Shown here: positions 1-64,000 of the stretch, one piece after another | How positions within the stretch are numbered: position 1 is the stretch's first letter | Layout of the letters: every line of letters begins with the position of its first letter | Source of the DNA: an uncultured Bacteroidales bacterium | GTDB taxonomy: Bacteria; Bacteroidota; Bacteroidia; Bacteroidales; UBA932 | Assembly (NCBI GenBank): GCA_947177525.1 | Contig: CAMWUW010000004.1 | Span: 1 to 64,000 of the forward strand | Length of the DNA stretch: 64,000 nt | Direction: 5' to 3' | Position numbers and translations under genes: made by a program | Notes under the pieces: model-generated | Told to the model about the DNA's origin: nothing | The model's input: only the letters and a program-made list of their open reading frames with translations | Database searches by the model: none

Positions 1-76
1 TGTTGCCATTGTCCAAAAATTGTTTTTTCATTTTATTAGTTGTTAAAAGGTTTTTGTCCGGATATGCTGGAACAGC

Positions 77-232
77 ACAAAAATGCCCGCCGCCAGAACT
101 GGCAACGGGCATTTCGGCCTGTATACTGTTTATTTCTAAGAAATTACTGCATTCCCCCCCCCGGTCATATTTGGCCAGAGTTGAACTGTTTATGCGATAA
201 TATTTATTCAGATTGGACACTCCTGTAAGGAT
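77..232 (-). ncRNA. candidate small RNA (promoter + intrinsic terminator, no ORF)
   Basis: Minus strand has a Bacteroidetes-type promoter (TTG-N20-TACTTTTG, plus coords 239-269) and, about 150 nt downstream, a GC-rich hairpin (aaatgcccg/cgggcattt, 81-114) followed by a U5 tract. No plausible ORF lies between. Confidence 0.35.
81..114 (-). terminator. intrinsic terminator hairpin
   Basis: AAATGCCCG..CCAG-aa-CTGG..CGGGCATTT stem, with a T5 run on the minus strand. Confidence 0.6.
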
Positions 233-386
233 TTTGCGCAAAAGTAAAAATATAATATGTATATGTCAAGGAAAAACACAGTTATTTTCTGACATCGTTT
301 TGGGAATATGCATGAAGATTTGGCATCTGGGACAACAAATATTGGCATTTAACCATTATATTTGCCGTCAGTTTATTATTCAAAGG

Positions 387-1256
387 ATGGAAGTAAGAGC
401 AAAAAAGGCGCTTGGCCAGCATTTCTTGACTGATTTGTCTATAGCGCAAAGGATTGCAGAGGCATTGGAGACCGAGGCAGCACCACAGGGAAACAACATC
501 ACGCAGGGCATATCCGGCAAAGCAGAGTCCGCAGAGGAGAGGCAGAAGCCCATGGACGTCCTGGAAATTGGCCCGGGCATGGGAGTTCTGACACAGTATC
601 TCCTTCAAAGACAGGACATTTCACTTAAAATGGTGGAAATCGACACCGAATCAGTCAATTATCTGCTCACTCATTTTCCTCAGACAAACGGACGTCTTCT
701 TGAAGCGGATTTCCTGAAGCTTAAGCTGGAGAAATTCTTTCCCGGCGAGTTCTGCGTAATCGGCAACTTCCCATATAACATATCCTCACAGATTTTCTTC
801 AAAATCTTAGAATACAGGGAGCAGGTACCTCAGGTTGTCTGCATGATACAGAAAGAAGTGGCGGAAAGGATTGCTGAAAAGCCAGGAACAAAGACCTACG
901 GAATCCTGTCAGTTCTTCTGCAGGCATGGTATGACATCGAATATCTGTTCACCGTGGGCGAAGGTGCATTCAACCCTCCTCCGAAGGTGAAGTCCGCCGT
1001 AATACGCCTGCACAGAAACAAGCGCACATCACTCGGATGTGACGAAAAAATGTTCAAGACAGTCGTAAAGACCGGCTTCAACCAGAGACGCAAGACACTG
1101 AGAAATTCCCTGAAATCGCTTATTTCGGAAAAGGCCCAGAGAGAAGGATGGACAGACGAGGAGCGCATGCGTTTTGTCTCCGACCCGGTTTTCGACTTGC
1201 GTCCTGAACGGCTTTCCGTAGAAGACTTCGTAGCCCTCACCGAAATGCTCGCATAG
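387..1256 (+). CDS. rsmA: 16S rRNA (adenine(1518)-N(6)/adenine(1519)-N(6))-dimethyltransferase
   Basis: [14 protein letters not shown]...[13 protein letters not shown]...[11 protein letters not shown] motifs. The start is most likely the internal ATG at 387, not 213. Confidence 0.95.
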
Positions 1257-1405
1257 CATAAATCTGGTTTCAGGCCGGACATGGCCTTTCCCCGTATATG
1301 GCGGGGCGTAGATCAAGCATTTCAGGCCGGACATTTCCCGGAGGCCCGGAACACCATACACCATACACCAGAAATACGCAAAACGCAATCTGCTGTAAAT
1401 CAATC

Positions 1406-1457
1406 ATTTCCTATAAATCGCTGCCCCAAAAACAGCGGGCAGCGATTTATAGGAAAT
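1406..1457. repeat. perfect 21-bp inverted repeat (intergenic palindrome / bidirectional terminator-like)
   Basis: atttcctataaatcgctgccc - loop - gggcagcgatttataggaaat, between convergent rsmA and GH95 genes; a related copy lies at about 7543-7577. Confidence 0.8.
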
Positions 1458-1507
1458 AGCTAACAATCAACGATTTACATACCACGGACTACACAGAAAT
1501 ATCCGTC

Positions 1508-4087
1508 TCAGAACGAAAGCGAAACAGACTGTCCGGCTTCAAGAGTTATGTCAACCGGAGCATCAGCTCCGCGGGCTTTTATAGTAAATGTGCCCGGAAC
1601 AGATGCATGTATGACAGCCTGCACCGGCCTGCAATTTTTCCATTCGAGATCAACTGAAACGCCTCCGGCGGCACGGAAACCACGGAAAGATCCGCTATGC
1701 CATGAATCCGGAAGGGCCGGAAGCAATTCGATTACACCTGAGTGACTTTGCAGAAGCATTTCAGCGATTCCGGCTGCACCTCCGAAATTACCGTCAATCT
1801 GGAACGGAGGATGAGAACAGAACAGATTCGGGAAAGTGCCGCTCCGGTGTCCTGAGGAAGGATTTGCCGGATCTATTGCAGGAGTCATGAGATTGCGGAA
1901 AAGTGTCCAGGCACGGTTGCCGTCCCCAAGCCTTGCCCAGAAGTTGATTTTCCATGCCCGGCTCCATCCTGTCCCGTCATCTCCTCTGCGCTCCAGGGAC
2001 TTACGGCATGCCTGCGCCAGTTCCGGAGTGTCATCAGGAGAAATCTGATAACCGGGATGCAGACCATACAGATGAGATACATGACGGTGATGGACATCTT
2101 CTTCCTCATAATCCTCCATCCACTCCTGCAGGTATCCTTCTGAACTTATCTGCATTGGAGGGAAAGACTCAATGTCACGTCTGAGCTCCTTGGCAAAACC
2201 GGCATCACAAGCCAGGATTTCAGCAGCCCTGGCAGTGTTTCCGTACAGTTCGGTCAACAGCTGCACATCCATTGTCGGCCCCATGCAGATGCTCACAGGA
2301 GTATGCGACCGGTCTCCGGGAACATAAAAAGCGTTTTCAGGAGAAGAAGAAGGTGCTGTGACAAGCCAGCCGTGGGAAGGTTCACGCACTGTAGCTGAAC
2401 GGAAAAACTCCGAGGCTCCTTTTAGAACCGGATAGATTTCACGGAGATATGAAGTGTCACGTGTATATTCAAAATGATTCCAAAGATGGGCACACAGCCA
2501 TGCGCCTCCAGTATTTGTTGCTCCCCATGACGGATGCTCGCCGGGAGCCGTGTAGTCCCACACGTTGGTCATCATGTGCAATACCCAGCCTTTGGCATCA
2601 TGGCCATAGAAGGCCCTGGCTGTTTTCTCTCCGGATGGAACAAGCCTTTTTACAAAGGATGTGAGCGGCCCGGCAAGTTCTCCGAGTCCGGCCTGCTCCA
2701 TAGGCCAGTAGTTCATCTGGATGTTGATGTTGGTGTGATAGTCTCCGTTCCATGGCGTCTGCACCCCGTCTGCCCATAGGCCCTGCAGATTAGGGGGCAA
2801 GGTGCCTGGCCGTGTGCTTGAAATAAGCAGATAGCGGCCGTAATTATAATAGAGGGAAGCCATTGACGGAGAAGGATTGTCAATAAAGTCAATGATGCGC
2901 TGAGGTGTCGGAGCAAGGTCTGACTTTACATGAGGAAGTGTAAGCGAGACTCTTGAATACAATTCAGAATGTGCGGCAATATGACTGCCCACGACAGGAC
3001 TCAGGCCCGGCTCTTCAGCAGAATACCCGGCCGCAGAAGAGAAAAGAGTACTTTCACCAGCTGCATTTGGGTTTGAATCAGACGAGATAATGTCTGCAAC
3101 AGCGGAAGCAAGCAGGGAATCGCAGAATGCTGTATAGTTTTCACCATGGAAAGATGTTCCCTCTGCATAATAGTCTGTTGCTGCTGATATTACAATCCAC
3201 GCTTCAGTTGCATTCTGTATCTGCAGGGAAGCGGAATTCCGGTCTGCGCTGTTTCCGTTTACGGAGTTCTCCGAAGTCCCGGACAGTGTGACTGAGCCGG
3301 CATCAGAGACTATGCTCATTGCGGCACGGTATTTCATCCCGGATACCCCCGGAACTCCGCTGTCGAGCGAACCGTAAAGAAGAAGTGTCGGGGAGACAGT
3401 CAGGCCGGAGGATGAATCTGCATGCAGCACGGCGGCGGGAGCGGCCTCGGAGAGGGCGCTCTCGGCACGCCTCAGGCGTGCCGAGCAGGACAAGGCTCCC
3501 GCCTTGTCCGCCGCCGCCTTCACTACGATTACATCCCGATCGCGTGAGACAAAATACTCCCTGCGGAATCTCACCCCTCCGGACTCAAACTCAGTATATG
3601 CAATTCCAGTCCTCATGTCAAGCCACCTTCTGTAGCCCTCGGCATGGTCCCCCGGCATCATATAATCCAATTCAAGGTCAGCCAATATCTGATAACATCC
3701 GTAAGTTCCGCCTGTCTCCGGCTTCTTGGGCACAAAACTGCTGTACATCAGCTCCTGAGCCTCAACATTTTTGCCCTCAAAAAGCAAACTGCGTATCCCG
3801 GAAAGACTTTTCGCGGCATCCGGATTGGCATAATCAGCCTCCGAACCGCTCCACAATGATATTTCATTCAGTACAATATGCTCATGCCCCGGACCTCCGT
3901 CCGGCATCATCCCCAGTCTTCCGTTTCCCAGAGGAAGCGTCTCCTCCCATATTGACGCAGGTTCAGTAAAACAAATGACATGATCACTGTCATCCATACT
4001 GTAATCAGCACTCCCGCATCCGGAATATGCCACAAAGGCAAGCGCACTTGCTCCCAAAAGAAACAGAAAACCTCTCATTGCAAACAA
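1508..4087 (-). CDS. glycoside hydrolase family 95 protein (alpha-L-fucosidase-like)
   Basis: WEETLPLGNGRLGMMPDGG, NLQGLWADGVQTPWNGDYHTNINIQMNYWP, FQIDGNFGGAAGIAEMLLQSH motifs; lipoprotein-like N-terminus. Confidence 0.9.
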   Translation of the reverse strand: MFAMRGFLFLLGASALAFVAYSGCGSADYSMDDSDHVICFTEPASIWEETLPLGNGRLGMMPDGGPGHEHIVLNEISLWSGSEADYANPDAAKSLSGIRSLLFEGKNVEAQELMYSSFVPKKPETGGTYGCYQILADLELDYMMPGDHAEGYRRWLDMRTGIAYTEFESGGVRFRREYFVSRDRDVIVVKAAADKAGALSCSARLRRAESALSEAAPAAVLHADSSSGLTVSPTLLLYGSLDSGVPGVSGMKYRAAMSIVSDAGSVTLSGTSENSVNGNSADRNSASLQIQNATEAWIVISAATDYYAEGTSFHGENYTAFCDSLLASAVADIISSDSNPNAAGESTLFSSAAGYSAEEPGLSPVVGSHIAAHSELYSRVSLTLPHVKSDLAPTPQRIIDFIDNPSPSMASLYYNYGRYLLISSTRPGTLPPNLQGLWADGVQTPWNGDYHTNINIQMNYWPMEQAGLGELAGPLTSFVKRLVPSGEKTARAFYGHDAKGWVLHMMTNVWDYTAPGEHPSWGATNTGGAWLCAHLWNHFEYTRDTSYLREIYPVLKGASEFFRSATVREPSHGWLVTAPSSSPENAFYVPGDRSHTPVSICMGPTMDVQLLTELYGNTARAAEILACDAGFAKELRRDIESFPPMQISSEGYLQEWMEDYEEEDVHHRHVSHLYGLHPGYQISPDDTPELAQACRKSLERRGDDGTGWSRAWKINFWARLGDGNRAWTLFRNLMTPAIDPANPSSGHRSGTFPNLFCSHPPFQIDGNFGGAAGIAEMLLQSHSGVIELLPALPDSWHSGSFRGFRAAGGVSVDLEWKNCRPVQAVIHASVPGTFTIKARGADAPVDITLEAGQSVSLSF

Positions 4088-4546
4088 TTACTTCAGTGAA
4101 AAAATTTTTCTGGAGGCCACAACAGACGGAGCTATTGCAGCAAGCCCGACCAGAAGATATATATTATATTTATATACAGAATCGGAGAACCGGGAAACCG
4201 GTGCAAGAGAAGAAATCCTTTCCATTGCGTCCCTGTAAAGAGTTCCCGACAACATATCCAGAGCATCCTGATTCAAAGACAACAGCACTGTTACAGAAAT
4301 ACATGCCAGCACAACAACAGAAACAGCTGCAAATACCCGTCTCAAATTGCGCCTCCTCATTGAAGAAAAAGCTACGGAAACAACATCAAGCTCCATCCTG
4401 CGCCGACCCTCATCAATCTTCTCAAAAGAAGCGGGCACAGGCAATTTGTCCATCTTCCTGATAAAGTCAGCCATAAAAGCGTCATTGTCAGCAAAGACCT
4501 CCCTGTTCTCATGCATAAATGCCCGTATATCCTTATCTTTCTTCAT
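4088..4546 (-). CDS. membrane protein, candidate anti-sigma partner of the upstream ECF sigma factor
   Basis: Directly downstream of the sigma gene; soluble N-terminus followed by two hydrophobic segments. Confidence 0.5.
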   Translation of the reverse strand: MKKDKDIRAFMHENREVFADNDAFMADFIRKMDKLPVPASFEKIDEGRRRMELDVVSVAFSSMRRRNLRRVFAAVSVVVLACISVTVLLSLNQDALDMLSGTLYRDAMERISSLAPVSRFSDSVYKYNIYLLVGLAAIAPSVVASRKIFSLK

Positions 4547-4608
4547 ATTGTCCCTTATCCTTGCAAAAATAATTATTTATCAACAAAACACGAAGCAACA
4601 TCAGCCAT

Positions 4609-5133
4609 TTATTGCATCCGCGACAAATATTCACGCAAATGCACCCTGGCACGCGACAAATACGACCGCACTGTTCCGGACGGCATTCCTGTAATAAGGG
4701 CAATCTCCTTTATAGACTTGTCCTCCATATAAAACAGTACAACAACCGTCCTTTCATGTTCGGACAATGCTTCAATGGCCATATAAAGCTGCTGATGCCT
4801 AAAACGCCTGTCAGCCTCCTCGCTCTCATCTGCATATACAGGCCCGGACGGCACCATTCCGCCATCTGCGCAATGTCCCTCAGCCAAGGGTTCTGCTTCA
4901 CACTTGCGGGACTTATGGCGATAATCATAAAAACAATTATACCCAATCCTGAACAGCCATGTGGAAAATTTGGCCTTGCCCTCAAAACGCTCAAATGACA
5001 TATATGCCTTCAGCAGAGCCTCCTGTGCAATATCATCGGCACGCGATACATCGCCGCCGCAAAGCACACACAGGAACCGCCGCAACGATTCCTGTGACTG
5101 TGAAACATGCTCTATGAACCGCTCCCTTGTCAT
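4609..5133 (-). CDS. ECF-type RNA polymerase sigma factor
   Basis: DDIAQEALLKAYMSFERFEGKAKFSTWLFRIGYNCFYDYRH (region 2) and EIALITGMPSGTVRSYLSRARVHLREYL (region 4). Confidence 0.93.
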   Translation of the reverse strand: MTRERFIEHVSQSQESLRRFLCVLCGGDVSRADDIAQEALLKAYMSFERFEGKAKFSTWLFRIGYNCFYDYRHKSRKCEAEPLAEGHCADGGMVPSGPVYADESEEADRRFRHQQLYMAIEALSEHERTVVVLFYMEDKSIKEIALITGMPSGTVRSYLSRARVHLREYLSRMQ

Positions 5134-5147
5134 CTGGCAGCATGCTA

Positions 5148-5636
5148 TCAGGGATTAAACTTGTTTACAGAATTTTCGGTAAGCTTCCTGGTTTCTGCCT
5201 CAATTTCGGATGCAAGAAACTTCCTTCCGACAAAATAAGCAACAATAAACGCCGCCCCGACAGCAACTCCGGCAATTCCGACATATATGCACCATTTGGC
5301 ACTTAAAATTCTGACTGCAAGGCATATAAAGGAAGCAAGCCCCAACAGAAACAAGATGATTCCCGACACAAGCTTGTTGATAAGCCTTTCCTTTATGGTC
5401 GTGTTTTTTTTCTTTTTTGACTCCAGCGATTCCATAAGCACCGTAGGGTCAATGTCCACACCGCTTTCAATAGCCTTTGCAAGCAAGTTCATCTTGTTTG
5501 CAGCGGTCTTGTTTCCATAGAAAAAGGTGATGAACACAATGACGACAGGCATAATTCCGCCTACTACAATAGGGACAATGATTGGATCCACAACTAAAAA
5601 CAATTTTAAATTTATAATTAAACCTTTTCCGCACAA
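5148..5636 (-). CDS. small membrane protein (DUF6249-like)
   Basis: Three hydrophobic segments; follows the sigma gene arrangement common in Bacteroidales. Confidence 0.5.
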   Translation of the reverse strand: MCGKGLIINLKLFLVVDPIIVPIVVGGIMPVVIVFITFFYGNKTAANKMNLLAKAIESGVDIDPTVLMESLESKKKKNTTIKERLINKLVSGIILFLLGLASFICLAVRILSAKWCIYVGIAGVAVGAAFIVAYFVGRKFLASEIEAETRKLTENSVNKFNP

Positions 5637-5800
5637 ACGGCTTCAAGAAACATCCGGCCGTGAGTCCGTTCCGGAACGTTTCACCAATTAGACTGCATAA
5701 TAGCGTCAAATGTTGCAATTTTTCTGCAATTTCTGTTCTGAGCCATTCTTGGCAAACCGAATCCATGCCAGACGCAGTATATGCGGACAAGATGCAGAAA

Positions 5801-6700
5801 TCAGAAAGGGTTGACGTCACGTGTACGGAAAGACTCGCGTGCCTTTCTGGCATACAGCTTCAGCACATCATCCGGCAGACGGCAATGCCACAGATATGCA
5901 CGGGTGTCATCCGGGAATTTTGCAAGTGCCGTGGCAAGAAGCCATGCAACTCCCATCCGTACATAATAAGGCGGTTCACCAAGTGCAACGCCATTTCCCG
6001 GAATACCGCCTGACTTCACGGCCTGGCGGAAAGAACGTGCTGAAATATATTCAGAATGTATTTTGCTGAAATCAATTTCATCAATACATGAGAACACGCG
6101 TCCAATCCATTCCCTGTCAAGATAGTATGACATGGCCATCACCACCGCAAAACGCACCTCAAACTCACGTGCGGAAGCAAAGCATTCACACAGATATCCC
6201 CACAGCACATCCCTTACAGTAAGCCTGTCCGCATCCTTTCCGCATTTTCCGGCAATATCAATGAGCTTCCCGGCGAGTTCCGAATAAGGATTTACAGACA
6301 ATTTGCGCAGAACCCATTTTGCAGAACCGTCAAACATGTCGCACACTGCCCAGTTGTCAATATACGGAACATACTCCATGACATATTCCAGACGCTCGTC
6401 AAGAGTACATTTCATATAGTTTATCATCATGCCCCATATAACCATTTCCTCATGTGCCAATGTCCTTTCATTCGTCCGGCACTCGGCGGAGGCCTCACGT
6501 GCAAATCCGCACAGAATGTCCCTGCAATCCTCTCCGGCGGCAAGTTCTTTTGCCAAAGCTCTCATCTCCGGAGTGTGCACTCCTATTATTCTCCTGCCAG
6601 GCAAGGCATTGATGATTCTTATATGTCCATTCCGATATCTTTCATCCGTCAGGAACCGCTCAGGCACAAGCGGCACAAGCAAATCTTCTATCATGTCCAA
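5801..6700 (-). CDS. DNA alkylation repair protein (AlkD-like HEAT-repeat glycosylase)
   Basis: GVHTPEMRALAKELA, YVPYIDNWAVCDMFDGSAKWVLRK, REFEVRFAVVMAMSYYLD, PPYYVRMGVAWLLATALAKFPD. Confidence 0.85.
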   Translation of the reverse strand: MDMIEDLLVPLVPERFLTDERYRNGHIRIINALPGRRIIGVHTPEMRALAKELAAGEDCRDILCGFAREASAECRTNERTLAHEEMVIWGMMINYMKCTLDERLEYVMEYVPYIDNWAVCDMFDGSAKWVLRKLSVNPYSELAGKLIDIAGKCGKDADRLTVRDVLWGYLCECFASAREFEVRFAVVMAMSYYLDREWIGRVFSCIDEIDFSKIHSEYISARSFRQAVKSGGIPGNGVALGEPPYYVRMGVAWLLATALAKFPDDTRAYLWHCRLPDDVLKLYARKARESFRTRDVNPF

Positions 6701-6852
6701 TGTTTTTAAAATCTTGTAAAGTTAAAGAAAATAAGGAATCTTGTTATCTTTGCCGTGCATGAGATGTATATTTCCTGCAAATTTGCAATTGAATGATTTT
6801 CGGGAGCCGGATGACAATAAAAGTCTCCCGATGTTTTTATCCATTATAGATT

Positions 6853-7473
6853 ATGAAAGTAATATTGGTAAACGGCAGTCCCCACAAGGAAGGATGCACA
6901 TATACGGGACTGAAGGAAATTGAGAAAGTGCTCCGGGCCGAAGGCATTGACAGCGAAATCTTCTGGATTGGTCCGGCACCGCTTCCGGGCTGTCACGGAT
7001 GCTCGAAATGCCTCGCCACGGGAAGATGTGTCTTCAACGATTCCGTAAACGAATTTCTTGGCAAGGCCGAAGCGGCAGACGGCTTCATTTTCGGCTCACC
7101 TGTTCATTTCGCCAGCGCAGGAGGCGCCATAACTTCATTCATGGACCGCGCCTTCTATGGCAAAGGGAAAATATTCCGACTGAAACCTGCCGCGGCAATC
7201 GTGAGCTGCAGACGTGGAGGAGCCACGGCTACATTCGACCAGCTCAATAAGTATTTCACAATATCATCAATGCCAGTCGTCTCTTCCAAATATTGGAACA
7301 TGATTCATGGCAACACGCCGGAAGAAGTAATGAAAGACGGAGAAGGCATGCAGACAATGCGCGAGCTTGGGCGCAACATGGCATGGCTGCTGAAATGCAT
7401 CAATGCAGGCAAAGAGTCAGGGCTTGTCTCTCCCGCACAGGAAACTCCGATAAAAACCAATTTCATCCGGTAA
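6853..7473 (+). CDS. flavodoxin family protein / NADPH-dependent FMN reductase
   Basis: MKVILVNGSPHKEGCTYTGLKEIEKVL, FGSPVHFASAGGAITSFMDRAFY. Confidence 0.9.
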   Translation: MKVILVNGSPHKEGCTYTGLKEIEKVLRAEGIDSEIFWIGPAPLPGCHGCSKCLATGRCVFNDSVNEFLGKAEAADGFIFGSPVHFASAGGAITSFMDRAFYGKGKIFRLKPAAAIVSCRRGGATATFDQLNKYFTISSMPVVSSKYWNMIHGNTPEEVMKDGEGMQTMRELGRNMAWLLKCINAGKESGLVSPAQETPIKTNFIR

Positions 7474-7542
7474 AGCTACAGCGGTCAGATGCCGGGCACT
7501 CCGGTTCCGCGCAGTGCGTAAGTCTTTGGCCCTCAGCCTTAT

Positions 7543-7577
7543 CCTGATAATCGCTGCCCCGTTTTTGCGGGTAGCGA
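7543..7577. repeat. second, degenerate copy of the ATCGCTGCCC..GGGNAGCGA palindrome
   Basis: cctgataatcgctgccccgtttttgcgggtagcgaattatagg; shares core and flanking ATTGATTGATTTAC with 1406-1457. Confidence 0.65.
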
Positions 7578-7731
7578 ATTATAGGAATTGATTGATTTAC
7601 AGTCGATTGCGCACCACGTCATAATTGGTACCGGACACCACACAAAATGAAAATCAACCGGAATTCTACGTCGGGTCCTTTTGTTGAGGCAAAGCAGCTG
7701 GCACTTTCCGGTACGGATTTATGTGTGCAGG

Positions 7732-7769
7732 CGTTCCAGGTCTGCAACCTTTGTGGAGGACCTGGAACG
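7732..7769. repeat. palindromic repeat, CGTTCCAGGTC...GACCTGGAACG
   Basis: 11-bp perfect arms around a 16-nt loop. Confidence 0.75.
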
Positions 7770-7816
7770 GTATGATTTTGTAAGATATTATTAATCAAAG
7801 CATTATAATTTTGAGA

Positions 7817-7854
7817 CGTTCCAGGTGTCACACTTAAAATACAGACCTGGAACG
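7817..7854. repeat. palindromic repeat, CGTTCCAGGT...ACCTGGAACG
   Basis: 10-bp perfect arms identical to those at 7732-7769, different loop. Confidence 0.75.
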
Positions 7855-7983
7855 CCTGGAGGCCAAAACTACCTGAAATTTCACAATTGCCAGGGTCAAC
7901 TTCTTTCAGAGGTAATCGCAAGACGGAGTGAACCTTTCGTCGCTTTGCTCCGACATCCCCGCACGCCTGGGGCGGGCTTTGCC

Positions 7984-8041
7984 ATAAACGGAAATAACCG
8001 GATCCGAAAATGAATTTTCGATTCCGGTTATTTCCGTTTAT
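7984..8041. repeat. 58-bp near-perfect palindrome abutting the tRNA-Ser 3' end
   Basis: ataaacggaaataaccgga..cgaaaat / attttcg..tccggttatttccgtttat. Confidence 0.8.
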
Positions 8042-8043
8042 AG

Positions 8044-8132
8044 CGGTGAGAGGGGGATTCGAACCCCCGGTACGCGTAATTACGTACGGCAGTTTAGCAA
8101 ACTGCTGGTTTCAGCCACTCACCCATCTCACC
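8044..8132 (-). tRNA. tRNA-Ser(GCT)
   Basis: Reverse strand GGTGAGATGGGTGAGTGGCTGAAACCAGCAGTTTGCTAAACTGC...GGGGGTTCGAATCCCCCTCTCACCG: acceptor, T-arm GTTCGAATC, GCT anticodon, long variable arm. Confidence 0.97.
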
Positions 8133-8239
8133 AATATCCCTTGAAGAGGCCGGCAACAGCCGCGTGGCTTGCGGAAGCACCTGTTTTCTGGCGAAAACTG
8201 GCCAATTCAGTCAATCGGGACTGCAAAGATACGAATTAT

Positions 8240-9193
8240 TTATTGTTTTGCAATATTTTCTCGCATTTCAGTATCGGCCTGGATATTTTTCATCTTGTAA
8301 TAATCCATTATGCCGAGATTGCCGTTTCTGAAAGCCTCCGCCATTGCCATCGGAACCTCTGCCTCCGCTTCGATTACCCTCGCACGTGCCTCCTGGGCCT
8401 TGGCTTTCATTTCCTGCTCCAGGGCCACAGCCATAGCACGTCTTTCCTCTGCACGTGCCTGTGCAATATTCTTGTCTGCCTCAGCCTGGTCAATCTGCAG
8501 AAAAGCACCGATATTTTTTCCTATGTCAATGTCCGCGATATCAATGGACAGAATCTCGAAAGCAGTTCCGGCGTCAAGGCCTTTGTTCAGAACCACTTTT
8601 GAAATGCTGTCAGGATTCTCCAGCACCATCTTATGGCTTTCAGCAGAACCTATTGACGACACAATTCCTTCTCCCACGCGGGCAAGCACTGTTTCCTCAC
8701 CTGCACCTCCGACAAGCTGCTTGATATTGGCACGCACTGTCACGCGGGCCTTTGCAATCAACTGGATACCGTCTTTGGCAACAGCCGTAACGGGAGGCGT
8801 ATTGATGACCTTTGGATTGACTGACATCTGCACGGCCTCAAAAACATCACGGCCGGCAAGATCTATGGCAGCCGCCATCTTGAAATCCAGAAAAATATTT
8901 GCCTTGTCAGCTGAAATCAGCGCATTCACAACCTTCGGAACATTACCCTTCGCAAGATAGTGGGCCTCCAGCTCATTGGCATACAATTTCAGACCAGCCT
9001 TCGTTCCAGTCACCATGGCCATCACGATAGTATTCGGCGATACACCTCTCCAGCGCATCAGCACCAGCTGTATCAACGAAATCCTTACTCCGGAAATCAA
9101 CGCCTGAAACCAAAGGGTCACAGGAAAAAACCAGAGGAAAATCACAAGGCCGACAACAGCAACTGCGGCCCACACAAAAATCATTGCATCCAT
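8240..9193 (-). CDS. floA: flotillin-like protein FloA (SPFH family)
   Basis: TM N-terminus, [79 protein letters not shown]. Confidence 0.93.
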
Positions 9194-9289
9194 ATAATTT
9201 AATTTAGTTGTTCGCTACCGCACAGTTTTCCGTATCCATGCTCAGCCCCAAATGCACCGCCCGGACGACATTCCGGAAAACCGACCTGC

Positions 9290-9757
9290 TCAGAACTCCT
9301 CTCCCACAGGCTTTACAAATATCTTGTTCTCATCTATCAGCACCACCTCAACCTCAACTCCCGGATCCGTCATCCCCTCAAGCGCAGTAACCTCCACAGC
9401 CTCGGCACTGAAGCGCACCATACCCACAGGTGCAAGCCTGGTGGCAGTAACTCCCCTGTCTCCGACTGAAAGCACCGGACCGGGAGACACTGCCTTAGAG
9501 TCAATATTGGTATGCAGGGTAAAACGCTTCCACGTCTTTGCCCTCAGCACATATACAGTCATCATGATGAGAATCAGAGCCTCTGCCGCAGAAACAACGG
9601 CACCGACCGTGCTTCCGTATTCATAAAACGCATAAAAACATGAGGCCCCCATGGAAATCAGCCCAAGGACTCCTGCAATTCCAACACCGGGAATCACAAG
9701 AATCTCTGCAAGAATAAGCACAAGACCTACCAAAACAAGCAATATTATTATTTCCAT
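9290..9757 (-). CDS. NfeD family protein
   Basis: TM segments + C-terminal OB-like domain (GDRGVTATRLAPVGMVRFSAEAVEVTALEG); operon with floA. Confidence 0.88.
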   Translation of the reverse strand: MEIIILLVLVGLVLILAEILVIPGVGIAGVLGLISMGASCFYAFYEYGSTVGAVVSAAEALILIMMTVYVLRAKTWKRFTLHTNIDSKAVSPGPVLSVGDRGVTATRLAPVGMVRFSAEAVEVTALEGMTDPGVEVEVVLIDENKIFVKPVGEEF

Positions 9758-9768
9758 AATGGACGAAT

Positions 9769-11661
9769 TTACTTATTTGTCAACTCACTTCCAAACAATT
9801 CCACAGAAACTTCACAATCATAGGACGAAGCCGCAAACTCAGCAACAGCATCAGCCTCGGTCCTGTCCTCAAAAGGTCCGACGACAAATATCACGGTACC
9901 GTCCTCCCTCTCAGTACGGGCCAGGTCCTTTCCGGCAGCCTTTCCGGACACCTCTGAAGCAAAAGACTGGTCAAGCTCACCGGACTCAGGAACAATCCTG
10001 ACCTGATAGAAAAGAGGCACATTGTTCCTGTCTGCCTCCATAGCCCTTGCCTTGGCAACAGGGACATCCTTCCCGTCTACACAGGCAGTGATGTACGCAC
10101 TCCTGAAGCCCTGGCGTCTCACACGCTCCATACACGAAGACGCATCCTTGAAAGAAGAAAACCTTCCTACGCGATAGATATACATCCCGGAACCGGACCT
10201 GCTTTCATATACAGGACTCAGCCCGCGCAAATCCCTGGCCTCAGCCTTCTTTGCACTACCGTACATCTGTATCTGATACACAATACCGGAAGGCAGTTCC
10301 TGGTCAAGGGCAAAGCGCCCCTCGTCAAGAACCATAAATGAATAATCAAACTTTTCCTCAGGAACAGCCACCTTTATGTCAAGCGGCCCGCCCATTGACC
10401 TTTTCCGGAATTCATAGCCGCCATTGCCGGCATCAGCCTCATCCCCTTCATTCACAATATCATGGTTTATGAAAACACCCTTCTTAAGAAACTCCATCTC
10501 GACATCACGCAACCCGGCATTAGCCTTATCAAGGACATCCTGCAGACGGGGAATATCAGACTCCAGCCTCAGAATCTTTTCCGTCAGTGCACTCCTGATC
10601 TCCGGGTCATTGCCAAAGGCAAATTCAGTACGGAGCTCTTCCAGCGCAGACGAACGGTCCGAAATAGAATCCCTCAGAGCACGCACCTCTGCCATTTTAT
10701 CCATATACTGCCTAGTGAGGTCATTATCAGGAAAGTCCGAATCAGCCTTGCGCCGTATCTCAGCCTTACGCTCCGGCTCAAGACGCGACAATTCCTGCAG
10801 TTCCTCCGGATTTTCCACAGGGACATGCACAGGATAAGCCTCATATTCAAGAACATAGACACAGACGCTATCCTTGGGGCACTCACGGTTTGACGCAAAC
10901 AGGCTATACCGTCCGTCCTCCGACTCCACAAAAAGAAAATCATCGGCCGGGGAAGAATAAGGAAATCCCATGTTCCTCGGAGCAGACCATCCGCCTTTTT
11001 CCGCATCCCATTCAGACATATACAAGTCGTAGCCCCCTATCCCATAAAATCCCTTTGAGGCAAAATAAAGAGTCTTCCCTCCCGGGGAAAGCATAGGATA
11101 TATTTCATCCGAGCCGGAGGTCACTTCAGCTCCGGCCAACACAGGAACAGTCCACACAGTATCCTGATATTCAGTAAAATAAATATTACGGACGCCATCT
11201 TCACCACGGGCAGAATAAAAAATAGAGTCATTCCAGTCCGGAGCATAGAGAGCACGTGAAAACATGTCAAGCGACGATGAGTCAAGCTGATTCGGCACTC
11301 CCCTCCAGCCGCGGTCTTCAAGAGGATAATACAGAAAGAAGTCATCAAGAGAGAACCTGCGCTTTGCAAGCACCTTCGGCTTCTGGGCAAAACGTGCCAT
11401 GTTTTTTCCGTTCTCCGACATCAGGATGCGGTCATTCAGGGCAAAAAGTACAGACGAATCCTGCAATTCTCCCTGTCCGACCTGCAAAAGTGCCTGTCCA
11501 TACGCATCAATGGCATGATCAAATCTGTATGCGCAATGCAGTGAATCCCCCGCACGCATAAGACTGTCCGCCACATCGGCACGGGCACACAGACTGCCGG
11601 CCATGCAAAACACGGCCAGCTGCAGCAATATGTTAAAAAAGAAGCAGAAAAACCTCTTCAT
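9769..11661 (-). CDS. secreted protein with PD40-like propeller repeats, coiled coil and C-terminal SPOR-like domains
   Basis: SDEIYPMLSPGGKTLYFASKGFYGIGGYDLYMSEW; YQIQMYGSAKKAEARDLRGL...YIYRVGRFSSFKDASSCMERVRRQGFRSAYI. Confidence 0.75.
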   Translation of the reverse strand: MKRFFCFFFNILLQLAVFCMAGSLCARADVADSLMRAGDSLHCAYRFDHAIDAYGQALLQVGQGELQDSSVLFALNDRILMSENGKNMARFAQKPKVLAKRRFSLDDFFLYYPLEDRGWRGVPNQLDSSSLDMFSRALYAPDWNDSIFYSARGEDGVRNIYFTEYQDTVWTVPVLAGAEVTSGSDEIYPMLSPGGKTLYFASKGFYGIGGYDLYMSEWDAEKGGWSAPRNMGFPYSSPADDFLFVESEDGRYSLFASNRECPKDSVCVYVLEYEAYPVHVPVENPEELQELSRLEPERKAEIRRKADSDFPDNDLTRQYMDKMAEVRALRDSISDRSSALEELRTEFAFGNDPEIRSALTEKILRLESDIPRLQDVLDKANAGLRDVEMEFLKKGVFINHDIVNEGDEADAGNGGYEFRKRSMGGPLDIKVAVPEEKFDYSFMVLDEGRFALDQELPSGIVYQIQMYGSAKKAEARDLRGLSPVYESRSGSGMYIYRVGRFSSFKDASSCMERVRRQGFRSAYITACVDGKDVPVAKARAMEADRNNVPLFYQVRIVPESGELDQSFASEVSGKAAGKDLARTEREDGTVIFVVGPFEDRTEADAVAEFAASSYDCEVSVELFGSELTNK

Positions 11662-11832
11662 CTTGATGTCAACTCTTTATTTCAGCCTACAAAAATAAGA
11701 AATATTTACAGAAACTTCGTTTATAAGAAAAAAATCGTAAATTTGTGCCCTATTTTGCGGTCAGTATACAAAACAACTTCCGTACTATGCCGCACAATTT
11801 GAAAAACAAATATCATTAATTCAATAAACATT

Positions 11833-14800
11833 ATGCAAAGTAAAGGTGCTATCAGATTCGTGGCTGTACTGCTCGCTCTTGCGTCTATATGGCAGCTCTC
11901 ATTTACACTGGTGACCAACATCCAGGAGAAGAGGGCGGTAAAGTATGCAGAAGCAAAAGCAGAGGCCGCAATCCACTCTGCCGCTTTCGCGAAAGTAAAG
12001 GAAGCGGACCATGCCTTCTATCTTGACTCAATCAGAAAGGTAGAGAACAGAAGGTACATCGATTCCATCTCATCTGAGAAAGTGTACTTCGGATACACTT
12101 ACAAGGACATCAAGGCAAAATCAATCAACCTCGGCCTTGACCTCAAAGGAGGTATGAACGTGATGCTTCAGGTACAGCTTGAAGATCTTGTCAAGGCACT
12201 TGCCAACAACAATCCGGCTCCGGAATTCAAAGATGCAATCGCACTCGCAAAGCAGCGCAGCATAAACTCAAGAGAGGATTTCATCAGCCTTTTTGCAGAG
12301 GCATGGAAGGAGACCTCAAACGGGATGCCTCTTGCACAGATCTTCGGAACATTCGACATGGTCGGCAAAATCGGACCTGAGTCAACTGACGCACAGGTAA
12401 TCGAAGTCATCAGAAGCGAAGCGGAGAGCGCAATTGCAAACTCATTCAACGTCCTGAGAAACCGTATTGACCGTTTCGGTGTGACACAGCCTAATATCCA
12501 GAAGCTCGGCAACAGCGGACGTATCCTTGTGGAACTTCCGGGAGTAAAGGAGCCAGAGCGCGTAAGGAAGCTCCTTCAGGGAACGGCTTCACTCGAATTC
12601 TGGCCGACATACGACAACACTGAGCTTCAGAGCTACCTCATGGAGGCAAATGCACGTCTTGCAACCCTCCTCGAAAATGAAGCTGAGCCTCAGGAGGCTG
12701 CTGAAGAGATTGCTCCGGAAGAAGGAGACGAGCTTCTCGCAGAAGAGCTCCGCAACAAGGCAAACGATGCAAAACTCGAGTCCGAGTGGAAGAAGAACAA
12801 TCCGCTCTTTGCAGTTCTTGAGCCGGCACAGTATAAGAGCGCATGCATAGGCTATGCACACTATACAGACACTGCGGCAATCAACAAGTTCTTTGCAATG
12901 CCTCAGGTAAAGGAATGCTTCCCTCCTGAATTCAGGCCGATGTGGACTGTCAAGTCTTCGGCTGCAGGCGAGAACATCTTCGAACTTGTCGCAATCAAAG
13001 TGACTTCGGCAGACGGCAAAGCCCCTCTTGACGGAGGTGCAGTGACCGATGCACGCGTACAGTACGGAAACTCAGGCGGAAGCCCTCATGTTTCCATGAC
13101 TATGAACGGAGAAGGAGCATCAACCTGGTCAAGGATGACCGGTGACAACATCGGCAAGCAGATTGCCGTAGTGCTCGACGGAATGGTATATTCTTACCCT
13201 ACCGTAAACGGCAAGATTGACGGAGGAAGCTCGGAGATCTCCGGTAAATTCACACTTGAAGAGGCAGAAGACCTTGCCAACGTCCTCAAGTCAGGTAAGC
13301 TTCCGGCACCTGCCACAATCATCCAGGAGCAGGTAGTTGGACCTTCACTCGGAGCAGAGTCAATCAATGCAGGTATGATTTCATTCATCATCGCATTCGT
13401 TCTCGTGCTCATCTACATGATACTGTTCTACCAGGGTGCAGGTCTCGTGGCTGACGTGGCTCTCCTTTGCAACGTACTGCTTCTTTTCGGAACCCTCGTA
13501 TCCTTCGGAGCAGTCCTCACTCTTCCTGGTATCGCAGGTCTCGTCCTGACCCTCGGTATGGCGGTCGATGCAAACGTCATCATCTATGAGCGCATCAAGG
13601 AAGAGCTCCGCGCAGGCAAAGGCCTCAGCAAGGCAATTGCAGACGGATATTCAAATGCATACTCAGCCATCATCGACGGCCAGATCACTACCCTCCTTAC
13701 CGGTTTCGTACTCTTCTTGTTCGGTTCAGGTCCTGTACAGGGCTTCGCTACAACATTGATCATCGGTATCATAACTTCTGTCCTTACTTCAATCTTCATT
13801 ACAAGACTTGTTTTTGACGACAGGATTTCAAAAGGAAAGAAGATCAGCTTCGACAACAAGGCGACAAGAAACTTCCTCCAGAATACAAGCTTCGATTTCA
13901 TCAGCAAGAAGAAGATAGCCTATATTGTTTCCGGAACGATTATCGTTATCTCCCTGGCTTCAATTTTCACAAAAGGCTTCTCATACGGTGTGGATTTCAC
14001 AGGAGGACGTACTTATGTTGTCAGATTCGACCAGTCTGTTGATGCAGAGACAATACGCGCTGCCGTTAATGAAGCATTCGACAATGCTGCCGCAAATGAC
14101 GAAAGCGTTGACAATGCTGCTGCCGAGGTAAAACAGTTCGGCGGAGAGAGCCAGATGAAGATCACTACCACTTATAAGGTAGAACAGGAATCCACTGACG
14201 TGGACGTAGAGGTCGAAGGAATTCTCTACAATGCCCTCAAAGGCTTCTTCGTAAACGGAATAACTCTTGACGAGTTCACCTCTACACAGGACAACCCTAA
14301 CGGAATCATCAGTTCTGACAAGGTAGGCCCTACAATCGCGAACGACATCACAAGAGACGCAATCATCGCCGTGATCATCGCCCTCTTCGTAATCTTCGCG
14401 TACATAGCCTTCCGATTCAGGGGATGGACATGGGGACTTGGAGGAGTCTTGGGTCTTGCCCACACTGCGGTCATAGTGATCGGCTTCTTCTCGCTCTTCT
14501 CAGGAATACTTCCGTTCAGCCTTGATATCGACCAGACTTTCATCGCCGCGATACTTACCATCATCGGTTATGCAATCAACGATACAGTGGTGATTTTTGA
14601 CCGCATCCGCGAGTACAAGGAGCTGCATCCTAAGGCAGAATTCAAGAAGAATGTGAATGAGGCCCTCAACAGCACTCTCTCACGTACTATGAATACCTCA
14701 CTGACGACCCTCGTGACAATGCTTGCAATCGCCATCTTCGGAGGCGAAGTCATCAGAGGTCTTGCAGTTGCCCTGATACTCGGTATCATCATCGGTACAT

Positions 14801-14877
14801 ACGCATCAATCTTCATTGCAACTCCTATCATGTATGATGTTACAAAGAAGATTGCTGACAAGAAAGAGGAAAAATAA
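11833..14877 (+). CDS. secDF: fused protein translocase subunit SecDF
   Basis: LGLDLKGGMNVMLQV, VVLDGMVYSYPTVNGKI, GMAVDANVIIYERIKEE, VDFTGGRTYVVRF, AINDTVVIFDRIRE. Confidence 0.96.
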   Translation: MQSKGAIRFVAVLLALASIWQLSFTLVTNIQEKRAVKYAEAKAEAAIHSAAFAKVKEADHAFYLDSIRKVENRRYIDSISSEKVYFGYTYKDIKAKSINLGLDLKGGMNVMLQVQLEDLVKALANNNPAPEFKDAIALAKQRSINSREDFISLFAEAWKETSNGMPLAQIFGTFDMVGKIGPESTDAQVIEVIRSEAESAIANSFNVLRNRIDRFGVTQPNIQKLGNSGRILVELPGVKEPERVRKLLQGTASLEFWPTYDNTELQSYLMEANARLATLLENEAEPQEAAEEIAPEEGDELLAEELRNKANDAKLESEWKKNNPLFAVLEPAQYKSACIGYAHYTDTAAINKFFAMPQVKECFPPEFRPMWTVKSSAAGENIFELVAIKVTSADGKAPLDGGAVTDARVQYGNSGGSPHVSMTMNGEGASTWSRMTGDNIGKQIAVVLDGMVYSYPTVNGKIDGGSSEISGKFTLEEAEDLANVLKSGKLPAPATIIQEQVVGPSLGAESINAGMISFIIAFVLVLIYMILFYQGAGLVADVALLCNVLLLFGTLVSFGAVLTLPGIAGLVLTLGMAVDANVIIYERIKEELRAGKGLSKAIADGYSNAYSAIIDGQITTLLTGFVLFLFGSGPVQGFATTLIIGIITSVLTSIFITRLVFDDRISKGKKISFDNKATRNFLQNTSFDFISKKKIAYIVSGTIIVISLASIFTKGFSYGVDFTGGRTYVVRFDQSVDAETIRAAVNEAFDNAAANDESVDNAAAEVKQFGGESQMKITTTYKVEQESTDVDVEVEGILYNALKGFFVNGITLDEFTSTQDNPNGIISSDKVGPTIANDITRDAIIAVIIALFVIFAYIAFRFRGWTWGLGGVLGLAHTAVIVIGFFSLFSGILPFSLDIDQTFIAAILTIIGYAINDTVVIFDRIREYKELHPKAEFKKNVNEALNSTLSRTMNTSLTTLVTMLAIAIFGGEVIRGLAVALILGIIIGTYASIFIATPIMYDVTKKIADKKEEK

Positions 14878-14899
14878 TCTTATCCTCTGTTAATAAATT

Positions 14900-14943
14900 A
14901 TCCCTCTGATTCTCAGCAAGTAGAGTCAGAGGGATTCTTTTTT
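14900..14943 (+). terminator. intrinsic terminator downstream of secDF
   Basis: atccctctga ... tcagagggat followed by a T-rich tract. Confidence 0.85.
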
Positions 14944-15047
14944 GATTGACATGTAAAGGCTTTTTGCATAACTTTGCCGACCGCCTGCGAAAAAGCCGGA
15001 GCCAAACGTGCGAAAACAGCACATAAACCCAGAAAAAAACAACAGTA

Positions 15048-18000
15048 ATGTCTTTCGTCCATCTTCACGTACATACACAGTATTCCATACTTGACGGCCA
15101 GTCGTCAATCGGCAACCTCTTTGCACGTGCTTCCGAGCTGGGAATGCCGGCACTTGCAATCACAGACCACGGCAACATGTACGGAGTGAAGGAATTCATG
15201 AAGGCAGCCGGCAAATATCCGGACGTGAAGCCGATACTCGGATGTGAGATTTATGTGACAAGGCACTACGACCATACGCTCAAGGACAAGGACCACAGGT
15301 CATATTATCACATGATACTCCTTGCCAAGAACTACAACGGCTACAGGAACCTCATGAAAATTGTCTCAACCGGACACATTGAGGGAATGTACTACGGCAA
15401 GCCGAGGGTATCGCACGAGGTCGTGGAGAAATATTCGCAGGACCTGATCTGTTGCTCTGCATGTATTGCAGGTGAGGTTCCGAGATGCATATTGGCCGGA
15501 GACATGCAGGGAGCCGAAAAAGCCATAGAATGGCACAAGAAAGTATTCGGAGATGACTATTATCTTGAGGTTCAGCTCCACAAGACCGAGATTCCGGGCC
15601 AGTCACTTGAAGTCTACGAACATCAGGTAAATGCCAACCGCGGCATTTTCGAACTTGCGGAAAAGACCGGGACAAAAGTCGTGGCCACCAATGACATACA
15701 CTTCGTGAGAAAAGAGGACGGACCTGCACACGACAGGCTTATCTGCCTCACTACGAATGTGTATGTGGATGACCCGGACAGGATGCGCTATACCCAGCAG
15801 GAATACATGAAGAGCACAGAGGAAATGCTCTCGCTCTTCCCTGACCATCCTGAAGTCATCAGCAATACTCTTGAGGTAGCCGCCAAAATCGAAGGATATA
15901 AGATAGACAAGGACCCTATCCTGCCGAAATTCAAGATACCGGATGAATTCCTCGGAGACATTGACAAATATCTTGAAAAATACAAAGACATCATTGATGT
16001 GGGCAGGTGCAACAAAGACGGTTCTGAACGTGGAGAAGAATTCTGCCAGTCAGTGGCCTATCTTTGCCACCTTACCTACAAAGGAGCGCACTGGAGGTAC
16101 GGGGATGAGTTTACCCAGGAACAGGCCGAAAGAATCGAGTTCGAGCTGAAGACTATATGCAAAATGGGATTCCCGGACTACTTCCTTATTGTGCAGGACT
16201 TCATTGCCGCTGCCCGCGCGGAAGGCATATCCGTAGGCCCGGGCCGTGGTTCAGCCGCAGGTTCGGCCGTGGCCTACTGCCTTAAGATAACCAATCTCGA
16301 CCCTATCAGATACCAGCTCCTGTTCGAGCGTTTCCTTAATCCGGACCGTATCAACATGCCCGATATAGATATCGACTTCGATGATGACGGACGTTACAGG
16401 GCATTCAAATATGTGGAGGAAACATACGGAAAGGACCACATATCACACGTCATAACATTCGGAACCATGGCAGCCAAAAGTGCCATCAAGGATGTGGCAC
16501 GTGTCAGCCGGCTTTCCATAGAAGAGTCCAACAGGCTCACCAAGATGATTCCAGACAAGCCTATCACTCAGATGGAGGATACGGAAGAGCCTTTCGGTGA
16601 GAATGACATGCTGCAGGAGGGGCAGAAACTGATTGAGAAGGAAGTTGAAATAGATGACCCTGACAATGAAGGGCAGAAGATAAAAGTCAAGAAGACCTTC
16701 AAGAAATACAAAAAGGAAGTTTCATACAAGCCGAACCTCAAGAACTGCTATAAATTCATTCCTGAGCTGAAGGAAGAGCTTGAGAATGGAACTCCTGAAG
16801 TAAAAGAAGTGCTTAACTATGCCCTCAAACTTGAAGGATGCATACGCCAGACAGGTGTGCATGCATGTGCAATGATTATCGGGCGCGGAGACCTCACCAA
16901 TTTCATCCCGATAAGCATGGCCGCAGACAAGGCCACGGGAGAAGACGTGTGGGTATCACAATATGACGGACACTATATTGAAGAAGTCGGCATGCTTAAG
17001 ATGGACTTCCTTGGACTGAGGACACTGTCAATCATAAAAGAATGCCAGGCAAATATAAAGAAGAGGTTCGGAATCGAATTCGACATTGAAAAGATACCTA
17101 TCGATGACAAGCTGACATACGAATTGTACGGACGCGGAGACACCACGAGCGTGTTCCAGTTCGAGTCTCCCGGCATGAAGGAATGGCTCATTAAGCTGCA
17201 GCCGACAAGATTCGAGGATCTTATTGCCATGAATGCCCTCTACCGTCCGGGCCCTATGGACTATATTCCTTCGTTCGTTGCCAGAAAGCAAGGCACGGAA
17301 AAGGTTGAATATGACCTTCCGGAAATGGAGGAGTTTCTCCAGGACACGTACGGAGTGACAGTATACCAGGAGCAGGTCATGCTTCTGTCTCAGAAACTGG
17401 CGGGTTTCACCAAGGGACAGGCCGACACGCTCCGAAAGGCTATGGGAAAGAAAATAAAGGCGCTTCTGGATTCGCTCAAAGGCCTCTTCATTGAAGGAGG
17501 AATGAAAAACGGGCATCCTAAGGAGGTGCTGATGAAAATATGGGCGGACTGGGAGAAATTCGCCCAATATGCCTTCAACAAATCCCATGCGACATGCTAT
17601 GCCTGGGTCAGCTACCAGACCGGATGGCTGAAGGCTCACTACCCTGCCGAATTCCAGGCTGCCAACCTTTCGAAGAATCTCTCCAATATGGATGAGATCA
17701 AGAAAATCATGGATGACTGCAAGAAGAACGGCATAAAGGTGCTCAATCCTGACATCAACGAGTCTGATGCCCACTTCACGGTCAACAAAAACGGAGAAAT
17801 CAGGTTCGGCCTGGGAGGAATCAAGGGCTTCGGAGACAATATAGTCAAGGCAATACTTGCAGACAGGGAAGAAAACGGACTGTATACGGACATCTTTGAC
17901 TTTGTGGAAAGGATGGCCGGCACCGTCAACAGGAAGGCATTTGAGTCACTGCTGCATTCCGGGGCATTTGACAGTTTCGGGATATGCCGCAAGCAGTTCC

Positions 18001-18851
18001 AGCTTCCGTGCAAGTCCGGGGACATTTTCATGGAAACTCTGATAAAGTACGGTGACCTGTACAGGAAAGACAGCATGGACAGCACTGTGTCGCTTTTCGG
18101 AGAGGCAGAGGAACTGAAACCGGAAAGGCCCGAAATACCCCCGATGCAGGGAGACGAAGACATTCTCGAAAAGCTGAAATATGAAAAGGAACTGGTGGGA
18201 ATGTACCTGTCATCGCATCCTTTGGACACATTCGCATTCGAGCTCAACAATTTCACAACCTGCCCGGTCAGTGAAATACCGGCAATTGTGGCTGAATGCC
18301 AGGCAAAGAAAGAGAAAAGGAAGATTTCTGTTGCCGGGTTCGTGACAATGGCGTCAGAGGGCCTTACAAAGACCGGAAGGCCAATGTCAAGAATGACTGT
18401 GGAAGACTATGGAGGAAGCTATGAGTTCGCCTTCTTCGGGAAAGACCATGAGGCATTCATGCAATATGAGAAGACCAATACGGCACTGTTCATAGAAGGT
18501 TCAATAGAGGAAAAATTCTTTATAAAGCCCGAGGAAAGGGCAAAGGGCAAAGAAGTGGACTACGCATTCAAGCCCAAGAATATGATGCTCCTCGGCAATG
18601 TCACTGACACCTTTGTAAAAGGATTTTCGATAAGCATCTCAACACCTATGCTGTCTCCGGAATTCCGCGAGAACCTTGTAAAACTTATAAAGAGGAACAA
18701 AGGAAGCGTTCCGCTCACAATGTTCCTCCATGATCCCGGCAAGAAATGGAATATTGAATTCCTCTCGCATAAATTCCGCATCGGCGTATCACTTCAGCTG
18801 ATCGAAGAGCTTAAGTCAATGGGAATAAAGTATAGTGTAATCAAAAAATAA
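15048..18851 (+). CDS. dnaE: DNA polymerase III subunit alpha
   Basis: FVHLHVHTQYSILDG PHP domain, GPGRGSAAGSAVAYCL, MPDIDIDFDDDGR, IAMNALYRPGPMDYIPSFVARKQG. Confidence 0.97.
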   Translation: MSFVHLHVHTQYSILDGQSSIGNLFARASELGMPALAITDHGNMYGVKEFMKAAGKYPDVKPILGCEIYVTRHYDHTLKDKDHRSYYHMILLAKNYNGYRNLMKIVSTGHIEGMYYGKPRVSHEVVEKYSQDLICCSACIAGEVPRCILAGDMQGAEKAIEWHKKVFGDDYYLEVQLHKTEIPGQSLEVYEHQVNANRGIFELAEKTGTKVVATNDIHFVRKEDGPAHDRLICLTTNVYVDDPDRMRYTQQEYMKSTEEMLSLFPDHPEVISNTLEVAAKIEGYKIDKDPILPKFKIPDEFLGDIDKYLEKYKDIIDVGRCNKDGSERGEEFCQSVAYLCHLTYKGAHWRYGDEFTQEQAERIEFELKTICKMGFPDYFLIVQDFIAAARAEGISVGPGRGSAAGSAVAYCLKITNLDPIRYQLLFERFLNPDRINMPDIDIDFDDDGRYRAFKYVEETYGKDHISHVITFGTMAAKSAIKDVARVSRLSIEESNRLTKMIPDKPITQMEDTEEPFGENDMLQEGQKLIEKEVEIDDPDNEGQKIKVKKTFKKYKKEVSYKPNLKNCYKFIPELKEELENGTPEVKEVLNYALKLEGCIRQTGVHACAMIIGRGDLTNFIPISMAADKATGEDVWVSQYDGHYIEEVGMLKMDFLGLRTLSIIKECQANIKKRFGIEFDIEKIPIDDKLTYELYGRGDTTSVFQFESPGMKEWLIKLQPTRFEDLIAMNALYRPGPMDYIPSFVARKQGTEKVEYDLPEMEEFLQDTYGVTVYQEQVMLLSQKLAGFTKGQADTLRKAMGKKIKALLDSLKGLFIEGGMKNGHPKEVLMKIWADWEKFAQYAFNKSHATCYAWVSYQTGWLKAHYPAEFQAANLSKNLSNMDEIKKIMDDCKKNGIKVLNPDINESDAHFTVNKNGEIRFGLGGIKGFGDNIVKAILADREENGLYTDIFDFVERMAGTVNRKAFESLLHSGAFDSFGICRKQFQLPCKSGDIFMETLIKYGDLYRKDSMDSTVSLFGEAEELKPERPEIPPMQGDEDILEKLKYEKELVGMYLSSHPLDTFAFELNNFTTCPVSEIPAIVAECQAKKEKRKISVAGFVTMASEGLTKTGRPMSRMTVEDYGGSYEFAFFGKDHEAFMQYEKTNTALFIEGSIEEKFFIKPEERAKGKEVDYAFKPKNMMLLGNVTDTFVKGFSISISTPMLSPEFRENLVKLIKRNKGSVPLTMFLHDPGKKWNIEFLSHKFRIGVSLQLIEELKSMGIKYSVIKK

Positions 18852-19686
18852 GTCTCGCAAATATCGGATAGTGGTCCGAGATAAAGGAGCGGTCGGCATA
18901 TTTTTTTGTCACGGTCTGGTACTCAACGCACTCCGAAAAGCCTGAGCAATAGATGTAGTCTATCATATCGCTTGCTTTTCCCCAGTCATTGAATGTTCCG
19001 AGGTTGTCGGTTTTCGCTGCAATTTTCCTGGTGCTCTGCATCATGGAGTCAAGGTCAGCGAGAGCCGGATTGTCCGGCGTGATGTTGAAATCACCTGTAA
19101 GGACCATCGGATAGCCTTGCGGATTTATGGAAGCAATACGGTCTACAATCAGCTTAAGTCCGTTTTTCTGGGCCAAAGGCCCTACATGGTCAAGATGAGT
19201 GTTGACATAATAGAATTTCCGGCCTGTTTTTTTGCATTTCATCAGTGCCCACGTCGCTGTACGTATGCATGCGGCATCCCATCCCATTGAAGGTTTCTCA
19301 GGAGTCTCCGAAAGCCAGAAAGTGCCCCATTTAATCATCTTGACAGTCTTCTTGTTCCAGAAGATGGCCATGTGCTCACCTTTCTTCTTTCCGTCTTCCC
19401 GGCCTACTCCTGCACAGTCATAGTCGCGGCAATTTTCCTTGATGAAAAGCACCTGATAATCAAAAGCCTCCTGTACTCCGAAAACATCCGGTTTCTGGTC
19501 ATCTATCATAAACGCAGTGGCAGGATACCTGTACATCCACGAATTTGTGCCGTCTTTTCCGGCTCCCATCCTTATGTTATAAGACATGACCTTAAGTTCT
19601 GCCGGTCCGTCATTCTTCTTTCCGGCATGTGAAATCTGCGGCATAACCGTAATCAATGCCATCAGCAGAAGTGTAAAGCGTTTCAT
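18841..19686 (-). CDS. endonuclease/exonuclease/phosphatase family protein
   Basis: LKVMSYNIRMG, VNTHLDHVG, GDFNITPDNPAL, FISDHYPIFARL; tail-to-tail overlap of 11 bp with dnaE. Confidence 0.92.
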   Translation of the reverse strand: MKRFTLLLMALITVMPQISHAGKKNDGPAELKVMSYNIRMGAGKDGTNSWMYRYPATAFMIDDQKPDVFGVQEAFDYQVLFIKENCRDYDCAGVGREDGKKKGEHMAIFWNKKTVKMIKWGTFWLSETPEKPSMGWDAACIRTATWALMKCKKTGRKFYYVNTHLDHVGPLAQKNGLKLIVDRIASINPQGYPMVLTGDFNITPDNPALADLDSMMQSTRKIAAKTDNLGTFNDWGKASDMIDYIYCSGFSECVEYQTVTKKYADRSFISDHYPIFARLIF

Positions 19687-19851
19687 TATTCTTGGATTTG
19701 GTTATCAATGCAAAAATACTGTTTTTTACATTCCGGCACAAGGAATCATTTGCAGATGATGAAAAACAAATGTCCAATGCGGAGTAGCACGATGATTGCT
19801 ATCAGAAGAACTGTTGATTTTCATCTTTTATAACTCATTATTTTTGAAATT

Positions 19852-20016
19852 ATGAAAAAGTATATTTGTTTGGTATGCGGATATGTATATGATCCGGCAA
19901 CAGGAGACCCAGACAGCGGCATCGCTCCCGGGACAGCATTTGAAGACATTCCTTCAGACTGGGTATGTCCGCTCTGCGGAGTAGGAAAAGAAGACTTCGA
20001 GGAAGTCAAGGAATAG
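19852..20016 (+). CDS. rubredoxin
   Basis: 54 aa [54 protein letters not shown], two CxxCG knuckles; too short for the ORF track. Confidence 0.97.
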
Positions 20017-20020
20017 AAAA

Positions 20021-20052
20021 AGGAGGGCGGCTGAAATTTCAGTCGCCCTCCT
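20021..20052. terminator. bidirectional terminator hairpin
   Basis: aggagggcggctgaaatttcagtcgccctcct, between convergent genes. Confidence 0.88.
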
Positions 20053-20102
20053 CATTTTATTATATTGTCCTGACTACGGTCCAGAAACCGTTGCCGGAAA
20101 TG

Positions 20103-21548
20103 CTACTCAACATTGATTTCAGCAACTTCTGCCCACTGGATACCATCAGTGTCCTGAGTAGAGCCACCCTGATTGTTATTTCCAATGCCTGTGTGGCCAT
20201 AAAGATGGTTACCGTTGCTTGTAGCATCCTTTGCCACATTGCCTGAGCCTTCATTCAACTTCCAGTATGCAATAAGACCGGACGAAGCTGCATCAACTGA
20301 ATAGAAATGTCCGGCTGCCTTCAGGTCAGACTCTGTAAGAGCCTTGTTCCAGATACGCACCTCTGACATATTGCCTTTCAGGCAACGGCGGTTGTCGCAT
20401 GAGAAGCCGAGGTAGAAATTCCTCTTAGAACTCCAATTGGACTCTGACACCCAATCTCCTGTCTGGAGAGTTACTGAGGTGATGCCGTTATTGACTTCCG
20501 TCTCACCTTTTTTCTCTCCGTTTACATACAGGGCAACTTTTCCATTGTCAAAAGTAGTCGCAATATGATACCATTTGTCAGTACTGATGCTTGCTACATT
20601 GTTCAATTTAAACTCACCATTACTATTATTATGAACTACCTCAACATCTCCCTGGCTGCTGCCTGATGTTCCTATTATTCGGATAAGGAATGTGCCTTCG
20701 ATTCCGATCAGAGTGTTGATATTCTGGTCTGCATTGCCACCCTTATAGAAAGTCTCGGCATTCACAAGCATCTCGGCGGTAAATGCGGTCAAATTGTTGA
20801 ACGGAGCTGGAGTAGGCCAATTTGAATAGAGACATGCACCGTCGAAATTCACGACATTCATCATGTCTGAAGGCTCCGGCTCACTGCCGGCTTTCTGGGT
20901 AACGGTGATGACGATATCATTTACACCTTCTGCTGAAAGAGTCACGGTTGCAGTTCTCTCTGCACCGGTATTGGCTGGTGCGATAATTCCAAGGACTGGA
21001 GCAGATACCTTTGCCAGCTCAGCTGTAAGCCAGTCAGCTCCGGCACTCTTCTTCAATGTTACGTCACCAGAAGTCAAAGAGGTATTGAATTCCACCATTG
21101 CGTTACCGCCGGCTGCCTCGAAATTCAGGTTCTTCTGGCTTGGATCCTTGAGCTCAAACTCCACTGAAGGTCCAGGCTCAACAGCATCACCTGCACCAAT
21201 TGTTATTGTAAAAGCAGCAGTCGCCTCACCTGTCTTGAAGGTAAAGGCAGCACTCTGCTCTTCTGTTGTCTCGTTTGCAGCAACTGTAAATTTAACAACT
21301 GACCCACCATTTCCGGATTTTGCAGACGGTGTAATCCAGCTGTATTCCTTGTCAGAAGACAAAGTCCACTTTCCGGAACTTGTCACAGTCACGTCAACAT
21401 CACCGCCTTCCTTTCCGAAGGACTTGCTCTGAGGATTGACTGAAATTTCATCTTTAACCCCTTCACCCGGCTTATTCTCGTCAAGAGGCTTGTCATTGCA
21501 GCCGACAAACGCAAAAAGCGCAGCGGCCAAAAATAAAATCTTCTTCAT
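20103..21548 (-). CDS. lipoprotein with BACON-like repeats and LamG/concanavalin-like domain
   Basis: FVGCNDKP lipobox; ISVNPQSKSFGKEGGDVDVTVTSSGKWTLSSD BACON-like; EVRIWNKALTESDL..GLIAYWKLNEGSG LamG. Confidence 0.85.
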   Translation of the reverse strand: MKKILFLAAALFAFVGCNDKPLDENKPGEGVKDEISVNPQSKSFGKEGGDVDVTVTSSGKWTLSSDKEYSWITPSAKSGNGGSVVKFTVAANETTEEQSAAFTFKTGEATAAFTITIGAGDAVEPGPSVEFELKDPSQKNLNFEAAGGNAMVEFNTSLTSGDVTLKKSAGADWLTAELAKVSAPVLGIIAPANTGAERTATVTLSAEGVNDIVITVTQKAGSEPEPSDMMNVVNFDGACLYSNWPTPAPFNNLTAFTAEMLVNAETFYKGGNADQNINTLIGIEGTFLIRIIGTSGSSQGDVEVVHNNSNGEFKLNNVASISTDKWYHIATTFDNGKVALYVNGEKKGETEVNNGITSVTLQTGDWVSESNWSSKRNFYLGFSCDNRRCLKGNMSEVRIWNKALTESDLKAAGHFYSVDAASSGLIAYWKLNEGSGNVAKDATSNGNHLYGHTGIGNNNQGGSTQDTDGIQWAEVAEINVE

Positions 21549-21645
21549 AATATAATGTTATTAAAAATGTAGCTTCTATATCTGCTCCTGCAATACACGA
21601 TTCCCCATGTACTGCAGGAGCAGATTCTAAAAAAATCCCGTAATC

Positions 21646-22773
21646 CTAAAGACCTCCGCCAATGGCTACAGGAGTATTCAGATCCCTGAAAGAGATGCCT
21701 GAAACCTCAGCCGCAGCTATACCGCCGGTAGCATTTTCTACAGCACCGTTCAATTTGTAGTATGCAACCAGACCATCGCTCTTAGGGTCAACTGAAAGCA
21801 TATTCTCCTTGATCTGGCTTGCTGAACGCACAACATTCCAAACCCTGACCTCACTCATAAGGCCATAGAAAGGACGCGTACCCCACATGAACCTCGGCAC
21901 CATTCCGATAGAGAATCCGAAGTCAGCACCGCCTGCAGTCAGGTCAGATGACATTGTGAAGCTACCGTTTGCGATGACGTTCTCACCGTTCACATAAAGA
22001 TTGGCAGTACCGTCAGCAGCACATGTAAATGCGAGATGATACCATACACCTGTAGACAAAGGATTATCCGTCCAGGTAATCTCACTTCTACCCGCCACCT
22101 GCAGAATGTCTTTCGGAACTGTTCCGCCGCCGGCATCTCCGATACGCATGATCATGACACCTTCACATCCCATGACAGTATTGTTGTTTCCGAAACTTGA
22201 GATATTCACGACAGCCTCGTATGTGACATCCGTAAATACATCAAGAGGAGTAAGGCCCAGCTTTATGAAACTGTTGCTGAATACAGCCGCCTTCTGAATC
22301 TTGACAGGCTTCTTGACCTCATAATAAACGATGTCAGTACCGTCAATCACAGGGACATCCCCGGTATTGAGACGCACCGGAAGAAGATAGACTTCTCCCT
22401 CGACAAGATTCTGAAGTTCATTAAGCTGCAGCTCAACGGCATTGGAATATACGTCACCTGCCTTGATTACAGAAGCGTCATCCACGAGCACTGCATTGTC
22501 AAGAACCTTGTAACCTTTGCCGTATTTCTCATTATACGCATTGACAACTTCCTCACCCTCAATAGAAAAAGTTACATTCACATCAGATTCGGCAGCAGAC
22601 GTAAGACGTGACTTAAGTTCTATAGAGTAAGTGGCCTCTTTATCTATCTCTATAATGTTTTCAACACTTTCAAAATAAAGCTTAGACACAAGAAGCTTAG
22701 CCTCCCGGTCGCATCCTGCAAACACAAGCGCACCCAGGCCAAGGCTTATTATTGATTTTGATATTTTATTCAT
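21646..22773 (-). CDS. DUF1735/LamG-type surface glycan-binding lipoprotein
   Basis: LVFAGCDRE lipobox; LKSRLTSAAESDVNVTFSI DUF1735-like; MSEVRVWNVVRSASQIKENM LamG. Confidence 0.85.
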   Translation of the reverse strand: MNKISKSIISLGLGALVFAGCDREAKLLVSKLYFESVENIIEIDKEATYSIELKSRLTSAAESDVNVTFSIEGEEVVNAYNEKYGKGYKVLDNAVLVDDASVIKAGDVYSNAVELQLNELQNLVEGEVYLLPVRLNTGDVPVIDGTDIVYYEVKKPVKIQKAAVFSNSFIKLGLTPLDVFTDVTYEAVVNISSFGNNNTVMGCEGVMIMRIGDAGGGTVPKDILQVAGRSEITWTDNPLSTGVWYHLAFTCAADGTANLYVNGENVIANGSFTMSSDLTAGGADFGFSIGMVPRFMWGTRPFYGLMSEVRVWNVVRSASQIKENMLSVDPKSDGLVAYYKLNGAVENATGGIAAAEVSGISFRDLNTPVAIGGGL

Positions 22774-22787
22774 AATACGATTCTATT

Positions 22788-23933
22788 TTACTGTTCAGGA
22801 TTCTCTGCACCCTCCTGGGCAGCTTTCCACTCATAAAATACCCTGAGGTTCTCCTGAATGCCCTTGCGCATCCACTTGTAGTCAGGGGTGTTGTCATAAT
22901 CCTTCGTGAAGCGGTATGCTCCGAATCCGCCCTTGTAGCCTGTTTTCGGCATATAACGCGCATGTCCAAGGATGGCTCCTCCGCTCACGGCATACTGCTC
23001 GAAGTTCTCGCAGAGAATGAACTTCTCAGGAGTATTGCTGGTGATCTGCCTTGTGTAGCCGTAAGACTGCTCAATGAAATAGTCAACGTACTCAGGGCAC
23101 TGGCTCTGGAAAACACCCATGATACCGTCAATGCAGAGCAGCTTATGTCCCTTGCCTTCAGGATCGCTCATAGGGCCGATGTATTTCCCCATCTCTTTTA
23201 CAAGATGTACAATCAGATCATTCTGACGCGAATTGCCGGCCAGCGTCCTGTCGGAATCATTAAAGCCGGAACCCGGCTCCCAGTCGATGTCGAAACCGTC
23301 CCACTCACTTGTGAAAAGAGAATCGCAAAGAGCTTTTGCAAACCTTGAATGAGCTTCCTTAAGTTCCTCAAAATTATTCAAATCATGGGAATTAAAGCCC
23401 CAGAAGTCCCAGCGGGCAAGCTTCTTGGCCTCATCTATCTGGCTCTGAGTCCAGCCTTCTGCGGCAGCCTGCTCATAGATAGGTGTATAGACAGATTCAG
23501 GAGTCCTGCCTTTTCCAAGATGCGAAAGAAGGCTTACTTCGAGCAGCTTTATGCCCTTGACCTTCTGTACGAATTCCTTGTCCCTTTTCTGCTCAGGAGT
23601 GATTTCATATCTGCTCGGGGCACCGCTCCACATTGAGATGATGTCCATGCTGTCAGGAACGGCAGACAGGTATCCTTTTCTTGCAGTTCCCTGCGGAGCC
23701 CAGTCAGAGAACCATCCGAAAGATACAGGACGGCCATAGTTCCAGATTTCATCCTTGAACTCACGGAGGCTGGCATAATATGCCTCGCTCTCCTCATTGA
23801 ACATTGTATTGTATCCACCGATGTGGTCCACGTCAATCTTCTCTATGTCAGTACATGAGACAGACGACATTGCCAGACCCGCCAACGGAAGGGAATATAA
23901 TAGTTTCTTGAATATTTTCATGTCAGTAATCAA
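22788..23933 (-). CDS. glycoside hydrolase family 18 lipoprotein (endo-beta-N-acetylglucosaminidase-like)
   Basis: Catalytic DGFDIDWE (DxxDxDxE) motif; lipobox SVSC; inside SusCD operon. Confidence 0.9.
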   Translation of the reverse strand: MITDMKIFKKLLYSLPLAGLAMSSVSCTDIEKIDVDHIGGYNTMFNEESEAYYASLREFKDEIWNYGRPVSFGWFSDWAPQGTARKGYLSAVPDSMDIISMWSGAPSRYEITPEQKRDKEFVQKVKGIKLLEVSLLSHLGKGRTPESVYTPIYEQAAAEGWTQSQIDEAKKLARWDFWGFNSHDLNNFEELKEAHSRFAKALCDSLFTSEWDGFDIDWEPGSGFNDSDRTLAGNSRQNDLIVHLVKEMGKYIGPMSDPEGKGHKLLCIDGIMGVFQSQCPEYVDYFIEQSYGYTRQITSNTPEKFILCENFEQYAVSGGAILGHARYMPKTGYKGGFGAYRFTKDYDNTPDYKWMRKGIQENLRVFYEWKAAQEGAENPEQ

Positions 23934-23943
23934 TTATCATTAA

Positions 23944-25611
23944 TTATTTGCAATCCCACCAGAGCTTTGTCGTAGGCTGGTCTGAACCGCCAAGCATCTT
24001 CAATGCCTCCTGGTAGTTTTCAGCGTCAGCCGCAGACTGTGAGAAGCTGTTCGGATAAACCATACGGCGGATACCCGCTTCCTTGGTGACGCCGACAGGG
24101 CTGTTGTTGACAGCCACAGGGTTAAGCTTAGGATATCCTGTCTTTCTCCACTCTGTCCAAGCCTCCATTCCGTTCGGATAAAGGGCAATCCACTTCTGGA
24201 TCATGATCTGCTCCAGCCTTGTCTCCTTAGTAGAAGCAAACTGCGTGGTTGTCTGTGTAGGAGCCGGTGCACTGTAGTTTACTGAACCGACTTTCACGGC
24301 AACCTCAACCGGTTTGTTGACATTATTCAGATATGCATTGACTTCTGAAGCTGACAAGCCGTTTTCTTCAAATGACATCTCTATACCCTTCCTGTACCAA
24401 TCCGATGCCTCTCCGAACTCAGACCACTCCAAAGCAGCCTCTGCCAAGAGGAAGAAGACCTCGGATGTACGCATCCAGTATGTCGGTGTATTTGTGTTGA
24501 AGTTAGGGATAGAACCTCCGGCAAATGTCTTTGCACCCGCTGCTGTTCCAGGAGGAACCGGTGCATATTTCTTGCCGTCATAACCGTCAACAGCCCACGC
24601 AGGTATTGCACCTGTCGTCTCAATAACCTGAGCCTCTGTAAAGTATTTAGCCATACGAGGATCCTTGTATCCGTTAAGATATGCATACATGGATGTGCTC
24701 ATGCGGCACTCGTCATAACTCCTTGCGCAGTGGTTGATATTGTTGACAAATACATATCCGGCACCATAGCTTACCTGTGCCTCGTCATCCTTAAGGCTCA
24801 TAAGCATTGAACCATTGTTTCCGTATGCTTTCAATGCCCATTCCTTAGCCATATCAGGAGCACAATATTTCAGGCGCATGGCAAGACGGAGCATAAGGGA
24901 ATTGGCATATTTGACCCATTTTGCGGCGCTTCCGGCATATACTATATCATAGTTGGCCATGATTGTCGCACCGGTCTCTGCCAAAGGAGTCAAAGTCTGA
25001 ATAGCACCATCAAGGTCTTCAAACATTGCCTGATACACTTCCTTCTCACTGTCAAAAGGAATGACAAGTGCCATTTCTCCGGCATGACTGTAAGGAATAG
25101 GTCCGAAAGATTCGAGTGTCTTATGCCATGCAGAAATCTTCAGAATCTGCGCAAGGGCGAAGACTTCATGCTGCCCGTTCTTCTCAGATTGTTCCTTCAC
25201 CTTTTTCCATGACGGGAGAATCTGTGTATATGACTCTTTGTAAGTCGAAGTACACCAATCATCCTGCAGGTAATATGTCAGCTGGTTCTGACCGCTGTAC
25301 CAGTTGTTGTCCTGTCCGAAATAACCTCCCCACCCGTCGACTGACAACATGTATGCAGTCTGGTAGGCATTGATATAGTCTGTCTGGTCCGCCTGTGTAC
25401 CGACCGGGAAGACACACCTTTCCATCAAGGTAATGGATGCGCCCAAGGCGATACCGTCCATTTTACCCTCTTCCTCTGTCATCTCATACGGATTCGTATT
25501 AATCCTCTCGTAATCGCATGAGGCCAACAGCACAAGCACGCTGACACCCGACAGTATTTTATATAAATTTTTCATTGTCATATTAGAATTTAAATTTGAG
25601 GCTGAAAGCAT
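23944..25611 (-). CDS. SusD/RagB family nutrient-binding outer membrane lipoprotein
   Basis: LLASCDYERINTNPY; YWMRTSEVFFLLAEAAL; position downstream of SusC. Confidence 0.92.
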   Translation of the reverse strand: MLSASNLNSNMTMKNLYKILSGVSVLVLLASCDYERINTNPYEMTEEEGKMDGIALGASITLMERCVFPVGTQADQTDYINAYQTAYMLSVDGWGGYFGQDNNWYSGQNQLTYYLQDDWCTSTYKESYTQILPSWKKVKEQSEKNGQHEVFALAQILKISAWHKTLESFGPIPYSHAGEMALVIPFDSEKEVYQAMFEDLDGAIQTLTPLAETGATIMANYDIVYAGSAAKWVKYANSLMLRLAMRLKYCAPDMAKEWALKAYGNNGSMLMSLKDDEAQVSYGAGYVFVNNINHCARSYDECRMSTSMYAYLNGYKDPRMAKYFTEAQVIETTGAIPAWAVDGYDGKKYAPVPPGTAAGAKTFAGGSIPNFNTNTPTYWMRTSEVFFLLAEAALEWSEFGEASDWYRKGIEMSFEENGLSASEVNAYLNNVNKPVEVAVKVGSVNYSAPAPTQTTTQFASTKETRLEQIMIQKWIALYPNGMEAWTEWRKTGYPKLNPVAVNNSPVGVTKEAGIRRMVYPNSFSQSAADAENYQEALKMLGGSDQPTTKLWWDCK

Positions 25612-28600
25612 AACTTCTCACGCTTGGCTGCATGAAATAATCGTTGCCCTGCCCGTAAGTTCCTACGGACGGAGTAAGCTCCGGATCAAACGGCGCCTTG
25701 CAATAAATCATCCAAGGATTGTTGGCTATGAATGAAATGGTAAGATCCTTAAGCACATCATTGAACCACTTGTTCGGGAATGTATATCCGAGCGTAACCT
25801 CCTGAAGACGGATGTTCGTAGCGCTGTACAGATAGTATCCTGAAGTATGGTAGTCACCTGCGCCGACCTTCTTGAAATAGCCTTCTGCTTCAACAAGTCC
25901 CTGGTTCGGAAGCATATATCCTCCGTTTTCACGTGCCTCTGCAGAGGCTTTGGAAACGCCGAACCTGTCAAGAATAGCCTCAGTTGAAGATGTTACGACA
26001 CCTCCAAAGCGACCGTTGAGAAGGAAACTGAATGTCACACCTTTATAAGAAAGGGAGTTGTTCCATCCGAGGGTGAAATCAGGAGTTGTCTTGCCAAGAT
26101 ATACAGGATCGGTCTTTTCCATAGAGTAATTACCGTCCTTCACCTCAACATATCCCTGACTGTCTTTCTTGAGGAAAGTATCCGCATAGATGTCATTGAG
26201 GCTTCCGCCGACCTTAAGGATTGTGCGTCCGCCGTCTTTAAGAACTTCAGGAATATTGATAGGCTCAAGGCTCATATCAGTATGGTAGTCAGAGACCATT
26301 TCCTTGATTACGTTCACGTTGCGTGAGAACGTCATCATTGAGGAGATTCTCACCCCTTTGATGGTGTTGTTATATCCGAGGGATGCCTCCCAACCGCTGT
26401 TCGCCACATTTCCGGCCTGGAGATAAATCTGCTTGTATCCTGAATATTCAGGAAGTTCTCCAAGGAAAGTCTGGTTGAATGTATTTGAATGATAGTATGT
26501 CAACTGGGCGCTCAGGCTGTTCCACAGACGGAACTCAAGACCGAACTCGTATGACTTGGTCCTCTCCGGCCTGAAGTCCGTGAACGGGAAGATACCGTTT
26601 TCCTGAAGCAGACCGCCCTTGATAGGAGTTGTGACTGTTCCCGGGGTTAGACCGGAACGGGTAATAGGAGAGCCGACCTCAGCGTATGAGCCGCGTACCT
26701 TCAGGTAAGAGAACCATTTAGGCATCTCCACCATTTCAGATATAACAGCAGAAAGACCTACAGAAGGATAAGGAATACCTTTTTCGCCTGCGCTCGTACC
26801 AAACATGCGTGAGTTCCAGTCGTTACGTCCGGTAAGCGTCAGGAAGAGCATGTTTTTCCAGCCCAGCTCAAAGTTGGCGAAAATCGCGTTGTTACGGACT
26901 GCAGTATCTCCGCCTTTCTCGATGGAAGCAGCATTGGCTGCATCTATGTTGCTATAAGAGAATTTGTTCGGAACGAGTTTGAGAGGTCCGCGGTATCCCC
27001 TTGTCCTTGACCAGTAGTCAGAGAAACTGTATCCGATATTTGCAGCAAGATGGAAGTCTCCGAGCTGTTTGTTGATGTTGAGCATAACATCCGCATACTG
27101 CTGGCGGTCCTTGAAATTGCTGAACTCATAGAGTCCCTTGTCCGAACCTTCAGTAAAAATTGTATTAGTAGATGCATAATACTTTCTCTCCATCTCGATA
27201 TTGCTGTCATCCATACGGTAGCGTGCAGTGATGTTCAGCCAGTCAAGAATATTATAGGTAATACCTACATTGAACATGTAGCGGTCTTTCTTGCTTGGAT
27301 TGAGGTTACGGTATGCCATCCAGTATGGGTTGTCCGTACCGTATGTGGTATTCAGGATAGGCCAGTACTGAGTATAGAGATTACGGCTCTGGTTGTAACG
27401 CTCGAAAGACTTTACCGCATCCCAGCTTTCGCCTCTCGGGAAAAGGTAGGCAACCATGGTAGGGTTGTTATAGAGACCCTGTGAAACCATGTTCATATCC
27501 TTCTGATTCACGTATGATGCACCGAAATCAATCTGTACTTTGTCATTGAGAATCTTTGAAGTGTTGCGTACAGTTACATTCAGACGGTCATACGTATTGT
27601 TAGGAACGATGCCCTGTGAGTTTGCAGAAGAGATTGAGGCAAATGTCTGGTTGTACTTGTTACCCATTGTGAGGGTCAGGGAATTGATGAATGTCATGCC
27701 GGTCTCAAAGAAATCATTCTTCGGATCGTATGAAGTAGGGGTAGCAAGCTTGTTGCCCCAGCTCTCGAATTCACCTTTCCTGTTGCCGTATGTGTTCTGG
27801 AACTCAGGAGTCATATAAGGAGTGCTGAACTCCGAAGTAGAAGAGAATGAAAGGGAAACCTTTCCTTCCTGTCCTTTCTTGGTCGTGATGAGAATCACTC
27901 CGTTTGCCGCGCTACTACCATAAAGCGCTGCTGCAGAAGGACCGCTGAGCACGGAAATGCTCTCAATGTCCTCAGGGTTAAAGTCTGCAATGCCTTCTGT
28001 AGAAGCCCTTGATTCACCGAGCACATCATTACCCTGTCCGATTGTTGTATTCATGACAGGAATACCGTCGATCACATAAAGCACGCCGTTGTCTCCCTCA
28101 AGAGACTTCGCACCACGCATGATTACACGTGTGGCTCCGCCGACGCCGCTTCCGCTCTTGCTCATCTGGACACCGGCAATCTTACCGTTCAGTGAATTCA
28201 CGAAATTGACATCCTGAGCACGCAGCAGTTCATCAGATTTAACCTGCTGAACATTGTAGCTGAGGGCTTTTTCTGAACGCTTGATACCGAGGGCCGTGAC
28301 AACGACCTCATCAAGAAACTCCGTAGACTCACTCAGGACGGCATCTATTACAGCCTGTCCATTGTAAGTGATTTCTTGTTCGTCATAACCAAGAAGAGAT
28401 ATGACAATAACATCACCAGGCTTTACACCTGAAATGGTGTAGCTTCCGTCAATGCCTGTTGTTACACCACCGGCACCGCCTTTGATCATGACAGCGGCAC
28501 CAATTACAGGGCCCTGGCTATCAGTAACTATACCACTGATTGTACCCCCCCCCATAGGATTTGCCGAGCTCTGGGCACTTACCTCAGGGGACAAGACGCC

Positions 28601-28669
28601 AAGCACTGCACAGACAACAAATGCTGCCAGAGAGTACCTGAACATCGATGATTTGAATATTTTTAACAT
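25583..28669 (-). CDS. SusC/RagA family TonB-linked outer membrane protein
   Basis: GTISGIVTDSQGPVIGAAVMIKGG CarboxypepD_reg-like domain, VIDGIPV plug, GPSAAALYGSSAANGVILITTKKG. Confidence 0.96.
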   Translation of the reverse strand: MLKIFKSSMFRYSLAAFVVCAVLGVLSPEVSAQSSANPMGGGTISGIVTDSQGPVIGAAVMIKGGAGGVTTGIDGSYTISGVKPGDVIVISLLGYDEQEITYNGQAVIDAVLSESTEFLDEVVVTALGIKRSEKALSYNVQQVKSDELLRAQDVNFVNSLNGKIAGVQMSKSGSGVGGATRVIMRGAKSLEGDNGVLYVIDGIPVMNTTIGQGNDVLGESRASTEGIADFNPEDIESISVLSGPSAAALYGSSAANGVILITTKKGQEGKVSLSFSSTSEFSTPYMTPEFQNTYGNRKGEFESWGNKLATPTSYDPKNDFFETGMTFINSLTLTMGNKYNQTFASISSANSQGIVPNNTYDRLNVTVRNTSKILNDKVQIDFGASYVNQKDMNMVSQGLYNNPTMVAYLFPRGESWDAVKSFERYNQSRNLYTQYWPILNTTYGTDNPYWMAYRNLNPSKKDRYMFNVGITYNILDWLNITARYRMDDSNIEMERKYYASTNTIFTEGSDKGLYEFSNFKDRQQYADVMLNINKQLGDFHLAANIGYSFSDYWSRTRGYRGPLKLVPNKFSYSNIDAANAASIEKGGDTAVRNNAIFANFELGWKNMLFLTLTGRNDWNSRMFGTSAGEKGIPYPSVGLSAVISEMVEMPKWFSYLKVRGSYAEVGSPITRSGLTPGTVTTPIKGGLLQENGIFPFTDFRPERTKSYEFGLEFRLWNSLSAQLTYYHSNTFNQTFLGELPEYSGYKQIYLQAGNVANSGWEASLGYNNTIKGVRISSMMTFSRNVNVIKEMVSDYHTDMSLEPINIPEVLKDGGRTILKVGGSLNDIYADTFLKKDSQGYVEVKDGNYSMEKTDPVYLGKTTPDFTLGWNNSLSYKGVTFSFLLNGRFGGVVTSSTEAILDRFGVSKASAEARENGGYMLPNQGLVEAEGYFKKVGAGDYHTSGYYLYSATNIRLQEVTLGYTFPNKWFNDVLKDLTISFIANNPWMIYCKAPFDPELTPSVGTYGQGNDYFMQPSVRSYAFSLKFKF
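28545..28553 (-). repeat. G9 homopolymer (coding strand) within susC 5' region
   Basis: Plus strand tgta-CCCCCCCCC-ata; encodes MGGGT about 38 codons from the start. Confidence 0.95.
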
Positions 28670-28799
28670 AATTTATTAAATTGGTTAATAAAAGCCCACA
28701 AAGATATGCTTTTATCACCAATGCTGCAACCGGTTTGGGGGCAAATGAGCAAGTTCATCCTGCCATAGTTCAATTTCAAAGGTATATAAATCCTGAAGC

Positions 28800-30095
28800 C
28801 TAATAAGGAAAAGTCATCATAAGAGTGTCGAATCCGTATTTTTCCGCAACAGACAGAACAAAACGGCAGACATCAATATAATATGACTTACGGAAGACAT
28901 CATCTGGAACAGATTTATCTGTCTTATATATGAAACTTACACCATAATCCGCACTAAAGGATACTATCATTGTATCAAAAGCACCGTCATACACATCACA
29001 CCGTACAGATTCATTGAATTCAGGCAGCAGGAAATTCTCCTTTAATGTCTGCAGTTCTACCTTCAGTCCGTCAATTCCGTCAGAGAGCGGATCCAGTCCA
29101 GCTTTACAACAAAAGACCTTGTCTGCATATTCTTTATATGGCAAAACTTTCCGCCCTTCACTCCGGGCAGAGCGCACAATCATCGGCAGTTCATAAAATG
29201 AGGCAAACATATCCTGCATATAACTGCCGTATATTCCGTTTAGGGCAGCATAGATCTGATAACGGTCAAGAGAATCTTCCGTCAGGAAAGGTACAGGCTC
29301 ACCGGACATCATCATGTCACAGACAAGAATGTTATATTTTGCTGCTTCAATCAGCACCTCATCTGAAGCCCCGGATGCGATACATTCATAAAAGCAGTCA
29401 CGGGCATCTTTAAAATTACATTCATACATGTGATGCAGGCCGCATGCCAATGTCCTGTCAACAATGAGACTGTCGCCGGCATATTCCTCCTCAATCAATT
29501 CCTCAGATGTAAAGGAACGATAGAATGCACCACCATCACCGATAGCATACTCTGTCGTAATCTTTTCATCATCAAGCATGAAGATGCTGAACGATTGTCT
29601 TGTATCTCCATCGTATGACACTTTCAGCACCTCAAAACAGTTATCGGACAGCCGAGCAAGGCGTTTCAAGGCTACCAGTCCGTCATCTGAATAAAAGATA
29701 TAGTCATATTCCGGTTCTATGACAATATTTCCGTTCACATCCAATGCACCGATACCCCATTGGTACTCAAACAGGCATATCCCGTTGACAAAGCCCCGAT
29801 GTCTTGAATTGTATGGAAAGACAGCCCTGGTAGTCAAAGATGTATCCAACACAAATGACGCACTGAAACCAAGGCCGGCAACGACAAAGTCATCACCAGA
29901 CTTTCTGTCCCAATCAACGGAACTGAAGATGGCAGGCAGGCTGTCTCTGACATTATTTGTGCTGCTATCAATAACTTTCAGATTGAAATAGCCTCCTTTG
30001 CCATCCAGGAAATAATAGAAACGCTGTGCATTACTGTCTGACAGGAATATAGACAGCAGCATGATGACGAATATCAATTTATATCTGGTTTTCAT
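28800..30095 (-). CDS. secreted protein with WG-repeat-like segment; paralog of the next gene
   Basis: Signal peptide; YQWGIGALDVNGNIVIEPEYDYIF; shares C-terminal LMMTFPY with 30118-31404. Confidence 0.65.
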   Translation of the reverse strand: MKTRYKLIFVIMLLSIFLSDSNAQRFYYFLDGKGGYFNLKVIDSSTNNVRDSLPAIFSSVDWDRKSGDDFVVAGLGFSASFVLDTSLTTRAVFPYNSRHRGFVNGICLFEYQWGIGALDVNGNIVIEPEYDYIFYSDDGLVALKRLARLSDNCFEVLKVSYDGDTRQSFSIFMLDDEKITTEYAIGDGGAFYRSFTSEELIEEEYAGDSLIVDRTLACGLHHMYECNFKDARDCFYECIASGASDEVLIEAAKYNILVCDMMMSGEPVPFLTEDSLDRYQIYAALNGIYGSYMQDMFASFYELPMIVRSARSEGRKVLPYKEYADKVFCCKAGLDPLSDGIDGLKVELQTLKENFLLPEFNESVRCDVYDGAFDTMIVSFSADYGVSFIYKTDKSVPDDVFRKSYYIDVCRFVLSVAEKYGFDTLMMTFPY

Positions 30096-30117
30096 TGGAG
30101 TTTACGTTATATAATCA

Positions 30118-31404
30118 CTAATATGGAAATGTCATTACCAATTCCGAGAGATGATACCCGTCAATCAGGGACTGCATGAAAAGCCTGATGTCAAGATAAT
30201 ATGACTGGCGGAATCTGCTGTCCGGATATTTCTTGTCCCCGCTTGTGCAGAACTTGCATGAACCGCTGGTGTCAACACTTACAACCATTGTGTCGAGTTC
30301 ATCATAAGGAATCCCAAACAATGACAGCGACTGGACAAAAGCATCCCTGCGCTCAAGCAAAAGGCCATACAGACCTTTGTCGTGCATTTTTAAAGGATTC
30401 ATCATATCCCTGTCATAATATAACTTTCCGGAATAATCGGAATAAGGCAATTTCCCATCAAGATAAAAGCCTCCAATGCACAGAAGAGGCAGTTCGTAAT
30501 GTGACTTGAAAAAATCGGCTGCTTTTTGTCCATACAATCCGAAAATAGCTGCATCAATCTCATATTCATGAAGCTTGTCCCTTTTAGGAAGACGACGGAC
30601 ACGGCCCGTGGCCATGACTTTACATGCATTCAGATTATAATTCACAGATGCTGATAATTCCTCGTCGGCCTCTTCTGAACGCAATGCTTTTCTGAAATAT
30701 GCCTTGGCTTGCGTGTAATCACCATTGACCATCTTGTTGATTCCCGATGCAACAGTATGATATAAAGGAGATTGTATATAGCGTGATATCGAATCTGCCG
30801 AAAATAGGACAGGCAAAATTTCCATGTCGCGACGAGCAATCCCGAACCGGTAATAAGGTACATTCAATATAAATGCCTCATTTTCACTTTCGCCAGAGCC
30901 TATACGATGCACTTCAAAATATTTACATCGCGACAATTTTTTATCGGAATAACAGACGGCCCTCTTGAATCCTACAAGGCTATTGCTCACATCACGTCCT
31001 ACATAATCATATTCCGGTTTCAGGACAATGTTGCCATGGTCATCTATCGCGCCATAGCCCGTTTCATGTCCCGGTCCTTTGACAATACATGTACCGCCAT
31101 TGAATCCATACGCCTCATCTATCCCGTTGGGAAAATCCAATATGACATCAAGCTCCGCATCAAGGGCTACAAATGTCCTGTCAGATATCTTGGCGACAAC
31201 CAGCTCGCCGGGACTTTGCGGAAGGATGACGCACCGGAACAATGCAGGCAAGGCGGCCGTGACCTTGCCTGTATTGTCATCAATTACCTCAATCCCATAA
31301 AGCCCGCCGCTTCCGGAAGTTTTCCTGAATGTCTGGGCATTGGCGTATGAAACGGACGCCAGGATAAAAATGCCAGATAATATCAGACGGTATAATACTT
31401 TCAT
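30118..31404 (-). CDS. secreted protein with WG-repeat-like segment; paralog of 28800-30095
   Basis: Signal peptide ..SYANAQ; HETGYGAIDDHGNIVLKPEYDYVG; C-terminal ELVMTFPY. Confidence 0.65.
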   Translation of the reverse strand: MKVLYRLILSGIFILASVSYANAQTFRKTSGSGGLYGIEVIDDNTGKVTAALPALFRCVILPQSPGELVVAKISDRTFVALDAELDVILDFPNGIDEAYGFNGGTCIVKGPGHETGYGAIDDHGNIVLKPEYDYVGRDVSNSLVGFKRAVCYSDKKLSRCKYFEVHRIGSGESENEAFILNVPYYRFGIARRDMEILPVLFSADSISRYIQSPLYHTVASGINKMVNGDYTQAKAYFRKALRSEEADEELSASVNYNLNACKVMATGRVRRLPKRDKLHEYEIDAAIFGLYGQKAADFFKSHYELPLLCIGGFYLDGKLPYSDYSGKLYYDRDMMNPLKMHDKGLYGLLLERRDAFVQSLSLFGIPYDELDTMVVSVDTSGSCKFCTSGDKKYPDSRFRQSYYLDIRLFMQSLIDGYHLSELVMTFPY

Positions 31405-31577
31405 GTTATGTTATTGTTTTCTTATTTTGCTTTGTTCCTGCTTTATATGTTGAGAAATCATATCCTTCCTATAACTGCCTGCTTTTTTATATGACCAATG
31501 TTCCATTATAAAAACCGCCTTTAGGATTCACATTTAATTTATGGTCTCAGCTTGAGATTCTGGGCCAGCTGTCAGTG

Positions 31578-32003
31578 TTATATTAATTTGTTCCAGTCAG
31601 TCTTACCTGCATGCACCATTTCCTCCTTCCGTTGTGTTATAATGTAGATTTTATCGCCATCATCATCTATGTTTGTCATGAATCTACCAGAAGTACGGCT
31701 AAAATACCATGCATTCCCATCCCAATCCACAAAGTTAAGCCCCTGCGGGTCTTTTCTTTGCTCACGCTCGGCAAAATGAGCAAGCTCCTTCTGCTCTCGC
31801 TCAATCGCAAAGTTAACAGGATTTCCCGAACAATATGCATATGGGCTGATGGAATAGTATTTTTCAGCAAGCGGGTCCATGGTCGTCCAGCGGGAGGACA
31901 GAGGGTGGTAGAACCTTGAGCCGTAGTAGAGATACGGAAGGCCGGCGAACTTCTGTGATTCCTTGCCGTTGAAACGGTAGGCCTCCAATTTACGCAAAGA
32001 CAT
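31578..32003 (-). CDS. displaced RHS core fragment + short tip (cassette C)
   Basis: YRFNGKESQKFAGLPYLYYGSRFYHPLSSRWTTMDPLAEKYYSISPYAYCSGNPVNF matches the core of 36500-40141, then a 26-aa insert and a ~40-aa unrelated tip; no signal peptide. Confidence 0.8.
   Translation of the reverse strand: MSLRKLEAYRFNGKESQKFAGLPYLYYGSRFYHPLSSRWTTMDPLAEKYYSISPYAYCSGNPVNFAIEREQKELAHFAEREQRKDPQGLNFVDWDGNAWYFSRTSGRFMTNIDDDGDKIYIITQRKEEMVHAGKTDWNKLI
31730..31816. repeat. 78-bp junction repeat, copy C, with CAAAGTTAA direct repeats
   Basis: CAAAGTTAAgcccctgcgggtcttttctttgctcacgctcggcaaaatgagcaagctccttctgctctcgctcaatcgCAAAGTTAA. Confidence 0.9.
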
Positions 32004-32103
32004 GTATGATTTGAAAAGGATGCTAATCTATCATTAAAAAGCAGTGCGGACAATCATTTAGAATCACTATCAGCACTGCAACTAAATTATAACTCTTAAA
32101 ATA

Positions 32104-32583
32104 TCACCGACGCCACTTGTCTGCATGCCTCTGCCTACGTTCTTGTCTCTTACGCAACTTTGCCCTATACTTATCTACATAAGTAGAACTGTAGTTGATT
32201 GAAGGGTCTGAAGGCAGATACACTATCATTATGTTTTCACCTACCGTAAAGCTGGGATCCGAAACAGAAAAGCCCTTATAAACCAATTTGTTAACTTCGA
32301 ACCTATAGTAACGATAAGGAGTTCCTCTGGCATTCTTTGCCGCATAGACATAAGCGATTTGATTCTCACCATAAGCAGCAAGTTTATAACTATTAATAGT
32401 ATTGACTGTGACTTTATATACTATCAAACTTATCAAAGCTAAAATTAAAACATAGTCCAATCTCAACGGAATATCCCACTTCTTTTGGGAAGCCTTTGCG
32501 GCTTTTTCACGTTCGCGTTTCCGTCGGTTCTTTTCACGACGGGTCTGCTTGCGGATCTTAGCCTGATTCAATTCATTATCCAT
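32104..32583 (-). CDS. small membrane protein, candidate immunity protein of cassette B
   Basis: Highly basic N-terminus, one strong TM segment (DYVLILALISLIVYKVTV); immediately downstream of tip B. Confidence 0.45.
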   Translation of the reverse strand: MDNELNQAKIRKQTRREKNRRKREREKAAKASQKKWDIPLRLDYVLILALISLIVYKVTVNTINSYKLAAYGENQIAYVYAAKNARGTPYRYYRFEVNKLVYKGFSVSDPSFTVGENIMIVYLPSDPSINYSSTYVDKYRAKLRKRQERRQRHADKWRR

Positions 32584-32589
32584 AGCATT

Positions 32590-33195
32590 TTAATCTTTTT
32601 CTAATACCTTCTTGGATACAGAACTGGAAGTACTTCCAATAACCGTGTTGACGTTGTAATCAACTATATTATTGACAATCTGCTTCAATTCATTATCAGC
32701 ACGAGTCTTTTGGGCTATGGATTTAGCCTCCTTTGCTGAAAGGCTCTTACCATCTGCATGAGCCTTAGAGCGGGCTGACGATACAGCTGAATTTGCACTT
32801 TTTGTCTTTAGCGGTTTCACTTCTACACCTGTAGATATGCTTCCTATTGTCAGTCCGACAGCCGTATTTACTGCCGTCTCTGATACTGAATTCACATCCA
32901 AAGTCACGCCGCTGCCATTGCCGATTTCAACATCAACAGCATTACGGACCACCTCACTCACTACGGTGACTGCTACCTTGGTGGCGACTTTCTTAACGAT
33001 ATTGCCGCCGCTCGTTATAAAGCCTTCTCCAAAAGATATAGCAATGTCCCCTATATCAATGTTTGAGAATGCAGATGTGCTTACCTCTTTATCATGCACA
33101 ATATTAGCAATCACCTGACCGGTATAATCAACAGCCGCAGAAGCTATGCCGCCGACCAAATTAGCCAACAACGGGAACTCCCCATCCCAATCCAC
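32590..33195 (-). CDS. displaced RHS tip (cassette B), toxin-like C-terminal region
   Basis: Starts at the VDWDGEFPLLANLVGGIASAAVDYTGQVIANI junction; GTG start, core portion in another frame. Confidence 0.65.
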   Translation of the reverse strand: MDWDGEFPLLANLVGGIASAAVDYTGQVIANIVHDKEVSTSAFSNIDIGDIAISFGEGFITSGGNIVKKVATKVAVTVVSEVVRNAVDVEIGNGSGVTLDVNSVSETAVNTAVGLTIGSISTGVEVKPLKTKSANSAVSSARSKAHADGKSLSAKEAKSIAQKTRADNELKQIVNNIVDYNVNTVIGSTSSSVSKKVLEKD

Positions 33196-33280
33196 AAAGT
33201 TAAGCCCCTGCGGGCTTTTCTTTGCTCACACTCGGCAAAATGAGCAAGCTCATTCTGCTCTCGCTTAATCGCAAAGTTAA
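33195..33280. repeat. 78-bp junction repeat, copy B (1-bp deletion)
   Basis: Direct repeats 33195-33203 and 33272-33280; gcgggCTTTTC instead of gcgggTCTTTTC. Confidence 0.9.
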
Positions 33281-33400
33281 CAGGATTATTTGAACAGAAC
33301 GCATAAGGACTGACAGAATAATACTTTTCCGCCAGCAGGTCCATGGTCGTCCAGCGGGAGGACAGAGGGTGGTAGAACCTTGCGCCGTAATCGAGATACG
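33195..33400 (-). pseudogene. RHS core fragment (cassette B), frameshifted from its tip
   Basis: LPYLDYGARFYHPLSSRWTTMDLLAEKYYSVSPYAFCSNNPVNF in ORF 33144-33674, frame lost at the repeat deletion. Confidence 0.75.
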
Positions 33401-33477
33401 GAAGAGCGGAATTTTTCAAAAAAAATCTCCAGGCAATCGCAAGAATCACCTGGAGACATGAATTTATTTTAGCCGAA

Positions 33478-34590
33478 TCATCTTTCCATTGTCTTCGCAT
33501 ACGCTTCAACAAGAGGATAGGCATTGATGAATACCTGCGGGTCATAATCAGGCAAAGGGACATGACCTTGATCCGAAGCACGGACTTCCGACCATACGGA
33601 GTCAGCAGGCAAAGAGCACCCATGAAGACGGCAGACAAAAGATTCCGAATTTGAAAGATGGGCACGGGCCACACTACCGCTTTCGGGAATCAATGTCAAA
33701 AGATAGTCGGTCTCATTGGATCCTGGAAGAATCTCCGCCAGGACACCGTTGGAATCATAAGAGATGATGCGGCAAAGCCACTCTGGTTCGGACGGCAGTT
33801 CATAATATAAGGCATAAAAATTCTGCTTGCCGCAATAGAACGAGTCCTCGGAGAACTTTTCCAAGTTTCTCTTCTCAAAAATGTACGCAGAGCTGCCCAA
33901 AGGAAAAGGAAGATACAAAAGAGGCTCGACTATTCGAAAATTATTGGCACGGATGACATCTGGTATACCACAATAGGATTTATGACTCCTTTTCAACAAT
34001 GTACCAAAATCCCAGTACAGTTCCATAAGACGAAGTTTCAGAGGTTTATCCCGATCACGCTTATATGTTACACGGGAAGAGTAATATTCTGACAACGGAC
34101 CGGAATACAATGCCTGCCAAGCCGAGTCTAAACTGCTGTATTGCGGCCGCTCATTTATCCTGATGTACTCACGGTCGGTATGAGCAGGGTAAAAATATAA
34201 ACGACAATAGCCGGAAATATAGTCTTTGTTGTCAGTTTCATTACCCCATTCACCCGTATCCGTACGCTTATTCCTATAACTCAAATGGAAATCCGTATCT
34301 TGATACTCCGGCTTCAAGCGACAATACACCTTATTGGAATCACTGTAAACCACATTGTACAAAATTTCAGGCGGATAATAATAAGCGGAAATGTATTTTC
34401 TGTCATTGCCGTCCTCGAAAATATAAGCAGAATAACCGTCGTCTTGAAAATCAAGGCAAAACATAGGATTTGTAAATCTGAAATTCCTGTCAATGCCACC
34501 AGATGGGCACTCCAAGTACTCAGGCTCTGGAGGGGGACTGCATGAAATTACAGTGACAAGCAGAACGAAGCAAATTAAAGATCGTCTCAT
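33478..34590 (-). CDS. lipoprotein with internal duplication, candidate immunity protein of cassette A
   Basis: LLVTVISCSPPPEPE lipobox; directly downstream of the metallopeptidase tip; two similar halves (SAYIFE..Y.LPSE...I.YDSN). Confidence 0.55.
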   Translation of the reverse strand: MRRSLICFVLLVTVISCSPPPEPEYLECPSGGIDRNFRFTNPMFCLDFQDDGYSAYIFEDGNDRKYISAYYYPPEILYNVVYSDSNKVYCRLKPEYQDTDFHLSYRNKRTDTGEWGNETDNKDYISGYCRLYFYPAHTDREYIRINERPQYSSLDSAWQALYSGPLSEYYSSRVTYKRDRDKPLKLRLMELYWDFGTLLKRSHKSYCGIPDVIRANNFRIVEPLLYLPFPLGSSAYIFEKRNLEKFSEDSFYCGKQNFYALYYELPSEPEWLCRIISYDSNGVLAEILPGSNETDYLLTLIPESGSVARAHLSNSESFVCRLHGCSLPADSVWSEVRASDQGHVPLPDYDPQVFINAYPLVEAYAKTMER

Positions 34591-34598
34591 AATATTTT

Positions 34599-35159
34599 CT
34601 AAAATAAATTATTCAATAACAATAAAAGCTTTGACAGCCAATCATCCGTTCCACGGTTGGATTTGACCATTTCGTTGATGTTCTCCTGAGGAACATCTGA
34701 TGTGCGGTTTTCATCTTGCGCTTTGGTCATAATTCCCGTTTCCTTATGCTTCATTCCGAGACTATGGCCTATTTCGTGTGCACCTGTCGTGCTGCGCTCT
34801 TTTGTTCCGGGCTTGGTGACAGAATATGATTTTCTTATTGTTATATTAAATTTTTCATCAGTTTGCCCAGCAGTATTCTTAGATACTAAACCTTCATCAT
34901 TTACAATATATGTATTTGAGGTTTTATTTTCTGATTTTTCTTTAAGCCTGGTTGTTCCAAGTTCTAAAACTGACAATTCATATTTTATATTATAAACTTT
35001 TCCCGATTCATCCGTGTATGTATCTCCAGTTCTGCTGTTCCAAAAAGAAACAGCTTGTTTGGCAGACTTCATTGATTTCTCATCTGTATAATACGTCGCA
35101 GATATATAAATCGTATTTTTTCGAATCTTTCTTGTAAAATCCTCCCCATCAACATCCAC
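34599..35159 (-). CDS. displaced RHS tip (cassette A) with metzincin-type metallopeptidase motif
   Basis: TGAHEIGHSLGMKHKETGIMT = HExxHxxGxxH plus downstream Met; begins at FVDVDGEDF junction; in-frame TAG upstream in the repeat. Confidence 0.75.
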   Translation of the reverse strand: MDVDGEDFTRKIRKNTIYISATYYTDEKSMKSAKQAVSFWNSRTGDTYTDESGKVYNIKYELSVLELGTTRLKEKSENKTSNTYIVNDEGLVSKNTAGQTDEKFNITIRKSYSVTKPGTKERSTTGAHEIGHSLGMKHKETGIMTKAQDENRTSDVPQENINEMVKSNRGTDDWLSKLLLLLNNLF

Positions 35160-35245
35160 AAAGTTAAGCCCCTATGGGTCTTTTCTTTGCTCACGCTCGG
35201 CAAAATGCGCAAGTTCATTCTGCTCTCGCTTAATCGCAAAGTTAA
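35159..35245. repeat. 78-bp junction repeat, copy A (carries in-frame TAG)
   Basis: Direct repeats 35159-35167 and 35237-35245. Confidence 0.9.
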
Positions 35246-35283
35246 CAGGATTTCCCGAACAGAACGCATACGGACTGACAGAA
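35160..35283 (-). pseudogene. RHS core remnant of cassette A
   Basis: SVSPYAFCSGNPVNF nucleotide match to 37141-37190. Confidence 0.75.
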
Positions 35284-35452
35284 TTTTCGACATCGCAATA
35301 ATAGTTTTAATCAGCCTGTTATAAAAAACAAGACCGACTAAAAAAAGAATTTATAGTCGGCCTCAAACTATTTTCAAAAATCATAAGTATAAATGCCACC
35401 TCAATATACGCAGATTAAAACACAATCCTCATGCATTGAATCAGCATTATAC

Positions 35453-35941
35453 TTACCTATGAGAGTCATATCTGCAATACTTTCTTGAAAGCCTGCCATT
35501 AAAAAGCACAAGCCCCAAATATGCAAGAGAATCATCAATATGAACACGTTGTATCCTGGACATCTTCATGGACCGGTCATATCCTTTGACTCTACGGAAC
35601 ACCGCTCTATCAAGTTTCCCTTCAACGACAATAATATCGTTTCCATACTGTAGATAGGCAGTTCCCGCAGCAGGAACAAAATCCGGCCCGCGAAACATAC
35701 GGAACACAAAGACATCATTATCTTTTTCTATCCTGACATTCCAATGACACTCCTGCTTTGCAGTATCCTGTTGTGCCAAATAATGCCGAATCTCATCATC
35801 GATTATTTTATTGACACATTCCGCCTTCGGGATGGTCTTTATTACAAATGCTCCATCTTTTTTTGCCTCACAGGTCATTGACTGCATCCCAATGAGAGCA
35901 AACACGAATACCATCAATACTTTATCCATATTTTTATACAC
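35453..35941 (-). CDS. small secreted protein, paralog of 35949-36497
   Basis: AYLQYGNDIIVVEGKLDRAVFRRVKGYDRSMKMSR matches the neighbour. Confidence 0.6.
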   Translation of the reverse strand: MYKNMDKVLMVFVFALIGMQSMTCEAKKDGAFVIKTIPKAECVNKIIDDEIRHYLAQQDTAKQECHWNVRIEKDNDVFVFRMFRGPDFVPAAGTAYLQYGNDIIVVEGKLDRAVFRRVKGYDRSMKMSRIQRVHIDDSLAYLGLVLFNGRLSRKYCRYDSHR

Positions 35942-35948
35942 TTAATAA

Positions 35949-36497
35949 TCAATAATATTCAGCTTGCATTTGAAAAATCTTGTCTTCTGAAAACCAGAGT
36001 TCTAAGTAAGCGACAGGAGACTGCATCGGAATACGGTTCCTCAACATCTTTACCTCACGGTCGCACCACTCCACTTTCCGGAACAACAACTCATCAAGAC
36101 TGTTCTTGATTACTATTATATCATATCCATATTGCAAATACGCGACTCCTTCATCTGGAACATAATACGGCATACCAATCATACTGCATTTATACAGAAG
36201 CGGGACATCATACATATCGTGCCCGACTTCTATATCAAGATTCCAATAGCGCTCATGAGAGGTGTCCTTCTGTTGAGACAGGAAATATCTGATCTCCTTA
36301 TCAAGAAGGTCATTGACGCATTCCGCACAAGGGATAGTTTCAATTACAATTATATGATCATCATGACATTTGACAGTCCCATCCAATTGTAGCGCACAGA
36401 TGTACCTTTCTGTTAAGCCAAGAGGAATCAAGTTTGATTGAATCGCCGAGACAAAAAACAGCTGCATGAAAATGAAAGAATACAGAATTCGTAACAT
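35949..36497 (-). CDS. small secreted protein, candidate immunity protein of the intact RHS tip
   Basis: AYLQYGYDIIVIKNSLDELLFRKVEWCDREVKMLRN; starts 3 bp after the RHS gene. Confidence 0.6.
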   Translation of the reverse strand: MLRILYSFIFMQLFFVSAIQSNLIPLGLTERYICALQLDGTVKCHDDHIIVIETIPCAECVNDLLDKEIRYFLSQQKDTSHERYWNLDIEVGHDMYDVPLLYKCSMIGMPYYVPDEGVAYLQYGYDIIVIKNSLDELLFRKVEWCDREVKMLRNRIPMQSPVAYLELWFSEDKIFQMQAEYY

Positions 36498-36499
36498 AC

Positions 36500-39400
36500 T
36501 TATCTCTTTTTGTTTCTTTTCACAGAAAATATCACCGGTGATATTGTGTCTGTCGTATAGTAATCATACGCATGATATCGTTTGTCATTTGGAGTAAATA
36601 TATGATACTGTTCCCATTCTGGAGTAGAAAATTTTATACCATTTTTCTCCAGATAAGATATAGTACCTATATCTCCATTCTTTTGACCTGTTCCAGAAGG
36701 AGAAGGATCGCTATTAGGATGTACGTGATCAATGCGCGTAAATACTGCTCCCTGATTAACATATTCCATAGATAGTGCTGCTGTAGGTGTTGCCTCTTTT
36801 TCACCTATCAGAACAGCATTACCTATATCTGTATATATTACAGAACTTTCCACAATAGCTTGCCTATCATTTGTATTATTATCCTTACCCCAACTTGAAG
36901 GAGTCGCTATAAACTCAAACAACTTTTTAGCAACACTTGGGTCTGAAACTGTAAAATAATCATATCCTTTCTCGCCAAGATTGAGTGTTTCTTTAGAAAG
37001 ATCTGTTTTTTTAAAGGATTTGCGGCTTATTATATCACCATTAACATCCATTGTCCTTACAACATCTCTTTTGCTTTGCTTAACCCATGATATGCTTCCA
37101 TCTTCATAAACATTCCAAATATCCATACCATCAACATCCACAAAGTTAACAGGATTTCCCGAACAGAACGCATACGGACTGACAGAATAATATTTTTCTG
37201 ACAGCGGGTCCATTGTGGTCCAGCGGGAGGACAGAGGGTGGTAGAACCTTGCGCCGTAGTCAAGATATGGAAGGCCGGCGAACTTCTGGGATTCCTTGCC
37301 GTTGAAACGGTAGGGCTGGGACGTCACACCAAGACCGTCAGGAACAGTCCCCGAACCGGTTGCGCCATCAGAAACGCCTGACTGTACAGAAGCCACGACA
37401 TCAGCATCGGCAGTCGCGCCATCCGGAAACTCCACACCATAAGGATAGTAGTCATAAGTCTCCAGCACATTGCCATCGGAGTCGGCAACAGCACGGACAC
37501 TGCCAAGGTGGTCACTCATGAAGAAACAATAGCTGCCGTCCTTTATATAGCCACCGGGAACCAGAACCCGCTCCACAGAACCGTCGCAGTACACCACGCT
37601 CGAAGCATAGTCCGTGACAGAGGATGAACCACCGGGGCCGGAGACGCTCACGCGGAGCTTCACACCCTCCGGACTGTACAGGTAACGGATGTTATGAACG
37701 CCGCCAGAAGAGACACAAATCAGATCCTCGGGAAGGTTCATGCGGTTGTAGGACATCACAGTCAGACCGCTGTTGAGGTCGCGCGTCATGTTACCGTTCG
37801 CATCGTAGGCGTACTGCGTCATGCCGGAAGGGACACTCCCGGCAAGAAAGTCGGGTATCATACTGCCGCCGTGGTCAGACATCGCCTGGAGCCGGTTGCC
37901 GCCATAAGCCATCATCAGATCGTCACTATCTTCAGGGAACGCTCCCCTCTCACGCGCCACGGAAAGCACATTCCCATGGCCGTCATAAGAATACGACGTA
38001 CCGTAACCGGAAGCCGGACGGCCGTCAAGAAGCCATTCAGCGCCGGTAACACGACCAAGGCCGTCATAGGAGTAGCCGTAGCCCTTGCCAGCACCGCCGG
38101 AGAAAGACCACACGGCGGAAGAAATGCTGCCGTTGAACTGCGGAGACGAAGACGAGCCGGAGACGACGGGATCATCATAGTACAGTTTCTCGCTGAAAAC
38201 ACCGCTTGACACGCCTGTCTGCCACGAACGGATGTTGTAGGCATAATCCGTACGCATAGGCTCCGCACCGTTGCGGCCGTCAGAGGACAGGCGGCCCAGA
38301 TTGTCATAGCTGTTGTCCGCAAGGACCGTCTCCGGGCCGCTGCCAAGCCGGTGGGTAATCTTCAGAGGGCGCTCCATGTTGTCATAAGTATAGGTATAAC
38401 GCTCAACCAATGGCTTGCCAAGGACAGCCGGGTCAGGACGGGAGTCACCTGATGCGGAAGACACGGAGCCCACGGTATGCGACAGGGTACGCTTCAACGG
38501 CTGACCGGTGAAAGAATACCACGTCTTCTCACTATCCCAGCCTCCCAAGTGGTTCATAGAATGCGACTGGATCACCAGGCCGCGGTCGTCATAATAGCAG
38601 GAAGAATACAGGGCGTCGCGCATATCACCAACGGTCCACGCCACACGGCCCGTCACACGGGAACTGCCGTAACGGTCATACTCCGTCGTAACGACAGGCC
38701 GCTTCAGTACCGGAAGGGGAACCGGAGTGAGGGTAACGCTATCCTTTATAAGAGGAACGAGTGTACTGTCCTTTATAGGAGGAAGGAGCGTGCTGTCCTT
38801 CACCGGAGGAAAGGGAGCCACAGGAGGGTTCACAATCACAGGCTTCAGCACATACGCGCGAAGGCTGTCACGGCAGGACTCAGGCGCGAGGGAGATGAAG
38901 TCATAATTGTCATAATACGTGACATCAACAAGCTCGGAGCCAGAAGGAAGCGAAGGGCTCAGGACATAGCCGCAGGCAGATCCGTCCTCTCCTGCATAAG
39001 AAGCCGTGAACTCAGTTCCAGACACATCGCCGGAATAAGGCAGAGGACCGCAAGCACTCACGCAGGGGCGCCCGAGGCCGTCATACCAGATGGACGTCCA
39101 CTCACCCGACATGGCCTGGTTACCGTCCTGGCTGAGGACCGGACGCCGGTGGACATCATACTGCATCGTTACGGGAGAACACCCGGGGAGACGCTTCCAG
39201 ATACACTCGCCTAAGCCATCGTAACGATAGACATAAGCGTAGGACTTCATAGCAGAATCATCATCCGATGCGGCGGACACGTCCGCAAGAGCGTCAGACA
39301 GCAGAGGAGGAAGGACATAGCGCAGGCGGCCGAGCACATCATACACATAGTACGTGTCAAGAGCCCTCTCCACTCCGTCCTCGGACAACCAGCGGCGTTC

Positions 39401-40141
39401 AAGGACAGTGTTGCCGGAATAGTCGGTATACACGTCAACGGTGCCGTCACGGCCGGATACCCAGTTCTCCCCCATGAGAGTCTGGCGCACGAGACGTCCG
39501 GGAAGATAGTCTCCGGAAGAGGAGATTCCGCCGGAAGTCACCTTCCACAGCCTCACCACGTCATCGCCGGAAGATGAGCAGGTGCCGTACCCGTAGGCCT
39601 GCGTGCGGCCTGAAGTGTCAGTGCGCTGAGAGGAAGGCTGCCACACCTCACCTGGAAAGCCCTGCTCCAGGACACGGTCAAGCGTGCTGTTACCATAGAC
39701 AGTAACAGACCATGGGGCCGAATCGGGAGACATCCCGGTCAGGGAACCGTCACGGTAGAACTCAGCCGTGGCCGCACCGGCACCGTCACGAAAGCCCTGA
39801 CCTGATCCGCCAGCCAGGTCTGCATAAGGCAGGAAGATCTTGCTCTCACGCATATAACGGTCGTATTCCTTGTGCAGCACAAGGTCGTGCGCTCCGCCTC
39901 CCACGGCACCGACAGAGACCGTCTGGGAAGGAAAGCCAAGGCCGTCGTAATAGCTTACCGTCCTCATCGCACCCTCGGACGGCAGGGCGTTCACCGCAGC
40001 GGTGTCCTTCGCTCCGGAAACGCGCACCACAGTGCCGACTACAAAATTGTGACTATAGTCAGGGCCGGATTGGGCATATATATTTGTCAGATGGCATACT
40101 AATATTGCCAGGACTGACATGGATTTATATATCGTTTTCAT
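36500..40141 (-). CDS. full-length RHS repeat protein with JAB/MPN-like C-terminal tip
   Basis: Signal peptide; many YD repeats; YDYYPYG..YRFNGKESQKFAGLPYLDYGARFYHP core; C-terminal RIDHVHPNSDPSPSGTGQKNGDIGTI. Confidence 0.88.
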   Translation of the reverse strand: MKTIYKSMSVLAILVCHLTNIYAQSGPDYSHNFVVGTVVRVSGAKDTAAVNALPSEGAMRTVSYYDGLGFPSQTVSVGAVGGGAHDLVLHKEYDRYMRESKIFLPYADLAGGSGQGFRDGAGAATAEFYRDGSLTGMSPDSAPWSVTVYGNSTLDRVLEQGFPGEVWQPSSQRTDTSGRTQAYGYGTCSSSGDDVVRLWKVTSGGISSSGDYLPGRLVRQTLMGENWVSGRDGTVDVYTDYSGNTVLERRWLSEDGVERALDTYYVYDVLGRLRYVLPPLLSDALADVSAASDDDSAMKSYAYVYRYDGLGECIWKRLPGCSPVTMQYDVHRRPVLSQDGNQAMSGEWTSIWYDGLGRPCVSACGPLPYSGDVSGTEFTASYAGEDGSACGYVLSPSLPSGSELVDVTYYDNYDFISLAPESCRDSLRAYVLKPVIVNPPVAPFPPVKDSTLLPPIKDSTLVPLIKDSVTLTPVPLPVLKRPVVTTEYDRYGSSRVTGRVAWTVGDMRDALYSSCYYDDRGLVIQSHSMNHLGGWDSEKTWYSFTGQPLKRTLSHTVGSVSSASGDSRPDPAVLGKPLVERYTYTYDNMERPLKITHRLGSGPETVLADNSYDNLGRLSSDGRNGAEPMRTDYAYNIRSWQTGVSSGVFSEKLYYDDPVVSGSSSSPQFNGSISSAVWSFSGGAGKGYGYSYDGLGRVTGAEWLLDGRPASGYGTSYSYDGHGNVLSVARERGAFPEDSDDLMMAYGGNRLQAMSDHGGSMIPDFLAGSVPSGMTQYAYDANGNMTRDLNSGLTVMSYNRMNLPEDLICVSSGGVHNIRYLYSPEGVKLRVSVSGPGGSSSVTDYASSVVYCDGSVERVLVPGGYIKDGSYCFFMSDHLGSVRAVADSDGNVLETYDYYPYGVEFPDGATADADVVASVQSGVSDGATGSGTVPDGLGVTSQPYRFNGKESQKFAGLPYLDYGARFYHPLSSRWTTMDPLSEKYYSVSPYAFCSGNPVNFVDVDGMDIWNVYEDGSISWVKQSKRDVVRTMDVNGDIISRKSFKKTDLSKETLNLGEKGYDYFTVSDPSVAKKLFEFIATPSSWGKDNNTNDRQAIVESSVIYTDIGNAVLIGEKEATPTAALSMEYVNQGAVFTRIDHVHPNSDPSPSGTGQKNGDIGTISYLEKNGIKFSTPEWEQYHIFTPNDKRYHAYDYYTTDTISPVIFSVKRNKKR
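38737..38820 (-). repeat. 27-bp tandem repeat (9 aa, KDST/proline-rich linker)
   Basis: PPVKDSTLL-PPIKDSTLV-PLIKDSVTL. Confidence 0.75.
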
Positions 40142-40153
40142 GGATTTATCTCT

Positions 40154-43100
40154 TTATTGGATTATATATGTATCCTTATAGTCATGATAATCAGCTGCAC
40201 TATAATTAAAATCCCACATTGTATATCCGGAAGCAGCCGTAAAAGGAATCACTTCGTCTTTATCATTCCTAAGGAATACGCTTCTGTAAACATGCCGCGG
40301 AACATATATTATTTTAGGGACAATATCTTTAGTGACATCACCTGTATTATCTGTCCTCTCGCCGGCAGGTATACCAAATTTCAAATACCGTATGTCGCCT
40401 TGGGGACCCCATGAATACTCAAGAGTATATGCCTCAGAAGTGGCGTTATAGACCGAAACTATTATATAGGATTCACATTTGCCGTTCTCATCGGCATATT
40501 CCTGGCCGTTCGCCAAAAGGTCGTCAAATGCCATTCTGTTTGCATCAGACTGCGAAACCGTCGAAATACATTTGTACGCAGGGACGGTATATTTCACAGG
40601 AAGAGGAAAACTGCCCTCCGACTGGTTGCACCTGTTGCTGAGGAAATACATACTCATACTTTCATTGCCATAATATGGAGCATATACTTGAGGTGAGTTT
40701 CCTGCATAATTATAAACATACTGATTCGTTATGTCATCAGAACTGTTTTTGACCGCCTGAAGCCTGCCACAAACATCGTAGATATATGATTCCGTGACTC
40801 CTCCCGCGTCAGTGCGGCTGCGCAACCCGATGAAAGGATACCATGAATATGTCTCTATACAGGCATCTTCCGGCCATACACGCACATCATCAATAGGATT
40901 AAGGCCCTCATTTATAGTATATGACCTCCCGGGCAAAGACATCCTTACATAATCCCACTTGCCATTCCTGTACACCCTGTAGTCAAGCAGATATTTCCTG
41001 GAAGAATCACCTTTAAGATCTATCCTATATTCTCCGACAAGGCATTTGTCGCTGAAATATCCGAAAGGATATATATCCAAGCCGATATGAGACTCAAAGT
41101 TCTCATACAGGAACTCGTCCTGTCCGGAAGATATTGTATGGGAAATCCTGCCGGGATATGAAAATGTCATAAGCCCCTTGTCCTTTGAACCGGTCCCGTC
41201 CCGCATATCCGTGTTTACAGTCAGTGTATGCGTCCCTTTGGAAACATCTGTAAATATAAAGTCATCTGTATAAGCCTTCAGATATTTATCCCACGGAGCT
41301 TCAAGAGGCAGCTGGCTACGCCTTTGGACAAGGCCATATTCTCTGCCGTCAAGACTGCCGTATACAAACCAGTCAAATCCCAAAGCTCCGTTAAGATGCA
41401 TCTTCACATCACCGGCTGAATATGAAGTAAATGTATAATTCTTGTTTTGGGGAATGTCTTCAGGATCAAGCCAAACATTAACAACCTGTGTTGCAGGTTC
41501 CCATATTACATTATTTTTATAGGTATTTGCCGCATCAGAGACAATGGCCACGGGATAGGCGGAAGAATATCCCCACTGATAAGACACCGGAATCCCGTCT
41601 GCTGATTTTACAAGGATAGGATTGCCGGAATCATCAACATCTATGACTTCTGCCTCAATCTCATATCGACTGTCATACATACTTCCGGTGTATTTCTGGA
41701 ACGACGTGCTGTCAAGACCTTCTGTCAAGCCCAGTGTCCATGTCCTGCGGGGGATGAATATGGAATTGTCAAGTTCATATTCCACAAGCTTGCCCTCCGC
41801 CACATCGCCGTCAATATATGTCAGTGACTCTACCGGGCTTGAAACCATACCTTTGTCTGTCATCTGATTCAATATGTCGGTATTGTAATCATCCGGATAT
41901 GTAATGGTCTTTGTCTCGATGCTTCCGTCAGACATATTTTTTGTCATCCGCGTAGGCATCAGGTTTCCGTTGTATGTGAAATTCTCCGTCACAGATGACA
42001 TCACTGTCTGGCCCGACGGGTCATATAGAGTCTCAGTACGGCTTTCGAGATACGGGTAGAAAGTCAGGAGTTTGAAAGGGGTATATCGTACAAAAGGAAT
42101 ATTGACAAGATATCCAGGTACACCTGGTATGCTGAACTGCTCGACTGCCCTTGCATAATCTTCAAATCTTGCGGGATTGCTGTTGTAGTTCTGCTTTATT
42201 TCCTTGACCTTTTTGCCGTCACTGTACCAGATTTCATCCGTAAGAAGACCTCGCATCAGTTCGCGTGAAGTGAATTTGTTGTCAAGAGATACGTTGTCTA
42301 TGTTGGTGAACATCTTGAAATCTGCGGTGTCAGGCCAATTATTGTGATTGGTATACCGATACTCTTTGACAAGCGGTTTTTCGTCTCCTACATACTCGAC
42401 TACTCTGCTGTAGGTAACATAATTGCCGGTTGTCAATCCAAGGGCGTTTATATATGTTTCCGAGCACATGTTATATTTTTGTTCAATTACGGCTTCATAG
42501 CGAAAATAAACAAGTCCGTCCCATGACGAATATTCGCATTTATTATAGTTTCCTCCTTTGGCCACATATACCGGGATTCCGGAAAGTATTCCAGATGATG
42601 CCCCGTCTTCATTCTTATATTCAAATGAATGAATATATGAGGCTGTATCTGTAGAATACGTTATTCTCTTTATTCTGAGACCTCCAGCCTTACCGCTCTG
42701 CTCCAGAATCTCGAAATCAGGAGCCTGGGTTGCTATCTTTGAATAGTCATTAAGTTCATAATCAAATTTGGCACAGCCACCTGTTGGATATTGTATCTCA
42801 GTCAAGACTTCCGCTTTTGTATAATATTCATTTGCCGAACGGAATCCAAAAAAATCATTCTCGATATTTGTCTTGCGGTAATCCTTGTTGTTCCAATATC
42901 CCCAGTTGTCAGTTACAGTGGCATTATAAGCTGGAAGTTTAAGGCTATTATATTTTAATGTGTATTTCTGCTCAGTTATACCACTGCGACCTAGGACGGA
43001 CACATTATTGAGTTTCAGTCTTTCATTTGCATTCTCTGTATATCCAAATCTAAAAGAGTGCTGAGATTCACCATTGTATGTCACCTTTATCATGTTCAAT

Positions 43101-44344
43101 TGCTGTGAATAATTGTGAGGAGCATATGCTATACGCAATGAACTTCCCTCGGCATTATAGCACACATTATCATTAATGCGCGAAAAACCATAATATTGCA
43201 GCCATTCTTCATACTGTTTTCCTACTGTACTTAAATCATTATCCTTAGATGGGAAAAACTCAATCTTTAATCCATCATCAGTAGAAATTGACTTTGGATA
43301 AACAGGATGCTGAACTATAAATGACAAGCCTCTGTCTATATTCTGTGACGGCAGCAATGCAGCAGTTCCATTAACTCCATATACAGCACAGTCAGTTCTG
43401 ACATCGCTAAGTATAACAGGACTGCCATTACGCTGATATTCAAAGTGCATTTTATTACCGTCAGGCGATATAACCTCCCTAAGCATCCATGCAGTAGGCC
43501 AGGTTTTCAACAGATAGGTCACGACTTGTACCGGCACAGCAAATCCTTCGGTAAATTTCTCCGTATAGAATTCAATACTGTCATCACTCCCTCCGAAGAT
43601 AAGTTTCGTCCCATCGCTCTTGATTACAGTAAATTCGTAGAAAAGTTCATATATTCTATATGAGTCCAGAGGTCTATCCCCGCCTCCAGGGAATTTAAAC
43701 GTTTCGGGATTCTCTATGACTTTAGGTGGTTCAACACGAAATGATTCACCGTTATTACTTCTGACCTTGGTCTTTAGATTATTGTCCTTGTCACGGTAAA
43801 AATACACACTTCCGCTCACACCGTACGCATTGATGACAAATTCATCAGGCTGAAGATCATATTTAAACTTAAGCCGCAATGATGCATTGGCATAATCTAT
43901 GAGCCTGCTTTCAGAAGCCCAGTCATCACGATCCAAGTAACCAGAACAGAAATAGTATCCTGGATTCACTCCTTTATATCCATAACCTGTCTGATCACGG
44001 ACATCCTTCAGACACGTCTCATCCGGAATCCCGTTGACGACCCGGGTGATGCACCCGCCGGCGTTAAGATTCCAGCCAAGACCCACATAGCCAGGATACT
44101 GGTTCAGCTTGATGCCGGAAGCATAATAAGAAAGATGGATGGGAAGATGGAGATCCTTGTAGTCCAATGTGTAGAGGGGAATGTCTATGGAAGGCAATCC
44201 GTTGAAGTAGCTGACAGGGATTCGCTCGTATTTCACGAAATCTGTCGCAGAGGGAGATGTCACATTCATCTGCCCGAAGCAGCCGAAGCTGCATGCGGCT
44301 GATAAGGCAATGGCCATCAGGACCGCTTGGAGTTTTGTTTTCAT
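40154..44344 (-). CDS. large secreted RHS-like protein encoded upstream of the RHS gene
   Basis: Signal peptide; PSIDIPLYTLDYKDLHLPIHLSYYASGIKLNQYPGYVGLGWNLNAGGCITRVVNGIPDE; SYIYDVCGRLQAVK RHS-like motif. Confidence 0.8.
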   Translation of the reverse strand: MKTKLQAVLMAIALSAACSFGCFGQMNVTSPSATDFVKYERIPVSYFNGLPSIDIPLYTLDYKDLHLPIHLSYYASGIKLNQYPGYVGLGWNLNAGGCITRVVNGIPDETCLKDVRDQTGYGYKGVNPGYYFCSGYLDRDDWASESRLIDYANASLRLKFKYDLQPDEFVINAYGVSGSVYFYRDKDNNLKTKVRSNNGESFRVEPPKVIENPETFKFPGGGDRPLDSYRIYELFYEFTVIKSDGTKLIFGGSDDSIEFYTEKFTEGFAVPVQVVTYLLKTWPTAWMLREVISPDGNKMHFEYQRNGSPVILSDVRTDCAVYGVNGTAALLPSQNIDRGLSFIVQHPVYPKSISTDDGLKIEFFPSKDNDLSTVGKQYEEWLQYYGFSRINDNVCYNAEGSSLRIAYAPHNYSQQLNMIKVTYNGESQHSFRFGYTENANERLKLNNVSVLGRSGITEQKYTLKYNSLKLPAYNATVTDNWGYWNNKDYRKTNIENDFFGFRSANEYYTKAEVLTEIQYPTGGCAKFDYELNDYSKIATQAPDFEILEQSGKAGGLRIKRITYSTDTASYIHSFEYKNEDGASSGILSGIPVYVAKGGNYNKCEYSSWDGLVYFRYEAVIEQKYNMCSETYINALGLTTGNYVTYSRVVEYVGDEKPLVKEYRYTNHNNWPDTADFKMFTNIDNVSLDNKFTSRELMRGLLTDEIWYSDGKKVKEIKQNYNSNPARFEDYARAVEQFSIPGVPGYLVNIPFVRYTPFKLLTFYPYLESRTETLYDPSGQTVMSSVTENFTYNGNLMPTRMTKNMSDGSIETKTITYPDDYNTDILNQMTDKGMVSSPVESLTYIDGDVAEGKLVEYELDNSIFIPRRTWTLGLTEGLDSTSFQKYTGSMYDSRYEIEAEVIDVDDSGNPILVKSADGIPVSYQWGYSSAYPVAIVSDAANTYKNNVIWEPATQVVNVWLDPEDIPQNKNYTFTSYSAGDVKMHLNGALGFDWFVYGSLDGREYGLVQRRSQLPLEAPWDKYLKAYTDDFIFTDVSKGTHTLTVNTDMRDGTGSKDKGLMTFSYPGRISHTISSGQDEFLYENFESHIGLDIYPFGYFSDKCLVGEYRIDLKGDSSRKYLLDYRVYRNGKWDYVRMSLPGRSYTINEGLNPIDDVRVWPEDACIETYSWYPFIGLRSRTDAGGVTESYIYDVCGRLQAVKNSSDDITNQYVYNYAGNSPQVYAPYYGNESMSMYFLSNRCNQSEGSFPLPVKYTVPAYKCISTVSQSDANRMAFDDLLANGQEYADENGKCESYIIVSVYNATSEAYTLEYSWGPQGDIRYLKFGIPAGERTDNTGDVTKDIVPKIIYVPRHVYRSVFLRNDKDEVIPFTAASGYTMWDFNYSAADYHDYKDTYIIQ

Positions 44345-44705
44345 GGCACTTTTAATTGCCTGCTTGACCTGTTTAGGCAGTCTTCATGAGGATTCGCGAC
44401 AACCACAAGACGGCTGCAAGGTTCTTGTCATAGCACCGGACAACATTCTGGAATATCATGATATATCAGGCCTGTATTCCTTGTCCGGATGAAATGGCGG
44501 GAGCCACAATAAGCATTTCAAGTAGCTTGTTTTACGGAAACGGCCAAGTGCAACATAGATGCCACCGGCTGCATACACAACATATTTCTTCATATATTCT
44601 GACTGCATCCGGAATCTGCCGGGCCCTAACACTCCCATTCTGTGACAATATTGGCATTTGTTGATGCTATTTCGTATTTTTGCACACAATATAAACCAAT
44701 AAAAT

Positions 44706-45713
44706 ATGGCGGAAGAAACATTCTCAGACCTCGGAAGAGTCGAGGCAATAGCAAAACTTTACGAAGGAACACCTTACAGCCCTTTCAGCAGTTCTAATTT
44801 CGAGACTGAAGGGAAATGTTACATAACATCACAATCACGCACCTTCTTAGAAGGAATAGATTTCGACTTGACATACTTCCCGCTCAAGCACCTGGGATAC
44901 AAATGCGTCACGGCGGCAACTGGCGAACTGTATGCGGAATTTTCCCATCCGCGTACAATGGACATCAGGCTCGGCATATCGGCAAAACTTGACTTCAGGC
45001 AGATAAAAGAACTTTGGGAAGGCATTGTGGCCGCTGCCAGGGAACATGGATACAGACAAGTGACGCTTGATCTTATTCCGTCTCCAAACGGACTTTCCGT
45101 CAGCGTGTCCTCAACAGGAGAGACTTCCCTGCTCATGTCCAAACGTCGTCCGGCAGCAAAAAGCATGGACCTTATTTGCGTTTCAGGCAACCTCGGAGCT
45201 GCTTTCATGGGATTCCGTGTTCTTGAAAAAGAAAAGGAATCATTCGCCCAAAGCGGTGACATGCACAAGCAGCCTGATCTGGAGGAATACAGGCACCTTG
45301 TAGGAGCATACCTCAAGCCGGAGATAAGCCCGCGCATAATCAGCCAAATGGAAGAGGATGAAATCATGCCTTCATACGGCTACCTCGTAAGCCGCGGACT
45401 TGCAGACACTGTGAAACGGCTCGTCCGCGACAGCGGTCTCGGAGCCAAGATATATGTGGACAAGCTTCCTTTTGCCGGAAAGACATTCGACCTCGGAAAG
45501 CAGCTCAATATAGATCCAATGTCAGCTGCCCTCAACGGAGGAGAAGACTACAGGCTTCTGTTCACCATACCTATCGGAAAACACGACAAATTCCGCCATG
45601 ATTTCCAGACTTTCGACATCATCGGCCATTTGGCCAAGCCTGATGTCGGTGCAGTCATAGTGACTCCAGACGGTGTAGAGCTGCCAATGAGGGCACAAGG
45701 CTGGAAAAAATGA
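44706..45713 (+). CDS. thiL: thiamine-phosphate kinase-like / AIR synthase family protein
   Basis: FLEGIDFDLTYFPLKHLGYKCVTAATGELYAEF, LNGGEDYRLLFTIP. Confidence 0.82.
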   Translation: MAEETFSDLGRVEAIAKLYEGTPYSPFSSSNFETEGKCYITSQSRTFLEGIDFDLTYFPLKHLGYKCVTAATGELYAEFSHPRTMDIRLGISAKLDFRQIKELWEGIVAAAREHGYRQVTLDLIPSPNGLSVSVSSTGETSLLMSKRRPAAKSMDLICVSGNLGAAFMGFRVLEKEKESFAQSGDMHKQPDLEEYRHLVGAYLKPEISPRIISQMEEDEIMPSYGYLVSRGLADTVKRLVRDSGLGAKIYVDKLPFAGKTFDLGKQLNIDPMSAALNGGEDYRLLFTIPIGKHDKFRHDFQTFDIIGHLAKPDVGAVIVTPDGVELPMRAQGWKK

Positions 45714-45822
45714 TTTTTTTTGATTTTTTCATGCAAGATTATCAATTTTCAGGATTTAATATGTCGGAAAGGAGATGAACAGCATAACCATCTCAAACGA
45801 AAACATATTTATATATACCGAT

Positions 45823-46524
45823 ATGAGAAAATCAAGATTATTCATTATTGCAATGGCAGCGGTACTTTCATTGCCGACCGTCATTTCGTGCGACAAAGAA
45901 AAACCGGACTACAGCATCTATTATCCCAATGCGATAGTCACAGTCAAGCCTTTGGACGACAAATCGTTCTTCCTCCAGCTCAACGATGAGACAGCCCTGC
46001 TCCCGGTGGGCGTGACAAAGCTCCCATACGGCAACAAGGAAGTGCGTGCTTTCGTGAATTATACGCCTGCTGTAATGCCGGAAGGTGCGGACAAGGAAAA
46101 ATATGCAGATGCTGTCAAAATCAACTGGCTTGACAGTCTCCTCACCAAGCAGTCCAAGCCAAGCATGGCTGAAGAAAACGACAATCTTTACGGAAATGAC
46201 CCCGTCGAAATCATGAACAATTGGATGACAGTTGTCGAAGACGGGTATATAACATTGAATTTCAGTACATTCTGGGGCAACCGGAACACAAAGCATGAGG
46301 TCAATCTCCTGACCGGAGGAAACCCTGACAATCCTTATGAAGTTGAGTTCCGCCACAATGCTTTCGGTGATGTAAACGGAATAAAAGGAGACGGAATAGT
46401 TGCATTCAGTCTCAAAGATCTTCCGGATACCAATGGAGAAACCGTCAAGCTGACACTCAAATGGATGTCGTTCAGCGGTATCAAGAAAGCTGAATTCGAC
46501 TATTGTACACGCACAGACTGGTAA
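45823..46524 (+). CDS. NigD-like lipoprotein
   Basis: VISCDKEKPDYSIYYPNAIVTVKPLDDKSFFLQLNDETALLPVGV; overlaps the following sigma start by 1 nt (TAATG). Confidence 0.8.
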   Translation: MRKSRLFIIAMAAVLSLPTVISCDKEKPDYSIYYPNAIVTVKPLDDKSFFLQLNDETALLPVGVTKLPYGNKEVRAFVNYTPAVMPEGADKEKYADAVKINWLDSLLTKQSKPSMAEENDNLYGNDPVEIMNNWMTVVEDGYITLNFSTFWGNRNTKHEVNLLTGGNPDNPYEVEFRHNAFGDVNGIKGDGIVAFSLKDLPDTNGETVKLTLKWMSFSGIKKAEFDYCTRTDW

Positions 46525-47096
46525 TGACAGCCAAAGCTGAACAGAAACTTGCAAAAAGAATAAGCGAAGGTGATTCCGAAGCAATGAAAACCCTGTATGA
46601 CGAATATGCCGGGTACCTTACTGCTGTCTGTTCACGCTATATAGATTCCAGAGAAGATATCAAAGACCTTATGCAGGAGAGTTTCGTCAAGATATTCTCA
46701 GGCATGGGGTCTTTTGAATTTCGCGGCAAAGGGTCACTGAAGGCATGGATGGGCAGAATTGTTGCCAACGTATCGCTCAAACATCTTAAGGAAGCAGCTT
46801 CACGGGGTACCATAAGTCTTCAGGACAATCTTCCCGACATCAAAGAAGAAGAGGCCGAGATGCCGGAAATCAGCGGCATACCTCCTGAAGTGATACATAA
46901 CATGATAAGGAAACTGCCTCCCGGATACAGGACTGTCTTCAACATGTTTGTATTTGAGGACCTGAGCCACAAAGAAATAGCTGAAATCCTCGGCATAAAG
47001 GAAAATTCCTCAGCCTCTCAGCTGCACCGGGCAAAATCACTTCTCGCAAATTGGATAAGAGAATATGTTACAGGCAACCATGTTCAGAAAAAATGA
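46524..47096 (+). CDS. ECF-type RNA polymerase sigma factor (Das-like)
   Basis: DLMQESFVKIFSGMGSFEFRGKGSLKAWMGRIVANVSLKHL; LPPGYRTVFNMFVFEDLSHKEIAEILGIKENSSASQLHRAKSLL. Confidence 0.93.
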   Translation: MTAKAEQKLAKRISEGDSEAMKTLYDEYAGYLTAVCSRYIDSREDIKDLMQESFVKIFSGMGSFEFRGKGSLKAWMGRIVANVSLKHLKEAASRGTISLQDNLPDIKEEEAEMPEISGIPPEVIHNMIRKLPPGYRTVFNMFVFEDLSHKEIAEILGIKENSSASQLHRAKSLLANWIREYVTGNHVQKK

Positions 47097-47100
47097 CAGA

Positions 47101-48303
47101 ATGAAAGACAGCTGGAAAATAGAATTCAAGGACAAAATGGACCTCTTCAAGGAACCGGTCCCGGAAGGCCTGTGGACAGATGTAAGCAATTCCATGACAA
47201 AAAAGTCACCGAAAAAGAAGGGCGGAATGCTTTATTTCAGGATTGCAGGAATTGCAGCAGCCGTTTCAGCAGCCATATTCGGCGCCACAATGCTTATAAG
47301 TGACTTCCATCACAAGCACGTGGAGTCCCCAAATGGCAGCATAACCTGTATGACAGGAATAAAAGACATTACAGGCCTGACAGCATGGGAAAAGACACCG
47401 GCCTCTCCTGTCCCCATAAACATGCCGAAAATACGAATCCACACCCCTGTCCATGAGGAAGCGGAATCATTATATCCAGAGGACATCATCACATATCCGG
47501 AAACGTCAGAAGAAAAAAAAGATGAGGAAAAAGAAAGGCAAGACATTGTCAGTGTCCCTGAATACACGGAATGTGACCTTTCATTAGTTCCTGATTACAT
47601 GCCTTCGAACTGCGGCAGCGGCAGAAAACGCAAGTTCAGCATCAGTGCATCAGTGTCCGGCAACACAGGCGGCACAGACGTAACATCCGGATACGGAAGC
47701 GCTGTTCCTGCAAATTCAGCGGCCATAACTTCATTCGGGAATAATCCGGAAGCAGAAATAAGACTGTTCAACAGGACACGTGAAGTGAACACCGACACCA
47801 AATATGCACAGCCTGTCAGGGTCGGAATCAGCTTCAGGTGGTATTTTTCAAGGATATGGAGCATAGAAAGCGGAATAGCATGGTCATGGCTTCACTCCAA
47901 AACAACGAGCGGAAGCACAGAATATTACAGTACCAGTACCCAGGACATGCATTATATAGGAATCCCGGTCCGCCTGAACTGTGATTTCTGGAGCGGCAAG
48001 AATATGAGGGCGTATGCATCAGCAGAGGCCATGGCAGAAAAATGCATCGCAGGAAAATCAGTGTCCGTATATACATACAACGGTGCTTCAGGGCCATTTG
48101 AAACAACCGGATTCAGAGAAAAACAGATACAATGGTCATTGTCGGCACACGCTGGGTTCCAATATGATTTCACAGGCACTGTCGGAATATATGCAGAACC
48201 AGGAATCAGCTGGCATATTGACAACAAGAGCGGAGTAAACAACATATACAAGGCACATCCTGTCGGTCTAAGCCTTGGGGCAGGCCTGAGATTTTCTTTT
48301 TAA
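47101..48303 (+). CDS. protein with cytoplasmic N-terminus, one TM and C-terminal outer-membrane beta-barrel (dual membrane-spanning anti-sigma-like)
   Basis: MKDSWKIEFKDKMDLFKEPVPEGLWTDVSNSM; TM IAGIAAAVSAAIFGATMLI; linker; barrel-like C-terminus ending LSLGAGLRFSF. Confidence 0.78.
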   Translation: MKDSWKIEFKDKMDLFKEPVPEGLWTDVSNSMTKKSPKKKGGMLYFRIAGIAAAVSAAIFGATMLISDFHHKHVESPNGSITCMTGIKDITGLTAWEKTPASPVPINMPKIRIHTPVHEEAESLYPEDIITYPETSEEKKDEEKERQDIVSVPEYTECDLSLVPDYMPSNCGSGRKRKFSISASVSGNTGGTDVTSGYGSAVPANSAAITSFGNNPEAEIRLFNRTREVNTDTKYAQPVRVGISFRWYFSRIWSIESGIAWSWLHSKTTSGSTEYYSTSTQDMHYIGIPVRLNCDFWSGKNMRAYASAEAMAEKCIAGKSVSVYTYNGASGPFETTGFREKQIQWSLSAHAGFQYDFTGTVGIYAEPGISWHIDNKSGVNNIYKAHPVGLSLGAGLRFSF

Positions 48304-48388
48304 TTTTATCGTTTTATTCAATATTTTTATTGTTTATCATAAAATATTTATTATTTTCGCGGTGTAAACATATAAAACAACCGCAATT

Positions 48389-48979
48389 ATGACAGAATGG
48401 TGGAACTCACTTGACCTGTTCATGAAGATTCTCTGGGGAATAGCCATAGGAACTTCACTGACTTTTATCATTGAGACCGTGCTTACTTTCATCGGTATAG
48501 ACAGCGATATTGACACGGACTTTGACATTCCAGACGGAACTTTCGAAGCTGATGCTTCAATGAATCTCTACACTTTCAGAAATCTCGTCAATTTTCTTCT
48601 CGGAATGAGCTGGACTGCAATCTTTCTGAAAGACAGCATTGCCTCCAAGACAGTTCTCATGATACTTGCTGTTGCGGCCGGTACCTTGCTTGTGGCAGCT
48701 GTCATGTACATGTTCAAATGGCTCGGTAAAATGCAGCAGAGCGGAAATATAGACATATTCAAAAGTGCTCCAGGATGCAACGGAAAAGTATATCTGACCA
48801 TTCCTTCGGAAAGAAAGGGCACGGGCAAAGTGCAGATAACAATCAACGGAGCAGTCAGAGAATATGATGCAGTAACGGATTCTGACTCAGACCTCAGGAC
48901 TGGCACGGCTGTAAAGATTACCGAAGTTCTTGATTCCTCGACACTTCTGGTTGAAGAAATTAATTCACTAATAATATAA
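48389..48979 (+). CDS. NfeD-like membrane protein (YuaF-type partner of flotillin)
   Basis: TM segments followed by a small beta domain GCNGKVYLTIPSERKGTGKVQITINGAVREYDAV. Confidence 0.7.
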   Translation: MTEWWNSLDLFMKILWGIAIGTSLTFIIETVLTFIGIDSDIDTDFDIPDGTFEADASMNLYTFRNLVNFLLGMSWTAIFLKDSIASKTVLMILAVAAGTLLVAAVMYMFKWLGKMQQSGNIDIFKSAPGCNGKVYLTIPSERKGTGKVQITINGAVREYDAVTDSDSDLRTGTAVKITEVLDSSTLLVEEINSLII

Positions 48980-48986
48980 CTGGCTT

Positions 48987-50411
48987 ATGCAATCAATTTA
49001 CATTATCGTCATTGCCGTATTCGTTCTTATCGTGACTTTGGCGGCAATCCTGAGGCGCTACAAGCGCTGTCCTTCTGACAAGATACTCGTAATCTACGGA
49101 AAGACAGGAAAAAACAAGAACGGAGGAGTATCCTCGGCAAGGTGCATCCACGGAGGAGCGGCATTCATCTGGCCTGTTTTCCAGAGCTATGCATTTCTTG
49201 ACCTGAAGCCTATTTCCATCGAGTGCAACCTTACCAATGCGCTCAGCAAGCAGAATATACGCGTAGACGTGCCTTGCCGGTTCACGGTCGGAATATCCAC
49301 TGAGCCTGACAATATGACCAATGCGGCCGAACGACTGCTCGGACTTACTATAGAGAACATACAGAATATTGCGACAGATATCCTCTTCGGACAGCTCAGG
49401 CTTGTCATAGCAACTATGGACATTGAGGAAATCAACTCCGACAGGGACAAATTCCTCGCAAATGTGAGTATGAATGTGGAGGCCGAACTCAGAAAAATCG
49501 GTCTTAAGCTTATAAATGTCAACGTTACTGATATCCGTGATGAGTCCGGATATATAGAGGCATTGGGAAAGGAGGCTGCCGCAAAGGCCATAAATGATGC
49601 AAAGAAGAGTGTTGCGGAACAGAACCGTTTCGGTGAGATCGGAAAGGCTGAGGCTGACAGGGACAAGGACATCCGTATTGCGGAAACTCTGCGTGACACG
49701 CGAATAAGCACTGCAGATGCGAATGCAAGGGCCGTAGAAGGCGAGAACAACTCAAAGATAAGCATTGCTGCATCTGACGCCAAAAGAAGGGAAAAAGAGG
49801 CGGAATCTGCAAGAATAGCCATTGCTGCCGAAAAAGTTCAGGCTGCCAAGGCACTTGAAGAAGCATACAAATCAGAACGTGATGCTGAAATTGCACGTGC
49901 AGAACGTGAAAAGGCGACTCAGCAGGCCAATGTTGTCGTTCCTGCGGAAATAGAGAAGGAAAAGGCCATAATAAATGCAGAAGCTGAGGCAGAAAAGGTA
50001 CGCCGCCTTGCCAAAGGTGAAGCTGATGCAATTTTTGCAAAGATGGATGCACAGGCAAAGGGTATGCTCGAAATTCTTTCGAAACAGGCCGAAGGATTCA
50101 ACAAGCTCGTAGATGCAGCTTCGGGAGACCCTCAGAAGGCTGTCCTTATGCTCATTGCAGACAAGCTTCCTGAACTTGTCAAGACACAGGTAGAAGCCGT
50201 GAAAGGCATAAAGATAGACAAGGTGACCGTATGGGACGGAAACTCCAAATCAGACGGCAATACGGCAACTTCAAATTTTATCTCAGGCATGATGAAGTCA
50301 GTGCCGCCTCTTGAGGAACTGTTCAATATGGCCGGAATGAGCCTTCCAGGCTATCTCAAAGGACAGGGCACGCAACCTGAAGAACAGACATCAAGTGAAA
50401 CCGAAAAATAA
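48987..50411 (+). CDS. flotillin / SPFH domain protein (FloT-like)
   Basis: N-terminal TM, KILVIYGKTGKNKNGGVSSARCIHGGAAFIWPVFQSYAFLDLKPI, long Ala/Glu coiled coil. Confidence 0.93.
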   Translation: MQSIYIIVIAVFVLIVTLAAILRRYKRCPSDKILVIYGKTGKNKNGGVSSARCIHGGAAFIWPVFQSYAFLDLKPISIECNLTNALSKQNIRVDVPCRFTVGISTEPDNMTNAAERLLGLTIENIQNIATDILFGQLRLVIATMDIEEINSDRDKFLANVSMNVEAELRKIGLKLINVNVTDIRDESGYIEALGKEAAAKAINDAKKSVAEQNRFGEIGKAEADRDKDIRIAETLRDTRISTADANARAVEGENNSKISIAASDAKRREKEAESARIAIAAEKVQAAKALEEAYKSERDAEIARAEREKATQQANVVVPAEIEKEKAIINAEAEAEKVRRLAKGEADAIFAKMDAQAKGMLEILSKQAEGFNKLVDAASGDPQKAVLMLIADKLPELVKTQVEAVKGIKIDKVTVWDGNSKSDGNTATSNFISGMMKSVPPLEELFNMAGMSLPGYLKGQGTQPEEQTSSETEK

Positions 50412-50416
50412 TTCTG

Positions 50417-50638
50417 ATGGCTATAATCGTAAATGTTGACGTGATGCTTGCCCGCAGGAAGATGTCATCCGGGGAACTTGCCGAGAAAGTGGGGATTTCA
50501 GCAGCCAATCTCTCCATATTGAAGACCGGCAAAGCCAAAGCCGTGCGCTTTTCCACCCTGGATGCTTTGTGCAGGGCACTGGACTGCCAGCCCGGAGACA
50601 TTCTCGAATATTCTCCAGATACAGCAGAATTGAAATAA
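50417..50638 (+). CDS. Xre-family HTH transcriptional regulator
   Basis: MLARRKMSSGELAEKVGISAANLSILKTGKAKAVRFSTLDALCRALDCQPGDILEY. Confidence 0.93.
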   Translation: MAIIVNVDVMLARRKMSSGELAEKVGISAANLSILKTGKAKAVRFSTLDALCRALDCQPGDILEYSPDTAELK

Positions 50639-50660
50639 GTATCACATTGATACATAGATA

Positions 50661-50700
50661 AAAATGGGTTTGACCGATGATTTTCAGTCAAACCCATTTT
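50661..50700. terminator. bidirectional terminator hairpin
   Basis: aaaatgggtttgac ... gtcaaacccatttt between convergent genes. Confidence 0.85.
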
Positions 50701-50722
50701 ATCGTTTCCGCAAATCCCCAGC

Positions 50723-51226
50723 TTATTTTTTGAATATATTGAGGATACCGCTTACAGACTCAGAAATTTCTCCGGCATTCTTGAGGGCACCAAGTCCTTT
50801 TCCTTCTTCATTGGAAGCTACATTCTGAAGTCCTGAAAGGTCAATGTTGTTGACAAGATTTGAAAGACCTCCCATTACCGCGTTTGAATTGGATTCTGTG
50901 ACAAGATTTCCGGAACCGGTCACAAGTCCTGTGGCAAAATCCTTATAAAAAGCAGACTTATCGCTCTGTCCTTTCAATCCCTGAAGATTATTGGCGAGAG
51001 TTGCAAGATTGACAAGATTTCCCACGTTTTTCATATTAAGCTTTCCGTCAGCCTTGTACTGGGTATAGAGAGACTTCAATGCCACTCCGGCAGCCTTGCC
51101 GTTGCTTGTGGCTGTTGAGGTCTTCTTTGAAAAAATTCCCTGTGCAGGAATTTCGGCCATGGCCACACTTGGCGACAGCAGTGATGCAGCCATAATTGAA
51201 GCTGCTACGATTGACATCAGTCTCAT
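50723..51226 (-). CDS. hypothetical secreted protein
   Basis: Signal peptide MRLMSIVAASIMAASLLSPSVAMA; no family recognised. Confidence 0.7.
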   Translation of the reverse strand: MRLMSIVAASIMAASLLSPSVAMAEIPAQGIFSKKTSTATSNGKAAGVALKSLYTQYKADGKLNMKNVGNLVNLATLANNLQGLKGQSDKSAFYKDFATGLVTGSGNLVTESNSNAVMGGLSNLVNNIDLSGLQNVASNEEGKGLGALKNAGEISESVSGILNIFKK

Positions 51227-51238
51227 AATTCTAAATTT

Positions 51239-52780
51239 TTACTTGAGTTTTTTAAGTATATTGCTGAGATTAACTTCCCTGCCTATGATGGCATGAAGTT
51301 CCTCAATCTTGACACGCTCCTGCTGCATAGAATCACGGTGACGTACAGTAACGCAATGGTCATTGAGTGAATCATGGTCAACAGTCACACAGAAAGGAGT
51401 TCCGATTGCATCCTGGCGGCGGTATCTCTTTCCTATCGAATCTTTTTCGTCATACTGGCAGTTATAGTCATATTTAAGTTCGTCCATAATCTCACGTGCA
51501 AGCTCCGGAAGACCGTCTTTCTTTATGAGAGGAAGCACAGCGACTTTTACAGGAGCCAAAGGCGCAGGGATTCCGAGGACTACGCGGGTCTCGCCATTTT
51601 CAAGCTGCTCCTCCCTGTAAGAATGTGACAAAACTGCAAGCACCATACGGTCGACTCCGATGGAAGTCTCCACAACGTACGGGGTATAATTTTCTCCGCA
51701 TTCCGGATCAAAATACTGTATTTTCTTTCCTGAGAACTTCTGATGATTTCCGAGGTCGAAATCAGTACGCGAATGTATTCCCTCAAGCTCCTTGAAACCG
51801 AACGGGAACCTGAATTCGATGTCTGTTGCAGCATTGGCATAATGTGCAAGCTTGTCATGGTCATGGAAGCGGTAATTGTCGTCTCCCATTCCAAGGGCCT
51901 TGTGCCATGCCATACGGTTCTCCTTCCACTTTGCAAACCAGTCAAGTTCAGTACCAGGCTTGATGAAGAACTGCATTTCCATCTGCTCGAATTCCCTCAT
52001 TCTGAATATGAACTGACGGGCAACAATCTCATTTCTGAAAGCCTTTCCAATCTGTGCTATTCCGAAAGGAATCTTCATTCTTCCGGTCTTCTGCACATTA
52101 AGATAATTCACAAAAATACCCTGTGCCGTCTCAGGACGCAGATAGATAAGATTAGCTCCCTCAGAAGTGCTTCCGAGCTGGGTTGAGAACATAAGATTGA
52201 ACTGACGGACATCGGTCCAGTTCTTGGTACCTGATATAGGACAAGCTATCTCGCAGTCAATGATAATCTGCCTAAGTTCCGCAAGATCATTTGCATTGAG
52301 GGCGTCAGCCATTCTTTTCTTTACCTCAGCGATTTTCTCATTGTTCCTTATGCAGTTCGGATTTGTTTCAATGAATTTTGCCTCATCAAACGAATCTCCG
52401 AATTTCTTTTTTCCTTTCTCTACATCTTTGCGGATCTTATCCTCAAGTTTTCCGATATAATCCTCAATAAGGACATCAGCCCTATATCTTTTCTTGGAAT
52501 CCTTATTGTCAATCAGAGGGTCGTTGAATGCTCCCACATGTCCTGAAGCCTCCCAAATCCTCGGATGCATAAAGATGGCTGAATCGATACCTACAATGTT
52601 TTCATGAAGCCTTGTCATGGCCTCCCACCAGTATCTCTTGATGTTGTTTTTCAGTTCAGAACCGAGCTGACCATAATCATATACAGCTGCAAGTCCGTCA
52701 TAAATCTCACTTGACGGAAAAATAAATCCGTACTCCTTGCAATGGGCAACCAGAATCTTGAAAAGTTCTTCCTGTGTCAT
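51239..52780 (-). CDS. glyS: glycine--tRNA ligase
   Basis: FIFPSSEIYDGLAAVYDYGQLGSELKNNIKRYWW; YLRPETAQGIFVNYLNV; FRNEI; GVDRMVLAVL. Confidence 0.97.
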   Translation of the reverse strand: MTQEELFKILVAHCKEYGFIFPSSEIYDGLAAVYDYGQLGSELKNNIKRYWWEAMTRLHENIVGIDSAIFMHPRIWEASGHVGAFNDPLIDNKDSKKRYRADVLIEDYIGKLEDKIRKDVEKGKKKFGDSFDEAKFIETNPNCIRNNEKIAEVKKRMADALNANDLAELRQIIIDCEIACPISGTKNWTDVRQFNLMFSTQLGSTSEGANLIYLRPETAQGIFVNYLNVQKTGRMKIPFGIAQIGKAFRNEIVARQFIFRMREFEQMEMQFFIKPGTELDWFAKWKENRMAWHKALGMGDDNYRFHDHDKLAHYANAATDIEFRFPFGFKELEGIHSRTDFDLGNHQKFSGKKIQYFDPECGENYTPYVVETSIGVDRMVLAVLSHSYREEQLENGETRVVLGIPAPLAPVKVAVLPLIKKDGLPELAREIMDELKYDYNCQYDEKDSIGKRYRRQDAIGTPFCVTVDHDSLNDHCVTVRHRDSMQQERVKIEELHAIIGREVNLSNILKKLK

Positions 52781-52796
52781 AATAAAATATTGTTTT

Positions 52797-53282
52797 TTAA
52801 AATATATCCTTAAAAACGCTTCTTATATGGTCAGAAGCAATCTCCCTGAGAGGCACCATTACAAAATCCCTCTCCTTCATCAGCCTGTGCGGAACAGTAA
52901 GCTCAGGACAATCAATCCGGCTGTCTCCGATAAACAATATATCTATATCTATCGGTCTCGAGGAATACACCCTCTCCCCTGCCTCATTATGGCATTCCTG
53001 CACTTTCCTTCCAAACAAAGACTCAATTTCCTTACATTTCTCCAAAAGCAAAAGTCCTTCAGCCTCAGGATTATACCCGTCTCTGAACTCCAATTCATAC
53101 ATTACAGCCGCGTTCAGAAACATAGTTTCCGACTCAAACCCCCAAGGCTCGGTCTCAATCACTGAAGAAAGCGATTTATAATGACGCCCCAATGCAGTAT
53201 TGAGACAACTTATGGCGTCCCCTATATTCTTTGCCCGGTCCCCCATGTCAGAACCAAGGGAAAGATAAAGCTCCACTTTCAT
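52797..53282 (-). CDS. folK: 2-amino-4-hydroxy-6-hydroxymethyldihydropteridine diphosphokinase
   Basis: LYLSLGSDMGDRAKNI; SRPIDIDILFIGD; LTVPHRLMKERDFVMVPLREIA. Confidence 0.95.
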   Translation of the reverse strand: MKVELYLSLGSDMGDRAKNIGDAISCLNTALGRHYKSLSSVIETEPWGFESETMFLNAAVMYELEFRDGYNPEAEGLLLLEKCKEIESLFGRKVQECHNEAGERVYSSRPIDIDILFIGDSRIDCPELTVPHRLMKERDFVMVPLREIASDHIRSVFKDIF

Positions 53283-53324
53283 GCTTTTGTCCGGCCCCCT
53301 TCCCGAGAAGGGACCTTCTGCTCT

Positions 53325-53708
53325 TCAATCATCAAGTCCCAGTTCAACAAGTGCCTCCTCCGACATCCTGCTCTTGTCCCATACCGGCTCAAAAACAAGG
53401 TCAATCTGTGCACTGACAACTCCAGGAACATCCTCAACCGCAGTCTTGACCTGCCCGACAACATAATCCGCCATAGGACAATTAGGCGCAGTAAGCGTCA
53501 TCTGGATGTAGACATTATGGTCATCGTCCACTCTTATTTCATATATGAGTCCCAGATCATAAACATTTACAGGAATCTCAGGGTCATACACCTGCCTGAG
53601 AGCCATTATTATATCTCTTTCAAGTCTCATCAAAGCCTCCTTATCTTCATCTGCCTTTTCCGCTGCACTTTCCTTTGAAAACAAATTTCTAAGCCACATA
53701 CATATCAA
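53325..53708 (-). CDS. MIP18/DUF59 family iron-sulfur cluster assembly protein
   Basis: LRQVYDPEIPVNVYDLGLIYEIRVDDDHNVYIQMTLTAPNCPMADYV. Confidence 0.92.
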   Translation of the reverse strand: MICMWLRNLFSKESAAEKADEDKEALMRLERDIIMALRQVYDPEIPVNVYDLGLIYEIRVDDDHNVYIQMTLTAPNCPMADYVVGQVKTAVEDVPGVVSAQIDLVFEPVWDKSRMSEEALVELGLDD

Positions 53709-54148
53709 ACATTTTCTGCTGCAATCTCTTTAATCTTTGCAATCATTGACACAAGACCATTGGCCCGTGTCGGGGAAAGGTTCTCCCTGAGTCCAATCTT
53801 CTCCACTACAGAGAAATCAGAAGAAAGAATCTCAGCAGGTGTTCTACCGGAATACAATCCTATCAGCAGAGAAATGATTCCCTTGGTTATTATCGCATCA
53901 CTGTCTGCGCTGAATACAATTTTGTCGTTGTCAAATTTATAATCCAGCCAAACCCTTGACTGGCAACCTTTTATAAGTTTATCATCAGTTTTCTCAGACT
54001 CCGGATAATCAGTCAGGGACTTTCCGAGTTCAATCAGGTATTCATATTTGTCAAGCCACTCATCATACATCGAGAATTCCTCGACAATGGCATTTTCAGC
54101 TTCTTTCAATGTTTCCATACTGTCATATTTGTTTGAGAACATAGTCAT
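53705..54148 (-). CDS. sufE: SufE family Fe-S cluster assembly protein
   Basis: LIELGKSLTDYP...DKLIKGCQSRVWLDY...ITKGIISLLIGLYSGRTPAEIL. Confidence 0.93.
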   Translation of the reverse strand: MTMFSNKYDSMETLKEAENAIVEEFSMYDEWLDKYEYLIELGKSLTDYPESEKTDDKLIKGCQSRVWLDYKFDNDKIVFSADSDAIITKGIISLLIGLYSGRTPAEILSSDFSVVEKIGLRENLSPTRANGLVSMIAKIKEIAAENV

Positions 54149-54151
54149 AAA

Positions 54152-55378
54152 TCAGGCAAACATGCCTATCGCAATGTTCAGGCATTTTACGAAATATTCA
54201 ACTTCCTCCAAAGTGTTGTATGGAGCAAGTGATGCACGCAAGACTCCAGTCAGTCCCAGCCTTTCCATAAGAGGCTCAGCACACATCTGCCCCGATCTTA
54301 CAGCTATTCCCATCTTATCCAGCACAAGCGCAAGATCTTCATGATGGACACCATCTACAGAAAATGAAAAAACAGGAATCTTATCCTTTGATGTTCCTTG
54401 TGGAACACCGTAAAGTCTGACTTTGGAATGCAACGCCAACGTGTTGAGCATATACTCCTTTACAGAGTCCGTATACTTCGTCAACTTATTATTATTCAAT
54501 AATTTAACAAACTCTATAGCTGGCTTTAAAGTTGCTATGGAAGCAAAATTCTGAGTTCCTGCCTCATATTTCAGAGGAAGAGGGGCATAAGTGGTTTCGG
54601 CAAAACTTACATTTCCAACCATTTCTCCTCCCCCCATATAAGGAGGCATGGCGTCAAGCCACTTTTTCTTTCCGTAAAGCACTCCGGTACCGGTTGCAGC
54701 ATATAGCTTATGTCCGGAAAAAGCATAAAAGTCACAATCCATTTCCCGCACATCAACCTTGCAGTGCACAATCCCCTGTGCGCCGTCAACGAAAACAGGA
54801 ATCCCTCTATCGTGGCATTTGGCAATTATTCCCTTCACAGGATTTACGATTCCAAGCACATTGGAAACATGCGTTACAGCCATTATTTTTGTGCGTGGAG
54901 ACAATATGCTGTCAAGTTTGTCCAGTACAAGATGGCCGTCATCATTTATAGGAAGGACACGAAGAAAGGCCTTCTTTCTCTTGCACATCATCTGCCACGG
55001 AACAAGATTGGAATGATGTTCAGCTTCCGTGACAACAACCTCATCCCCTTCTTCAATGAAAGCCTCACCAAAACAGAAGGCAACAAGATTCACAGCAGCG
55101 GTAGTTCCCGAAGTAAAAACAATTTCTTCCCTGCTTTCTGCATTTATAAAACTGCGGACAGCATCACGTGCTTCTTCGTATGCTCTTGTAGCCTCATCGG
55201 AAAGACGGTGAACAGCCCTATGAATATTGGCATTTGAGTGTATGCTTACTTCATTCCACTTATCCAATACGCTCTTAACCCTCTGGGTCGTAGCCGCATT
55301 GTCGAAATAAACTATATTCTTTCCGTATACCTTTCTCGACAAAGCTGGAAACATATCTCTTATTTCTCCAACATCCAT
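54152..55378 (-). CDS. sufS: SufS family cysteine desulfurase
   Basis: YFDNAATTQ; FTSGTTAAVNLVA; AEHHSNLVPWQ; FSGHKLYAATGTGVLYGKK; VRSGQMCAEPLM. Confidence 0.95.
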   Translation of the reverse strand: MDVGEIRDMFPALSRKVYGKNIVYFDNAATTQRVKSVLDKWNEVSIHSNANIHRAVHRLSDEATRAYEEARDAVRSFINAESREEIVFTSGTTAAVNLVAFCFGEAFIEEGDEVVVTEAEHHSNLVPWQMMCKRKKAFLRVLPINDDGHLVLDKLDSILSPRTKIMAVTHVSNVLGIVNPVKGIIAKCHDRGIPVFVDGAQGIVHCKVDVREMDCDFYAFSGHKLYAATGTGVLYGKKKWLDAMPPYMGGGEMVGNVSFAETTYAPLPLKYEAGTQNFASIATLKPAIEFVKLLNNNKLTKYTDSVKEYMLNTLALHSKVRLYGVPQGTSKDKIPVFSFSVDGVHHEDLALVLDKMGIAVRSGQMCAEPLMERLGLTGVLRASLAPYNTLEEVEYFVKCLNIAIGMFA

Positions 55379-55487
55379 AAACTTCAGTCAATTATCAACA
55401 ACAAAATATCCGGCAAATTTAGCAAAAACTATATTTCTTTTACAGGATTTTATCATATTTTTGCATAAGATACAAAAACAAATCGAA

Positions 55488-56069
55488 ATGATAGATTACA
55501 TAAAAGGAAAGATTGATTCATTGAGTCCTACGGACCTTATTCTGGAGAATAATGGAATAGGATACAGCATTCTTATTTCGCTACAGACATACGAAAAATT
55601 AAACGGATGCAAAGATGCAGTCATATACATCCATCACTACCTGAGAGAAGACGAAGAACTATATTATGGATTTGCCTCAAAAGACGAGAGGGAACTTTTC
55701 CGTCTACTGATAGGAGTTTCAGGTATAGGAGCCTCAACAGCAAGGATGATGCTTTCCTCACTAACATCAGACGAAATAAGAAGCGCAATCGTTTCAGAAG
55801 ATCTCAACAAAATAAAAAGCATAAAAGGAATAGGAACCAAAAGTGCACAAAGACTTATTCTTGAGCTGAAGGACAAGGTATCAAAAATTTCAGGACCCCA
55901 GCTTCCTCTGCAATATCAGACAAACGCAGCATCCGAAGAAGCAAGTACAGCACTCATAATGTTGGGATTCACAAAAGCAAATGTAAATAAGGCCATAGCT
56001 TCAGTAATCAAGGAAAAACCGACAGCAAGCCTTGAAGAGATTATAAAATTATCATTAAAAATTCTATAA
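55488..56069 (+). CDS. ruvA: Holliday junction branch migration protein RuvA
   Basis: MIDYIKGKIDSLSPTDLILENNGIGYSILIS; SGIGASTARMML; IKGIGTKSAQRLILELKDK; start at internal ATG 55488. Confidence 0.95.
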   Translation: MIDYIKGKIDSLSPTDLILENNGIGYSILISLQTYEKLNGCKDAVIYIHHYLREDEELYYGFASKDERELFRLLIGVSGIGASTARMMLSSLTSDEIRSAIVSEDLNKIKSIKGIGTKSAQRLILELKDKVSKISGPQLPLQYQTNAASEEASTALIMLGFTKANVNKAIASVIKEKPTASLEEIIKLSLKIL

Positions 56070-56096
56070 AAGTGTTCCACGTGGAACACTTTTATA
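56065..56096. promoter_or_regulatory. parS-like centromere site inside a 32-bp perfect palindrome
   Basis: TATAAAAGTGTTCCACGTGGAACACTTTTATA; core TGTTCCACGTGGAACA matches known bacterial parS consensus variants. Confidence 0.75.
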
Positions 56097-56675
56097 ATAT
56101 ACAGAAGCTACTAAGCCGGATAATAAATATAAACTTAGCGCATAGACTGAACAAAATACCTGAAGAAGCAGAATTTCCTGATAAATCCAGATTTTTTTTC
56201 AGTAAAACTCGTGGTGGACATTTGGGGTGATGCAATCGCTATAATAAATTGATTTTCATATTTGGGTGGAGATTTTATTGATATGCTCCTAAAAATGCTT
56301 CTTCTGATTTAGTTTCACTCCAGCCGGCGACTATATCTGAAATAAGTTGACCCAGGAAATTGGGAAATTCCATGTCGTTTTGACTCCAACTGTTTCTGGT
56401 CAACGTTTTAAGTGTGACACCAGGAACACCAGGTCTGCATTTTAGGTAAATACATCACACCAAATGCACAGGTGAGCTAAAATTTACGTACGGAAATTGA
56501 TGCCTTCTCCCCTTTCATTATGGAAAAGGACATTATCAGGAACAACCTCTACAGATTACAATATCAAAGATTTTGGTCCGCCACCTACCAATAAGTTCCA
56601 GTCCAAAAGTTCGGAATTAAGGTTGTGCCATCATATTTCTATCCGTGAAACTAAAGTATCCGATTATAAATAATA

Positions 56676-56717
56676 CCCGCTGATTTCTGCCATGATTTTG
56701 AAACAGAGATCAGCGGG
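56676..56717 (-). terminator. hairpin downstream of mnmG
   Basis: cccgctgatttctg ... cagagatcagcggg. Confidence 0.7.
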
Positions 56718-56729
56718 AAATGTTTAGGA

Positions 56730-58817
56730 TTACCTTCCGAAATACACAAGAAGGACAGATATATCCGACGGAGAAACCCCGGAGATACGGGATGCCTGGG
56801 CTATAGTTTTAGGGGCATACTTTTTAAGTTTCTGCCTGCATTCTATAGAAAGGCTATTGACCTTGTCGAAATCAAAACCGTCAGGAATTATAAGGTTCTC
56901 CAGTCTTAGCATTTTATCAGCCAACTGTTGCTCACGTTCAATATACCCTTTGTACTTGATGGATACCTCCACTGAATCAAGGATCTCTCTCCTATAATTG
57001 GATTCTATAGCAGAAACAAGAAAATCATTGTCCAATTTAGCAACAGGAAACTCAGTATTCCCCCTCAGAACCAACAAAGCATCCAGGTACGAAAGACGTG
57101 ATTTCTGAGCACCCAAATCAAATTTATCCATATCCAGCAAATCAGGATAAGATACATCGTCAGAAAACAAACCGTCAGTCGGATGAGAGAGGAACGAATC
57201 TGAATTAACTCCAAATTTATCAAATGTTCCACGTGGAACTAAATTAATAATATCCTTTAATGATACTTGGGGGCGTGAAAGGAGATCCGCAATTCTTCTT
57301 CTCGAATCTATAGGTGCAGTACCGGCTGACAGCAGATAATCATTAATATTCTCAGGACGCAATGAAGCAGACTCAAAGAAATCTTTTAAAGAATCAGCAG
57401 CCTCATACTTACGCATAGTATAGTCATATCTGAATTTATCAGCAAGACCTGCATCATAGGACAATTTAGTCAACCTTAGGTCAGCATTATCCTGTCTGAG
57501 CAAAATCCTGTACTCGGCCCTCGAAGTAAACATCCTGTAAGGCTCATCCACTCCTTTGGTAATTAGGTCATCTATAAGAACACCTATATATGCCTGGTCA
57601 CGCTTAAGTACGAAAGGTTCTTTTTCATGAACTTTCAAATGCGCGTTTATACCGGCCATCAGGCCTTGAGCTGCAGCTTCCTCATATCCTGTAGTACCAT
57701 TGACCTGACCAGCCATAAAAAGATTCTCCAGATGCTTCAGCTCCAGAGTCGGAGTCAGCTGAGTAGGATCAAAGAAGTCATACTCCACAGCATAGGCAGG
57801 TCTGTATATCTTAGCCTTTTCCAATCCCTTTATAGAATGAAGAGCATCCATCTGCACCTTAAGAGGAAGAGAAGAAGAAAAGCCCTGAAGATAATATTCA
57901 TTACTGTTCCTTCCCTCAGGCTCAAGGAAAAGCTGATGTTCATCCTTGTCAGCAAAAGTTCTGAGCTTATCCTCAATGCTCGGACAATAACGAGGACCGA
58001 TTCCTTTTATCATGCCCGAAAACAAAGGAGATTCCGAAAAGCCACTCCTAAGAATATCATGCACCTCAGGATTTGTATGCACTACAAAACACGGAAGCTG
58101 CGGGGTACCATTCTGCGCCGTAGACAGAAAAGGAAGATAAGAAAACTTCTCAGGATTTTCATCTCCATACTGAACAATAAGAGAAGATGTATCAATTGAG
58201 GAAATGTCTATCCTCGGAGGAGTACCGGTCTTCATGCGAGCCGTCTTCACTCCCATGTCAATCAGCTGGGAAGTCAGTCCTTCAGAAGACAACTCCCCTA
58301 TCCTTCCTCCCATGAATTCATTCCTGCCGATAAACATGCGGCCCCCGAGGAATGTTCCGGCCGTCACGATAACTGCCTGAGAATTGAATATTGCTCCGGT
58401 AGTCGTACATACGCCCGAAATTTTAGAACCAGAAAAGATGAATTTGGTAACTGTATCTTGGTAAATGTCTAATTTACAGGCACTTTCGAGGATTTTTCGC
58501 CAATATGAAGAGAAACAATTTTTATCACATTGGGCACGCGGACTCCATACGGCGGGCCCTTTCGAGCGGTTAAGCATCCTGAACTGCAAAGTGGAGGCAT
58601 CAGTAACAATTCCAGTATAACCTCCGAGCGCATCAATCTCACGGACAATCTGTCCTTTGGCAATTCCTCCGATTGCAGGATTGCAGGACATCTGACCGAA
58701 CTTGTTCATGTCCATAGAAATCAGAAGCACGGAAGATCCCATACGCGAAGCAGCCATGGCAGCCTCACAGCCGGCATGCCCGCCTCCGACTACAATAATA
58801 TCATAAGAGTTCATCAT
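56730..58817 (-). CDS. mnmG: tRNA uridine-5-carboxymethylaminomethyl(34) synthesis enzyme MnmG
   Basis: YDIIVVGGGHAGCEAAMAASRMG; CNPAIGGIAKGQIVREIDALGG; GTFLGGRMFIG; MFTSRAEYRILLRQDNAD. Confidence 0.97.
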   Translation of the reverse strand: MMNSYDIIVVGGGHAGCEAAMAASRMGSSVLLISMDMNKFGQMSCNPAIGGIAKGQIVREIDALGGYTGIVTDASTLQFRMLNRSKGPAVWSPRAQCDKNCFSSYWRKILESACKLDIYQDTVTKFIFSGSKISGVCTTTGAIFNSQAVIVTAGTFLGGRMFIGRNEFMGGRIGELSSEGLTSQLIDMGVKTARMKTGTPPRIDISSIDTSSLIVQYGDENPEKFSYLPFLSTAQNGTPQLPCFVVHTNPEVHDILRSGFSESPLFSGMIKGIGPRYCPSIEDKLRTFADKDEHQLFLEPEGRNSNEYYLQGFSSSLPLKVQMDALHSIKGLEKAKIYRPAYAVEYDFFDPTQLTPTLELKHLENLFMAGQVNGTTGYEEAAAQGLMAGINAHLKVHEKEPFVLKRDQAYIGVLIDDLITKGVDEPYRMFTSRAEYRILLRQDNADLRLTKLSYDAGLADKFRYDYTMRKYEAADSLKDFFESASLRPENINDYLLSAGTAPIDSRRRIADLLSRPQVSLKDIINLVPRGTFDKFGVNSDSFLSHPTDGLFSDDVSYPDLLDMDKFDLGAQKSRLSYLDALLVLRGNTEFPVAKLDNDFLVSAIESNYRREILDSVEVSIKYKGYIEREQQLADKMLRLENLIIPDGFDFDKVNSLSIECRQKLKKYAPKTIAQASRISGVSPSDISVLLVYFGR
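57225..57240. promoter_or_regulatory. second parS-like site, inside mnmG
   Basis: TGTTCCACGTGGAACT; 14-bp perfect core GTTCCACGTGGAAC. Confidence 0.7.
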
Positions 58818-58818
58818 A

Positions 58819-59238
58819 TCAGAGCAGCTCCCTCAAAGAAAGATAATAATTCTCCTTGCTTCTCATGACAGCTATATCTTCTTCCGAATGGTCATCATAA
58901 CCGATGAGATGAAGAATTCCATGCACTATTACCCTATTAAGTTCATCATTGAATTCAGTACCATACTCAATCGCGTTTTCCCGCACACTGTCAACACTGA
59001 TGAAAAGGTCACCGGAAAGACGGTCTCCTTCACAATAGTCAAAAGTTATTATGTCAGTAAAATAATCATGCTGCAGATAACGCTGATTCACATCCAGGAT
59101 ATAATTGTCTGAACAAAATATAACAGAAATATCTCCTATTCTCCTTATTTCGCTTTCGGCAACCAAACGAAGCCATTTTCCCGTCAGTGTCTTCGAACGG
59201 AAAATAAAATCAGTATCCTCAAAATAATAAGAAATCAT
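58819..59238 (-). CDS. ybeY: rRNA maturation endoribonuclease YbeY
   Basis: LNRVIVHGILHLIGYDDHSEED (HGxLHLxGYDH motif). Confidence 0.96.
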   Translation of the reverse strand: MISYYFEDTDFIFRSKTLTGKWLRLVAESEIRRIGDISVIFCSDNYILDVNQRYLQHDYFTDIITFDYCEGDRLSGDLFISVDSVRENAIEYGTEFNDELNRVIVHGILHLIGYDDHSEEDIAVMRSKENYYLSLRELL

Positions 59239-59418
59239 GCTGCAAATTTTTCTGCAAATCTACAAAAATATATAAGAAGGCGGTTTTATTATCCGACGAA
59301 AGTCCAATTATCAGGCACAATAAAACAAATAGATAAAAGGATGGGCAAAAAATTTGAAATAAAAAATATAATTTCTAACTTTACCGGGCAAAATGGAATA
59401 TAAAAACTAACGATCAAT

Positions 59419-60108
59419 ATGGAAATCAAAAAGTCAGAAAAAGCAAGCTTGGAAAACAAGAAACTCCTGTTCGTTGAAATAGGACTTGTAATTGCTTTGG
59501 GTATAACCCTCTTTTGCTTTGAGTGGACAAGCAAGGAAACAAGTGTCGCTGTCCTTGAAGACACGACTGAAATCCTCGTGGAAGAGGAAATCATATCCAC
59601 ACAGATGGATACTCCTCCGCCACCACCTTCAGCACCTCAGATTCCGATTCTTTCAGACCAGATTGACATCGTGGACGATGATATCCAGGTTGATGACGAC
59701 ATGTTCATGAATCTTGAGGATGACGGAAGCCTTCAGGTAGAAATCAGGGACTACGTTGAAGTTGAAGAGGAAGTAGTTGAAGAAGAGGCGATTCCTTTCC
59801 AGCTCGTTGAGGAGAAGCCTTCATTCCAGGGCGGAGATGCAAACCAGTTCTCTAAATGGGTGAACTCAAGGCTTGAGTATCCTGAAATCGCAAAGGAAAA
59901 CGGTGTACAGGGACGTGTGACCCTGCAGTTCACAGTTGAGAAAGACGGAAGTGTAACCAAAGTGAAAGTGCTCCGCGGTGTTGACCCTTCACTTGACAAG
60001 GAGGCCGTCAGAGTAGTTTCTATGTCACCGAAATGGAAACCAGGAAAGCAGAGGGACCGTGCAGTTCCGGTAACATACACCTTCCCTGTTATCTTCCAGT
60101 TGAGATAA
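59419..60108 (+). CDS. TonB family energy transducer
   Basis: N-terminal TM, PPPPPSAP, EYPEIAKENGVQGRVTLQFTVEKDGSVTKVKVLRGVDPSLDKEAVRVV. Confidence 0.95.
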   Translation: MEIKKSEKASLENKKLLFVEIGLVIALGITLFCFEWTSKETSVAVLEDTTEILVEEEIISTQMDTPPPPPSAPQIPILSDQIDIVDDDIQVDDDMFMNLEDDGSLQVEIRDYVEVEEEVVEEEAIPFQLVEEKPSFQGGDANQFSKWVNSRLEYPEIAKENGVQGRVTLQFTVEKDGSVTKVKVLRGVDPSLDKEAVRVVSMSPKWKPGKQRDRAVPVTYTFPVIFQLR

Positions 60109-60130
60109 TTTGATGCACAGCATCAGATAT

Positions 60131-60164
60131 AAAAGTGTGGCTATTTTAGTGTAGTCACACTTTT
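60131..60164 (+). terminator. intrinsic terminator downstream of tonB
   Basis: aaaagtgtg ... cacactttt + T tract. Confidence 0.75.
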
Positions 60165-60187
60165 TGTTATAAAATACAGATTAATTT

Positions 60188-61375
60188 ATGAGTGAAATCA
60201 AAGCAGAATACAAAGAAAGGGCAGTATTTGTCGGAGTCATCAAACAGGGAGACGACGAGAGACAGGTCAATGAGTATCTTGATGAGCTTGAATTTCTTGC
60301 AGAAACCGCCGGCGCCACAGGAATAAAAAGATTTGTCCAAAAAGTGGACAGACCGGACTCCAGAACATATATACGCAGCGGAAAACTTCTGGAAATAAAG
60401 GAGTTCATAAGCGAGAACGAGATAGATGCGGTAATTTTTGACGATGAGCTCTCCCCTACCCAGCTAAGGAATATAGAACGTGAGCTGAATATCAGAATTC
60501 TTGACAGGACAAACCTTATTCTTGATATTTTTGCTCAAAGGGCAAAGACTGCATACGCAAAGACGCAGGTAGAACTTGCTCAATATCAATACCTTCTCCC
60601 CAGACTGACAAGGATGTGGACACACCTTGAAAGACAGAAAGGAGGAATCGGAATGAGGGGACCGGGCGAAAGTCAGATAGAGACAGACAGGCGAATAATC
60701 CAGGACAAAATATCAAAACTCAAGGAACAGCTGAAAAAAGTGGACAGGCAGATGGCCTCACAACGCGGAAACAGGGGTTCTTTGGTGCGTATTTCGCTCG
60801 TTGGATATACAAACGTAGGTAAGAGTACCCTGATGAATCTTTTGGCCAAAAGCGACGTATTTGCAGAGAATAAATTATTTGCTACTCTTGACACCACTGT
60901 ACGGAAAGTCGTAATAGAAAATGTACCTTTTCTGCTCAGCGACACTGTCGGATTCATAAGGAAACTCCCTACACAGCTCGTAGAAGCGTTCAAGAGTACT
61001 CTTGACGAAGTAAGGGAGGCGGACATTCTCATGCATGTAGTGGATATTTCGCATCCTAATTTCGAGGAACACATCAAGGTTGTGGAGGAAACACTGAAGG
61101 ATATAAAAGCCATAGACAAGCCTATATTCGTCATATTCAATAAAATAGACGCATATAGATATGAGGAGTATGATGAGTTCTCCCTTGAGCCTAAAAAGCA
61201 GGAAAACTATTCCCTCGAAGAATTCAAGAACAGCTGGATAGCCAAAGAAAACACTCCTTGCATCTTCATTTCTGCGAAAAACAAGACAGGAATAGACAAA
61301 CTAAGAGGTGACCTATACAAAATGGTGGCGGAAATACACGCAGGACGCTATCCGTTCGACAATTTTCTCTGGTAA
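60188..61375 (+). CDS. hflX: GTPase HflX
   Basis: RGPGESQIETDRR; VGYTNVGKSTLMNLL; LSDTVGFIRKLPTQLVEAFKSTLDEV. Confidence 0.97.
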   Translation: MSEIKAEYKERAVFVGVIKQGDDERQVNEYLDELEFLAETAGATGIKRFVQKVDRPDSRTYIRSGKLLEIKEFISENEIDAVIFDDELSPTQLRNIERELNIRILDRTNLILDIFAQRAKTAYAKTQVELAQYQYLLPRLTRMWTHLERQKGGIGMRGPGESQIETDRRIIQDKISKLKEQLKKVDRQMASQRGNRGSLVRISLVGYTNVGKSTLMNLLAKSDVFAENKLFATLDTTVRKVVIENVPFLLSDTVGFIRKLPTQLVEAFKSTLDEVREADILMHVVDISHPNFEEHIKVVEETLKDIKAIDKPIFVIFNKIDAYRYEEYDEFSLEPKKQENYSLEEFKNSWIAKENTPCIFISAKNKTGIDKLRGDLYKMVAEIHAGRYPFDNFLW

Positions 61376-61415
61376 AAAGCTGGTAAATACTTTCCGAACC
61401 AATAACACTTTCTAT

Positions 61416-61447
61416 AAAAAAGATGGCGGCCCGCCTGGACCGCCATC
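61416..61447 (-). terminator. intrinsic terminator downstream of sdhB
   Basis: gatggcgg/ccgccatc stem with T6 on the minus strand. Confidence 0.8.
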
Positions 61448-61467
61448 ATTGTATATTCAGAATTGTC

Positions 61468-62247
61468 CTAATCCTGGAATTTAGCGCAAAGGAACTCTCT
61501 GTTGAGACGTGCTATATGAGAGACAGTAATGTGCTTAGGGCACTCCATCTCACACGCACGGGTATTGGTGCAGGCACCGAAACCGAGCTCGTCCATTTTG
61601 GCAACCATTGCCTTGGCACGCTTTGCAGCCTCAACCTTACCCTGAGGAAGAAGCGCAAGAGAACTTACACGTGCAGATACGAACAGCATTGCCGAACCGT
61701 TCTTGCAAGTAGCCACACAGGCACCGCAACCGATGCAGGCAGCACCGTCCATGCTCTCCTCAGCCTTCTCGTAAGGGATAGGAATAGCATTTCCGTCCGG
61801 AACTCCGCCGGTACCCACAGAAACATATCCTCCTGCCTGAAGAATCTTGTCAAATGCCTGACGGTCAACAACAAGGTCCTTGATTACAGGGAAGCCTTTG
61901 CTTCTCCAAGGCTCAATGGTAATAGTGTCACCATCCTTGAATTTACGCATGTGGAGCTGGCATGTAGTAACCTCATCATCAGGTCCGTGAGCACGGCCAT
62001 TGATATAGAGTGAACATGCTCCGCAAATACCCTCACGGCAATCGTGGTCAAAAGACACAGGGCCAGAGCTCTTGCATCCTTTCTCCACAGCAACCGGATC
62101 AGCACCCTCGGCGATGAGCTGCTCATTAAGAATATCGAGCATCTCGAGGAAAGAGCTGTCAGGAGATATATTTTTTACCTGATATGTCTCAAACTTTCCT
62201 TCTGCCTTGGCGTTTTTCTGACGCCATACTTTCAATGTCAAATCCAT
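61468..62247 (-). CDS. sdhB: succinate dehydrogenase/fumarate reductase iron-sulfur subunit
   Basis: [50 protein letters not shown]. Confidence 0.96.
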
Positions 62248-62252
62248 TTCAA

Positions 62253-64000
62253 TTAGTCTTTATAGTTTCTGGTGACAATCTTGATATTCTCATAGTTGAG
62301 AGGCTCCTTATGAAGCTCAGGCTCAACGTTATCTCCCTTATACTCCCAAGCTGCAACGTACATGTAGTTCTCGTCGTCACGCTTGGTCTCGCCGTCCTCG
62401 GTCTGCATCTCCTCACGGAAATGACCTCCGCAAGACTCGTTTCTGTTCAGCGCGTCACGGGCCATAAGCTCACCTATTTCAAGGAAATCCGCAAGCCTGA
62501 GAGCCTTCTCAAGCTCCTGGTTGAACTCACCGTTCTCACCGGCCACATAGACATTCTCCCAGAACTCCTTGCGCAGCTCCTGGATAAGTTTGATTCCTTC
62601 TTTCAGACCAGCCTCGTTGCGGGCCATTCCGACATGCTCCCACATGATATGTCCGAGTCTCTTGTGGATAGAATCAACTGACTCCTTGCCCTTGATGCCC
62701 AGAAGTTTGCTGATCTTGTTCTTGACAGCCTTCTCGGCCTCTGCAAACTCAGGTGCATTGATGTCTGTCTTAGGCTCCTTGAATTTAGAGGCAAGATAAT
62801 CACCTATAGTGTAAGGAAGGATGAAATATCCGTCAGCAAGTCCCTGCATGAGGGCCGAAGCACCGAGACGGTTTCCGCCGTGGTCAGAGAAGTTGGCCTC
62901 TCCGATTGCATAAAGACCAGGGATGGTCGTCATAAGGTTATAGTCAACCCAGATACCTCCCATTGTGTAGTGGATAGCCGGATAGATCATCATCGGCTCC
63001 TCGTACGGGTTGGTATCGGTAATCTTCTCGTACATCTGGAAGAGGTTTCCGTAACGGGCCTTGATGACATCCTTTCCGAGACGCTCGATGGCTGTCTTGA
63101 AATCAAGGAATACGGCAAGTCCTGTCTCATTTACTCCGAAGCCGGCATCGCAGCGTTCCTTGGCAGCACGTGAAGCCACGTCACGAGGCACAAGGTTACC
63201 GAAAGCCGGATAACGGCGCTCAAGATAGTAGTCACGGTCTTCCTCAGCTATCTGTGAAGGCTTGATCTGATGCTTGCGCAGCTTCGCTACATCTTCCATC
63301 TTCTTCGGCACCCAGATACGTCCGTCGTTACGGAGCGACTCTGACATAAGGGTCAGCTTTGACTGCTGCTCACCGTGCACCGGAATACAAGTAGGGTGAA
63401 TCTGAGCGAAACAAGGGTTGGCAAAGAACGCACCCTTCTTATAGCACTGCCATGCAGCAGAACCGTTGCTGTTCATTGCATTTGTAGAAAGGAAATATGC
63501 ATTTCCGTATCCTCCGGTCGCGATTACAACGGCATGTGCGCCGAATCTCTCAATCTCTCCGGTAACGAGGTTTCTGGCAATGATACCCTTGGCCTCTCCG
63601 TTAATGAGCACAAGCTCAAGCATCTCATGACGAGGATAGCTCTTGACTGTACCGGCCTTGATCTGGCGGTTGAGAGCAGCGTATGCACCGAGAAGAAGCT
63701 GCTGTCCGGTTTGTCCGCGCGCATAGAAGGTACGGCTTACCTGCGCACCTCCGAAAGAGCGGTTTGCAAGAAGTCCGCCGTACTCCCTTGCGAAAGGTAC
63801 ACCCTGCGCCACGCACTGGTCAATGATGTTGTTGCTCACCTCTGCAAGACGGTACACGTTGGCTTCACGGCTACGGTAGTCACCTCCCTTGATGGTATCA
63901 TAGAAAAGTCGATAGATTGAGTCATTGTCATTATGGTAGTTCTTTGCGGCATTGATACCTCCCTGCGCGGCAATCGAGTGCGCACGGCGAGGAGAATCGC
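62253..64000 (-). CDS. sdhA: succinate dehydrogenase/fumarate reductase flavoprotein subunit (truncated by window edge)
   Basis: Reading frame continues past the listed Met at 63857 to the window end ([27 protein letters not shown]...); [42 protein letters not shown]. Confidence 0.96.

Follow-up and report, generated by a model that had tools for sequence, protein, structure and literature searches.

An Rhs locus of an uncultured Bacteroidales bacterium with orphan tip cassettes and a structured dispersed repeat at the junctions of displaced tips

The locus described here raises two questions, namely whether the tips and core fragments that follow an intact Rhs gene make up a polymorphic-toxin array, and what the repeated sequence is that stands in front of each displaced tip. 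The window, a stretch of 64,000 nucleotides at the start of contig CAMWUW010000004.1, comes from a MAG that is 87.5% complete, and all genes of the locus lie on its minus strand. The first in order of transcription encodes a large companion protein of 1396 aa (40154–44344) with a signal-like N-terminal segment, an RHS/YD-like sequence (one RHS_repeat match) and a DUF5977 domain. It is followed by the intact Rhs gene (36500–40141), whose 1213-aa product combines a signal-like N-terminus, DUF6443 and an Rhs_assc_core domain (TIGR03696, E = 1.1e-15, residues 940–1006) that ends at the core/tip junction (37141–37150), where the codons for V-N-F-V read GTTAACTTTG without any insert. The main tip beyond it (36500–37129) carries an HVHP motif. 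Next come two paralogous candidate immunity proteins (35949–36497, with a signal-like N-terminus, and 35453–35941; 43% identity over 128 aa). A second Rhs gene in the same genome (contig C53; L013 3434–4750) is about 35% identical, has a different tip and adjoins ribosomal protein genes.

Downstream, three further tips are each preceded by a fragment of the Rhs core, a feature of orphan Rhs cassette arrays. Core remnant A (35237–35284) retains 48 bp at 100% (all such lengths come from extending the match at the junction without gaps); it leads through a structured insert of 78 nt (35159–35244) to tip A (34599–35159) and a lipoprotein, the candidate immunity protein of this tip (33478–34590). 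Remnant B (33272–33404; 133 bp at 89%) is separated by a 77-nt insert (33195–33279) from tip B (32590–33195), which a membrane protein (32104–32583), its candidate immunity protein, adjoins. Remnant C (31808–31981; 174 bp at 90%) still matches Rhs_assc_core (E = 6e-14) and is joined by a 78-nt insert (31730–31815) to a short tip C (31578–31729), which is probably truncated, with about 45 aa past the junction; remnant and tip are entered together in the gene order as 31578–32003. Matches of this kind, with 198 nt at 70–87% for repeat family D1 of the window, lie far beyond chance. The locus closes with a WG-repeat protein with a signal-like N-terminus (30118–31404) and a WG-like protein (28800–30095), its paralogue by sequence likeness (31% identity). 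This gene order, with its coordinates, had been given in an earlier note on this DNA and holds on re-reading of the window, as do, within a few nucleotides for A and B and somewhat more loosely for C, its estimates of about 50, 130 and 190 bp of retained core.

Profile searches assign some of the tips to families. Tip A matches Peptidase_M10 (3.5e-5) with the motif HEIGHSLGMKH and is a metzincin-like metallopeptidase; tip B matched no family at the cut-off. The main tip does not match Toxin-JAB1 (PF15659) and aligns with an HSHP-containing tip of another genome (G118), so that it may be regarded as a distant relative of that tip and of Toxin-JAB1-type tips, with the JAB assignment itself tentative. 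Its neighbours matched no Pfam family, searches of PHROGs with four proteins and of PDB sequences with the main tip returned nothing, and the predicted structures were too poor for use (pLDDT 30 for the main tip and 43 for tip A). Toxin JABs have been argued to be possible nucleases (PMC3482391), so a protease role of JAB tips is not implied.

Comparison with other genomes shows, for the main tip and tip A, that tips and neighbours change together. Both large genes, the companion included, stand at the same place in a close relative, referred to here as G384 (MAG contig CAMXAU010000008.1, 'uncultured Bacteroidales bacterium'). As far as the junction the DNA is 83% identical; beyond it both the tip and its neighbour differ. 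The tip of G384 matches Toxin-JAB1 (7e-14), and the adjacent protein has a signal-like N-terminus and differs from the neighbours in the window. G175 has part of a main-tip homologue, and the gene directly after it is homologous to the small paralogs (32%, 2e-21). For tip A the corresponding case is G354: there an Rhs core continues in frame into a homologue of this tip (47% over 179 aa), and a distant homologue of lipoprotein A lies 3' of it (36% over 69 aa, 3e-12). Lipoprotein A and the start of core stub B recur in another species (G288) with 95% identity over 1310 bp. Among the loci compared, none gave useful homologues for pairs B and C, and comparative support for the pairing is thus confined to the main tip and tip A. 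The test of co-variation proposed in the earlier note, run for these two pairs, found each recurring with its partner; together with the exchanged tip and neighbour in G384, this argues for a polymorphic-toxin array, as had been proposed. That proposal had not recognized the repeat within the remnants as a dispersed element that was inserted there and is no part of the toxin core. Another orphan tip array is present in G175 (L129 1–5000), where a recurring piece of another Rhs core separates the cassettes, which carry no hairpin insert.

The array resembles Rhs/CDI orphan modules described in Serratia (PMC10539506) and in a broader survey (PMC3482391) in that an intact gene is followed by tip-immunity cassettes with core stubs and in that tips are swapped between strains. 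It differs from them in the 77–78-bp structured insert at each orphan junction, in the signal-like N-terminus of the Rhs protein and in that the T6SS sheath gene was not found. The Tox-JAB-1 class, which is restricted to Bacteroidetes, linked to Rhs and accompanied by the lipoprotein immunity protein Imm65 (PMC3482391), is matched by the tip of G384; the main tip of the window, unlike that class, gives no match to the family's profile, and no Pfam family was matched by its neighbours. Most of the candidate immunity proteins begin, as judged by eye, with a signal or lipoprotein sequence, which suggests that they may act in the cell envelope.

Alignment at the junction indicates that the repeat in front of the displaced tips is not part of the Rhs core. 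A, B and C have 78, 77 and 78 extra bases precisely where core and tip meet, at NPVNF|VD. These bases are flanked by two copies of TTAACTTTG, of which the intact gene has a single one and no insert. The insert was found in all five displaced tips examined (three in the window and two in G384) and in neither of the two intact genes, a pattern drawn from these seven junctions of two species; among the other Rhs relatives examined, outside these two genomes, no junction insert was found. One G384 orphan has a single unit and another has three in tandem. The flanking TTAACTTTG repeats are exact in four of the five orphans, and the fifth has a one-base variant of the left repeat. The exact site can be explained by the junction codons V-N-F-V, which spell TAACTTTG and fit the sequence TAnnTTTG. 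In four orphans the reading frame from core to tip is broken, by an in-frame TAG in A, by frame shifts in B and in the first G384 orphan, and by stops in the second G384 orphan, which also has a degenerate core stub; in C the frame stays open.

The orphan units of the two species are 93–99% identical to each other, versus 76–85% to copies upstream of gyrA, which indicates shared descent. The 3' ends of the cores are grouped otherwise: over 48 bp the intact gene does not differ from A, close to the junction the intact gene of G384 matches the first orphan exactly, and C resembles the second G384 orphan. Since these groups form regardless of the insert, its presence follows position (orphan or intact) and not core ancestry. 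A history of a single insertion does not by itself predict such grouping. It would fit a cassette of tip, immunity gene, stub and insert that enters at the junction, and it would equally fit relaxed selection on inserts in orphans combined with local recombination.

The insert belongs to a repeat family that extends far beyond this locus. Listed members are the three inserts of the window, L012 6219–6381 and L131–L159. A weak 42-bp match upstream of a SusC-like gene (28743–28784), considered as a fourth copy in the window, was not called by the covariance model and was rejected. With this model, built from 17 copies (three rows hand-transcribed from minus-strand reads) and applied with strict filters, the family was found in 34 of 295 genomes across the Bacteroidales. 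In the genome of the window a rough count, with 150 of 731 candidates scored, gave at least 43 matches at E ≤ 1, many of them in tandem arrays and the weak ones uncertain; two tandem copies lie upstream of gyrA.

The family appears to have a conserved structure. Among 92 copies from loci of other genomes, all 22 base pairs have changed on both sides, with 91% of cells paired. The score for covariation, 0.632, compares with 0.166 in shuffled and at most 0.108 in slid controls. This alignment was fitted to the covariance model and therefore somewhat favours structure; the slid controls and a MAFFT alignment of the seed copies (0.456 versus 0.178) indicate that the fitting is not the whole cause. 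Copying of the insertion target by the outer stem was rejected as a general rule, since the outer stems of two copies (L137 and L148) differ although both copies occupy one and the same place in Rhs; the covariation is therefore best taken as a sign of conserved structure. An integron attC site was likewise dismissed, as GTTAACT does not fit GTTRRRY. Rfam searches of six loci that hold copies gave no match over the repeat and one unrelated sub-threshold match. We regard the repeat as an order-wide, structured dispersed family with strong covariation and with no match in Rfam.

The sequence TAnnTTTG, which is the published −7 consensus of Bacteroidota promoters (PMC7366714), stands on either strand at the edge of 21 of 29 copies in the genome of the window (0.66 expected) and of 17 of 67 copies elsewhere (0.76 expected). 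Because the copies are related and partly tandem, and because some seeds carry the motif within the first positions of the model itself, this enrichment does not come from independent events. Direct repeats of at least 8 nt flank 14 of 70 copies (2.3% in shuffles) and no more, so the target duplication that would mark a MITE is not general. Most copies are intergenic, some of them upstream of genes such as gyrA and a ParA-type gene; some, in hsdS, Rhs and ZIP genes, lie in frame. Six copies, from four genomes, are in or just before hsdS (Methylase_S), near the N-terminus (L131, L134, L158, L220, L228 and L069); three are in Rhs cores of other Bacteroidales genomes (L137, L139 and L148; Rhs_assc_core 1.5e-12 to 8e-18), two of them, L137 and L148, at the same core position; and one is within a ZIP transporter gene (L146 1501–1583). 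A further copy lies inside an rmlD-like reading frame (L068 1501–1585), with a long near-perfect hairpin nearby (1946–2084).

For an in-gene palindromic repeat of Bacteroidales, the open-access literature yielded only BrickBuilt, PINSR and the Rickettsia palindromic elements as leads. The last (PMC10969869) are likewise short palindromic repeats, and they at times lie in frame within genes. They differ in length (about 150 nt, as opposed to about 80 nt here) and, as far as known, in conserved structure, and the present repeat is found in Bacteroidales, is mostly intergenic and often stands at TAnnTTTG. BrickBuilt of Porphyromonas gingivalis, a MITE with promoter activity that consists of a 23-nt minisatellite with inverted ends and is strictly intergenic (PMC4596501), and PINSR of Prevotella intermedia, which is 188 bp long and intergenic (PMC4755523), are also dispersed repeats of Bacteroidales, and their descriptions set them apart from the present repeat.

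On this evidence the locus is probably an Rhs polymorphic-toxin locus whose tips have been replaced serially, with a junction hairpin repeat that travels with the displaced cassettes. The intact gene, the core stubs and the different tip and neighbour in the relative can be read directly from the two genomes. With each replacement the former tip would move downstream together with its immunity gene, behind a stub of the core; the tips would be antibacterial toxins, their neighbours would neutralize them in the cell envelope, and the orphan cassettes may persist mainly for immunity. The repeat would have entered one displaced junction, probably because GTTAACTTTG mimics the TAnnTTTG box, and would then have been carried along. 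It breaks or lengthens the reading frame that runs from core to tip, and its absence from intact genes would reflect the loss of toxin function that it would cause in them. Most likely, then, the insert has spread with displaced cassettes and blocks fusion of core and tip; the open frame of copy C counts against the blocking part.

It is possible, if rather unlikely, that the orphans are decaying pseudogenes, that the insert is neutral debris at a hot spot and that cassettes have not moved at all. The truncated tip C and the stops and degenerate stub of the second G384 orphan are as expected of such leftovers, but tip A and lipoprotein A are intact, and the near identity of the lipoprotein in G288 speaks for recent transfer or selection. 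We consider it still less likely that the insert is functional, either as the trailing end of a mobile cassette of tip, immunity gene and core stub or as a reversible plug. Slippage or recombination can remove hairpin DNA precisely when it stands between two 9-bp direct repeats, and such loss would restore the fusion of core and tip. The exact placement between TTAACTTTG repeats and the identical core 3' ends with and without insert in both species would agree with this, as would the end of the G384 contig (L049 14995–15049), where exactly 55 bp identical to the start of its own main tip are preceded by the insert and not by core, as a cassette of about 1.9 kb would produce if copied in tandem or joined into a circle. 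However, 55 bp is probably the usual overlap of a common assembler in a joined graph, a strain mixture or second copy would explain this end equally well, and copies near gyrA and elsewhere have no role in cassettes. That the hairpin is built into toxin-cassette exchange, as trailing end and plug whose precise loss at the 9-bp repeats rejoins a stored tip, seems a long shot; if true, copies near the starts of hsdS would serve similarly in a second gene that is modular and recombines.

A role of the insert as promoter or leader of the orphan immunity genes is similarly doubtful: many copies do lie upstream of genes and at TAnnTTTG boxes, but by eye no TTTG stands at the proper spacing (−33) before the junction box, the intact gene has the same box with no insert, and other copies are in frame within genes.

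As for delivery, VipB (PF05943), the T6SS sheath protein, was not found in the genome of the window in a search whose E. coli control was positive; in a genome that is 87.5% complete this is not proof of absence. A search for SprA of the T9SS gave no match in the genome, with a control that was silent as well, and no TcA partner was found in the 26–47 kb neighbourhood of the window. The sheath result agrees with the earlier note, in which no T6SS or Tc partner had been visible nearby and the delivery route was called unclear. The missing sheath gene would also suit an Rhs surface protein followed by unrelated genes, with no polymorphic toxin at all, but the toxin-family tips (JAB1, M91-like and metzincin-like) and the recurrence of neighbours with tips in other genomes make this highly improbable.

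Orphan Rhs tip-immunity arrays are already known; what is new here is the junction insert in displaced tips. The array supplies matched pairs of tips and neighbours from an uncultured genus. Several of the tips are of metallopeptidase or JAB type and have exported partners, and this suggests toxins that act in the envelope and do without a T6SS. A structured repeat that spans the order, covaries strongly and lacks an Rfam entry would be a new family well worth describing. In the Rhs locus itself the insert makes the storage, silencing and re-use of orphan tips testable, as it is one defined sequence of 77–78 bp that is present or absent at known places.

What the first reader, a model, noticed from the sequence alone, without database searches (positions are those of the whole stretch)
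31730..35245. 78-bp repeat with 9-bp direct repeats at the exact core/tip junction of three displaced RHS cassettes
Copies at 31730-31816, 33195-33280 and 35159-35245 each sit between two CAAAGTTAA repeats. The intact RHS gene has a single uninterrupted CAAAGTTAA at 37141-37149. Unit length is 78 bp (26 codons) in A and C and 77 bp in B. It splits the conserved 'NPVNF|VDxDG' core/tip boundary. In C it stays open (AIEREQKELAHFAEREQRKDPQGL); A carries an in-frame TAG and B a 1-bp deletion, so two of three would cut the tip off from its core. The element has internal inverted segments (TTGCTCA/TGAGCAA and CTTTGC/GCAAAG). Inference: a mini mobile repeat that targets this site, or a tag marking shelved tips. 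Crossover in the ~22 bp shared distal to it (TTAACTTTGTGGATGTTGATGG, main vs A) would restore a functional fusion without it.
Basis: partly seen in the sequence, partly recalled or inferred. Interest (0 to 1): 0.8.

Follow-up and report, generated by a model that had tools for sequence, protein, structure and literature searches.

The report
Promoter-box DNA repeat inside Rhs genes
The 78-base insert found in three spare toxin-tip genes is one copy of a hairpin-forming repeat scattered through many Bacteroidales genomes, which normally sits against gene promoters and here landed in a coding sequence that happens to look like a promoter box.

Summary
The repeat is real. Three 77-78 bp units sit between CAAAGTTAA boxes at the core/tip junction of three displaced RHS cassettes, and the full-length gene is empty.

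It is not RHS-specific. A 77-bp tandem array of the same unit lies in the gyrA promoter of this genome. A structure model finds 12-31 related units in each of five repeat-rich genomes and hits in 16 of 150 Bacteroidales genera. Helices P1, P3 and P4 vary but stay paired. Units are often tandem and have no terminal inverted repeats.

At gyrA, parA and recQ, relatives lacking the unit keep one sigma-ABfr -7 box (TAnnTTTG) where this genome has units against that box. The '9-bp target repeat' is such a box: the RHS codons GTT AAC TTT G contain TAACTTTG by coincidence. In this clade 7/7 displaced junctions are filled and 2/2 full-length genes empty; about 38 other genus junctions are empty, so the insert is derived.

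Best reading: a promoter-box-seeking structured repeat landed in silent cassettes and spread with them by recombination, not a dedicated shelving tag. The mobilising enzyme is unknown; Y1/RAYT dependence is not supported. I found no earlier description of the family.

The parts
31730..31816 (-). Unit A with both boxes: box 31808-31816, unit body 31739-31807, box 31730-31738 (TTAACTTTG on the - strand). Reads through in frame (open).
31807..31812 (-). Unit A helix P1, 5' arm CTTTGC (box plus first unit base)
   Evidence: consensus structure
31756..31761 (-). Unit A helix P1, 3' arm GCAAAG inside the unit, complementary to the box
31773..31792 (-). Unit A hairpin P3 (AGAAGGAGC TT GCTCATTTT), flanked by the conserved GAGAGC / GCCGAG tandem G-A motif
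31737..31753 (-). Unit A hairpin P4 (AAG(A)CCC GCA GGGGCTT)
   Evidence: P4 statistics
33195..33280 (-). Unit B with both boxes (77-bp period; frameshifts the core/tip join)
35159..35245 (-). Unit C with both boxes (in-frame TAG in the unit)
37141..37149 (-). Empty site: single TTAACTTTG in the full-length RHS gene
36500..40141 (-). Full-length RHS gene (1213 aa, DUF6443), no unit
31578..32003 (-). Displaced cassette A: core fragment, unit and tip in one open frame
33281..33416 (-). Displaced cassette B: core fragment upstream of unit B
32590..33195 (-). Displaced cassette B tip; a homologous tip in a relative (L050) is joined to its core without a unit
35235..35285 (-). Displaced cassette C: short core remnant upstream of unit C
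34599..35159 (-). Displaced cassette C tip (weak matrixin-like metallopeptidase match)

Best explanation
The insert is one member of a Bacteroidales family of small (about 68-80 bp), hairpin-rich, tandem-prone interspersed repeats. A unit has three helices: P1 (about 6 bp, box against an internal segment), P3 and P4. It sits directly against a sigma-ABfr -7 box (TAnnTTTG, either orientation), and the box often recurs at its other end. One unit landed in a displaced RHS cassette because the codons GTT AAC TTT G of the NPVNF junction contain TAACTTTG, the same box at which a related unit sits in the gyrA promoter. Shown: family membership, the shared box, derived status, tandem copies. Inferred: recombination between core fragments then spread the unit to the other displaced cassettes. 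There it is tolerated because they are silent, while full-length genes stay empty because a 77-bp insert or a stop would disconnect the tip. The insertion chemistry is unknown. A plausible but unproven route is pairing of the internal P1 arm with the box in single-stranded (melted promoter or lagging-strand) DNA, with tandem growth and loss by slippage between boxes.
For: (1) Same unit as a 2.2-copy 77-bp array between clpC-like and gyrA. (2) Structure model: 83% of cells paired, 16/20 pairs with two-sided changes, covariation 0.489 vs 0.197 shuffled (0/500); slid controls pair 27-44%. (3) Model hits: 24 own, 27, 22, 31 and 12 in four other genomes; 16/150 genera; many tandem at 76-92 nt. (4) Direct repeat of at least 7 nt across the unit in 53% vs 2.9% control; CAAAnnTA exactly at the 5' end in 20/68, background 0.0004 per position. 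(5) Empty/filled pairs: gyrA box in relatives; recQ and parA boxes; the same RHS tip with and without the unit in the sister genome, differing at the junction only by 77 nt. (6) 2/2 full-length RHS empty, 7/7 displaced filled; about 38 other junctions empty. (7) Units 87-99% identical across RHS cassettes while core flanks are 75-94% among distinct cassettes. (8) Three tandem units in L013.
Against: No insertion event was observed. For units with the box in reverse orientation the box may belong to the unit rather than the host, because relatives differ by a base or two. At polA the unit lies just downstream of the -7 box and the direct repeat is unclear. The AACCGACGC class has no TAnnTTTG box. 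Hits within a genome share ancestry, so box counts are not independent. Covariation could come from quasipalindrome correction rather than selection. All genomes are draft assemblies.
Confidence: 0.78

Rival explanations
1. A dedicated RHS shelving element: the unit is placed at the core/tip junction to keep spare tips off, and is removed when a tip is moved into the full-length gene.
For: Perfect split in this clade (7 displaced filled, 2 full-length empty). In the sister genome the same tip is in use without the unit and stored with it, with identical sequence next to the junction. 9-bp direct repeats around a hairpin would favour precise loss.
Against: The family is mostly between unrelated genes, often at promoters. 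Displaced cassettes of other genus members, including a homologue of tip B, have none. Cassette A is in frame through the unit. The 9 junctions share ancestry.
Confidence: 0.08
2. The unit is non-autonomous REP-like DNA mobilised by a Y1 (RAYT/IS200-type) transposase acting on single-stranded hairpins.
For: Hairpins with mismatches; an internal arm complementary to the flanking box recalls IS200/IS605 guides; Y1 genes exist in some of these genomes.
Against: Genomes with many units and 99% completeness (G274, 31 units; G469; G601) have no Y1 hit. None of 13 Y1 loci has a unit in its flank of up to 1.5 kb. The paired arm lies 3' of the hairpin, unlike IS608 guides (own knowledge).
Confidence: 0.12
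3. A conserved structured RNA (leader or regulatory element) kept by selection, not a mobile repeat.
For: Strong compensatory change in P1 and P3; at gyrA and parA the unit lies in the 5' leader in the sense direction.
Against: Units occur in both orientations relative to neighbouring genes, are absent at the same genes in relatives, vary in number and occur inside RHS coding sequence. No Rfam match. Class R units are upstream of the gene's -7 box.
Confidence: 0.1
4. Plain microhomology: a tandem unit that contains TTAACTTTG recombined once with the identical 9 bp in RHS; there is no target mechanism.
For: Box nearly identical at RHS and gyrA; arrays could give excised single units; only this clade has TTAACTTTG at the junction.
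Against: Different boxes (TAACTTTG, TAAATTTG, TACATTTG, TATATTTG) are each matched by the unit's own internal arm, and box positions agree with native promoters in relatives.
Confidence: 0.2

Closest known systems
BrickBuilt MITE of Porphyromonas gingivalis (PMC4596501)
   Same: Bacteroidales; intergenic; tandem repeats inside a small dispersed element; promoter activity shown
   Different: 23-nt repeat between leader and tail with terminal inverted repeats like IS5 elements; our units have no terminal inverted repeats, a 76-92-nt period, three helices and a -7 box boundary
BOX elements of Streptococcus pneumoniae (PMC3049150)
   Same: Interspersed, strongly structured, with variable-number internal modules; insertions also near and in genes
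   Different: boxA/B/C modular make-up with terminal inverted repeats; different phylum and sequence; no promoter-box boundary known to me
REP/BIME/REPIN with RAYT (PMC2817692, PMC3733652)
   Same: Many short hairpin repeats per genome, mostly intergenic
   Different: REPs are 20-40 bp palindromes tagged GTAG or CGTC and linked to a RAYT gene; no such link here
Rickettsia palindromic elements (review PMC10969869)
   Same: A dispersed repeat that inserts inside protein-coding genes, sometimes in frame
   Different: About 150 bp palindromes mostly kept in frame in many genes; here only one coding locus is known and 2 of 3 window copies break the frame
MIRU of mycobacteria (own knowledge, not read here)
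   Same: Unit near 77 bp, tandem and dispersed, variable copy number
   Different: Actinobacterial, different sequence and target, no comparable three-helix structure known to me
Standalone toxin cassettes of polymorphic toxin loci (PMC3482391, PMC3150448)
   Same: The host locus is an ordinary RHS locus with spare tip cassettes that recombine with the full-length gene
   Different: A repeat unit at the core/tip join is not mentioned in the passages read of PMC3482391; PMC3150448 was not opened

Membership tests
MITE (transposase-dependent) | Terminal inverted repeats | tested here: not met
   Terminal 18 nt versus reverse complement: longest shared stretch 3 nt, reached by 93% or more of shuffles
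MITE (transposase-dependent) | Target-site duplication | tested here: inconclusive
   Box repeated on both sides at RHS and recQ; 53% of units have a repeat of 7 nt or more vs 2.9% control; in some classes the box could be part of the unit
REP/RAYT | Associated Y1 transposase gene | tested here: not met
   No Y1 in G274, G469, G601, G468; no units in the flanks of 13 Y1 loci
REP/RAYT | 20-40 bp palindrome with GTAG or CGTC tag | tested here: not met
   Unit is 68-80 nt with three helices; no tag seen in the RHS/gyrA units
BrickBuilt | 23-nt tandem unit with consensus AGAYCATARTATCCTCTCRTRTG | tested here: not met
   Our period is 76-92 nt and the sequences are unrelated by eye (consensus)
Known structured RNA family (Rfam 15) | Match to a covariance model | tested here: not met
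   No match up to E 0.5 on six unit-bearing loci; only a tRNA in the window
Interspersed structured tandem-prone repeats (broad kind) | Multi-copy, dispersed, conserved fold, variable copy number | tested here: met
Integron attC site | Integrase partner and cassette borders in an array | not tested
   Integrase was not searched; units lie in tandem without genes between them, which speaks against it
RHS polymorphic toxin locus (host) | Full-length RHS gene followed by displaced core-fragment plus tip cassettes | tested here: met

The most novel reading that the evidence does not exclude
A family of non-coding repeats whose internal 6-nt arm acts as a guide that pairs with, and so selects, melted -7 promoter boxes. 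It inserts there in either orientation, can supply a new promoter, and is retargeted when guide and box change together; the RHS junction would be an off-target hit in coding DNA.
Probability: 0.22. Interest if true: 0.85.

Novelty: new variant of a known kind. Interest (0 to 1): 0.6.

Why it matters
It turns a puzzling RHS insert into an entry point to a repeat family spread over many Bacteroidales, with a target rule (sigma-ABfr -7 boxes) that can be tested directly. If units really move to promoters and carry a -33 box 20 nt from the -7 box, they are a source of promoter change in a major gut order. If the box-guide pairing drives insertion, it is a new way for a tiny non-coding element to choose its target. 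It also shows how such a repeat can break or re-space effector genes by hitting a promoter-like codon string.

Tried and rejected
RHS-specific repeat: rejected by the gyrA array and the family search. Ordinary core sequence: rejected, about 38 other genus junctions empty. In-frame peptide repeat: rejected, most RHS units checked break the frame or carry a stop, and gyrA units are non-coding. Phage or plasmid cargo: no match in phages or IMG/VR; one weak 41-nt plasmid hit in Kosakonia taken as chance. Y1/RAYT partner: not supported. Rfam family: none. Strand judged by G-U versus A-C pairs: 56 vs 31, not decisive. General orientation bias to genes: none clear for the whole family, though class R units have a divergent 5' gene in 17 of 23. 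The unit as promoter of the shelved tip: no TTTG -33 box at 19-21 nt before TAACTTTG in the RHS units, read by eye. Literature: seven searches found no description of the family, but only open PMC papers were searched. Early exact-pattern scans gave only two genomes because the family is diverged; the structure model was needed.
Full report
WHAT IS THERE. On the minus strand of the window a full-length RHS gene (36500-40141, 1213 aa) is followed by displaced cassettes made of a short core fragment and a different tip. Three of these cassettes carry a 77-78 bp unit exactly between NPVNF and VDxDG, with TTAACTTTG on both sides. The full-length gene has one TTAACTTTG and no unit.

NOT CONFINED TO RHS. 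A BLAST of the unit against the whole genome gave five places: the three RHS copies and two tandem copies on another contig, between a clpC-like gene and gyrA. That array has 2.2 copies of 77 bp and starts at TAACTTTG. Exact-type copies were absent from 100 genus and 299 family genomes. A scan of 85,462 species genomes found one more, an uncultured Bacteroidales MAG (SRR14411270_bin.2, here G468). Its exact-type copies again sit at RHS core/tip junctions of displaced cassettes, one with three tandem units.

THE FAMILY. A sequence model and then a structure model revealed diverged relatives. Read 5' to 3': box, P1a (about 6 nt), GATTAAGC, GAGAGC, hairpin P3, GCCGAGCG, P1b (complement of P1a), AAAAG, hairpin P4, box. 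P1 pairs seen include CTTTGC:GCAAAG (RHS, gyrA), ATTTGC:GCAAAT (parA), CATTGC:GCAATG, CCTCCC:GGGAGG, and ATCTTC:GAAGAT followed by TGTTCC:GGAACA in two adjacent tandem units. On 17 diverse sequences 83% of cells pair, 16 of 20 pairs have two-sided changes, and no shuffle reaches the observed values; sliding the partners drops pairing to 27-44%. P4 stems average 5.1 bp against 3.1 in shuffles and close most often on GAA or AAA loops. The model finds 24 units in the own genome, 27, 22 and 31 in three congeners and 12 in G468. In an order-wide sample 19 of 198 genomes and 16 of 150 genera have hits at E 0.001 under strict filters. Many hits are tandem at 76-92 nt.

THE BOX. Sigma-ABfr promoters have TAnnTTTG at -7 and TTTG near -33 (PMC7366714). 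Among 68 units, CAAAnnTA (the box reversed) starts exactly at the unit's 5' end in 20, and TAnnTTTG starts one base in for 5, against a background of 0.0004 per position. Direct repeats of 7 nt or more span the unit in 53% against 2.9% in controls. Of 24 units with the reversed box, 17-18 carry TTTG at 20-21 nt, mostly exactly 20, from the box, so unit plus box makes a complete promoter pointing away from the unit's 5' end. These counts include related copies and are not independent.

EMPTY SITES. gyrA: eight relatives (L250-L257) have one promoter box where this genome has the array; most read TAACTTTGC, G468 reads TACCTTTGC and L255 TATCTTTGC. parA: the relative G039 has TAAATTTGCG, identical to the unit's box, and the unit's internal arm is GCAAAT rather than GCAAAG. 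recQ: G039 has one TACTTTTGTG, this genome has TACATTTGT on both sides of the unit. polA: the unit lies just downstream of the -7 box, with an unclear repeat. In G274, units near lpxK, hisS and two other genes abut boxes that have counterparts in G039; there the box could belong to either partner, and at a further locus (L195) no counterpart promoter was seen. TAACTTTG occurs only about 25 times per Mb on both strands, so sharing it at RHS and gyrA is unlikely by chance.

WHY RHS. The junction codons GTT AAC TTT G spell TAACTTTG in this clade. Nearly all other genus junctions use GTG AAT or similar and lack the TA. The insert is derived: the other genus junctions read, including displaced cassettes of G039 and a homologue of tip B, are empty. 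In the two genomes that have it, 7 of 7 displaced junctions are filled and 2 of 2 full-length genes empty. In G468 the same tip exists in use and in store, with identical sequence on both sides of the junction and exactly the 77-nt unit as the difference. Units are 87-99% identical across cassettes while core flanks are 75-94% among distinct cassettes, so the unit moved among core haplotypes after they diverged. Recombination in the shared core is the simplest route (inference).

HOW IT PROBABLY WORKS. Shown: dispersal, conserved fold, box boundary, tandem growth, empty/filled pairs. Inferred: insertion or recombination at the box, tolerance in silent cassettes, purging from full-length genes. 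Unknown: the enzyme. Y1 transposases are absent from several unit-rich, nearly complete genomes, and none of the Y1 loci examined is flanked by units. The match between internal arm and host box suggests guide pairing, but quasipalindrome correction or microhomology could give the same pattern.

NOVELTY. The kind (small structured interspersed repeat) is known: BOX, REP, MIRU, RPE, BrickBuilt. Terminal inverted repeats, RAYT link, Rfam match and the BrickBuilt unit were tested and not met. No paper describing this family was found in the open PMC library; subscription papers were not searchable.

LIMITS. Draft metagenome assemblies; genes called from open frames only, with gyrA, parA, recQ, polA, lpxK and hisS named from their start sequences by eye; genome names withheld except the G468 record; related hits not independent; the AACCGACGC class lacks the box.

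Noticed in passing
window 28742-28784 (-): Weak, probably decayed relative of the unit beside a TACCTTTG box, between the SusC-like gene and a WG-repeat gene (R1 model, E 0.04).
   Followed up: no
G000:C10:1-200 and G000:C138:2870-3024 (L169, L172): Both contigs end inside what looks like the same tandem array next to parA; in relative G039 the neighbouring genes lie on one contig, so the array probably broke the assembly.
   Followed up: partly
G468:C67:416-497 (L073/L248): A unit whose RHS core side is replaced by unrelated sequence and whose tip side is decayed: a likely recombination scar inside the unit.
   Followed up: no
L184:2017-2175 (G274): Two adjacent units with different P1 pairs (ATCTTC:GAAGAT, then TGTTCC:GGAACA), each perfectly complementary.
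   Followed up: partly
L112:1900-2330 (G000:C43): A tandem array with ACGCGCACA motifs directly upstream of a 315-aa Y1 transposase gene: perhaps a separate REP-like system.
   Followed up: no
L083, L092, L106, L205, L208: Several units sit after a shared GTGCCACCCTCGGCATCAT-like sequence in different genomes: maybe a second repeat or a preferred context.
   Followed up: no
window 34599-35159 (-): Tip of cassette C has a weak matrixin/M43-like metallopeptidase match.
   Followed up: no
G000:C53:9796-9996: A second, distinct RHS gene in the same genome (58% identical core end) with an empty junction.
   Followed up: partly
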